The notes under the pieces are model-generated. The model ran no database searches and was not told the origin of the DNA. It saw only the letters and a program-made list of their open reading frames with translations. Shown piece by piece: positions 1 to 36,731 of a stretch of 36,731 nucleotides of DNA (its first letter is position 1; every line of letters begins with the position of its first letter). The stretch comes from Thermococcus sp. (lineage in GTDB: Archaea > Methanobacteriota_B > Thermococci > Thermococcales > Thermococcaceae). The translations under genes and the position numbers were made by a program. The DNA lies in assembly GCF_027052235.1 (NCBI RefSeq), contig NZ_JALUFF010000048.1, positions 1 through 36,731 of the forward strand. The letters are read 5' to 3'.

Positions 1-127
1 GGGATTTGAACCCCGGTCCGCGGGTTTCTCCGGGTCAGAGCTCCAAAGGCTCATCCCCGCTCAGCAAACCCGCAAGTCCTCATACCTCTGGAGCCCGCGA
101 TGATGGACCAGGCTACACCACGCCCCC
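1..127 (-). tRNA. tRNA-Trp (CCA), intron-containing, 3' end outside window
   Basis: Read on the minus strand, the acceptor 5' strand GGGGGCG begins at 127. The anticodon stem GCGGG leads into loop C-U-CCA-G, with the anticodon CCA at 91-89. After a 62-nt insertion the stem resumes as CCCGC at 24-20, followed by the T arm with GGUUCAAAUC. The window begins inside the T stem, so about 13 nt of the 3' end (rest of T stem, acceptor 3' strand, any CCA) are missing. The intron lies between positions 37 and 38, the canonical archaeal site. A bulge-helix-bulge is visible: CUCC pairs with GGAG, flanked by 3-nt bulges AGA and AAA, so cutting falls after G88 and after A26. A minus-strand TATA-like element at about 148-160 is correctly placed upstream. 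Confidence 0.95.
26..87 (-). ncRNA. Box C/D guide RNA formed by the tRNA-Trp intron
   Basis: The excised 62-nt intron carries a degenerate box C (AUGAGGA, 83-77), box D' CUGA (64-61), a weak box C' (AUGAG, 54-50) and box D CUGA (38-35). The nucleotide five positions before box D (G43) pairs with C34 of the tRNA through the run GGAGCU. The nucleotide five positions before box D' (G69) pairs with position 39 through GCGGGUUU. This reproduces the euryarchaeal arrangement in which the tRNA-Trp intron guides 2'-O-methylation of its own precursor at 34 and 39. The pairings are seen in the sequence; the modification is inferred from the family. Confidence 0.88.
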
Positions 128-222
128 GTCCGGGTTTAGCTTAGCCCAATCATATTTATAAATTTTGCCCCACACGGAAGTTTTATTAACATTAACTCAC
201 AAAAATAATACCGGTGGTTCCC

Positions 223-459
223 ATGGAGGAGCCCGTCGTTATTGGAAAGGATAAGTTCAAGATTGGGGAAGACGAGACCGCAAAGAGGGAGCTTCGCGTT
301 ATCAAAGTCCATGACGACGTCATCCAGCTCCAAGAGGAGGTTCACGGAATAATAGCCCTCGTCGGTGCAAGCTCAAGCGTGAACGTCAAGAAAGAAGAAC
401 TCAAGAACCTCATAAAGGTCGTGAAGGAACAGTTCGGATGGGAGGATATCTGCGACTAA
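223..459 (+). CDS. Small conserved acidic protein, function unknown
   Basis: A 78-residue protein with no recognised domain, rich in Glu, Lys and Val and with no signal peptide or membrane segment. A GTG at 214 is in frame, but GGTGG at 213-217 sits 5 nt before ATG 223, so the ATG is preferred. The C-terminal half (KKEELKNLIKVVKEQFGWED) looks like an amphipathic helix. A TATA-like stretch near 148-160 is too far upstream to give a short leader, so the promoter is uncertain; AT-rich DNA at 180-210 is the likelier location. A T7 run follows at 491-497. The gene sits between tRNA-Trp and fbp and is probably monocistronic. Confidence 0.7.
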   Translation: MEEPVVIGKDKFKIGEDETAKRELRVIKVHDDVIQLQEEVHGIIALVGASSSVNVKKEELKNLIKVVKEQFGWEDICD

Positions 460-490
460 GGAATCTCCTCCCACGCAGGGACAAAAGGGC

Positions 491-497
491 TTTTTTT
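491..497 (+). terminator. Poly-T terminator
   Basis: Seven T residues follow a GGGC context 32 nt after the stop of the small ORF and just before the fbp promoter. Runs of T are the usual intrinsic termination signal in Thermococcales. Confidence 0.5.
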
Positions 498-511
498 ACC
501 GCTTCTTTGTG

Positions 512-528
512 TATCATCACAGGTGATA
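512..528 (+). promoter_or_regulatory. Thermococcales glycolytic motif (TGM) upstream of the fbp TATA box
   Basis: TATCAT-CACAG-GTGATA matches the Tgr/TrmBL1 operator consensus TATCAC-N5-GTGATA at 11 of 12 positions. It ends 7 nt before the TATA-like CTTTATAAG at 534-542. In this family of promoters a motif upstream of BRE/TATA marks genes activated by Tgr during gluconeogenesis, which fits fructose-1,6-bisphosphatase. Confidence 0.85.
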
Positions 529-575
529 TTAACGCTTTATAAGCATGGAGGTCGTTAAAGTCACCGGTGGTAGCC

Positions 576-1703
576 ATGCTGGTTGGGAAGAAAATCACCC
601 TCAGCGTTATCAAGGCTGATGTTGGTGGATGGCCCGGGCACTCCAGGGTTCACCCCCAGCTCATAGAAACCGCAGAGGAAATCCTGAGCAAAGCCAGGGA
701 AGAGGGGACAATAATAGACTTCTATGTCACAGGATGCGGCGACGACCTTCAGCTGATAATGACCCACACAAAGGGGACCGACAGCCCTGAGATACACGGA
801 CTCGCATGGGAGGCCTTCAAGGAGGCAACGAAAGTCGCCAAGGAGCTCGGCCTCTACGGGGCTGGCCAGGATCTGCTCAAAGACGCCTTCAGCGGTAACG
901 TCCGCGGTCTCGGGCCCGGAGTTGCGGAGATGGAGTTCACCCTCAGGAAGAGCGAGCCAGTGGTTACCTTCCACATGGACAAGACGGAACCCGGTGCCTT
1001 CAACCTGCCAATATTCAGGATGTTCGCAGACCCCTTCAACACGGCCGGTCTCGTTATAGACCCCAAGATGCACGTGGGCTTCCGCTTTGAGGTCTGGGAC
1101 ATTCTAAAGCACAAGCGCGTCATTCTCAACACGCCCGAGGAGCTCTACGACCTGCTGGCACTCATTGGAGCAAAAAGCAGGTACGTCATCAAGCGCGTTT
1201 ACCCGAAGGAGGGCCACCCGCTCCCGACGGACGAACCAGTGGCTGTTGTAAGCACAGAGAAGCTCTACGAAGTTGCTGGCGAATACGTTGGAAAAGACGA
1301 TCCAGTGGCGATAGTCAGGGCCCAGAGCGGGCTTCCGGCCCTTGGGGAAGTTCTTGAGCCCTTCGCCTTCCCGCACCTCGTCAGCGGCTGGATGAGGGGT
1401 TCACACAACGGCCCGATAATGCCCGTTTCAATGTGCGACGCCAATCCCACCCGCTTCGACGGCCCGCCGAGGGTGGTAGCGCTTGGCTGGCAGATAAGCC
1501 CGAAGGGAGAGCTCGTCGGTCCGGTTGACCTCTTCGACGATCCGGCATTCGACTACGCGAGGCAGAAGGCACTTGAGATAACCGAGTACATGCGCAGGCA
1601 CGGGCCCTTCGAACCGCACCGCCTACCTCTGGAGGAGATGGAGTACACGACCCTTCCGGGGGTTCTCAAGAGGCTTGAAGACCGCTTCGAGGATATTGAG
1701 TGA
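576..1703 (+). CDS. fbp: Fructose-1,6-bisphosphatase, archaeal type V (bifunctional aldolase/phosphatase family)
   Basis: A 375-residue cytosolic enzyme of gluconeogenesis that hydrolyses fructose-1,6-bisphosphate; family members also condense triose phosphates to this compound. The N-terminus carries ADVGGWPGH with the metal-binding Asp, and Asp/Lys-rich active-site segments recur (CGDDLQL, HMDKTEPGAFN, MCDANPTRFDGPP). The length equals that known for the Thermococcus enzyme. ATG 576 is preferred over an in-frame GTG at 567 because GGTGG at 566-570 lies 5 nt upstream of it. It is transcribed alone, in the same direction as gor. A TGM upstream of TATA predicts activation by Tgr on gluconeogenic substrates. 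I see no anomaly in the reading frame. Confidence 0.97.
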   Translation: MLVGKKITLSVIKADVGGWPGHSRVHPQLIETAEEILSKAREEGTIIDFYVTGCGDDLQLIMTHTKGTDSPEIHGLAWEAFKEATKVAKELGLYGAGQDLLKDAFSGNVRGLGPGVAEMEFTLRKSEPVVTFHMDKTEPGAFNLPIFRMFADPFNTAGLVIDPKMHVGFRFEVWDILKHKRVILNTPEELYDLLALIGAKSRYVIKRVYPKEGHPLPTDEPVAVVSTEKLYEVAGEYVGKDDPVAIVRAQSGLPALGEVLEPFAFPHLVSGWMRGSHNGPIMPVSMCDANPTRFDGPPRVVALGWQISPKGELVGPVDLFDDPAFDYARQKALEITEYMRRHGPFEPHRLPLEEMEYTTLPGVLKRLEDRFEDIE

Positions 1704-1780
1704 CCCCCTTCTCCCATTTTTGAAAGGCAACTGATTTATATCATCAAGCTAAACTTTTACGGTGGAATCCAATCGGAAGC

Positions 1781-1821
1781 CTTAAATATCGTTCAGCAGA
1801 GAGCTAACACCCGGAGTGATA
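1781..1821 (+). promoter_or_regulatory. gor promoter: TATA box followed by a TGM over the start-site region
   Basis: TATA-like CTTAAATATC is at 1781-1790. TAACAC-CCGGA-GTGATA at 1805-1821 matches the TGM consensus at 11 of 12 positions and falls where transcription should begin, about 25 nt past TATA. In Thermococcales a TGM downstream of TATA marks glycolytic genes repressed by Tgr when sugar is absent. The ribosome binding site GGGGGTG at 1825-1831 follows directly. Confidence 0.8.
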
Positions 1822-1836
1822 CACGGGGGTGCTAAT

Positions 1837-3795
1837 ATGAGGTTCACGGTGCTTCATCTCAAGCTTGATGAGGGAAATGTTGAGGGCGAGGAAATCGAGA
1901 AGAAAGACGTTTACGGCATCATAGACTACGGAATTGAGCTCCATGAAGAGCTTGGAACCCATGGCATAGACCCATACGACCCGAGAAACATCGTGGTAAT
2001 GGGTATGGGACCCTTCTCAGGTTCAATCCTACCTGGAGCGCACCGGCTCATGTTCTTCTTCCGCTCACCCCTCTACGGAACGCTCTTCCCCTCTGCCATG
2101 GGTGGAGCGGCTTACGCCTTTAAGAACGTCGGAGTTGACTTTGTGACCTTTGAGGGGAAAGCCGAGAAGCCAGTCGTTGTGCTCCTCTACAACGACGGCG
2201 AGAACGTGAATGTCGAGCTCCATGAGATAGAGCTTGAGAAAATCATTGAGATCTGGAGGGACTACAAGGGCGAGGAAGGCGTCTATGCACTCACCCAGTA
2301 CCTCATAGATACCTTCGGTGAGCGCTTCGACTTTGAGTACCGCATAGCGGTCGTCGGGCCTGCTGCACTCAACAGCAATTATGGCGCCATATTCTCCCAG
2401 ACACTCAGGAAGGGCAAGCGCGTTGTGGGTAGCGAGGACTGGGCCGCTAGAGGCGGCTCTGGAAGTGTTCTCCTCAGGGCCCACAACGTCGTCGGAATAA
2501 TTTTCGGCGGAAAGCCGAGGAAGAGGGCCTTCCCGGGGGAGGACATCTCATCCTTCAGAACGGCGAAGGAGATAGTTGAGGGCGTCCACAAAAAGCCCTA
2601 CAACGACATCATAGCGGAGAAGACCGTCAAGTACAAGTACAATCCAAAGCTGAAAACCGGTGGAACCTTTGGAGGGAACTACCCAGCTGAGGGCGACTTC
2701 GTGCCAATCCTCAACTGGCAGATGCCATACATCCCGAAGGAGGAGCGCATAAAGATACACGAGGCCATAATGAAGTACTACTGGGAACCCTTCAACAAGG
2801 AGGCTATAGAGCCGAAGAACTGGACGAACTGCGGCGAGCCGTGCCCGGTTGTATGTAAGAAGTACGCCAACGGTCACCACATCGAGTACGAGCCAAGGGA
2901 GGCCAACGGCCCTCTCAGTGGCGTCATAACACTCCGCGCGAGTGACATAAGCGTTCCTGCGGTGGATGCGATGGGCTTTGACGCAATAGAGTTCGGTGGC
3001 ACAGCTGCGTGGGTTCTTGAGCTCGTCCACCGCGGACTTCTCAAGCCTGAGGAGGTCGGGCTGAGCGATAGGCCGGACTTCACGAAGGATGCTTTGCTTG
3101 AGAGGCCCGTAGAGGCGAGCGAGAAGAACGCCAAGCTGGTTGCAGAGCTGGCCCACAGAGTAGCGTTCGCCGAGAACGAGATAGCGAAGATACTCGGCCT
3201 CGGCAAGAGGAAGGCGAGCGTAATCCTCGACGAGAAGTTCAAGGACAGGCTCAGCTATGGAGAAAGCTTCAAGGACTATGCAGTCTTTACACCTCTCGGC
3301 GAAGATGGCGAGATGACTCCAACGATGTACTGGGCCATCGGCAACTACATCCCGCTCCCGATACAGGGAAGATACTGGACGTTCTACCAGTTCGGCGTCT
3401 TCCTTGAGCCGGAGGAGCTCGCGAGCAAGATAATAGCGAGCGCCCTCTGGGAGTTCTGGTACGACAACGTTGGCTGGTGCCGCTTCCACCGCGGCTGGAT
3501 GAAGCCGGTTCTCAAGGCCCTCTTCATGGAGGCCTATGGCGAGAACGTGGACATGGAGGAGCACGCTAGGAAGCAGATTAAGCGCCTCATCGAGTTCGCG
3601 AGGAAGGCCGGCTACACGCCGGTATTCTGGGACTCAATGAGGGTCATTGACCTTGTCGCCAGGGGAAGCGAGGAGTTCGGGAACGTCAGGTGGGCGGAGA
3701 AGTTCAAGCTGGACAAGGTCGGAACTGCCAAGGAGTACCTTGAGAAAGTTCTCGATGCATACAGCGAGGAGCTTAGGGTTGAGTGGAGATTATAA
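1837..3795 (+). CDS. gor: Glyceraldehyde-3-phosphate:ferredoxin oxidoreductase (GAPOR), tungsten enzyme
   Basis: A 652-residue member of the aldehyde ferredoxin oxidoreductase family, near full identity with Pyrococcus GAPOR in the segments I remember. It oxidises glyceraldehyde-3-phosphate to 3-phosphoglycerate and reduces ferredoxin, replacing GAPDH and PGK in the modified Embden-Meyerhof pathway. The [4Fe-4S] ligands are C332-x3-C336-x3-C340 in NCGEPCPVVC and a distal Cys548 in GWCRFHRGW; AOR-type tungstopterin-binding segments such as DAMGFDAIEFG are present. ATG 1837 follows GGGGGTG with 5-nt spacing; the in-frame GTG at 1816 lies inside the operator and is rejected. Regulation is predicted through the TGM, opposite in sign to fbp. 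The gene converges on a minus-strand gene 17 nt after its stop. Confidence 0.97.
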   Translation: MRFTVLHLKLDEGNVEGEEIEKKDVYGIIDYGIELHEELGTHGIDPYDPRNIVVMGMGPFSGSILPGAHRLMFFFRSPLYGTLFPSAMGGAAYAFKNVGVDFVTFEGKAEKPVVVLLYNDGENVNVELHEIELEKIIEIWRDYKGEEGVYALTQYLIDTFGERFDFEYRIAVVGPAALNSNYGAIFSQTLRKGKRVVGSEDWAARGGSGSVLLRAHNVVGIIFGGKPRKRAFPGEDISSFRTAKEIVEGVHKKPYNDIIAEKTVKYKYNPKLKTGGTFGGNYPAEGDFVPILNWQMPYIPKEERIKIHEAIMKYYWEPFNKEAIEPKNWTNCGEPCPVVCKKYANGHHIEYEPREANGPLSGVITLRASDISVPAVDAMGFDAIEFGGTAAWVLELVHRGLLKPEEVGLSDRPDFTKDALLERPVEASEKNAKLVAELAHRVAFAENEIAKILGLGKRKASVILDEKFKDRLSYGESFKDYAVFTPLGEDGEMTPTMYWAIGNYIPLPIQGRYWTFYQFGVFLEPEELASKIIASALWEFWYDNVGWCRFHRGWMKPVLKALFMEAYGENVDMEEHARKQIKRLIEFARKAGYTPVFWDSMRVIDLVARGSEEFGNVRWAEKFKLDKVGTAKEYLEKVLDAYSEELRVEWRL

Positions 3796-3812
3796 AAATA
3801 AAGCGGAGATTT

Positions 3813-4430
3813 TTATCCCTTCTTTTTATACAGGACGATAGCCACAGCCCCCATACCCAGTACCACAAGGAAGTAAAGGAAGCTCATCGAAGGTATTGTC
3901 CCGCTGTTTCTCCGTGGATTTTTATCAAAGAGATTGAATTCCTCAATCTGAAGTGTGGCGTTCATCATCCGTGAAGTTGTCCTGACCGTTAGGTAGTGGA
4001 CGGGTTCAATTTCAGTCGGCGCTTCAAAGGATTTAATTATGTTCCCGTTTTTCAGCATTATTTTCCTGTCGGCTAACATAATGGTTACATTCCCGCCCTT
4101 TTTCCATTCTCCCAGGCTGAATGTTTTTGATGGAAAGAATGCATAAACGCTGCCGTTGAGGTCAAAGTAGAGAGTTACTATCGGGGCCAGAGACGGATAT
4201 TTCCCGCCGATTGAAGACACAAGGATTCCTGGGCCTCTTATAAAGGTCACGTTGGCGGTACTGACGTTCAAAATCCGTATTATCATAACGTCTCCCGGAG
4301 TTAAGTTGAACTGTGTCCAGTTCTCGTTTATCGTGGCTTTTATGGTTACCTTGGTACTCCCTATACAGAGCCCATAACTCGACGCCATTAGCATTCCCAG
4401 CAAAATCAATCCAACCAGTTCTTTGTGCAT
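3813..4430 (-). CDS. Secreted, membrane-anchored protein of unknown function
   Basis: A 205-residue protein with an N-terminal signal peptide (MHKELVGLILLGMLMASSYG, cut near 20-22), a Thr/Val-rich extracellular part of beta-strand character, and one C-terminal hydrophobic segment (FLYFLVVLGMGAVAIVL) ending in KKKG. It should stand on the outer face of the membrane. Several N-x-S/T sequons (NWT, NLT, NVS, NGS, NVT, NAT) could be N-glycosylated. ATG 4430 has GGAGGG with 6-nt spacing. It overlaps the upstream membrane gene by 25 nt, so both are co-transcribed. The pair is richer in A+T than its neighbours, suggesting a recently acquired or weakly constrained locus. No family is recognised. Confidence 0.7.
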   Translation of the reverse strand: MHKELVGLILLGMLMASSYGLCIGSTKVTIKATINENWTQFNLTPGDVMIIRILNVSTANVTFIRGPGILVSSIGGKYPSLAPIVTLYFDLNGSVYAFFPSKTFSLGEWKKGGNVTIMLADRKIMLKNGNIIKSFEAPTEIEPVHYLTVRTTSRMMNATLQIEEFNLFDKNPRRNSGTIPSMSFLYFLVVLGMGAVAIVLYKKKG

Positions 4431-4843
4431 TCTGTATCCCTCCTAATCATTCTCTCAACTCCGTAGAGGACAAGAAGTCCAAGAAGTGTGGGTGCTAATA
4501 TTGCTATGGTGAGGATACCTGAACCTGAACTAACTGTGGAAACCAAGGTAAAGACAAAAAGTCCAACCGCAAACGTCCTCGTGGTTTCTACACTTTCAAC
4601 GCCTGCTGTAACATATATAATGGGCGCTAAAAGAGCAAGTAAGAGATGAAGCAACGTTATATCATCGAAAACATAAACTATCCTAAGGGACAGGAGGGAT
4701 AGAACAAAGATTAGTGCCACAGCCTTTTTCCTAAGCGTAGATGGCTTTAGGAGTGAAATTAATGCTCCAGTTAAACCTAGAATTAACAGCGCGATTCCCT
4801 TTGCAAGGCCAGCCAAGATGGCAAAAAGTAAATAAGAAAGCAC
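4406..4843 (-). CDS. Small polytopic membrane protein of unknown function
   Basis: A 145-residue protein with four to five hydrophobic segments (for example LFAILAGLAKGIALLILGL, VALIFVLSLLSLRIVY, LLHLLLALLAPIIYVTAG, LFVFTLVSTVSSG, ILAPTLLGLLVLYG) and a short basic then acidic C-terminus. GTG 4843 is preferred over an in-frame GTG at 4852 because GAGGTG ends exactly 6 nt before it. It is the first gene of a two-gene minus-strand unit with the secreted protein at 3813. A minus-strand TATA-like element CGATAAAAG lies near 4895-4903. No family is recognised, and the composition is AT-rich compared with neighbouring housekeeping genes. Confidence 0.6.
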   Translation of the reverse strand: MLSYLLFAILAGLAKGIALLILGLTGALISLLKPSTLRKKAVALIFVLSLLSLRIVYVFDDITLLHLLLALLAPIIYVTAGVESVETTRTFAVGLFVFTLVSTVSSGSGILTIAILAPTLLGLLVLYGVERMIRRDTECTKNWLD

Positions 4844-5000
4844 TAGAATCACCTCTCTTGAAGTCCAGCTAAGCTCTGGGTTTCTGGACTTGCTTTTATC
4901 GTTTCGGGAAGGCCTTGTATGCTTTTGTTGATGAGAAGTTAGTCTTCGTCCTTATAAGTTTTTCTTTATTTTAAGTAAGAATTTTCGTTTTATTTTGAGT

Positions 5001-5018
5001 GTTAATCTTAAGATAAAC
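5001..5018. promoter_or_regulatory. Imperfect palindrome, possible operator
   Basis: GTTAATCTTAAGATAAAC is an 18-bp inverted repeat with one mismatched pair, in the 262-bp divergent region between the membrane-protein unit and the oxidoreductase. Nothing else in this AT-rich stretch was recognised. Function is inferred only from symmetry and position. Confidence 0.35.
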
Positions 5019-5040
5019 TAAAAGAACCCCGAGTAAAAGA

Positions 5041-5058
5041 GTTGCATGACCATGCAAC
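5041..5058. promoter_or_regulatory. Perfect inverted repeat next to the oxidoreductase promoter
   Basis: GTTGCATG-AC-CATGCAAC has perfect 8-bp arms and a 2-bp spacer. It ends about 10 nt upstream of a TATA-like CTTATAAT at 5068-5075, which places transcription start near 5097 and ATG at 5106. The position, just before BRE/TATA, is that of an activator site or BRE-masking repressor site. It is not a TGM. Confidence 0.5.
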
Positions 5059-5105
5059 GGCCAAAGTCTTATAATTCTCCTCATGTCATCTCTTCAGGTG
5101 GTAGA

Positions 5106-6365
5106 ATGAGGGCTGTCATCATAGGCTCAGGAATAGGTGGGCTCTTAACTTCATCATTCCTGGCAAAGAACGGCTACGAGGTTACAGTCCTCGAAAAGGC
5201 TCCCTATCTTGGCGGCCGCTTCACGAATCTAAACTACAAAGGCTTCGGCCTCTCAACGGGGGCATTCCACATGCTCCCCCACGGCGAAGACGGGCCTCTG
5301 GCTTACCTACTAAAGCTTCTCGGTGCAAACGTTCAGATAGTGAACTCAAACCCGAAGGGCATGATATTCTACGGGGGCAAAACCTTCCACTACAGAGAAG
5401 GCTGGAAGTATCTCGGCTGGCGGGAGAAAGCGAGGGCCACCAAACTCCTCCTCGACATAAAGCGCGGAAAGCTTCCCGTCGATGACCCCGAGATGAGCGG
5501 GCGCGAGTGGATAAGGGAAAAAATAGGCGACAACGAGTTTGCTGACCTCTTCATCAAAAGCTTCCTCGGCTGGGCCGACAGTGTTTTGGACGTTCCGGCT
5601 GGAGAGCTAGCGAGGGAGATAAAAGCGGCCCTGAAGTGGGGAGGGCCCGGTCTCGTTAAGGGTGGCTGTAAAGTAATAACGGACGAGCTGGCAAGGCTTA
5701 CCGAAGCCAACGGCGGAAAAATCCTCACGAGGAAGAAAGCGGTAGAGATTGAGCCCGAGGAAAAAAAGGTCATCACAGCAGATGGCGACGAGCTGAACTA
5801 TGACGTTCTCATCTCCAACATCGGCATAAAGGAGACGGTTGAACTCATCGGAAGGGACTACTTCGACCGCGATTACCTGAAGCGCGTTGATTCCCTTAAG
5901 CCGAGCGAGGGGATAAAGTACAACGTTGCCTTAAAAGGCAAACCGAGGATCGGCAACACCGTGGTCTTTACCCTCGACACCGAGAGGATAAACGGCTACA
6001 ACGAGCCCTCCAGCATCTCTCCAGAGCTCGCGAAAGAGGGCTACACCCTGATAATGCTCCACCACGCGCTCCAATCAAAGAACGTCAGGGCCGAGCAGAG
6101 GAAGGGCATCGAGGACATCTACCGCATATTCCCGAACCTCGACGATGAAGGAGAAATCCTTCTGATCCAGACCTACCTCAACGGAAACCCTGTCAACAGG
6201 GTTGCCAGCGGACAGACTGTTGAGGATTTCCCGGTTAAAGATGTGTACATCGTCGGCGACGCCTACAAGCTCCCCGGAGGAATCGAAGTCGAAGGCATCG
6301 CCCTAGGCGTCATGAGAAACCTCGAAAAACTTGGCCTCGGAACTTTCGGGGAGTGGTACCTCTGA
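5106..6365 (+). CDS. Phytoene-desaturase-like FAD-dependent oxidoreductase
   Basis: A 419-residue flavoprotein of the NAD(P)/FAD-binding amine oxidase/phytoene dehydrogenase superfamily. The N-terminus has the Rossmann dinucleotide motif GSGIGG (residues 7-12) followed by the strand ending VTVLEKAPYLGGRF typical of FAD binding. Near the C-terminus, VYIVGDAYKLPGGIEVEGIALG is the second FAD contact. ATG 5106 is chosen because GGTGG at 5097-5101 precedes it by 4 nt and the fold starts there; an upstream ATG at 5046 would lie before the TATA box. The substrate is unknown; archaeal members could act on isoprenoid chains, including saturation of lipid or dolichol precursors, but no gene beside it supports this. 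Monocistronic. Confidence 0.85.
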   Translation: MRAVIIGSGIGGLLTSSFLAKNGYEVTVLEKAPYLGGRFTNLNYKGFGLSTGAFHMLPHGEDGPLAYLLKLLGANVQIVNSNPKGMIFYGGKTFHYREGWKYLGWREKARATKLLLDIKRGKLPVDDPEMSGREWIREKIGDNEFADLFIKSFLGWADSVLDVPAGELAREIKAALKWGGPGLVKGGCKVITDELARLTEANGGKILTRKKAVEIEPEEKKVITADGDELNYDVLISNIGIKETVELIGRDYFDRDYLKRVDSLKPSEGIKYNVALKGKPRIGNTVVFTLDTERINGYNEPSSISPELAKEGYTLIMLHHALQSKNVRAEQRKGIEDIYRIFPNLDDEGEILLIQTYLNGNPVNRVASGQTVEDFPVKDVYIVGDAYKLPGGIEVEGIALGVMRNLEKLGLGTFGEWYL

Positions 6366-6485
6366 GTTTTCCTTTACATTTGTCGAAGGGCCATTTCCTT
6401 ACCCGAACCTTCTTCAGATGAACATGATTGAAGTCTAACGAACATTTTTATCCTCGCGGACATACCCATTCACAGAGGTGAGAGC

Positions 6486-7433
6486 ATGAAAAGGGTCGTC
6501 ATAGCACTGGGTGGCAACGCGATTCTCCAGAGGGGTCAGAAGGGGACGTACGAGGAGCAGATGGAGAACGTGAGAAAAACCGCGAAGCAGATAGCGGAAA
6601 TAGTTGAAAGGGGATACGAGGTAGTCATAACCCATGGCAACGGGCCTCAGGTTGGGGCTCTTCTTCTCCACATGGATGCGGGCCAGCAGCTCTATGGAAT
6701 CCCCGCCCAGCCGATGGACGTGGCTGGAGCGATGACACAGGGGCAGATTGGCTATATGATAGGGCAGGCCCTCATAAACGAGCTGAGACAGAGAGGGATA
6801 GAGAGACCAGTCGCCACCGTGGTGACGCAGACAATCGTGGACAAGAACGACCCGGCCTTCCAAAACCCGAGCAAGCCCGTCGGGCCTTTCTACGACGAGG
6901 AGACAGCAAAGAGACTCGCGAAGGAGAAGGGATGGACAGTCATTGAAGATGCTGGAAGGGGCTGGAGGCGCGTTGTTCCAAGCCCTGACCCGAAGGGTCA
7001 CGTCGAGGCTCCTGTCATAGTTGACCTCGTTGAGAAGGGCTTCATTGTTATAGCGAGCGGTGGCGGTGGTGTCCCGGTCGTTGAGGAAAACGGCCAGCTT
7101 AGGGGTGTGGAGGCAGTAATAGACAAGGACTTGGCTGGAGAAAAGCTAGCTGAGGAAGTAAAGGCAGACATCTTCATGATTTTGACAGATGTAAACGGGG
7201 CCGCGATAAATTACGGGAAGCCAAATGAGAGGTGGCTGGGAGAAGTTACGGCGGAGGAGCTGAGGCGCTATTACCAGGAGGGCCACTTCAAGAAGGGTAG
7301 CATGGGGCCGAAGGTTCTGGCCGTAATAAGGTTCGTTGAATGGGGAGGGGAGAGAGCCATCATAGCGTCCCTCGAAAAGGCCGTTGAAGCCCTTGAGGGG
7401 AAAACTGGAACTCAGGTTCGTTCCAAAGGTTAA
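6486..7433 (+). CDS. arcC: Carbamate kinase
   Basis: A 315-residue amino acid kinase family enzyme that interconverts carbamoyl phosphate plus ADP with carbamate plus ATP; the Pyrococcus homologue is known as a carbamate-kinase-like carbamoyl phosphate synthetase (cpkA). The signature ALGGNAIL is at residues 7-14, with THGNGPQVG near 49-57, ASGGGGVPV and a [10 protein letters not shown] segment toward the ATP site. Length matches the family. ATG 6486 has GAGGTGAGAGC upstream. A TATA-like ATTTTTATC is near 6444-6452. The next gene begins 36 nt after the stop with its own ribosome binding site, so cotranscription is possible but not required. Confidence 0.95.
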
Positions 7434-7469
7434 TATACCCCTTTTGCATCTTTACCCTCTGGTGATCCG

Positions 7470-8315
7470 ATGGACAGTACCGCAAGTGGATTTTTAAGTT
7501 CCCTGATATGGTGGCTCTTCTTCCTCTACCTGCTCCTATGGCCCCAGATGCAGTACAAGGGGCTTCAGATGGCGAGGGCCAGACTGCTCCAGCAGCTGTC
7601 CCGCAAGAGGGGCTCAACGGTAATAACGATGATACACAGGCAGGAGAGCATAGGACTCTTCGGGATTCCCTTTTACAAGTTCATAAGCATAGAGGACAGC
7701 GAGGAAGTCCTGAGGGCCATAAGGATGGCCCCCAAGGACAAGCCGATAGACCTGATAATCCACACGCCGGGTGGACTCGTTCTGGCTGCGACTCAGATAG
7801 CGAAGGCCCTCCACGATCATCCGGCTGAGACCAGGGTGATAGTCCCCCACTACGCGATGAGCGGTGGGACGCTGATAGCCCTTGCGGCGGATAAGATAAT
7901 AATGGACCCCCATGCCGTTCTCGGGCCAGTTGACCCTCAGCTCGGCCAGTATCCAGCACCGAGTATCCTGAGGGCCGTTGAAAAGAAAGGCCCCGAGAAG
8001 GCAGATGATCAGACTCTCATCCTCGCGGACGTCGCCGAGAAGGCCATAAGACAGGTCCAGGAATTCGTATATAGCATCCTGAAGGACCGCTATGGTGAGG
8101 AGAAGGCGAAGGAGCTGGCGCAGATACTCACCGAGGGCAGGTGGACTCACGACTACCCGATAACCTTCGAGCACGCCAAGGAACTCGGGCTCCACGTTGA
8201 GAGCGATGTGCCCCCGGAAGTTTACGCCCTGATGGAGCTGTACAAGCAACCCATGAAGCAACGCGGAACGGTCGAGTTCATGCCCTACCCACAGAAGGCG
8301 GAGAACTCGAAGTGA
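7470..8315 (+). CDS. Membrane-anchored ClpP-fold serine protease (SDH proteinase/SppA-like)
   Basis: A 281-residue protein with one N-terminal transmembrane segment (about residues 9-25, FLSSLIWWLFFLYLLLWP) and a ClpP/crotonase-fold protease domain of the serine dehydrogenase proteinase family (PF01972). Hallmarks are HTPGG at 98-102, which forms the oxyanion loop, and the nucleophile Ser131 in YAMSGGTLIALAAD. The expected partner residue is not certain from sequence alone; the segment 146-163 (DPHAVLGPVDPQLGQYPA) is the family's conserved active-site region. It probably cleaves membrane or secreted polypeptides. ATG 7470 follows GGTG with 5-nt spacing. A T-rich element at 8346-8356 separates it from the next gene. 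Confidence 0.85.
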   Translation: MDSTASGFLSSLIWWLFFLYLLLWPQMQYKGLQMARARLLQQLSRKRGSTVITMIHRQESIGLFGIPFYKFISIEDSEEVLRAIRMAPKDKPIDLIIHTPGGLVLAATQIAKALHDHPAETRVIVPHYAMSGGTLIALAADKIIMDPHAVLGPVDPQLGQYPAPSILRAVEKKGPEKADDQTLILADVAEKAIRQVQEFVYSILKDRYGEEKAKELAQILTEGRWTHDYPITFEHAKELGLHVESDVPPEVYALMELYKQPMKQRGTVEFMPYPQKAENSK

Positions 8316-8428
8316 CCCAAACTGAAGTCGGAAAAGAACAGCCAAAAAGTTTTTATTTACCCCCTCCTTTTTCAGTCCAGATGTCGAGTGAGGAAAGCTG
8401 TTCTAAAAAGTGAAGAGGGGTAAGAGCG

Positions 8429-9334
8429 ATGCCAACGGTTAAAGTGGACCCAGAGGAAATTAAGAGGATCAAGAGAGAACTTGAGGCCCTTGAGAAGGAG
8501 AGAAATGAAATCAGGGCCAAGCTGGAGGAGCTTGAAAAGGAGCTCCAGGTCTGGATTCAGAAGAGGGATGAAAAGAACAGGGAAGTCCAGCAACTCCGCC
8601 AGAAGGGGAGGGAATACAAGGCCAAGCGCGATGAAATCAACCAGAAGATACAGGAGCTCAAGAAGAACAGGGAGGAGATAAACGCAAAGCTCGATCTCCT
8701 CTACCAGGAAATACTCGAATACAAGACCAAGAGGGACGAATACAACCAGCTCAGAAGGCTCAAGATGCCACCCGAGAAGATACAGGAGAGAATAGAGAAG
8801 CTTGAGTGGGAGCTCCAGACCAACCCGAACATAACCCCCGAGAGGGAGAAACAGATCGTTGATCAGATACAGGTTCTCGCGACAGAGCTTGAGATAATAC
8901 AGCAGGCCGACCGCTTCCACAAGAAGCTCGTTGAGACGAGGAAGAAGGTTGACCAGCTTAAGAAGGCGAGAAAAGCGATAAGCCTTGAGATACAGAAGTT
9001 AGCGAACCAGAGCCAGCAGTTCCACGAGCAGATGATACAGGCATTCAACAAGGCCGACGAGGTCAAGAAGGAAGCCGATGAGTACCACGCCAAGGTCGTC
9101 GAGCTCCGCGAGAAGGTCAGAGAAGTCAGAAGGCAGCTCCGCGAGCTGGAGAGGAAGATAAGGGAGTATGACGAAAAGCATAAGGAGCTCATAGCATATC
9201 GCCTCGTCGCTAGGATGAGGGCAAAGAGGGATGCCAACTTCGAGAAGGCCGTTGAGGCCCTTGAGAAGTTCAAGAGGGGCGAGAAGCTTACACTTGATGA
9301 ACTGCTCCTCCTCCAGAGGTACAACCTCGTCTGA
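8429..9334 (+). CDS. Archaeal coiled-coil protein (COG1340-like)
   Basis: A 301-residue, highly charged protein that is almost entirely predicted coiled coil (heptads of Leu/Ile with Glu/Lys/Arg from residue 6 to about 270), with a short non-coil segment around residues 110-130 (RLKMPPEKIQERIEKLEWEL and NPNITPE). The C-terminal 30 residues (LEKFKRGEKLTLDELLLLQ) resemble a small conserved helical tail. It matches the widespread archaeal family of coiled-coil proteins sometimes misannotated as phosphoserine phosphatase. No enzymatic motif is visible. ATG 8429 follows GAGGGGTAAG. The stop is only 9 nt before arcS, so the two form an operon. Confidence 0.85.
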   Translation: MPTVKVDPEEIKRIKRELEALEKERNEIRAKLEELEKELQVWIQKRDEKNREVQQLRQKGREYKAKRDEINQKIQELKKNREEINAKLDLLYQEILEYKTKRDEYNQLRRLKMPPEKIQERIEKLEWELQTNPNITPEREKQIVDQIQVLATELEIIQQADRFHKKLVETRKKVDQLKKARKAISLEIQKLANQSQQFHEQMIQAFNKADEVKKEADEYHAKVVELREKVREVRRQLRELERKIREYDEKHKELIAYRLVARMRAKRDANFEKAVEALEKFKRGEKLTLDELLLLQRYNLV

Positions 9335-9343
9335 GGCCTGACC

Positions 9344-11050
9344 ATGGAGGTACTCAAACACGAGGGCCCCGGAAGGCTCGGGCTAGTCCGCCTTGGAGAG
9401 TACTCCTTCAGGACGCCCGCGTTGGTAGGGGTAGACTTCACGCTCTCCCCCTTCAACTCCTTCTTCCACCCGGACGAACCCGGTAACTACGACTTTAATC
9501 TAGCACCCTCAATACCCCTCGGCTTCTACACGCCCGAGGATGTTATAGAAAAGGCCATAGGCAGGCTCTGGAGCGTGAACTACGAGGGATTTAACGCCTT
9601 TTACCTGCCGGCTTTGAGGAGAACCGAGTATTTAGGGGAATTCTTCAAGATAATCGAGAGGTACGGCTTTGAGGCGGTCTACCTCGGCAACTCCAAGATT
9701 CTGGTTAAGGAGTACCGTTACTTCGTTAAAATCCTGCGCGAGTTAAGGGAGAGGTTCCCCAACGTTATGATAATAGCCGACCTTGAGCCCTTCTTCTATC
9801 CTCTCGCCGTTTACCTCGGCGTTGATGCATTTGATACGCGCTCGCTAAAGCTCTACGACTTCGAGGGCAAAGGCTTCACCCAGTTCAGCCCCTTCATCTG
9901 GAGTAAAGAGCCGAACTCCCTCGACTTCGCGAGGGAAACCATTCTACTCGTTAGAAAATCCCTCGAAGAGGGAAAGCTCCGCTATCTTGTTGAGAACTTC
10001 TTCCACACCCAGTACCACGCTGGAATACTCCGCATAGCCGATTTGGAGCAAGCTGATTACCTCGAAAAGTACACGCCCATACAGAAGGAGACCGTCTACT
10101 TCATAAGCGACGCCTCGATAAGGAGGCCAGAGGTAAAGCGCTGGCATTCTCGCGTTATCGAGCGCTTTGTCCCACCGAAGAACACCGAGTTGCTTCTCCT
10201 CTTCCCGTGCTCGGCTAAAAAGCCCTACTCCTTCTCCCGCTCCCACACCCTCTACAGGAAAGCTATGAAAGAGGCTTTAGGCTCGGGAATAAGCAGGATC
10301 CACGAGCTCATACTAACTTCGCCCTTCGGTGTCGTTCCAAGGGAGTGGGAGTGGTTAGCTAAATACGACATAGTGGTTACAGGCCACTGGAGCGAGGAGG
10401 AGATAAAACCTGCCGCCGAGCTTTTAGCCAAAACCCTCGAAAAGTACCCGAAGGAAGTCCCCATCATAGCGCACCTCGATGAGGCCTACGTTGAGATAGC
10501 CAAGCTTGCAGGCGAGCTGAGCGGAAGGGAAATAATCTTCACGGAAGTGAAGAAAGGTACGACGAGCAGGGAGAGCCTAAGGGCCCTTACCGACACCCTA
10601 AAGGAGTTCCAGCTTGAGGGGAGCAAGGAAGACAGAACCTACCGCTACTTCGAGAACATTAGGAAGGTCTTCGACTTCTACTTTGGCGCAGGCGCTGGAG
10701 AGGCGGTTCTTCCAGAAGACGGCCACGTCAAGGGCTCGAAGATGCTCCGCATTTTCGTTGACAACCAGCAGACAGGAACCTTCAGGGAAGGCGTTATAAG
10801 CGTCACGCCCTTCGGCATGCAGCGCATCTACGATGAGCTTAAGGCCTACTGGGTGAAGATTGACTTCGAGCTTAGGGGAGACGTTTTTGCGGTTGGCGTG
10901 AACGAGGCCGACGAAAGGATTCGCCCTGATGACATAGTCGGTGTTGTGAGAGACGATAGAGTTGTCGGTGTTGGGAAGGCGGTTCTGTCTGGAGAGGAGA
11001 TGGTTAGGGCCAAGAAGGGAGTAGCCGTTAAGGTGAGGAAGAGAGCTTAA
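9344..11050 (+). CDS. arcS: Archaeosine synthase (TgtA2-type, with PUA domain)
   Basis: A 568-residue tRNA modification enzyme acting on preQ0 at position 15 of tRNA. In Thermococcus ArcS attaches lysine to preQ0, and the radical SAM partner RaSEA then yields archaeosine. Domains in order: a TGT-like TIM-barrel portion (about 1-240) lacking the full catalytic set of a transglycosylase; the ArcS-specific PCSAKKPYS-x3-SH motif at 288-301 with its surrounding domain; and a C-terminal PUA RNA-binding domain (about 490-568, DNQQTGTFREGVISVTPFGM onward). No strong ribosome binding site precedes ATG 9344, consistent with translational coupling to the coiled-coil gene 9 nt upstream. RaSEA is not in the window. 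Confidence 0.93.
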   Translation: MEVLKHEGPGRLGLVRLGEYSFRTPALVGVDFTLSPFNSFFHPDEPGNYDFNLAPSIPLGFYTPEDVIEKAIGRLWSVNYEGFNAFYLPALRRTEYLGEFFKIIERYGFEAVYLGNSKILVKEYRYFVKILRELRERFPNVMIIADLEPFFYPLAVYLGVDAFDTRSLKLYDFEGKGFTQFSPFIWSKEPNSLDFARETILLVRKSLEEGKLRYLVENFFHTQYHAGILRIADLEQADYLEKYTPIQKETVYFISDASIRRPEVKRWHSRVIERFVPPKNTELLLLFPCSAKKPYSFSRSHTLYRKAMKEALGSGISRIHELILTSPFGVVPREWEWLAKYDIVVTGHWSEEEIKPAAELLAKTLEKYPKEVPIIAHLDEAYVEIAKLAGELSGREIIFTEVKKGTTSRESLRALTDTLKEFQLEGSKEDRTYRYFENIRKVFDFYFGAGAGEAVLPEDGHVKGSKMLRIFVDNQQTGTFREGVISVTPFGMQRIYDELKAYWVKIDFELRGDVFAVGVNEADERIRPDDIVGVVRDDRVVGVGKAVLSGEEMVRAKKGVAVKVRKRA

Positions 11051-11081
11051 AATTTTAAAGACTCTTCCCCATTCTTCTACC

Positions 11082-11378
11082 ATGCCCAAGCACTTCAAGC
11101 GCGGGGTGAAGAGGGAGCACCACTTTCTGAAGGGCCTTGAGAAGCCTTTAGAAGGGATAGCCAGAATTCCCGGTGTTAAAAAGGTCATCCCGGGCAGGAT
11201 ATATGCGAGCGATTCGAGGGGCTTTGAGATCAAGGTTTCCTGCGAGACAAAGACGGGGTTAAAGCTCATAGCAAAGAGTGACGGTTCCGTTCAGGAGGTC
11301 TTTCTTGTTGTGGATAGGGCCGATAGGGAAAGGGTTAGGGAGGAGATTGAGGGACTTTTTAGGAGTGAAAAAAGTTAA
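11082..11378 (+). CDS. Small basic protein, DUF2103-like
   Basis: A 98-residue protein whose central part (IPGVKKVIPGRIYA and GLKLIAKSDGSVQEVFLV) resembles the DUF2103 family of predicted metal- or nucleic-acid-binding proteins. The N-terminus is basic and His-containing (MPKHFKRGVKREHHF). A TATA-like TTTTAAAG at 11053-11060 places transcription start at about the ATG, so the mRNA is probably leaderless, which explains the missing ribosome binding site. The biochemical role is unknown. The family assignment is from memory of the motif and is only moderately secure. Confidence 0.7.
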   Translation: MPKHFKRGVKREHHFLKGLEKPLEGIARIPGVKKVIPGRIYASDSRGFEIKVSCETKTGLKLIAKSDGSVQEVFLVVDRADRERVREEIEGLFRSEKS

Positions 11379-11403
11379 ATTGATTCTGTGAAATACACCA
11401 ACC

Positions 11404-11790
11404 ATGCGGAACGAAGCAAGGCTCTTGTGGGAGCAGGCTCTGGAAGACCTGAAAACTGCAGAGGCTTTGATTGAGGTTAAAAGGTATTATGCCAGCGTGT
11501 TCTTTTCCCAACAGGCTGCGGAAAAGGCGTTGAAGGCCCTTTACATTGAATTAAAGAGAGACTTCCCTCCTAAAACCCACAGTCTTCTCAGGCTGGCCGA
11601 CGAGCTGGAGATCAAAGATGAGGACATTATAGACGCCCTTCTTGACCTGAATCCGGAGTACATCGTGACGAGATACCCAGACGCTGCAAACGAAGTGCCC
11701 GCTAGGATTTACAACGAGAGAATGGCCGTTGAGCATCTTCAAAAGGCCAGGAAGGTGATCGAGTTTTGCAGGGAAAAGCTTGGACTTTGA
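11404..11790 (+). CDS. HEPN-domain protein, toxin of a HEPN/MNT pair
   Basis: A 128-residue all-helical HEPN protein with ARLLWEQALEDLKTAEAL, then YYASVFFSQQAAEKALKALY, the substrate-pocket helix typical of the family. The predicted RNase motif is R52-x6-H59 (RDFPPKTH). HEPN proteins paired with minimal nucleotidyltransferases act as toxins that cleave RNA or are neutralised by AMPylation. ATG 11404 has no ribosome binding site, but a TATA-like AAGTTAAATT about 27 nt upstream makes a leaderless mRNA likely. The antitoxin gene starts within its stop codon. HEPN before MNT is the usual gene order. Confidence 0.9.
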   Translation: MRNEARLLWEQALEDLKTAEALIEVKRYYASVFFSQQAAEKALKALYIELKRDFPPKTHSLLRLADELEIKDEDIIDALLDLNPEYIVTRYPDAANEVPARIYNERMAVEHLQKARKVIEFCREKLGL

Positions 11791-12080
11791 AAGTTGCGAA
11801 GGTCATGAAGGAACATTATCCAGATGCAAGGATAGTTTTCTTCGGCTCCCGAATTAGGGGAGACTACCTCAAGGACAGCGATTATGATATCATCGTTGTC
11901 TCAAAGGCCTTCCGTGGAAAGCACTTCACCGAGAGATCGAGCGACGTTCTGAGACTCCTCTGGAAGGCGGGAATAATTGGAGACTTTGAGATTTTATGCT
12001 ACACACCCGAGGAGTTCGAGAGGAAGAAAAAGAGGCTGGGGATTGTGAGAGAGGCCCTGAGGGAAGGGATTGTTATTTAA
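11787..12080 (+). CDS. MNT-type nucleotidyltransferase, antitoxin of the HEPN/MNT pair
   Basis: A 97-residue minimal nucleotidyltransferase. The polymerase-beta-type active site reads FFGSRIRGDYLKDSDYD, with G20-S21 and the metal ligands D32 and D34. MNT antitoxins neutralise the neighbouring HEPN toxin, in studied cases by AMPylating it. TTG 11787 is proposed as start because it overlaps the upstream TGA as TTGA and begins the conserved domain; a TTG at 11766 and ATG 11805 are alternatives, the last being very close to the active site. The third catalytic Asp is likely in GDFEILCYTPEEF. Coupled translation with the toxin is expected. Confidence 0.88.
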   Translation: MKVAKVMKEHYPDARIVFFGSRIRGDYLKDSDYDIIVVSKAFRGKHFTERSSDVLRLLWKAGIIGDFEILCYTPEEFERKKKRLGIVREALREGIVI

Positions 12081-12157
12081 TGCAATCAGACTTCCGCTGG
12101 TCTATCGGGCTGAATTTTTCCACTCTTAATCTACTATACCCTTCGGTGGAAGAGAAA

Positions 12158-12693
12158 ATGCGGCGGTTGGTACTGATTGCTGCGGTTCTGGCCGTTCTAA
12201 TCTTGGTCACAATTCCTAGCGTTGGGGCATGGGAGATTTACTATTTGACCATTGCATATAAGGATAAATACGGGGACTATGAGATAAAATTCAATCCTAT
12301 CATTGACTCATCCAATTCAACATTGCCAGCGGATCTTCAGAGGATTGTAGAGAAAGCCTGCAAACCCGATAGAGCTATTGTGTTCGTGTTCCACGATAGA
12401 AAAAAGCCGCGGATTAAAGCCCTGTATGATCCAAACGGGCAACTATATGCCAAAGGAATCTCAGCTTACTATGAGATCAAGGGGGAAACTGGATACGATC
12501 CCGCAGTCCCCTGTCCCGACAGGAACCGTCCCGGCTACTGGACGATAGTCTTCAGCGATGGCACTTCCGTGAGGTTCTACGTGCCAGAGAAGACCCACGC
12601 CTTCAGCGTTCAGGCGATCTGCGGCCCGGAATTCTCGCTCTCCTCTCGCTGTTGCTGATTGGAATGTTGAGAAGAAAGAACCATAAAACGTAA
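12158..12693 (+). CDS. Secreted protein with CGP-CTERM anchor, frameshifted at the anchor
   Basis: The open frame runs 12158-12658 (166 residues) and has a clear signal peptide (MRRLVLIAAVLAVLILVTIP, cut near AWE) and an extracellular domain of no recognised family. It ends abnormally as ICGPEFSLSSRCC. One extra base at 12626-12630 would give ICGPGILALLSLLLIGML, then RRKNHKT and TAA at 12691-12693. That is a complete CGP-CTERM signal (Cys-Gly-Pro, hydrophobic helix, basic tail), the Thermococcales-specific surface-anchoring tail. ATG 12158 has GGTGG with 7-nt spacing; the long in-frame upstream extension lies inside the MNT gene and is rejected. As written, the product would be secreted without its anchor. 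Monocistronic and AT-rich. Confidence 0.75.
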
Positions 12694-12702
12694 TCTTTCT
12701 TT

Positions 12703-12978
12703 TTATTCCTCGAACTCCAAGACAAGCCAGTGTCTGCTTCCCTTTAGTTTCATTGAGACTCTGTTTTTGCCCCCGACTACGCGAGAGGCGAAGGGTCTGA
12801 GTTCTTCCACAACACTCCTGTCCCTTCCCCTAAAGGTTATCTTCAGAGGAAGCTCACTTATCAGGAGCGCGTTCCCCCTGAGAAGGTAGTACTCCTTCCA
12901 GGGGCCCACTAACCGAAAACCGTGCTTTGATAAAATCCTGATAACCTCTTTTGGCATTATCTGGTAGAGCTTTAGCAT
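12703..12978 (-). CDS. Small protein paired with a nucleotidyltransferase, unknown
   Basis: A 91-residue basic protein with the pattern MPKEVIRILSKHGFRLVGPWKEYYLLRG, and later KGSRHWLVLEFEE. Its first third resembles the small HicA/YcfA-like double-stranded RNA-binding fold (a helix ending in xxxHGF followed by a strand), but the catalytic context is not convincing, so this is only a suggestion. ATG 12978 lies 7 nt inside the end of the upstream nucleotidyltransferase gene, with GGTG before it. Tight coupling to a nucleotidyltransferase suggests a toxin-antitoxin-like pair. Confidence 0.65.
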   Translation of the reverse strand: MLKLYQIMPKEVIRILSKHGFRLVGPWKEYYLLRGNALLISELPLKITFRGRDRSVVEELRPFASRVVGGKNRVSMKLKGSRHWLVLEFEE

Positions 12979-13505
12979 GTTGGCACACCTATTCGTTTTG
13001 CGATTCTGTTGAACTCCCTCTCAAGGTTTGCCTGCTGAACCCGCCTGCATAAGTAATCAAAATCTATTTTGTCGGCAAATTTAAAAACTTCCTTTATATC
13101 GCTATAGTCTTTCCTTTCAAGGGACATCAGTTTAGTTACAATTAGGTCCTCCAGCGAAGGAAGGTAAAGGTTTCTGTAAACTCTTCTAGCCCTCCCTTGA
13201 AATTCCTCGTCAAGAAGTAGCATAGGAGTGTTTAGGTCAACCTCAAGGCCCCTTTTTGACTTCACAAGCAGACCCCATGATCTCCACTGAACCATGAATC
13301 CACGCTTTCTGAGCTCTTTGGTCAGGGTATCCCTCAACGTCTTTAGGTCCTCAACTGTTATCATCAAGTCGATGTCCTTCGTTGTTCTTGTTATGGCCCC
13401 GTACATCAGGAGGGCGCGGGCGCCTATGAGATACGCCCTAGCTCCAACTGCTTCAAGCACTTTAAGGATTTCCTCAAGCTCCTTGGGAACTTCCAACAGC
13501 CTCAC
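12972..13505 (-). CDS. Predicted nucleotidyltransferase (AbiEii/DUF1814-like)
   Basis: A 177-residue protein with the nucleotidyltransferase core YLIGARALLMYGAITRTTKD: G28-A-R-A-L near 28-32, then T42-K43-D44-I45-D46, the metal-binding D-x-D. A distal Asp appears in KSKRGLEVDLNTP. The C-terminal half is helical, with LPSLEDLIVTKLMSLERKDYSD typical of AbiEii/DUF6036-type proteins, which often form toxin-antitoxin systems. Start codon GTG 13505 overlaps the stop of the SPOUT gene as GTGA. The next gene overlaps its end by 7 nt, so three genes are translationally coupled. This is the second nucleotidyltransferase within 2 kb. Confidence 0.82.
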   Translation of the reverse strand: MRLLEVPKELEEILKVLEAVGARAYLIGARALLMYGAITRTTKDIDLMITVEDLKTLRDTLTKELRKRGFMVQWRSWGLLVKSKRGLEVDLNTPMLLLDEEFQGRARRVYRNLYLPSLEDLIVTKLMSLERKDYSDIKEVFKFADKIDFDYLCRRVQQANLEREFNRIAKRIGVPTC

Positions 13506-14140
13506 CCCAAATCTCTCTTTCCCTCGAAGAACTCGATTAATTCCTCGTCGCTTATCTCCTCATCTGCCTCCGTATAGCCGAGCTCTCTCTTCTGGAGCTC
13601 TACCAGTCCCGGTGTGAGCAAGAGCTTCCCGTTCAGCTTTGGCACCGCGTAGTGGAGCGTTATCTCGCTGAACTCGTCGAGCTTTACCGTTGGGTTCTCC
13701 TCGTACTCTATCTCGTTGAGCCTTTTTCCGTCCGCTATGAGCTTCGCCACTATTGAGGCACCATCTATTGAGTACTGGGGCTTTCCAATGTGCCTGACCT
13801 TAACGCCCTCCATCTTCGACGTTATGAACTCCCTCGTTCTGCCCCTTGGAACCGCATCGCCGAGGATTCCGCCGACGACTATCACCGTATCCTCATCAAT
13901 ATCCTCTGGCCTGAGCTCCTCCTCCGCCTGAAGGTCAAGGACTATGAGCTTGGAGCGGTCGAAGGGGAACTTCGTTACGCTCTCGCTTATAACGCTCCCG
14001 AGCTTGGCCAGCTTCTCCCTCTCGTCCTCTCTCACGTTCGTGAATATTAGCTTATCCTTCCACCACTCTGCCACGTGACTGTACTCAAGCCAGAGCCAGT
14101 CGCTTATATCCTCAAGATGCTCTATCACAAGGTACGGCAT
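13502..14140 (-). CDS. SPOUT-fold SAM-dependent methyltransferase (DUF431/Sfm1-like)
   Basis: A 212-residue protein of the predicted SAM-dependent RNA methyltransferase family COG2428/PF04252, whose yeast member Sfm1 methylates an arginine of ribosomal protein uS3. The pattern matches from MPYLVIEHLEDISDWLWLEY through VIVVGGILGDAVPRGRTREF (the knot region that binds SAM) to FSEITLHYAVPKLNGKLLLTPG. It probably modifies a translation component; whether RNA or protein is unresolved in archaea. ATG 14140 follows GGTGGGAGC. It is the first gene of a minus-strand unit with the nucleotidyltransferase pair. The promoter shares the short intergenic region with the divergent methyltransferase gene. Confidence 0.85.
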   Translation of the reverse strand: MPYLVIEHLEDISDWLWLEYSHVAEWWKDKLIFTNVREDEREKLAKLGSVISESVTKFPFDRSKLIVLDLQAEEELRPEDIDEDTVIVVGGILGDAVPRGRTREFITSKMEGVKVRHIGKPQYSIDGASIVAKLIADGKRLNEIEYEENPTVKLDEFSEITLHYAVPKLNGKLLLTPGLVELQKRELGYTEADEEISDEELIEFFEGKRDLG

Positions 14141-14196
14141 GCTCCCACCGGGGAGCCGTTGGGTGAGGTTTTTAAAAGCCCTGCGGTAGTTTCTCC

Positions 14197-14803
14197 ATGT
14201 CGTTCAGGGAGAAGTACGCGAGAATAGCCAGCCACTACGAGACGCTGGAGAGGCCACTCGACAGGTTCTTCTGCCCGCTGAGGAAAAGGGCCATCTCTTT
14301 CATCGAGGGGGAGAGAATTCTGGAGGTGGGCATCGGGGTCGGCAAGACCCTGAAGTACTACCCCAAGGACATCGAGCTATGCGGAGTAGATGCAGTTCCG
14401 GAGACCCTCAAGCTGGCCGAGGAAAAGGCCGACAAGCTGAAGCTTAATGCCTGCTTCCAAGTAGCTGACGTCGAGAATCTCCCCTTTCCGGACAACACCT
14501 TTGACACCGTCGTTTCCTCCTTCGTCTTCTGCACCGTACCTGAGCCGGAGAGGGGCTTGGCTGAGATAAGGCGCGTCCTCAAACCCGGCGGAAGGGCCAT
14601 CTTCCTCGAACACACGAGAAGCGACTCAAGGCTTGTTGACTACCTTTTCCTCCTCCCGATGAAGCTCATCCTAAAGCCCCTTCTCGATGATGACCCCCCT
14701 AAGGAACACCCACGAGCTTGTAGAGAGGTTCTTCGAGCCGGAGCTTGTTGAGAGTTATTACAGGGGTGTAGTGAGGCTGATTGTAGCGAGAAAGCCGGGA
14801 TAA
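14197..14803 (+). CDS. Class I SAM-dependent methyltransferase, frameshifted near the C-terminus
   Basis: The open frame 14197-14751 encodes 184 residues of a UbiE/Methyltransf_11-type enzyme: motif I ILEVGIGVGKTLKYY, the acidic ELCGVDAVPE after it, FDTVVSSFVFCTVPEP as motif IV and LKPGGRAIFLEHTR. The tail becomes unrelated after LLDDDP. Deleting one C from the six-C run at 14694-14699 restores DPLRNTHELVERFFEPELV and on to VVRLIVARKPG with TAA at 14801-14803, the usual ending of this family. ATG 14197 follows a TATA-like TTTTTAAAAG at 14169-14178, so the mRNA is probably leaderless. The substrate is unknown. The indel may be a sequencing error in a homopolymer. Confidence 0.85.
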
Positions 14804-14842
14804 AATTTTTAAAGAGGGCCCACTTACTAACGACCGGGTCGT

Positions 14843-14920
14843 GCGGTGGTAGTCTAGCCTGGTCTAGGACACCGGCCTCCCAAGCCGGTAACCCGGGTTC
14901 AAATCCCGGCCACCGCACCA
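14843..14920 (+). tRNA. tRNA-Gly (CCC)
   Basis: The acceptor stem GCGGUGG pairs with CCACCGC, followed by A73 and an encoded CCA (14918-14920). The anticodon stem CCGGC/GCCGG encloses loop CU-CCC-AA, with the anticodon at 14879-14881. The T arm CCGGGUUCAAAUCCCGG is intact and there is no intron. A TATA-like TTTTTAAAG at 14806-14814 overlaps the restored end of the methyltransferase gene. Confidence 0.97.
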
Positions 14921-14978
14921 CACTTTTCTGGGTAAAGCTTTTAGCCTTCGGGGGGAACTTAAATTGGGAGGTGTTGTC

Positions 14979-15344
14979 ATGGAGCCTCACGAGTTCAAGC
15001 TCAACGAGGAGGGCATAAAGGCCGTTCTTCCTCCCCTTGAGGCAGAGATTATGGAGCACATGTGGAAGGTCAAGGTGGCAACCGCCGGCCAGGTTTACGA
15101 GTACATGAAGAAGAAGCACCCCGACATAAGGCGCTCCACCGTGAGCATACTGATGAACAGGCTCTGCGAGCGCGGTCTTCTCAAGAGGCGCGTCGAGAGG
15201 GGAAGGGGCGGGATGAGGTACGTCTACTCGATAACGACAACAAGGGAGGAGTTCGAGGAGAAAGTGGTCCAGAGCATACTCGATGCCCTCATGCAGAACT
15301 TCAGGGAGGCAACGTACGCATACCTCTCAAAGATCAAGAAGTGA
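14979..15344 (+). CDS. BlaI/MecI/CopY-family transcriptional repressor
   Basis: A 121-residue winged-helix protein of the penicillinase-repressor family. LPPLEAEIMEHMWKVKVATAGQVYEYM and DIRRSTVSILMNRLCERGLLKR form the DNA-binding domain, and GGMRYVYSITTTREEFEEKV the wing and dimerisation helix. BlaI proteins bind as dimers and are inactivated by proteolysis. Start ATG 14979 follows GGGAGGTG; the in-frame 14964 start lacks one. The metalloprotease gene begins 7 nt after its stop, echoing the bacterial BlaI plus BlaR1 pairing, although the protease here is M48 and has no beta-lactam sensor domain. Residues between helix 3 and the wing include the region where bacterial BlaI is cut. Confidence 0.9.
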   Translation: MEPHEFKLNEEGIKAVLPPLEAEIMEHMWKVKVATAGQVYEYMKKKHPDIRRSTVSILMNRLCERGLLKRRVERGRGGMRYVYSITTTREEFEEKVVQSILDALMQNFREATYAYLSKIKK

Positions 15345-15350
15345 TGGGAT

Positions 15351-16127
15351 ATGCTGTACGCCGTGATACCCCTTGAGGCAATCCTGATACTCTACGCGCT
15401 GGGGAGGTCTGGCCTCGCCCTCATCCTGGGGGTATCCTTCACGCTTGCAATAATCTACCTCTGGTCTTCGAGGCACAGGTTCGGCGATGAGTTAATGCCA
15501 CTGGAGAGAAGGGAGTTCCCCTGGCTCTACGACGGCATAGCCGAGCTCGCCGAGAGGGCGGGTATTGTTATGCCGAAGGTTTACCTCCTCGATGATTACA
15601 TACCCAACGCCTACTCCTTCGGTAACACGATAGTTCTCTCGCTGGGCCTCTTCGAAGTCCTCGACAGGGACGAGGTTCTGGCGGTCGCTGCCCATGAGCT
15701 CGGCCACATAAAGAACGGGGACACGATGCTCTTTCCGGTGGTTACCTACGGGAGATATCTCTTCGCCGTGACGACGTTGGTTCTTCTGGCCCTGGGCTCA
15801 AACTTTGTGAGACTCCTGGCACTACTCCTCTACATCGGCTACGAAGTCGAGAGAAGCTCCTTTATGAAGGGCAGGGAGTTCAAGGCCGACGAGACGGCGC
15901 TGAGGCTGTTGAAGGTGCCCATGAGCCTCAGGAAGGCCCTTGAGGAGCTGAAGTACTACGAAGACCTGAGGGAAACCGTAAAGGTCAGCGGTGTCCCGAG
16001 CATAGAGCCGGGCATAGAGAGGGAGAAGAAGTTCACGTTCATCCCAGAGACCCACCCAACGTATGAGGAGAGGATATGGCGCATAACCTATGAGATGAAC
16101 CAGCTTGCGAACAGGAACCTGCAGTGA
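15351..16127 (+). CDS. M48-family membrane zinc metalloprotease (HtpX-like)
   Basis: A 258-residue protease with two N-terminal membrane segments (about 2-18 and 21-38), the zinc motif H115-E-L-G-H119 and the third ligand E176 in GREFKADETALRLL. A further hydrophobic hairpin lies at about 128-165, as in HtpX/Ste24-type enzymes. It should cleave membrane or misfolded proteins with the active site on the cytoplasmic side. ATG 15351 follows GTGATGGG and is 7 nt after the repressor stop; the next gene overlaps its stop as TGATG. The operon thus contains repressor, protease and dCMP deaminase. A protease-controlled repressor circuit is plausible but unproven. Confidence 0.9.
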   Translation: MLYAVIPLEAILILYALGRSGLALILGVSFTLAIIYLWSSRHRFGDELMPLERREFPWLYDGIAELAERAGIVMPKVYLLDDYIPNAYSFGNTIVLSLGLFEVLDRDEVLAVAAHELGHIKNGDTMLFPVVTYGRYLFAVTTLVLLALGSNFVRLLALLLYIGYEVERSSFMKGREFKADETALRLLKVPMSLRKALEELKYYEDLRETVKVSGVPSIEPGIEREKKFTFIPETHPTYEERIWRITYEMNQLANRNLQ

Positions 16128-16666
16128 TGGGTATGGGAGTAGAGATAGTGCTAGACGAGGAGAAGGCGGAGAGGATAAAGCGGGTCAGACCAACGAAGGA
16201 CGAGTACTTCATGCTCATAGCAAAGCTAGTCTCTCTGAGAGCAACCTGTCCGCGTCTGAGAGTTGGTGCGGTGGCAGTCAAAGACGGCTACATTCTGGCG
16301 ACTGGATATAACGGTGCACCAAGGGGAATGGACCACTGCATAGACGTTGGCTGTCTCATAGTTGACGGCCACTGCCACAGGGCTGTCCATGCGGAGCAGA
16401 ACGTCATAGCGATGGCGGCTAGGAAGGGCATAAGCCTTGAGGGAGCGACGCTCTACGTTACCCACTTTCCCTGTGACACCTGCTTTAAACTTCTAGTCAA
16501 CGCTGGCATAAAGGAGATCGTCTACGAGGAGATGTACCCCAACGAGGCCACAGAGATACTCCTGAAGGAGGCACAGGAGAAGGGAATAATAAAGATAAGG
16601 CAGTTCAAGCTCCCAAAGGAGCGCGTGAGGCTCTTCCTTGAGGAGCTCTTCGGCGAGGACTTCTAA
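16127..16666 (+). CDS. Deoxycytidylate (dCMP) deaminase family protein
   Basis: A 179-residue zinc deaminase supplying dUMP for thymidylate synthesis. The catalytic zinc site is H88-A-E90 in VHAEQN plus C116-x2-C119 in FPCDTC. The stretch HCIDVGCLIVDGHCH contains extra Cys and His residues at the place where phage T4-type dCMP deaminases bind a second zinc. Start choice: ATG 16127 overlaps the upstream TGA as TGATG; GTG 16124 and ATG 16133 remain possible because no clear ribosome binding site is seen. Coupled to the metalloprotease gene. It converges on the DUF2304 gene with a 4-nt overlap. Confidence 0.9.
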   Translation: MGMGVEIVLDEEKAERIKRVRPTKDEYFMLIAKLVSLRATCPRLRVGAVAVKDGYILATGYNGAPRGMDHCIDVGCLIVDGHCHRAVHAEQNVIAMAARKGISLEGATLYVTHFPCDTCFKLLVNAGIKEIVYEEMYPNEATEILLKEAQEKGIIKIRQFKLPKERVRLFLEELFGEDF

Positions 16667-17028
16667 CCTTTCTCCTCAAGCTTTTTGAGCCTCTCGTTTA
16701 TCTCCTCAAGCTCTATCGCTATCTTCCTTGTCAGCTCGGTTATCTCCCTCTCGGTCCTGTCAACGGCAAGATAAACCTTAAACAGCAGGAGGTAGGAGAG
16801 GCCTATCGCCACTATGAAGAGGGCATCGAGACCCCTTCCGAGGCCAAGGATAGTCTTTATGAAGTTGGCCAGCTCGATTGGGAAGAGGGCTATGACAAGA
16901 AGAACCCCGAGCAGAACCTCCCAGAAAATAAGGTCGCCCCATTCGAGCTCTCTTTTCCCGTATTTCCCGATGACGTAGAGCATCAAACCGGCGGTAACGA
17001 TGATCGCTATGTACTGCACGGCGTACAT
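16663..17028 (-). CDS. DUF2304 membrane protein
   Basis: A 121-residue protein with three hydrophobic segments (YIAIIVTAGLMLYVIG, LIFWEVLLGVLLVIALF, LDALFIVAIGLSYLLLFKVYL) and a C-terminal cytoplasmic coiled coil (TEREITELTRKIAIELEEIN and on). This is the DUF2304 architecture, commonly found next to GT2 dolichyl-phosphate glycosyltransferases as a membrane partner. ATG 17028 (MYAVQY) has GGTG with 6-nt spacing; ATG 17034 and GTG 17037 are in frame but lie within the ribosome binding region and the end of the upstream gene. Directly follows and is coupled to the HAD-glycosyltransferase fusion. Confidence 0.85.
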   Translation of the reverse strand: MYAVQYIAIIVTAGLMLYVIGKYGKRELEWGDLIFWEVLLGVLLVIALFPIELANFIKTILGLGRGLDALFIVAIGLSYLLLFKVYLAVDRTEREITELTRKIAIELEEINERLKKLEEKG

Positions 17029-17033
17029 GGGCA

Positions 17034-18356
17034 TCACCTCAACTTGTCAAACAGCAGGTTGAGGGCAATCTTAATCCCCTCAAATATGTTGGTGCCCTTC
17101 TTCATGGAGTATTCGGTGTAAACGGCCCTTATGGGAACCTCGACGATCCTGCATCCTGCCTTGGAGGCCTCGATGATTATCTCGCTCGAAACGGCGTAGC
17201 GGTCGCAGGTTATCCTTATCTTGGACAGGCACTCGCCGCTCAGGCACCTGAGCCCGCTCTGACTGTCGCTGACGTACTTCCCGGCGAAGATTGCAGTCAC
17301 GAAGTCGAGAACGAAGTTGCCGAACCTCTTGACGAAGGGCATCTCGCTCGTGTCACCCTTGAGCCTTGAGCCGACGGCGAAGTCCGCCCTGCCCTCAGCA
17401 ACCGGCCTCATAACGCGGAGCGCATCCTCAACGAGGTGCTGGCCGTCGGCGTCGAAGGTTAGCACAATTTTCGCCCCCCTCCTCAGGGCGTAGGCGAAGC
17501 CGGTCCCAAGTGCACCGCCCAGCCCCCTGTTGACGAGATGCCTAAGAACGTGGACGCCGTAGGACCTCGCTATCTCCTCAGTCCTATCTCTGGAGCCGTC
17601 GTTTACGACAACAACCTCATCACGCCTGAAGTACTTCAGGAGCTCCTCAAGGACAGAGCCTATGGTTTTCTCCTCGTTGTACGCCGGAACAACAACGTAG
17701 CTTGAGAAGAGCCTTTCGAGGAGGGCCTTCAGCTTCGGCAGGTTCTCCACCTCGAAGTCGGGTTCCGCCTCGACCTGGAAGCTCATCCTTCCGGCGTTGT
17801 GGCCCGTTACCAGAACCGTTAGGGCGCCAACTTCTCTCGCCGGAATCACGTCGTAGCCGTGGTCGCCTATGACGAGGGTCTTCTCCGGCGGAACACCGAG
17901 GGAGGAGATAATCCTCCTCAGCTGGCCGGCACTGGGCTTCAGTTCCTCCGGAGGGACATCGTCCCTTGTGGAGATTATGTCGAAGTAGCCGATTAGACCG
18001 TTCATCTCAAGGGCTTTAACGGCGGCACTTCTGGAACTCCTCGTCATGATGGCGAGCTTCACGCCCCTATTCTTCAGGAATTCGAGGAGCTCAGTGGCCC
18101 CTTCAAAGGGGAAGCTCTCCTCCATCCTTTCTGTCTCCAGTCCAACGAGGATTGAATAAAGCTCCTCGAAAGGTATCCCCGTTTCCCTCGAAATCCTCAG
18201 GAGACCCTCATACATTGGGGTTAGGTCACCAACGACTTTCTCATCTATTCCCATTCCGATGAGCCTCTTCCTGAGCTCTTCCTTTATCTCGCTGAAGGGC
18301 CTTTTGGCCCCGATGAGGGTGCCATCGAGGTCGAAGACGGCCAGCCTTATATCCAT
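17034..18356 (-). CDS. HAD phosphatase fused to a GT2 glycosyltransferase
   Basis: A 440-residue two-domain protein. Residues 1-212 form a HAD hydrolase of the phosphoglycolate phosphatase type: D9-x-D11-GT, TRSS near 105, K140-P and VIGDHGYDV with D165. From about residue 219 a GT2 family glycosyltransferase begins: VVVPAYNEEKTIGSVLEELL, VVVNDGSRDRTEE and the metal-binding D302-A-D304 in FDADGQH. It resembles dolichyl-phosphate mannose/glucose synthases but lacks C-terminal membrane helices. The neighbouring DUF2304 protein may supply membrane attachment. ATG 18356 has GGTGATAGC upstream. No stop or frameshift lies at the domain boundary, so the fusion is real in this sequence. The link between phosphatase and sugar transfer is not known. 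Confidence 0.9.
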   Translation of the reverse strand: MDIRLAVFDLDGTLIGAKRPFSEIKEELRKRLIGMGIDEKVVGDLTPMYEGLLRISRETGIPFEELYSILVGLETERMEESFPFEGATELLEFLKNRGVKLAIMTRSSRSAAVKALEMNGLIGYFDIISTRDDVPPEELKPSAGQLRRIISSLGVPPEKTLVIGDHGYDVIPAREVGALTVLVTGHNAGRMSFQVEAEPDFEVENLPKLKALLERLFSSYVVVPAYNEEKTIGSVLEELLKYFRRDEVVVVNDGSRDRTEEIARSYGVHVLRHLVNRGLGGALGTGFAYALRRGAKIVLTFDADGQHLVEDALRVMRPVAEGRADFAVGSRLKGDTSEMPFVKRFGNFVLDFVTAIFAGKYVSDSQSGLRCLSGECLSKIRITCDRYAVSSEIIIEASKAGCRIVEVPIRAVYTEYSMKKGTNIFEGIKIALNLLFDKLR

Positions 18357-18386
18357 GCTATCACCGAAGGGTTTATTTTTGGTGAG

Positions 18387-18402
18387 ACCAAGGTGCCTTG
18401 GT
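18387..18402. promoter_or_regulatory. Perfect inverted repeat in the 5' region of the GlcNAc-1-P transferase gene
   Basis: ACCAAGG-TG-CCTTGGT has perfect 7-bp arms. A TATA-like GGTTTATTTTT at 18370-18380 puts transcription start close to or inside the repeat. It also overlaps both possible ribosome binding sites (18391-18395 and 18400-18403). It could be an operator or an RNA hairpin hiding the ribosome binding site. Confidence 0.45.
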
Positions 18403-18409
18403 GTCAGAG

Positions 18410-19312
18410 ATGCTTGGAACGGCTTTCTTTATAGCTTTAATCCTCTCGGTCACGCTGACGCCCTACGTGGCCGGGCTCATGAAAAAGGCCGGTGTTGTGG
18501 GGCGGGATATCCATAAGCTTGAACAGCCCGAGGTTCCCGAAATGGGGGGCCTCGCTGTGGTAATGTCAGTTGCCCTCGCCACGTCATTAGTCGGTGTTGA
18601 TGGCGTACCCGTTATTATCTTCCTCCTCTTCGCCCTCATCGGTGTTCTCGATGATCTTACGGCCCTAAAGCAGTTCCACAAGGTTCTACTGTCAATCCTA
18701 GTGGCCCTTCCGGTGGCACTCGTAAAGGTCCCGGATTGGGTGAGCTTTCCCGGTTATGCCATCAACCTCAGTGTGCTGTATCCCCTCTTCGCCATCCTCT
18801 TCGTTGTCGGCTCGGCAAACCTCGTGAACATGCTGGCCGGCTTCAACGGCCTTGAGGCCGGGACGAGTGCCATAGCCCTCGCCTTTCTGGCCCTAATAAC
18901 CGGGGGCACCGCGAGGGAGTTAGCGCTCGCCGGCCTTGGGGCGTCCCTCGGGTTTCTACTCTGGAACAGGTATCCAGCGAGGGTCTTTCCCGGCGATACG
19001 GGAACACTTTCACTGGGGGCCCTCATAGGGCTCGTGGGAATCCTTGGAAAGGTCGAGTTCTACGCCGGCCTGCTCCTCATCCCCCATTTCATGGACTTCA
19101 CGATAAAAGCAATAGGGGTGCGCTTCGGTGTCAGGAAGCACGGGCGCACCGAAGTTTTGCCGGATGGAACCCTTAAGGCCCCGCCTTACCCGAGCTTCCT
19201 CGGGCTGATAATGAGAAAAATCAGGGTGAACGAGCCGAAGCTCGTCGCGATGGTCTGGCTCATTGAGCTTTCCCTTGGTCTTCTCGTCCTCTTTCTGACT
19301 CGATTACCTTGA
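18410..19312 (+). CDS. UDP-GlcNAc:dolichyl-phosphate GlcNAc-1-phosphotransferase family (AglH/Alg7/MraY-like)
   Basis: A 300-residue polytopic enzyme of the glycosyltransferase 4 family. It transfers a sugar-1-phosphate from a UDP-sugar to a polyprenyl phosphate, the first step of N-glycan lipid assembly. About ten hydrophobic segments are visible. Family motifs include PEVPEMGGLAV near the start, LIGVLDDL with the metal-binding DD, ANLVNMLAGFNGLEAG and RVFPGDTGTLSLGA. The start is ambiguous: ATG 18410 has GGTG with 6-nt spacing and begins just before the first helix; GTG 18401 has AGGTG with 5-nt spacing. Divergent from the HAD-GT2 gene. Its last 53 nt overlap the end of the opposing cas6-like gene. 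Confidence 0.9.
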   Translation: MLGTAFFIALILSVTLTPYVAGLMKKAGVVGRDIHKLEQPEVPEMGGLAVVMSVALATSLVGVDGVPVIIFLLFALIGVLDDLTALKQFHKVLLSILVALPVALVKVPDWVSFPGYAINLSVLYPLFAILFVVGSANLVNMLAGFNGLEAGTSAIALAFLALITGGTARELALAGLGASLGFLLWNRYPARVFPGDTGTLSLGALIGLVGILGKVEFYAGLLLIPHFMDFTIKAIGVRFGVRKHGRTEVLPDGTLKAPPYPSFLGLIMRKIRVNEPKLVAMVWLIELSLGLLVLFLTRLP

Positions 19313-20018
19313 CCATCCCGAAGCCATACCTCGTTTTTTCTCCAAAGCCGTTCTCGTAGCCGAGCTTCGCTATCTCCTCGGAGCCGGAATACCTGAAAAC
19401 CATGAGGGAGCCCCGGTAGTAGACGTTCCTGACGAGTATCCTGACGGGCTTGAACTTTATGACCTCGATTCTGAAGTCCTTGTTGGGTGGCATCTCACCG
19501 TAGAGGGTAGAGTACCTGAGGAGCATCACCTTGCGGAGCTTGTCCTGGAACATGGGGTCGTCGGGATATAGATCCCATACCTTCATCTTCCCGTCCACGA
19601 GCCTGACCGTCCTCACGAGGATGGGGCTGAGGGTGGAAAAGAGGGAATTGCCCTTAAGCTTTGGCTCCCTGAGGACTCTAACGTCCTCCGCTATAAAGGT
19701 CGCGTCCTCTATTCTAAGCGTTGGGCTGTCTATGAAGCCCTCGCTTATGGCCTTTATGACCTCCGGCGAGTGAGACGAGACGTAGAGGGAAACGTCATCC
19801 GAGAGAACCCTGATGCCCCTCTCCGGTACTATCTCCCTCTTCCTTATCATTATCCTAGAGAAGGTGAAGTAGTCAACCTGACTCGCCTCGACTTCTCTTG
19901 CAAGCTCGGGGGATACTATGCTTATCTTCTCAAGGAGCTGGGTGTAAACGTCGTAGTTATAGTTAAACGGCAGAAGTGTGTCATCTTCAGCGGGCCTAAG
20001 TTTAATCTCCACTCTCAT
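19260..20018 (-). CDS. cas6: Cas6-family protein lacking the canonical catalytic residues, orphan
   Basis: A 252-residue RAMP protein matching Pyrococcus Cas6 along its length: an N-terminal ferredoxin-like fold, VLREPKLKGNSLFSTLSPILV in the middle, and the Gly-rich loop GYENGFGEKTRYGFGMVKV at the C-terminus. Cas6 cuts CRISPR repeat RNA. By alignment with my recollection of P. furiosus Cas6 (Tyr31, His46, Lys52), this protein has Lys31 in place of Tyr and no His before His83, its only histidine. That resembles the non-catalytic Cas6nc described from P. horikoshii. No other cas gene or CRISPR array is in the window. ATG 20018 follows GGTGG. It converges on and overlaps the GlcNAc-1-P transferase gene by 53 nt. 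Confidence 0.88.
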   Translation of the reverse strand: MRVEIKLRPAEDDTLLPFNYNYDVYTQLLEKISIVSPELAREVEASQVDYFTFSRIMIRKREIVPERGIRVLSDDVSLYVSSHSPEVIKAISEGFIDSPTLRIEDATFIAEDVRVLREPKLKGNSLFSTLSPILVRTVRLVDGKMKVWDLYPDDPMFQDKLRKVMLLRYSTLYGEMPPNKDFRIEVIKFKPVRILVRNVYYRGSLMVFRYSGSEEIAKLGYENGFGEKTRYGFGMVKVIESERGREDQGKAQ

Positions 20019-20157
20019 TCCACCACCCCATGTTCTACACTATACCCTAGTAAGTATCGAAAGTTAATAAGAATTTCGCGATTGATTGGACAGGATGTTA
20101 ACCCGGAAGTGGATAGAGTTAAAAAGGCTCCAATATTAATCTAGTTAGGTGAGAGAC

Positions 20158-21348
20158 ATGAGCATCGAGGATGCAAATTTCAACGAGGGTTACGATGACT
20201 ACATCACCTTCCTGAAGAGGCGAATAAGACAGCTTGAACTCCAGGTCAGAACCCTGGAAGCGGACAAGGAGAGGCTTGAGAGAGAGCTCTCTCGCCTAAG
20301 GATGGAGATGTCGAGGCTCAGACAGCCACCGGCCTTCGCCGGAACGGTTATAGAGCTACTCGACGATGACAGGGCCATAGTGCAGAACTACAACGGGCCA
20401 CGCTTCGTCGTGAGGATAGCCCCCTGGGTGGAACGCGACAAGCTCAAGCCCGGTTCGAGAGTTGCCCTCGACCAGAGGACAATGGCCGTCGTTGAGATAC
20501 TCCCGAGCGAGAAGGACCCGAGCGTTCTGGGCTTCGAGGTCATAGAGAGGCCAAACGTGACATACAACGACATAGGTGGCCTCGACAGGCAGATACAGGA
20601 GCTCAGAGAGGCCGTCGAACTGCCCCTCAAGCACCCGGAACTCTTTGAGAGAATTGGAATCGAACCTCCCAAGGGAATCCTCCTCTACGGCCCACCGGGG
20701 TGTGGAAAGACCCTGATGGCGAAAGCAGTGGCAAACCACGTCAACGCAACGTTCATCCGCGTCGTCGGTAGCGAGCTCGTGAGGAAGTTCATTGGCGAAG
20801 GCGCCCGCTTAGTCCACGAACTATTCGAGCTGGCCAAGGAAAAGGCTCCGACCATAATCTTCATCGATGAGATAGATGCTATCGGAGCCAAGAGAATGGA
20901 CGAAACAACGGGCGGGGAGAGAGAGGTCAACAGGACACTCATGCAGCTTTTAGCCGAGATGGACGGCTTCGACCCGCGTGGAAACGTCAAGGTTATAGCG
21001 GCCACCAACAGGCCCGACATCCTTGATCCAGCGTTACTCAGGCCCGGACGCTTCGACAGGCTCATAGAGGTTCCACTCCCAGACTTCAGGGGAAGGCTTG
21101 AGATACTCAAGGTTCACACGAGGAAGATGAACCTCAGGAACGTTGACCTCAAAGTTATAGCCGAGCTCACAGAGGGAGCGAGCGGTGCAGACTTGAAGGC
21201 AATAGCGACAGAGGCAGGAATGTTCGCCATAAGGGACAGGCGCGACTACGTCACCCAGCACGACTTCCTGAAGGCAGTCGAGAAGGTTCTCGGGGCCGAG
21301 CAGAGGCTCGCTCAAGCGATAGCGATGCACGAGGTCATGTACGGCTGA
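20158..21348 (+). CDS. pan: Proteasome-activating nucleotidase PAN
   Basis: A 396-residue AAA ATPase that unfolds substrates and feeds them to the 20S proteasome. Domains: N-terminal coiled coil (about 15-57), OB fold (about 60-120) and AAA domain with Walker A GPPGCGKT (178-185), Walker [11 protein letters not shown], arginine-finger region RPGRFDR and the aromatic-hydrophobic pore loop FIGEGA. The last three residues are Met-Tyr-Gly, an HbYX-type tail that opens the proteasome gate. ATG 20158 follows GGTGAGAGAC; an in-frame ATA/GTG region at 20149 is rejected. The 139-bp divergent region upstream also serves the cas6-like gene. A T-rich terminator follows. Confidence 0.98.
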
Positions 21349-21352
21349 TACA

Positions 21353-21363
21353 TTTTTATTTTT
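21353..21363 (+). terminator. T-rich terminator after pan
   Basis: Two T5 runs separated by one A follow 5 nt after the pan stop. The 219-bp gap up to the RIO2 gene (21349-21567) otherwise contains only a TATA-like GTTTATAAG near 21529-21537. I see no RNA gene or ORF in it. Confidence 0.5.
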
Positions 21364-21567
21364 GACGCTCCCCGTGGGCTTGAGGCGATATTTGCGATTA
21401 AGCCGTTTTACTGCATCCACCACGCTAGGAAACAGGGATTTTCTCAAAGGACATTTCCAATTGACATTTCAGGCATCTAAATGGGGACTTGTTGAGACCT
21501 AAGTTTAAAACAGGGAAAACGGCCGTAGGTTTATAAGAGAGCCGAAAAAACACGGGTGGGAGAGCGT

Positions 21568-22503
21568 ATGGTTAGCAAGCTGCTGGCCCTCGAAGCCTAC
21601 CCCAACCTCAAAGACCTCGACTTCAGGTTACTCCGGGCCGTTGAGCTCAAGATGAGGCACCACCGCTGGGTGCCCCTTGAGGAGATAGCGAAGTTCGCGA
21701 GGCTCGACGTTGAGACCGCATCATTCAGGCTCGGAAGGCTTGACGACTGGGGCCTCGTGAGGCGCAGGAGCGACATAGGCTACATAGGTTACCAGCTCAC
21801 GATACACGGCTACGACACCCTGGCCATAAGGGCCCTCGCCAGAAAAGGCGTCATCGAGGCGATAAGCACGACCCAGATAGGCGTCGGAAAGGACGCGGAC
21901 GTTTACGTCGGGATAACGCCCTCCGGAGAGAGGGTCGCGGTCAAGTTCAACAGGATAGGCGGGAGAACCGCATCGAGGAAAGCTGGCTACCACTCCAGCG
22001 TCTTCCGCGACAAGCATCACACGAGCTGGCTCTACGTTTCGAGGCTCATAGCGAGGAAGGAATACGACGCCCTGGTGCTCTTGAACCCGATAGCGAGCGT
22101 CCCCAAACCAATAGCCTGGAACAGGCACGTCATCGTGATGGAGTTCATCGACGGAAAAGAGCTCGCAGAGCTCCGCGACACGGATTTAAGCAGGGAAGAG
22201 GCGAGGGAGACCCTCGATAAGGTGCTGGAGGAATACCTGAAGATCGTCCGCTTCGGAATAGTGCACTCCGACTTAAGCGAGTTCAACGTCGTCCTGCTGA
22301 GGGATGGCGGGATTATGATAATCGACTGGGCCCAGTACCTCCCAACGGCCGACCCTGAGAGCTACGAACTCCTGAAGAGGGACATAACGGTCATACTCAA
22401 CGCCTTCAGGAGGAGGTGGGGGGTTAGGATTCCCTTCGAGGAGGTCTGGCCCGAGTTTAAATCGGCTTGGAAGGAGAGCAGGGGTGAGGGAGATGGTGAT
22501 TAA
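21568..22503 (+). CDS. rio2: RIO2-type serine protein kinase/ATPase
   Basis: A 311-residue protein with the RIO2 arrangement: an N-terminal winged helix (about 1-85, RHHRWVPLEEIAKFARLD and RLDDWGLVRRR) and a RIO kinase domain. Visible are the nucleotide loop IGVGKDADVYVG, the catalytic Lys in VAVKFNR, the HSDLSEFN catalytic loop and IIDWAQY at the metal-binding position, where many RIO2 proteins have IDFPQ. RIO2 acts in maturation of the small ribosomal subunit. ATG 21568 is preferred over GTG 21556 because GGTGGGAG precedes it by a proper distance. The next gene overlaps its end by 11 nt, forming an operon. Confidence 0.93.
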   Translation: MVSKLLALEAYPNLKDLDFRLLRAVELKMRHHRWVPLEEIAKFARLDVETASFRLGRLDDWGLVRRRSDIGYIGYQLTIHGYDTLAIRALARKGVIEAISTTQIGVGKDADVYVGITPSGERVAVKFNRIGGRTASRKAGYHSSVFRDKHHTSWLYVSRLIARKEYDALVLLNPIASVPKPIAWNRHVIVMEFIDGKELAELRDTDLSREEARETLDKVLEEYLKIVRFGIVHSDLSEFNVVLLRDGGIMIIDWAQYLPTADPESYELLKRDITVILNAFRRRWGVRIPFEEVWPEFKSAWKESRGEGDGD

Positions 22504-22984
22504 GTACGAGCCCCTTAACAGAAGGGAGAAAATAGTTAAACTATTCAGAGAGGCCATAGAGGCCGAGAACAGGAACGACCTTGAGACCGCCAAGAGGAAG
22601 CTCGACGAGATACTGCACGAGAGCATTGACGTTGAGCCGGAGTTCTACTTCGAGGCCTGCTTCCGCCTCGCGGACGTGTTCATCCAAGAGGACAACTACC
22701 GTGGGGCAGTTAAGTGCGCGCTGAGGGCCATACTGAGGGCGCCAAGCAACGACCACTACCGCCTTGGCGTTAGGAGACTGGGTGATATCCTCGGGATAAT
22801 GAAGGTCAGGGGGAGGCTATCCGACCTAGTCGAGAACATGGAGAGCACTCTGAAGCTGATTGAAGAGGACGAGGAGCTCCACCGCTTCGTGAAGGCACTC
22901 GTAAGGCTGGCAAGGGGAGAAAGGGTTGAGGAGACCTTTTCCCTTGAGGAGTTCAACGAGGTAATAAGAGCCCTCTCAGGATGA
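22493..22984 (+). CDS. Helical-repeat (TPR-like) protein, unknown function
   Basis: A 163-residue all-helical protein. Two TPR-like helical pairs are suggested by FREAIEAENRNDLETAKRKL and FRLADVFIQEDNYRGAVKCA, followed by more helices and an acidic C-terminus. There are no catalytic motifs. ATG 22493 has GGGGTG with 6-nt spacing and lies within the last 11 nt of the RIO2 gene, so translation is coupled. This suggests a role near ribosome assembly, by context only. The 3' end overlaps the convergent radical SAM gene by 32 nt. Confidence 0.75.
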   Translation: MVIKYEPLNRREKIVKLFREAIEAENRNDLETAKRKLDEILHESIDVEPEFYFEACFRLADVFIQEDNYRGAVKCALRAILRAPSNDHYRLGVRRLGDILGIMKVRGRLSDLVENMESTLKLIEEDEELHRFVKALVRLARGERVEETFSLEEFNEVIRALSG

Positions 22985-23900
22985 ACTCGACCTCTTCCCT
23001 TTTGGGCCGGAAGGGGTAGTTGTAGGGCTCCTTCCCCGGCCTCTCGTTGTAATAGGGCCTGTTGCAACCCGGACAGCCGTGGGTCGAGAAGACCTCAGGG
23101 GGGATTCTCGAAAGCTCTTCCACAGAGAGTGAAAAGCCCGCTATGGAGTCTCCCTCGAAGACTATGGCGTCCTCCATTCCATTCTCTAAGAGCCACCTCG
23201 CCAGCTGTATCCTGCGGTAGCGCTCCATGGAAGGGGGCTTCGCCTTTTCAAGCCTCGTCCCCCTGATCGGTGTGAATGCAAAGAGGGAAATGTCCCCTCC
23301 AATCTCGTAGACCCTTCTCATTGTCCCCACAAGCTCCCTGTCCGTCTCACCGAGACCAACGATGATGTGAACGAGAGCTCTCCCGGTTCCAAAGACTCCA
23401 ACAACGTCGTCGATAAACCTCCAGATTCCCTCCCAGCTCAGGTCGGGCTTTATCTCATTGAAGAGCTTCTCGCTCGCAACGTCGAGGCCAACTCCTATGT
23501 AATCAACTCCGAGCCCTCTGAACTCCTCAAGGAGTTCCCTCCCAACGGGGGTTATAGAGAGGGAAACGGGAAGCCCTAGAGCAGATAGTTCGGAGAGCAA
23601 ATCAAGCACATCCCCGTGCATCCCCGGGTAATCAACCGTCTGGAGGCAGAGCCTTGAGAAGTTACCGTTGGGAAGGTTCTCGATTACCTCATCGAGCTCA
23701 AAGGCCGGCCACGTGACGCGGGAGAGCTTTTCCCAGTCGGCTCTACTTGAGCGTGCCTGGGCGCAGAAGGCGCAGTCGTTCAGGCACTTCCCAGGCCAGT
23801 ATGTCATGAGGTAAGCCGTCGTCGGTCTGGCAAGGAGCTTCGCCCTTATGAGCCCCATGGCTATCGCGGTACCGTAGGAAACCCTAACTAGCCCGGGCAC
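22953..23900 (-). CDS. lipS2: Biotin-synthase-like radical SAM protein, probable lipoyl synthase subunit LipS2
   Basis: A 315-residue radical SAM enzyme. The cluster motif is KCLNDCAFCAQ, with C39-x3-C43-x2-C46. A second set of Cys occurs near the C-terminus in STHGCPGCNRPYYNERPG, as expected for an auxiliary iron-sulfur cluster used as sulfur donor. It falls in the COG2516 biotin-synthase-related group. The T. kodakarensis lipoate synthase pair LipS1/LipS2 belongs to such formerly misannotated genes. Assignment to LipS2 rests on the motifs and on remembered gene order with MFS and asparaginase genes. GTG 23900 has GGTG with 6-nt spacing; GTG 23909 is the alternative. The LipS1 partner is not in the window. 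The gene overlaps both neighbours. Confidence 0.68.
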   Translation of the reverse strand: MPGLVRVSYGTAIAMGLIRAKLLARPTTAYLMTYWPGKCLNDCAFCAQARSSRADWEKLSRVTWPAFELDEVIENLPNGNFSRLCLQTVDYPGMHGDVLDLLSELSALGLPVSLSITPVGRELLEEFRGLGVDYIGVGLDVASEKLFNEIKPDLSWEGIWRFIDDVVGVFGTGRALVHIIVGLGETDRELVGTMRRVYEIGGDISLFAFTPIRGTRLEKAKPPSMERYRRIQLARWLLENGMEDAIVFEGDSIAGFSLSVEELSRIPPEVFSTHGCPGCNRPYYNERPGKEPYNYPFRPKREEVEFILRGLLLPR

Positions 23901-25065
23901 TTCCTTCACCTTTCAACTTGGGCACGAGGACGCTTATAAGGGCTACGCCGGCAAGAAAGGGGAGGATGGGAAAGACCGCCTTATAACCTCCAACATCTGC
24001 AACGTAGCCGAGGGTAACCTGACCTCCGAGCATTCCGAGGTCGAAAAACATCGTGTATACACTCGACCCCATGGCGCGTATTCTTCCGGGGAGGGGTGCT
24101 AGGGCCATCATCTGCATCGCAGGAACCGCGAGACCAAAGCCCGCCCCGATAAAGATGGCGCTGAGATACGAGTCCGGGGGAAAGATCATGAAGTTGAGGA
24201 GGGTGTACCCAACAATAACCACCAGAATCCCAACGGAGGAAACCGGAACCGGACCAACTCTGTCGGCCGTTTTTCCACCCACCAACCTTGTAATGAAGCT
24301 TGTTGCCCCAACGACCATCATGTAGAGACCAAAAACCCGCTGGGGAAGACCAAGGAACTTGTAAAGGGCGGGGAGATAGGTCAAAACTCCCGAATATGAG
24401 GCGGAGAAAAACAGAAGGGCCAGGGAGGTGAATACGAAAGAAGCCTTCAGCAGTGCCCGGTAATGAACCTCACCGCTCCTACCGTCTTCTCCGCGTATTC
24501 TACCAACCTCCCTCCATACCGGCACCACAAAGAGAAAACCCACAGTGGAGAAAATTGACACAAAGGAGAAAGCCCCGGCAAAGCCGAGGTAGTCCGAGAG
24601 GTAGCCCCCAAGAGCCGGGCCTATTATGTTGCCGAGGGAGAACATCGTCCCGCGCCAGCCGAGGGTTTCCCCAATCCTCCCGACGGGTGCTAGATCCACA
24701 GCCGTTGAGAGACTCGACGGGAAGAAGAGCCCCATAGAAAAGCCGTGGAGTGCTCTGGCAAAGGCGAAGAGGGATATGCTTGATATATGAGCCGAGACAA
24801 CGTAGAGAATGCCGCTAATGAGAGATATAACGTTTCCAGCCATCATCAGCTCAAGGCGGTAACCTTTGTCCCCTATGAATCCTCCAATGGGCTTTGAGAT
24901 GAGAGAGAGGAACGAAGTCACGCCCGCTATAAGGCCCACTAGAAAGGGATTCGCCCCAAGGGTTATAGCAAAGGGAGAAACTATTGGGTTGGTCAAACTT
25001 ATCCCGAGGAAGAAAAAGAACGTGGAGAAGTTAAGGAGCCAGATGTTTCTGATGGTTTTCTTCAC
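23884..25065 (-). CDS. MFS transporter
   Basis: A 393-residue major facilitator with about twelve hydrophobic segments. The motif between helices 2 and 3 reads GFIGDKGYRLEL, a variant of GxxxDRxGRR, and a similar GGKTADRVGPVPV follows helix 8. The substrate cannot be predicted. GTG 25065 shares a base with the asparaginase stop (TAGTG), with GGTG before it. Its end overlaps the start of the radical SAM gene by 17-26 nt. The three-gene unit is therefore asparaginase, transporter, then radical SAM protein. Confidence 0.9.
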   Translation of the reverse strand: MKKTIRNIWLLNFSTFFFFLGISLTNPIVSPFAITLGANPFLVGLIAGVTSFLSLISKPIGGFIGDKGYRLELMMAGNVISLISGILYVVSAHISSISLFAFARALHGFSMGLFFPSSLSTAVDLAPVGRIGETLGWRGTMFSLGNIIGPALGGYLSDYLGFAGAFSFVSIFSTVGFLFVVPVWREVGRIRGEDGRSGEVHYRALLKASFVFTSLALLFFSASYSGVLTYLPALYKFLGLPQRVFGLYMMVVGATSFITRLVGGKTADRVGPVPVSSVGILVVIVGYTLLNFMIFPPDSYLSAIFIGAGFGLAVPAMQMMALAPLPGRIRAMGSSVYTMFFDLGMLGGQVTLGYVADVGGYKAVFPILPFLAGVALISVLVPKLKGEGSARAS

Positions 25066-25985
25066 TAAACACCAGCCTCCGGTTCATCCATGCCCCCCCT
25101 CATGAAGGCATAGCTCATATGCTTCGTGTTCTTGGCGAAGCCGACGTTTCCGTTCGAGTCAACCATTATGATGCCCATCGTGTCTCTGCCGAAGTACTTC
25201 GTTGCGAGGCTTATAGCGGCCTCACTCGCGGCCTGAGCATTCATCCCCAGTCTAACGAAGTCGGTGGCACTTTTAGCTAAAGCGAGCTTTATGGCAACCT
25301 CACCGAGTCCCGTGCAGGAAGCCCCCGCAACTTCGTTGGCGTAGGTTCCGCCACCTATTATCGGCGTATCCCCGACCCTGCCGAAGACCTTGAGGAAGAC
25401 ACCACCGGTTGACGTGCCCGCAACCACCTCCTCGCCGTCGAAAGCCACCGCCCCAACAGTGCTCCTGAGCAGTTCGGGGTACTCCTTTATCAGCTCGTTG
25501 AGCTTCTTCCAGTGCCTGGTTTCCCCTTTCTCAAGGAGCTTTTTTCTGAGCTCCTTCCACTGTTTCAACCGCTCCTCGGTTACTGGGTCGTACTCCTCAA
25601 AGCCGAGCAGGCGGGCGAACTTTACGGCACCCTCGCCAATCAAGAGCACGTGATCAGTTCTCTCCATCACCTTTCTGGCGACGCTTATCGGATTTTTAAC
25701 CCCCCAGATTCCGGCAACGGCACCTGCCTCAAGGGTCTTCCCGCGCATTATTGCAGCGTCCATCTCAACCCTGCCGTCGAGTGTCAAAACGCTCCCGGTT
25801 CCGGCGTTGAAGAGGGGATTGTCCTCAAGGGCTTTGACCGCTTCCTCAACGGCATCCAGTGCAGAACCGCGCTTGAGTTCCCTCCATCCGGCCAGTACAG
25901 CTTCCCTAACGCCGGCTATTACCTTTGGAATCCTCTCCTCCTTCCTTATCGTCCCGGCCCCGCCGTGAACTATTATCGCTACCAT
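25065..25985 (-). CDS. Plant-type L-asparaginase/isoaspartyl peptidase (Ntn hydrolase)
   Basis: A 306-residue precursor of the N-terminal nucleophile family that hydrolyses L-asparagine or beta-aspartyl peptides after self-cleavage. The N-terminal subunit starts MVAIIVHGGAG and has FNAGTGSVLTLDGRVEMDAA. The nucleophile is Thr176 in RSTVGAVAFD, with cleavage just before it; the residue preceding Thr is Ser rather than the common Gly. GDTPIIGGGTYAN and ASCTGLGE line the active site. ATG 25985 is preferred over GTG 25994; the length then equals that of the T. kodakarensis homologue. First gene of a minus-strand operon with the MFS and radical SAM genes. Confidence 0.93.
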   Translation of the reverse strand: MVAIIVHGGAGTIRKEERIPKVIAGVREAVLAGWRELKRGSALDAVEEAVKALEDNPLFNAGTGSVLTLDGRVEMDAAIMRGKTLEAGAVAGIWGVKNPISVARKVMERTDHVLLIGEGAVKFARLLGFEEYDPVTEERLKQWKELRKKLLEKGETRHWKKLNELIKEYPELLRSTVGAVAFDGEEVVAGTSTGGVFLKVFGRVGDTPIIGGGTYANEVAGASCTGLGEVAIKLALAKSATDFVRLGMNAQAASEAAISLATKYFGRDTMGIIMVDSNGNVGFAKNTKHMSYAFMRGGMDEPEAGV

Positions 25986-26040
25986 CCGGCACACCCGATG
26001 AAAGAAAGCTCGAAAGGTTAAAAGAGTTATGGAAACGGGC

Positions 26041-26952
26041 CTAACTCAGGGCCATGTTTATTATGGTCTCCCCAATGTTCTCAAGGTACTCCAGAATTCT
26101 CCGGAAGCTCTCCTTGGCCAGGGACTCGCGGTAGTCTATGGCCCTTATGCGTTCCCGTATCTCAAGCATCAGCTTGTCGATCTCCCTGAGGTTCCTACGC
26201 TCTATCTGGGCAATCATGGCGTCGAACTTGTCCCTGAGGTAGGGGACGTCAACGCCGTCCGGGTTGTCGGCTATCCTGATTATGTGGTCGCCTATTCTCT
26301 CGATGTCCCTGGCTATGAAGAGTATCGCCATGAGGTCAAAGGTTCTCCTCACGAGACCGCTCTCCTCGCTGACGTTGTGCCTGCTGAGGAGCCTGTTTAC
26401 CGTTCTGATGATGAGGAAGTAGAAGCGATCCAGTTCGTTCTCAAGGTCGTAGATATCTCGCTTTATCTCGCCGTTCGAGCCGGCAACGAGGAGCTCAAGG
26501 TCGCCGAGCATCGAGAGAACTATGGAGCGCACTCTCCTGAGGAGTTCGGCGAGGTTCACCTCGTCCTCGTCGAGGAGGCTCTTGGCAACTATCCTCTGGG
26601 GCTCGTCGAGGATTATCTCAACGCCCGGAAGGGTCTGAAGAACCTTTCTGACCTTGACCTTGTAGAGGGGCATCTCGCCCGGGAAGACTATGTCGATTAC
26701 GTCGTAGCCCTGTATGTAGGCAGATATCACGAGCCTTATCGCCATGTCCGGCGAGAACTCGGGCGATATCTCCAGAACTTTCTTCTCGCTGGTTTCCTTT
26801 GGCTCCTTAGGGAATATCGTTATGCTCCCGTCGGGGTTTATGACCAGCGGAACCGCATCCCCCTGCCTGAGGTTGTTATCCCGAACCCATTTCTTGGGCA
26901 GTGAGATTATGTATGAACTCCTGCCGGTAAATTGTATCTTCCTGAACTCCAT
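26041..26952 (-). CDS. PhoU-like phosphate uptake regulator with N-terminal AbrB-type domain
   Basis: A 303-residue protein. Residues 1-50 form a SpoVT/AbrB-like swapped-hairpin domain (MEFRKIQFTGRSSYIISLPKKWV, LRQGDAVPLVINPDGSI), which may bind DNA. Residues from about 105 form two PhoU three-helix bundles with the acidic metal-binding stretches YDLENELDRFYF and ARDIERIGDHIIRI. PhoU proteins tie phosphate transport to phosphate state; no pst genes are nearby. ATG 26952 has GGTG with 6-nt spacing. It is divergent from an MFS gene, with TATA-like elements for each direction in the 83-bp gap. Confidence 0.9.
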   Translation of the reverse strand: MEFRKIQFTGRSSYIISLPKKWVRDNNLRQGDAVPLVINPDGSITIFPKEPKETSEKKVLEISPEFSPDMAIRLVISAYIQGYDVIDIVFPGEMPLYKVKVRKVLQTLPGVEIILDEPQRIVAKSLLDEDEVNLAELLRRVRSIVLSMLGDLELLVAGSNGEIKRDIYDLENELDRFYFLIIRTVNRLLSRHNVSEESGLVRRTFDLMAILFIARDIERIGDHIIRIADNPDGVDVPYLRDKFDAMIAQIERRNLREIDKLMLEIRERIRAIDYRESLAKESFRRILEYLENIGETIINMALS

Positions 26953-27035
26953 AGCTGACACCGTAAACTATATAGATAGGTGGCTTAAAGGCTTCACTTC
27001 GATATGCTTATAAACGCTAAGATGTATGTTACAGC

Positions 27036-28202
27036 ATGTTCAGAGACTACGGAAGGGACGCAAGGATAATCATAATGGCCAACGCTCTCGGCCAGACCTT
27101 CCTCCAGTTCTCATTCTTCATAATGCCCTTCTACCTCAGGGCGCTAGGCTACGGGACGGACATGATGGGTGCTTTCTTCTCCCTCCAGACTCTAACCGCC
27201 GGGCTCTTCTTTCTCCTCGCCGGCCCCCTCTCACTGAGGCTTGGCTATAAGAGAACCCTCCTCACGAGTGCAATCCTGGGCCTCGCCGGGAGAGCCCTTC
27301 AGGTGTTCGACGGCGGAACGCTCGTCCTTCTCGCAGGTTTCCTCCTCGTCGGGGTCAACATGGGGCTCAGGCAACCAAACTTCTCGGCCTTCCTCAGCGA
27401 GCTTGTCCCAGGGGAGAGAAGGCACGAGGCTTTCTCCCGGAGCTTCGGCCTTGGAACCCTCTTCAACGCCTTCGGCGTTTTATTGGCTGGAGTCCTGCCC
27501 GATTACCTCGTTGGCATGGGGATTGGCGAGGTAACGGCATACAGAGCCACGGTTGCACTCGCCCTGCTTCAGTTCGTCTTCGTAATTCCTGCCCTTCTGG
27601 CTGTTGGAGACGTGCCTGTTAGGGGGAAGAGGGTGGTATGGAGGAGAGAGCTTGCCGTGAAGATACTCAAGTTTTCCCTTCCGAGCGCGCTCATAGGCCT
27701 TGGGGCTGGAATAACGATACCCTACATGAGCATCTACTTCAACCTGCGCTTCGAAAAGAGCCTGGCATCGATAGGTGGCGTCTTCTTCGTGATGCAACTG
27801 GCGATGGGACTCGGTTCTTTCCTCCTTCCTGAGCTGGTCAGGAGGATGGGCCCTGTGAGGGTTATAACCTACTTCCAGGGGGCTGCCACCTTCCTCTTCC
27901 TTGTTTTCCCCTCGATAGAAACCTTCGTCCTCGCGGCGGCGGTCTACATAGCCCGGGCCATCCTGATGAACATAGTCTGGCCCGTTAACGACTCCTTCAT
28001 GATGGGCTTCTTCTCGACGGAGGAGAAGGCAACGGCCTCGGGGATAAGACAGGCCTTTTCGACTTTTATGCGCGGTGCCGGGAACTACCTCGGGGGACTC
28101 CTCTTTGCTACCTCACTGAGCTATCCGTTCTACGCTACCGCGCTCCTCTACGCTACGGCGACGGCACTCTTCTACGCCTTCTTCATCAAGCACAACAGGT
28201 GA
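27036..28202 (+). CDS. MFS transporter, leaderless mRNA
   Basis: A 388-residue major facilitator with about twelve membrane segments. Helix 2-3 loop: GPLSLRLGYKRTLL; a second half begins after the charged loop VPVRGKRVVWRRE. The substrate is unknown. A TATA-like GCTTATAAAC at 27006-27015 lies 26 nt before ATG 27036 and no ribosome binding site is visible, so the transcript is probably leaderless. It is unrelated in close sequence to the MFS protein at 23884. It ends 12 nt before the convergent IorB-like gene. Confidence 0.9.
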   Translation: MFRDYGRDARIIIMANALGQTFLQFSFFIMPFYLRALGYGTDMMGAFFSLQTLTAGLFFLLAGPLSLRLGYKRTLLTSAILGLAGRALQVFDGGTLVLLAGFLLVGVNMGLRQPNFSAFLSELVPGERRHEAFSRSFGLGTLFNAFGVLLAGVLPDYLVGMGIGEVTAYRATVALALLQFVFVIPALLAVGDVPVRGKRVVWRRELAVKILKFSLPSALIGLGAGITIPYMSIYFNLRFEKSLASIGGVFFVMQLAMGLGSFLLPELVRRMGPVRVITYFQGAATFLFLVFPSIETFVLAAAVYIARAILMNIVWPVNDSFMMGFFSTEEKATASGIRQAFSTFMRGAGNYLGGLLFATSLSYPFYATALLYATATALFYAFFIKHNR

Positions 28203-28214
28203 GAAAAGAAAAGC

Positions 28215-28799
28215 TCACTCCCTTGAGAGCTCCACGCCACGCTCAAAGGCCTTGAAGTTCATCTCCCAGAGCCTCTCGCGGAGGGTCAGCCTTATTCCCT
28301 CAAGCAGGGACTCCTTCTTCAGGGGGATTAGGCCCTTGCCGTAGGCGTAGCCGAGCATCAGAACACCCAGAGTCCTAGGGTTTATCTTGTCAGCCTCCTT
28401 CTGAAAGTCCGCCATGTGGACGGGGCAGATTTTCCCAATCGCTTCCCTTATCTCATCGAGTTCGGGATAGCGCTCCTTGCCGACCAAAGTTGTTGCCGTG
28501 TGAATCGGGTAGGCGTTGATTATGGCAACGCTCTTTTTGCTCAAAAAGCGCGCGTTCCTCAAGGCCTCAGCGGGCTCAAGTGCGAGCATCAAATCGGCTT
28601 CCCCCTCCTCTATGAGGGGAGAATAAACTTCCTCGCCGAAACGGAGGTAGCTCAGAACGCTTCCGTAGCGCTGGCTCATTCCAAGGGTCTCGCCGATTCT
28701 GACGTTGTAACCTTCAACCATAGCAGCGTTCCCGATTATCCTCGAAAGGGTCAAGCCACCCTGACCGCCGACGCCGGTTATTATGAGGTTGAACTCCAT
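28215..28799 (-). CDS. IorB-like 2-oxoacid:ferredoxin oxidoreductase gamma-type subunit, orphan
   Basis: A 194-residue protein of the POR/KOR gamma domain family (PF01558), closest in pattern to the indolepyruvate ferredoxin oxidoreductase beta subunit. GVGGQGGLTLSRIIG at residues 9-23 and GMSQRYGSVLSYLRFG are diagnostic. IorB works with the large TPP- and iron-sulfur-containing IorA, which is not next to it. It could serve a distant IorA or be a specialised paralogue. ATG 28799 follows GGTGCTC; an in-frame GTG at 28808 is within that site. Monocistronic minus strand. Confidence 0.85.
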   Translation of the reverse strand: MEFNLIITGVGGQGGLTLSRIIGNAAMVEGYNVRIGETLGMSQRYGSVLSYLRFGEEVYSPLIEEGEADLMLALEPAEALRNARFLSKKSVAIINAYPIHTATTLVGKERYPELDEIREAIGKICPVHMADFQKEADKINPRTLGVLMLGYAYGKGLIPLKKESLLEGIRLTLRERLWEMNFKAFERGVELSRE

Positions 28800-28858
28800 G
28801 AGCACCACCGGGAAGAGTTGGGGTGAGGGAATAAAAACCTAAGCTCAAAAAAATTCGC

Positions 28859-30010
28859 TCATAGAATTAGCTCTTCGAAAATCCTGAGCTTATTCCGCTC
28901 CTTCAGCTTTACCCAGTCAAAGATAGAGCCCGAGCTCTCCCTCAGGCGGAGCGTCTCGACGAGCTCCCTGTACTTTCCTCCGGCGATGCCGTTCGCTATT
29001 ATAGCGCTCCCCTCGGCGGCTTCTTTAGCCTTTGCCCTGCTCTCAAGCTTGAGAACATCAACCGAAAAGCCGTAGGTCTCGAAGGCATTCTCAAGGGCCT
29101 CCTTGACGTCGCCGAAGAACTCCGGGATCCTCGAAAAGCGCCCGCTGATGTATACCGACTCGGGCCTTGCGGAGGGCAGCAGGGCAAAGACGTCCTTCAC
29201 GATGGCCTCGATCATAGCGGTGTACCCTTTCCTAACGTTCTCGTCTTCCTTTGCCAGCTTCACGAACTCCTCGGGAGGGACCGAGAAGGGGTCGATTCCG
29301 GCTATGTAGGAGGCACCACCCTGGAAGAGAACCATCTTTCCAAAATCTTCCAAGGAATTAGCTAAAGCGTAGGCGAGCTCGCCGTCCATGAAGCCCATTC
29401 CGAGGTAGCCCGGGAAGCCAGCCGTTCCAGCCATGGCATCGACTATCTGGCCGTTCTTAACGGCCATCGCTGAAGTGTAGGCGAAGCCGACTTCCACAGC
29501 GATGAGGTTGGTCTCGGAGTAGGGCATGCCCTTCCTCTCGGCTTCCCTTACCATCGCAAGAGCGACCGTGAAGACCTTATCAGCCGTGCCAAGGTCAATC
29601 CTGTTGGCCTTTCTCCACTCGGAAACCGTCGGAAGGTGTATGACGCCGGGCGTGAAGTAGACGTTGAGGTCTTCCGCCTCCCTGAGGAGGAGCATAAGCT
29701 CCCTCAGGCCGACTATCTTGAGCCTCCTCCTCACGTCAGCCTCGGTGATAAAAGTGGCCAGAGCTATCTCCTCGTCCGTGGCTTCCCTCGCTGGCTTCAG
29801 CGGTATTCCGTAGCCGCAGGGGCCGACTATAGCGTCAATCTTCCCGTGCTCCCCCTGAACCTCCCGCAGGAGCTCGACGATTACGCCCGGGTTCTCGGTT
29901 ACTTTATTCCTGTCAACAGCCGTGTCAATAATAACCTCCCCTGTCTCGTCGTCGAAGCCGAATACGTCCATGCTCTTCGTCCCGGAGTCTATACCGACGG
30001 CCTTAACCAT
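28859..30010 (-). CDS. DUF1464 protein, predicted ASKHA-type kinase
   Basis: A 383-residue protein of the DUF1464 family (COG2441, predicted butyrate kinase). MVKAVGIDSGTKSMDVFGFD is a phosphate-1 loop of the acetate/sugar kinase/Hsp70 fold. AVEVGFAYTSAMAVKNGQIV, a Gly-rich MAGTAGFPGYLGMGFMDGEL and ESVYISGRFSRIPEFFG supply later nucleotide contacts. The true substrate is unknown. ATG 30010 follows GGTGGAGC and overlaps the upstream GHMP gene by 8 nt; a longer in-frame extension to 30091 lies wholly inside that gene and is rejected. The two genes are translationally coupled. Confidence 0.85.
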   Translation of the reverse strand: MVKAVGIDSGTKSMDVFGFDDETGEVIIDTAVDRNKVTENPGVIVELLREVQGEHGKIDAIVGPCGYGIPLKPAREATDEEIALATFITEADVRRRLKIVGLRELMLLLREAEDLNVYFTPGVIHLPTVSEWRKANRIDLGTADKVFTVALAMVREAERKGMPYSETNLIAVEVGFAYTSAMAVKNGQIVDAMAGTAGFPGYLGMGFMDGELAYALANSLEDFGKMVLFQGGASYIAGIDPFSVPPEEFVKLAKEDENVRKGYTAMIEAIVKDVFALLPSARPESVYISGRFSRIPEFFGDVKEALENAFETYGFSVDVLKLESRAKAKEAAEGSAIIANGIAGGKYRELVETLRLRESSGSIFDWVKLKERNKLRIFEELIL

Positions 30011-30959
30011 GCTCCACCACCGTCCCGCGATTGTCGGCTTTCGTGATGAAAACCTCCCCGCCATCCCCGTTCTCGCGGAGGAAGGCCTCAACCTCCCTCC
30101 TCAAAACTTCGGCCTTCTCCCAGCCATCGACGAGGCCGTAGAAAGTCGGTCCCCAGCTCGTCTGACAGGCACAGTAAGCTTTGCTCAGCATCAGCTTTAT
30201 TCCCTCGTTGACTATGTCGCAGCAGTAGACGTTCTCCTGGTAGTCGCTCCAGAACTTCCCGAGGAGGTGGTTGAACTGGTAGAGCCCCTCGCCGAAGGTT
30301 TTAATGTCGCGCTCGACGAAAGAGGGAAGGATCTTTATGAGGACAATCCGCGAGAGCCTGTCGGCCAGTTCGGGAGGCATTTTCTTGAGGTTGTCCAGTA
30401 TCTCGTCCTCCCTCCTCCTGACCTCAGCAAGGGCCTTCCTCGGCGTTTCTGGTATGGCCACTACGAAGAGCCAGTCCTCCGGCATTTCACCCCTGAATAT
30501 CAGCGGGGGGACGACCTTTTCACGCTTGTCCACAGGGAAGCCACCTTCGTATATGAAACCGCCGACCTTGAGGGCGTAGAAGCCGAGGGCCGTTATTAGG
30601 CCGCGCCTCATGGAGAGGGCCACATCCTCAAAGGAGAGACCGAGGTTGAAGAGCCTGTTTATTCCCTCGCCTATGCTGAGGGCCAGCGTTGTGTGGAAGC
30701 CTATTCCAACCCACTTGGGGATGTAGCTTTTAACTTCAACCTCAACAGGGGGGAAGTCGTGGCTCTCGCGGAAGCGCTCTATAAAACGGAGAGCGTCTTC
30801 GTCGTTTGAGGTGTCCTTCTCAGCTTCCCTGACCTCGATTTCAAGCCTTGGAGTTTCAATGGCAAAGCCCACCGTCCCGTAGAGCCTTCCCATGTCACCG
30901 CTCAAATCTGGATTCCCGGTGTGGAGATGAGAAGGGGCCCTAATGACAATCCGATTCAT
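30003..30959 (-). CDS. Beta-ribofuranosylaminobenzene 5'-phosphate (beta-RFAP) synthase family protein
   Basis: A 318-residue member of the GHMP superfamily, matching archaeal beta-RFAP synthase (MptG-like). APSHLHTGNPDLSGDMGRLYG is the typical N-terminus, IGFHTTLALSIGEGINRLF is the GHMP nucleotide/phosphate loop equivalent, and AYCACQTSWGPTFYG lies near the C-terminus. In methanogens this enzyme condenses PRPP with p-hydroxybenzoate or p-aminobenzoate in methanopterin synthesis. Thermococcales make modified folates, so a similar step is plausible. ATG 30959 follows GGGTGATCGA. A minus-strand TATA-like CTTAAATAC is at 30989-30997. Co-transcribed with DUF1464. Confidence 0.85.
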   Translation of the reverse strand: MNRIVIRAPSHLHTGNPDLSGDMGRLYGTVGFAIETPRLEIEVREAEKDTSNDEDALRFIERFRESHDFPPVEVEVKSYIPKWVGIGFHTTLALSIGEGINRLFNLGLSFEDVALSMRRGLITALGFYALKVGGFIYEGGFPVDKREKVVPPLIFRGEMPEDWLFVVAIPETPRKALAEVRRREDEILDNLKKMPPELADRLSRIVLIKILPSFVERDIKTFGEGLYQFNHLLGKFWSDYQENVYCCDIVNEGIKLMLSKAYCACQTSWGPTFYGLVDGWEKAEVLRREVEAFLRENGDGGEVFITKADNRGTVVEHG

Positions 30960-31039
30960 TCGATCACCCGCACTCTTGAGATTTCAGGAGTATTTAAGAG
31001 ATGTGCTCAAATTGTGCCGGGATCAAGATGCGTCAGACC

Positions 31040-32257
31040 TTACCCTGCCAGCCTTCTCCCACGCACGTACGTCGCTGAGATGTTCCTCTCGTCACCCAGT
31101 ATCATAAGGCGTGAGAGGAGAACCGAAGGGTCGTCATCTGCACCTGCCAGAGGTTCTGGGTCGATGATTACAAAGTCCGCCTCCTTGCCGACCTCAAGGC
31201 TCCCTATGCGGTCTTCCATCCCAAGGGCCCTCGCACCGCCCATCGTCAGCAGGTGGAAGGCTTTGAATGGGCTCATCATGTTGGCGTAGTACGCATCCCT
31301 GAGGACTTCGAGCATAGATAGAAACGGCCCCGCACCGACGTCCGAGCCGATGGAGACGGTTAAACCGGCCCTCTCATGCGCTTTGAGATCCATAACGCCG
31401 CTGTGGAGGAAGAAGTTGGAGGAGGGACAGTGGGCTATCTTGGTTCCAGCCTCGGCTAAAATCTTCCTCTCGCGGTCGCTCAGGTGGATGGCGTGGGCCA
31501 CTATCGTCCTCTCCCCAAGAAGGCCAGTTTTAAGGTAAACATCGGTGTAGGATTGAGCCTCGGGGAAGAGTCTCATGACTTCCTCGATTTCACCGATCTG
31601 CTCAGACAAATGGGTCTGGACGTAGAGGCCCATTTCCCTCGCAATCTCAGCCGCTGTTCTCATGAGCTCCATGGTACAGCTGACGGCGAAGCGAGGCGTT
31701 ACCGCGTAGAAGAGCCTGCCATCGAAGCCGTGCCAATTGGAGGCAACAGCCTTGATGTCCTTGACGGCCTTCTCAGGTGTTGTGAGGAGCTCCTCGGGGC
31801 CGTTCATGTCCATGAGAACCTGACCGATGACGGCGCGGATTCCACTCTTCATTGCCTCCTCAAAGGCTATCTCCGTTGCCTCCCTATGTGATGAGGAGAA
31901 TACCACAGCGGTCGTCGTTCCGTTCCTCAGCAGGCTGCTGAAAAATTCATGGCTGACTTCGCGGGCAAACTCGGGGTCAGCAAATCTCTTCTCGGCGGGG
32001 AAGATGTACCTCTCAAGCCACTCTAAGAGAGAATCGCTTATCATAGCTCTCTCTCGGAGCTGTGGCAGGTGGATGTGAGTGTCAATAAAACCGGGAAGAA
32101 TGACGCTTCCAGAGTAATCCACCAGCTTGCCCCCAACATGGGGTCTCTCATCGGAAAGGGCCACTATCCTTCCGTTATCATCAACCGTCATATAACGGTA
32201 CTCCCTGGGAGAAGAGGGGTTCTCAAAGCTCAGAATCCTGCCCTTATAAATTCTCAT
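31040..32257 (-). CDS. Guanine deaminase/amidohydrolase family
   Basis: A 405-residue metal-dependent amidohydrolase, most like guanine deaminase. Metal ligands and motifs: H61-x-H63 in PGFIDTHIHLPQ, the THLSEQIGEIEEV substrate-binding motif, VAHAIHLSD, HCPSSNFFLHSG and the conserved Asp in SIGSDVGAG. It would convert guanine to xanthine in purine salvage; other aminopurine or pterin substrates cannot be excluded. ATG 32257 has GGGTG with 6-nt spacing; the longer start at 32266 does not. A single gene between the RFAP/DUF1464 unit and LysRS, all on the minus strand. Confidence 0.9.
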   Translation of the reverse strand: MRIYKGRILSFENPSSPREYRYMTVDDNGRIVALSDERPHVGGKLVDYSGSVILPGFIDTHIHLPQLRERAMISDSLLEWLERYIFPAEKRFADPEFAREVSHEFFSSLLRNGTTTAVVFSSSHREATEIAFEEAMKSGIRAVIGQVLMDMNGPEELLTTPEKAVKDIKAVASNWHGFDGRLFYAVTPRFAVSCTMELMRTAAEIAREMGLYVQTHLSEQIGEIEEVMRLFPEAQSYTDVYLKTGLLGERTIVAHAIHLSDRERKILAEAGTKIAHCPSSNFFLHSGVMDLKAHERAGLTVSIGSDVGAGPFLSMLEVLRDAYYANMMSPFKAFHLLTMGGARALGMEDRIGSLEVGKEADFVIIDPEPLAGADDDPSVLLSRLMILGDERNISATYVRGRRLAG

Positions 32258-32308
32258 AGATTGCACCCAAAAAGGGGGTAAAATAAAAAGTGCTTAAAAG
32301 ACTGTCGT

Positions 32309-33889
32309 TCAGCCCTCAAGGCGGAGCCTCTTAATTACAAACTGCCTGTCGAGGGAAGCGAGGAAGGGGGCAAGCCTCGGCCCGCGGTCCTTTCCTATGA
32401 AGAGCCTGTAGAGGGTTCTAAACCACTTTTTGCTTGGAATTCCACGCTTTTTGGCAGAGTCGAAGAGAACGTTGTTGAGCTCGTCAACGGTGAACTTCTC
32501 GTGCCTTTCCAGCCATTCGGCAACTTCGAGCATTGCCTCCCTGATTTCCGGCTCAAGCTCTATCTCGGGTGGCCTCTCAAGCAGGCTGAACTTCACATTA
32601 TCTGGAGCGTACTTCTCGACCCAGTTTCTGGCGAGCCTTATGCGCGTTCTTATTCTTTCCACGTCCTCCTCCGTAAGCTCTTCGGGAACGTGGCCCTGCT
32701 CCTGAAGAACGCGGATTATGCCATTCTCATCGAGGTGGGGCATCTGAACGAGCGTAACAAGGAAGCGGAACGGGGCCTGAGCAGTTAACCTTTCGGGAAT
32801 TTTTGGCATTGACAGTTCATAGGTTCTCTTGAGTTCCTCTTCCTCCTCCCTGTTCTTGGCCTTTTCAAGACCGAAGTATATCCTTTCCACCTTATCGAAC
32901 TCGTCGTAGAGGTTGAGGAGGCCCAAACCGAGGTCAATCTTAAGCTCCTTGTTCGGCCTCGCCTTCGCGTAGATGAAGCGGATTATGCCCGGCTCAAGAA
33001 CCTCGTAGAGGTCGCTGAGGAGTATAACGTTACCCTTTGAACCACTCATCTTGCCCTTCTGCCCCTTGATTCCCACGAACTCGTACATGAGGGTCATCGG
33101 GGCCTTCCAGCCGAAGACCTTCTCCGATATCTCCTTGCCGGTATCGTAGGAGCTTCCAGCAGCCAAGTGGTCCTTTCCAGCGGGCTCAAAGTCCACCTTG
33201 AAGTGTGCCCAGCGCATGGGCCAGTCAACGCGCCATCTCAATTTTACGTTTCCCTCACGGATGTCTGTCTCTCCCTCGCTCCCGCAGTGCTCGCAACGGT
33301 ACTTAACCTTCCATTCGCCGTCCCAGGAAACGAACTCCGCCTCCCTCCTGCATTTCGGGCAGTAGACCATAACCGGCTGCCAGCCTTCCTCAAGGGGGGG
33401 CTGTTTGGCTATCTCGCGGTATTTGTCAAGGATGGCCTTTATTTCGTCCCTCTTTTCCATGGCAAGCTTTATCTTCTCCGCGTACTCACCGCTCTTGTAG
33501 AGCTCCCTCGCGTGGAGAAAGTCAGCCTCAATGCCGAGCTTTCTCACTTCCTCCTCAAACTTCTCCATGAAGTGGTCTGCATAGCTCTCGTGACAGCCCC
33601 AAGGGTCGGGAACCTCGCTGACGGGCTTTGTTAGGTGCTCCTTCCACTCCGGCGGAACGTTCTTGGGAACCTTTCTAAAGCGGTCGTAGTCGTCCCACAT
33701 GTGGATGTGGCGAACCCTCTTGCCTCTGTCCCGGAGGGCGTGACCGACTATGTAAGCGGTAAAGAACTCCCTAAAATTGCCTATGTGAACGTAACCGCTC
33801 GGAGTTATCCCGCTCTCGACAACGTACTCCTCCTTATCGCCCCTTTCACGGATTATCTTCTCGGCCATGTAGTCAGCCCAGTGAACCAT
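32309..33889 (-). CDS. lysS: Lysyl-tRNA synthetase, class I
   Basis: A 526-residue class I LysRS, the form used by most euryarchaea. HIGN at 35-38 is the HIGH motif and KMSGS at 280-284 the KMSKS motif. A zinc ribbon is formed by C177-x2-C180 and C199-x2-C202. The C-terminal helical domain for anticodon recognition runs from about 340. ATG 33889 (MVHWADY) has GGTGGTG upstream; GTG 33898 is rejected. Minus-strand TATA-like elements are at about 33921-33931 and 33953-33960. The gene is divergent from the unrecognised ORF at 34018. Confidence 0.97.
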
Positions 33890-33952
33890 CCTCACCACCG
33901 CGCTTAGCTCCGTGAAGGCCCTTTTAAGCTTAGCCCGCCCAATTGCAACGAA

Positions 33953-33974
33953 CTATAAGGGAAAACCTTATAAG
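33953..33974. promoter_or_regulatory. Symmetrical promoter region between lysS and the 34018 ORF
   Basis: TATAAGG-GAAAA-CCTTATA (33954-33972) is a perfect 7-bp inverted repeat in which each arm can be read as a TATA-like box pointing outward. The plus-strand arm CCTTATAAG fits a start near 33996 and ATG 34018. The minus arm would give lysS a leader of about 40 nt. Confidence 0.5.
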
Positions 33975-34017
33975 AGTAGATAGTAAGAACCACTGGAAAA
34001 CGTAAGGAGGCATCCAA

Positions 34018-34890
34018 ATGGAAGTTGAACTGGAGAGGATGCAGATTTTCTTTCCTGCGTCGCTTGAAATACAGGAGGAGCTATTGAAGGCGGGCTTTAA
34101 GGTTCCCTACTACAAGGAAACTGGAAGGAAGACACCGGTTCCAGTCGTGGTAAGCTCAAAGGCCGAGAGACGCCTTAGGCAGAACAGGCTTCTCAAAGCG
34201 AAGGACTTTGAAAGCGACGGGAAGTTCGCACTGGTGCCAGAGGAGAGGGCTGTTATGGAAATCGACGTGACGGAAAAGGGTTTTCTAATCCTCCGACCGA
34301 AGCCCCTCGAATACCACCTCGAAGATATCGGCTTCGTTTCGGTTCCGCCAAGGATATGGGGGACGTGGGCAAGCTTTTCGATACCGTTCTCTTTCTACGA
34401 AACGCTGGCAGACTTTTTGAGCGAGTTCAAAAGTGATGAGACGAACGGCATCTACCTAGCTTCCCGCGGGGCGGGGAAAAGAATAGAGGTCTACGCCTAC
34501 AAGGGGAGAACGAGAAAAGACCTCGGGATTCCCGTCTTCGGCTACACCCTTGGACTTCACGGGCTGAGCTTAGCGGGCGAATACCTCCGCGAAAAAGCTG
34601 AGGAAAACGGCGTTCCGGAGGAGAGGCTCCGCTACCTCAAGCTGGGCCTCAGAAAGAAGAAGGAGACCAAAGCGGGCCTGAAGGTTGGGGTCGTTTGGGA
34701 GGACGGAAGGCCCAGCGAGATAACGCTGAAACTCTCAACAACCGAGCCGAGGATTAAGGTTCAAGGGCTTTACGGCGAGTTAGTTGGAAAATCTCGTGGG
34801 GAACCAACGAGAACCGACGAGTGGTACATCGTGGTTCACGCTGGCGATTTCATTGGAGCTCTCCGCAGGGTGGTGAGCGCTTTCGGGTGA
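34018..34890 (+). CDS. Conserved hypothetical protein
   Basis: A 290-residue soluble, Lys/Glu-rich protein that I do not recognise. It has no signal peptide, membrane segment or obvious catalytic motif. The N-terminus mixes helix and strand (MQIFFPASLEIQEELLKAGF), the middle has aromatic-rich stretches (RIWGTWASFSIPFSFYETLA), and the C-terminal third is basic and strand-like (LKLGLRKKKETKAGLKVGVV). A nucleic-acid-binding role would fit the charge but is speculation. ATG 34018 has a strong AAGGAGG ribosome binding site with a 6-nt spacing and a TATA box 45 nt upstream, so it is a genuine gene. It is followed 43 nt later by the frameshifted dolichol-kinase-like gene. Confidence 0.75.
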   Translation: MEVELERMQIFFPASLEIQEELLKAGFKVPYYKETGRKTPVPVVVSSKAERRLRQNRLLKAKDFESDGKFALVPEERAVMEIDVTEKGFLILRPKPLEYHLEDIGFVSVPPRIWGTWASFSIPFSFYETLADFLSEFKSDETNGIYLASRGAGKRIEVYAYKGRTRKDLGIPVFGYTLGLHGLSLAGEYLREKAEENGVPEERLRYLKLGLRKKKETKAGLKVGVVWEDGRPSEITLKLSTTEPRIKVQGLYGELVGKSRGEPTRTDEWYIVVHAGDFIGALRRVVSAFG

Positions 34891-34933
34891 AGGTATATTA
34901 ACTCCAAGCCTTTTATTTTCTCTGGTGGAACCA

Positions 34934-35453
34934 ATGTTAGGCACCGCCGAGGCCGTTGTCATAGCACTGCTCTTCATACTCTCAACCATAGGCTTCACGA
35001 ATCCCAGCCCAGATTTTCAGCGGAACTGCCTTCATCTTTGGAGTAATCCAGCTCTGGCCCCACCTGAAGAGGAGGGAGCTGAGCTGGTATCAGATAGAGC
35101 ACAACTACGGTGAGGTCTTCTTCGCGTTCTCGGCCTCAGCAATACCCCTGCTACTCCCGCTTGAATACGCTACTGCAGTACTCCTCGCGATGGCAATAAG
35201 CGACGGAGTCACGGGGATAATAAGGCACTACTACTTCAGAAAGCACGGCTTCAACGTGAAGCTCAGGAAGCACTGGACGGGGAGCATAGGCTACTTCGTC
35301 ACAGCGGTGATAATAGCTTCCCTTCTCCTTGACACAGGGATCGCTGGAAAGATAACATGGGCAATAATCCTGACCCTCACAGAGTACCAAGGCTGGCTCG
35401 ATGATAACCTAGCGGTTCCGCTCGTCGGCGGGTTGATATTCTTCCTCTACTGA
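34934..35453 (+). pseudogene. Dolichol kinase/cytidylyltransferase-like membrane protein, frameshifted
   Basis: ATG 34934 (GGTGG with 5-nt spacing) opens a frame with one membrane helix (AEAVVIALLFILSTIGF) that then runs into non-membrane sequence. The next frame, entered by skipping one base between about 34991 and 35020, reads RIPAQIFSGTAFIFGVIQLW, a soluble loop, and IPLLLPLEYATAVLLAMAIS followed by DGVTGIIRHYYFRK and KHWTGSIGYFV. This is the SEC59/dolichol kinase/phosphatidate cytidylyltransferase pattern (acidic D-G plus basic K-x3-GS). The 520-nt span is one base more than 173 codons, consistent with one inserted base. If repaired it would encode 172 residues with five or six helices, perhaps a CTP-dependent polyprenol or isoprenoid kinase. 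It overlaps the convergent DUF366 gene by 7 nt. Confidence 0.72.
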
Positions 35454-36013
35454 GCCCATCTGACCTTAAGGCTGTCCTTCTTCACCTTCTCGAACTCCTC
35501 AACAAGGGCTTTTCCGCTCTTCTCCATAAAGCCCTCAACGTCGGTGATGCCGAGTTCCTTGAGACCGATCGCTTCGACGCCCTCCGGGATTCCTTTGGCT
35601 TCCGCGTTTATCCCGATGTGTATCTTGACGCTCACGGGTGAAACGGTGGCTATCGAGATGCTGAGCTTTTTGCCGTTCACGTAGATGTCGTCGCCCTTCC
35701 TGACCGTTCTTACTCCATACTCGGCCAGAACCTCGCAGAGTTTAGCTATGAAGAGCTTCTGCAGGGTTGAGGCAAAGAGGATATTAACAAGGTCGAAGAC
35801 CTCGATTATGTAGTGCACCATGTCGTCGCTCTTTATCTCCTTGCTCTGACGGAGATCCTCTATGTCGATCATCTCCTCGACTTTAACGTCGCACTTCCCG
35901 CGGAAGACAACGAGCGAGTTGCCCAGAATTCCGAAGTTCCTATAGGCCCAGTGACTTTTAATTGCCGAGCCGTCGTAATCGATACGCTTATCTTTAACGA
36001 CCAGCAGTTCCAT
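35447..36013 (-). CDS. DUF366 family protein
   Basis: A 188-residue protein matching the archaeal DUF366 family (PF04017): MELLVVKDKRIDYDGSAIKS, WAYRNFGILGNSLVVFRGKC and MIDIEDLRQSKEIKSDDMVH are the recognisable blocks, and VSPVSVKIHIGINAEAKGIP lies in the C-terminal half. Its biochemical role is unknown; the conserved acidic and His residues suggest metal binding. ATG 36013 follows GGTGATAGC; the longer in-frame start at 36055 lies inside the upstream HAD gene. It starts 5 nt after the HAD stop, so the two form an operon. Confidence 0.85.
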   Translation of the reverse strand: MELLVVKDKRIDYDGSAIKSHWAYRNFGILGNSLVVFRGKCDVKVEEMIDIEDLRQSKEIKSDDMVHYIIEVFDLVNILFASTLQKLFIAKLCEVLAEYGVRTVRKGDDIYVNGKKLSISIATVSPVSVKIHIGINAEAKGIPEGVEAIGLKELGITDVEGFMEKSGKALVEEFEKVKKDSLKVRWAQ

Positions 36014-36017
36014 GCTA

Positions 36018-36494
36018 TCACCCCATCTTTTCGAGAAGTTCTCTGAGTTCTTCAAAAGACTTTACATCGACCCACATGTGGACGAACTCGACCTCTGGAA
36101 GGATCATCTTAACCTCGTTCACGTGAAGCTCCCTGTCGTCCACGTAGATAACGTCCTCAACATTGTAGCCTATCGAAGCCAGCTCCTCAAGGGTTCTCCT
36201 TATCATGTCGGCCTTGTTTGGGTGGCCTTCGATTTTGGGGAAGGTAAAGTAGTCCCAGAGGCTGAAACCTTCGAGAATAGGCCTCACCCTCTCCTCGACG
36301 TTCCAGCTGGCTATCGTAAGCAGGAAGCGCCAGCTCGCCCACTCAAGGAACTCACGCACACCAGGAAAAAGGTGAAGCTCTTCTCCGCAGGCATCAATTA
36401 GATAATCGTCGTGGAACTCAAAGGGAAGCACTAGACGGGATGCATCCTCGTGATCCCAGAGGGTGCCGTCTAGATCAAGGACGAGCAGTTTCAT
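36018..36494 (-). CDS. HAD-superfamily phosphatase, MDP-1-like
   Basis: A 158-residue cap-less HAD phosphatase. D7-x-D9-GTLW is motif I; LTIASWN is motif II (Thr/Ser); the conserved Lys of motif III is in IEGHPNKADMI and the acidic motif IV is VIYVDDREL. Capless enzymes of this size (magnesium-dependent phosphatase-1 type) act on protein phosphotyrosine or small phosphates such as fructosamine phosphate; the substrate here is unknown. ATG 36494 has GGTG with 7-nt spacing. It is the first gene of a unit with DUF366, directly downstream of the 23S rRNA gene on the same strand. Confidence 0.88.
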   Translation of the reverse strand: MKLLVLDLDGTLWDHEDASRLVLPFEFHDDYLIDACGEELHLFPGVREFLEWASWRFLLTIASWNVEERVRPILEGFSLWDYFTFPKIEGHPNKADMIRRTLEELASIGYNVEDVIYVDDRELHVNEVKMILPEVEFVHMWVDVKSFEELRELLEKMG

Positions 36495-36587
36495 TAAGAA
36501 TCACCGGGGATAAAACAGCCGAAGGACCTTAATTCTTACGGTCAGGTTCAACAGAAGAGTTATGTTAAGTCACGATGAGGGCCGTGC

Positions 36588-36605
36588 ATAGGCGAGCTGG
36601 CCTAT
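36588..36605 (-). other. Hairpin in the 23S rRNA 3' trailer
   Basis: AUAGGC and GCCUAU form a perfect 6-bp stem around a 6-nt loop just past the 23S rRNA 3' end. It is probably part of the pre-rRNA processing or termination structure. The remainder of 36495-36619 holds no ORF. Confidence 0.5.
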
Positions 36606-36619
36606 CAGACGTCCCGCCC

Positions 36620-36731
36620 GGGGCACTCGGGCTGTTGGGAGCGGCAGACTGAACGGGTCGGTTTCCCTTCCCGCTTACATCCCCGCCCCATCAAACGGGT
36701 CTTCTTCCCGAGCCCTCGTCCTGGGCAACGG
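36620..36731 (-). rRNA. 23S ribosomal RNA, 3' end only
   Basis: On the minus strand the sequence contains GAAGAAGACCCGUUUGAUGG, then GGCGGGGAUGUAAGC and later CCGCUCCCAACAGCCCGAG. These align with the last ~100 nt of LSU rRNA (E. coli equivalents GAAGACGACGACGUUGAUAG, GUGUAAGC and CUAAUGAACCGUGAGG). GC content rises sharply here. The exact 3' end is uncertain by a few bases around 36615-36625. The rest of the gene lies beyond the right edge of the window. Confidence 0.85.

Follow-up and report, generated by a model that had tools for sequence, protein, structure and literature searches.

An orphan Cas6 of Thermococcaceae, probably catalytically dead and with a cellular role outside CRISPR

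A stand-alone Cas6 gene in the window (the whole 36,731-nucleotide stretch of Thermococcus sp. DNA analyzed here) probably encodes a domesticated, catalytically dead Cas6, likely RNA-binding, with a cellular role outside CRISPR; we put the probability of this reading at about 0.6. It draws, at the level of sequence, on the fold of the protein, its place in a single clade, the loss of the catalytic triad, a near-universal presence, strong purifying selection, and persistence without cas genes. Catalytic Cas6 of the Pyrococcus furiosus (Pfu) type is the endoribonuclease of CRISPR pre-crRNA and cuts repeat RNA 8 nt from the 3' end. Non-catalytic Cas6 proteins were reportedly crystallized around 2012 and are said to have been regarded as binding repeat RNA for a purpose not then understood. 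The kind of protein is already known from those structures, and its distribution is the new part: our comparison suggests that Cas6nc belongs to the core genes of an entire archaeal family and is kept under proteasome-ATPase-like constraint where CRISPR is gone.

The window encodes a Thermococcus ortholog of Pyrococcus Cas6nc

By every test applied, the window ORF is a real Cas6-fold protein. It starts with ATG and is translated to 252 aa:

19260..20018, minus strand: cas6nc, non-catalytic Cas6 paralog, 252 aa, without the Y/H/K triad (Pfam, NCBIfam, and PADLOC Cas6 matches; ortholog of PDB 3ufc and 3qjj)
19308..19349, minus strand: retained Gly-rich loop GFGEKTRYGFGMVK, aa 224-237 (translation and alignment)

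The protein matches the Pfam families Cas_Cas6_C (3e-28) and Cas6_I-A (4e-17), NCBIfam TIGR01877 at 150 bits (1.1e-43; cut-off 58.65 bits), and the PADLOC Cas6 profile at 283 bits. Among PDB sequences, its best match is 3ufc (313 bits, 1.1e-92), followed by 3qjj (PH0350; 299 bits, 2.5e-88) and PfuCas6 (118 bits). An AlphaFold (AF2) model with a mean pLDDT of 92.9 lies 1.5 Å from 3ufc (TM 0.92/0.96), is similar to 3qjj (TM 0.91/0.95), and is less close to the catalytic PfuCas6 structure 3i4h (TM 0.82/0.89). Two tandem RAMP/ferredoxin-like domains and a C-terminal Gly-rich loop are present, with TM scores of 0.82-0.92 to Cas6 structures, so that the fold and loop named in the first-pass annotation are borne out. 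In the tree, the orphans form one clade with 100/100 support, apart from the catalytic clade and containing PH0350 and 3ufc. The window protein, a stand-alone gene product without the triad, is the Thermococcus ortholog of the crystallized non-catalytic Cas6 of Pyrococcus (PH0350 "PhCas6nc"; P. furiosus 3ufc), and the link to P. horikoshii Cas6nc drawn earlier is upheld by PDB sequence match, structure comparison, and tree alike.

The catalytic triad is lost throughout the orphan clade

We aligned 47 orphans with 22 catalytic Thermococcaceae Cas6 proteins and outgroups. Y, H, and K stand at the PfuCas6 Tyr31, His46, and Lys52 columns in 22/22 catalytic paralogs and in 0/47 orphans; not one orphan has the respective Tyr, His, or Lys at any matching column. 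The Tyr31 column is occupied by L, V, I, or M, the His46 column by E (38), Q (4), S (4), or K (1), and the Lys52 column by D (43) or G (4). The corresponding codons in the window are:

19932..19934, minus strand: Leu29, at the PfuCas6 Tyr31 position (alignment)
19887..19889, minus strand: Glu44, at the PfuCas6 His46 position (alignment)
19872..19874, minus strand: Asp49, at the PfuCas6 Lys52 position (alignment)

The description of the gene as an orphan Cas6 without the catalytic Tyr and His therefore holds, and the first 82 residues are indeed free of histidine (the sole His is residue 83). The Lys reported at residue 31 is present but is not the counterpart of Tyr31. We rejected it as a substitute, since a two-residue offset in the alignment puts Leu29 there; Lys31 occupies a separate helix position as a conserved basic residue (K in 47/47 orphans, R in 21/22 catalytic paralogs). 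The acids that mostly replace the active-site His and Lys would be expected to disfavor a scissile phosphate there. Four basic residues (K31, R55, R59, and R61) are invariant in the 47 orphans. K31, R61, and K228 are basic residues that have been kept, and R55 and R59 are fixed in the orphan clade, whereas catalytic paralogs usually have Leu and Glu at these two positions.

The absence of His alone is no proof of inactivity, as Sulfolobus Cas6 cuts without one (PMC3652601). SsoCas6 depends on Lys25, Lys28, Lys51, and Arg231 (PMC3652601), and an orphan nuclease whose active site had likewise relocated to a Lys/Arg network (K31, R55, and R59) would be consistent with the invariance of these residues. 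We consider such a nuclease improbable because the Lys kept by the Sulfolobus enzyme, Lys51, equivalent to PfuCas6 Lys52, is Asp (43/47) or Gly (4/47) in the orphans. The His46 column, mostly Glu, Gln, or Ser, also speaks against it, and PhCas6nc has been called inactive (PMC3727216) and PfuCas6nc non-catalytic (PMC3652601). Moreover, the active site of close relatives is of the Y/H/K and not of the Sso type. We examined 34 relatives from outside Thermococcaceae, counting the 5yi6 chain, among them proteins of Archaeoglobi, Methanocaldococcus, Theionarchaea, and bacteria; 31 have Y-H-K exactly, and three carry a single change (H replaced by R in L085, Y by C in L095, and Y by F in L098). Within the sampled sequences, loss of all three triad residues is confined to the orphan clade.

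The host has a second, catalytic Cas6 in a type I-B locus

The window has none of the short-period repeats that typify a CRISPR array, and the host carries cas1 and a second cas6 on a different contig (C65 of G000), in agreement with the earlier statement that the orphan has no array or cas gene nearby. This is the one other cas6 found in the host. Its product is catalytic, 34% identical to the orphan, and sits in a type I-B operon with Cas8b, Cas7, Cas5, Cas3, Cas4, and Cas1, adjoined by a repeat array. Further host arrays are found on C27, C50, and C84, and the host CRISPR repeat RNA is 5'-GUUGCAAUAAGACUUUAGGAGAAUUGAAAC. Because the host has a catalytic type I-B Cas6 and arrays, the orphan is not needed there as a processing enzyme. 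Catalytic Cas6 is encoded with cas genes or arrays, whereas the orphan is flanked by a glycosyltransferase gene and by PAN or other housekeeping genes.

The orphan persists in genomes without detectable cas genes

Of 94 Thermococcaceae genomes, 89 encode the orphan at full length, and 72 of the 74 good ones have it intact; only G026, where the gene is split by an inversion, and G059, where it was not found and the genome is 90% complete, lack an intact copy. Catalytic Cas6 is present in about 64 of the 74. It is missing in eight (G015, G020, G031, G039, G057, G058, G079, and G090), interrupted by stops in G050, and represented only by a partial match in G028. Searches of both plasmids and viral contigs returned no copies of the orphan, and a mobile or viral origin was rejected.

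Five good genomes without catalytic Cas6 keep the orphan intact (G020, G039, G058, G079, and G090); one (G020) is a closed chromosome and four are drafts, from which cas loci can drop out in assembly or binning. Cas1, type III RAMPs, and Cas7/DevR were not found in these five, and Cas3 searches returned only sub-cut-off helicases. We dropped G015 and G031 from the CRISPR-less set, as G015 keeps cas1, cas4, and cas3 and G031 has a type III locus with a divergent Cas6-like ORF (L077:19261-19890) and the second repeat family, GTTTCCGTAGAACNNTATTGTGTGGAAAC.

With three mismatches allowed, main-family repeats number six in G020, one in G039 (a relic), 11 in G058, two in G079 (equal to the control), and nine in G090; the second family has two matches in G020 and none in the other four. 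Small arrays remain in three of the five genomes; neither family forms an array in G039 or G079. The solitary degenerate repeat of G039 (L081:9835-9862) lies beside an acetyl-CoA synthetase-like gene (L081 9943-10650) of the kind that also flanks the host cas locus (L003 11847-12554), and so marks a deleted type I-B cas locus.

The remaining small arrays, at L079 (G020 C1:157195-157554), L083 (G058 C34), and L080 (G090 C2), belong to genomes in which no cas genes were detected. The G020 and G058 arrays are near the same Maf-like gene, which suggests fossil arrays at a shared site.

These genomes bear on the main rival, according to which the orphan is a CRISPR accessory that binds but does not cut host pre-crRNA or crRNA; it would chaperone or store this RNA or compete with catalytic Cas6, and the arrays concerned may be ones that several effectors share. 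Pyrococcus orthologs do bind repeat RNA (PMC3727216), PDB 3qjj is titled "One RAMP protein binding different RNA substrates", most Thermococcaceae have arrays, and the Gly-rich loop is retained. A crRNA chaperone is weakened because the orphan persists without CRISPR, kept and constrained in the absence of cas genes and, in G039 and G079, of arrays as well. The orphan is also more widely retained than catalytic Cas6 and was inside a cas locus at none of the loci examined. We therefore regard a CRISPR accessory as unlikely. Some of the CRISPR losses may be recent, so that retention of the orphan could be lag. Retention under strong constraint where cas genes are gone nevertheless favors a role outside CRISPR defense, as the first-pass annotation had proposed.

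The orphan is constrained like the proteasome ATPase

Constraint on the orphan is close to that on the neighboring proteasome ATPase and stronger than that on catalytic Cas6. Pairwise NG86 omega in close pairs is 0.01-0.09 for the orphan versus 0.07-0.21 for catalytic Cas6. For pairs that include the CRISPR-less G079, G058, G090, and G039, orphan omega is 0.010, 0.024, 0.014, and 0.026, respectively (dN 0.002, 0.021, 0.032, and 0.050); each pair has a partner with full or partial CRISPR and dS is near saturation in several, so omega does not isolate the CRISPR-less branch. Where PAN lies in the same stretch, its omega in such pairs is 0.028, 0.015, and 0.025, and its dN is 0.011, 0.026, and 0.030. 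Orphan omega thus matches that of PAN in these pairs; orphan dN is somewhat higher than PAN dN and exceeds that of neither glycosyltransferase neighbor in any of the four. The pair of the window and G057 is less constrained (orphan omega 0.089).

Neighboring genes and upstream signals

In the window, cas6nc lies between two genes and is preceded by two conserved signals:

18398..19312, plus strand: convergent GT4-family (GlcNAc-1-P transferase-like) gene, its 3' end overlapping cas6nc (Pfam PF00953; synteny)
20149..21348, plus strand: divergent PAN proteasomal ATPase gene (Pfam AAA and Prot_ATP_ID_OB; synteny)
20063..20078, minus strand: conserved BRE/TATA-like promoter CGAAATTCTTATTAAC of cas6nc (upstream alignment of 22 orthologs)
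20023..20029, minus strand: Shine-Dalgarno-like GGGGTGG, conserved in most orthologs (upstream alignment)

The pan and glycosylation genes named in the first-pass annotation both adjoin the orphan here, as Pfam matches confirm, but pan does not accompany the orphan everywhere. It lies divergently upstream in most g1, g2, g5, and g6 loci and does not adjoin the orphan in g3 (Pyrococcus-like) and g4 loci, which argues against a general functional link. The GT4 gene is the usual neighbor in all six genera, overlapping or abutting the cas6nc 3' end. This linkage is broken in G020 and G030, where cas6nc is kept without the overlap, and we rejected the overlap as the cause of retention. Neither neighbor is a safe guide to cas6nc function. 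The promoter-like block and the GGGGTGG motif suggest that cas6nc is probably expressed on its own. An Rfam search around cas6nc gave only a sub-threshold chance match.

Two other features of the window are recorded here. A fused HAD hydrolase and GT2 glycosyltransferase protein (17034-18356) is encoded beside the GT4 gene across most of Thermococcaceae, and adjacent ORFs at 11404-12080 resemble, by eye, a HEPN/minimal nucleotidyltransferase pair, likely a toxin-antitoxin module.

In G026, which is assembled as a single contig and retains both catalytic Cas6 and type III genes, cas6nc is cut in two by an apparent ~23 kb inversion (L053/L054; C1:1235368-1235691 and 1258622-1259065), either a natural loss or an assembly error. 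An apparent 11-residue overlap of the fragments had suggested a duplication; they share no long repeat, and we attribute the overlap to alignment over-extension. As the gene is split in this genome, it is not strictly essential.

This break, the orphan position, and the lost catalysis would fit a decaying, functionless leftover of some former cas locus that survives by chance and through overlap with the glycosyltransferase gene. We find such a remnant hardly credible given intact genes in all but two of the good genomes, an omega near that of PAN, a conserved promoter, and survival in G020 and G030 despite the broken glycosyltransferase linkage.

A proposed role in cellular RNA biology

We propose that a type I Cas6 gene became fixed outside any cas locus in the Thermococcaceae ancestor, and that the catalytic Tyr, His, and Lys would then have been lost while the gene was kept as a core gene. 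By analogy with the Pyrococcus orthologs and repeat RNA, the cleft that separates the two RAMP domains of the protein may bind unstructured RNA without cutting it. The relevant RNA would be cellular, and Cas6nc, instead of taking part in crRNA maturation, would serve as an RNA chaperone or in post-transcriptional regulation. That the window protein binds RNA, which RNA it binds, and what it does are inferred from the Pyrococcus orthologs and from its persistence where CRISPR is missing. PhCas6nc binds the 5' part of repeat RNA without cutting (PMC3727216), and the first-pass suggestion of a structured RNA ligand is not supported, as the homologs bind unstructured repeat RNA (PMC3727216). The fuller proposal, that Cas6nc is a family-wide, essentially core domesticated protein of Thermococcaceae, out of CRISPR and serving cellular RNAs as a general chaperone or post-transcriptional regulator, has in our judgment an even chance of being right.

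We found neither core-gene status nor decoupling from CRISPR described in the searchable literature, outside which the original structure papers lie, and we do not claim priority; for PF0393, PH0350, and TK2251/TK2253, nothing relevant turned up beyond PMC3652601 and PMC3727216. If the proposal is true, Cas6nc would be a clear example of how ordinary cell biology can recruit a protein of CRISPR RNA processing. The purpose of the dead Cas6 would then become directly testable, above all in species without CRISPR. Thermococcaceae include genetically tractable species, among them Thermococcus kodakarensis and Pyrococcus furiosus.

Comparison with known Cas6 proteins

The closest known counterparts are the two Pyrococcus orthologs. 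PfuCas6nc (PDB 3ufc) is the best PDB match by both bit score and structure, yet only about 57% identical to the window protein. PhCas6nc (PH0350; PDB 3qjj, 3qjl, and 3qjp), 55% identical and similarly close in structure, belongs to the same clade and has also lost Y/H/K. It differs in belonging to the g3 (Pyrococcus-like) group, in which PAN is not a neighbor, and in having Ser/Gly rather than Glu/Asp at the former His and Lys positions.

Catalytic PfuCas6 (PDB 3i4h and 3pkm) and the host type I-B Cas6 share the two-RAMP fold and the Gly-rich loop with the orphan; unlike it, they keep Tyr31/His46/Lys52, belong to cas operons, and are less constrained. Sulfolobus solfataricus Cas6 (PDB 3zfv and 4ill) resembles the orphan in having no active-site His (PMC3652601), but it keeps the Lys51 equivalent, cuts, and is a distant Foldseek match (TM about 0.5). 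The closest same-phylum relative outside Thermococcaceae is a Theionarchaea type I-B Cas6 (G114, L075), 40% identical, which shares Y20, R136, K163, and S204-L205-M206 with the orphan and differs from it in retaining Y/H/K and in being encoded in a complete type I-B cas locus.
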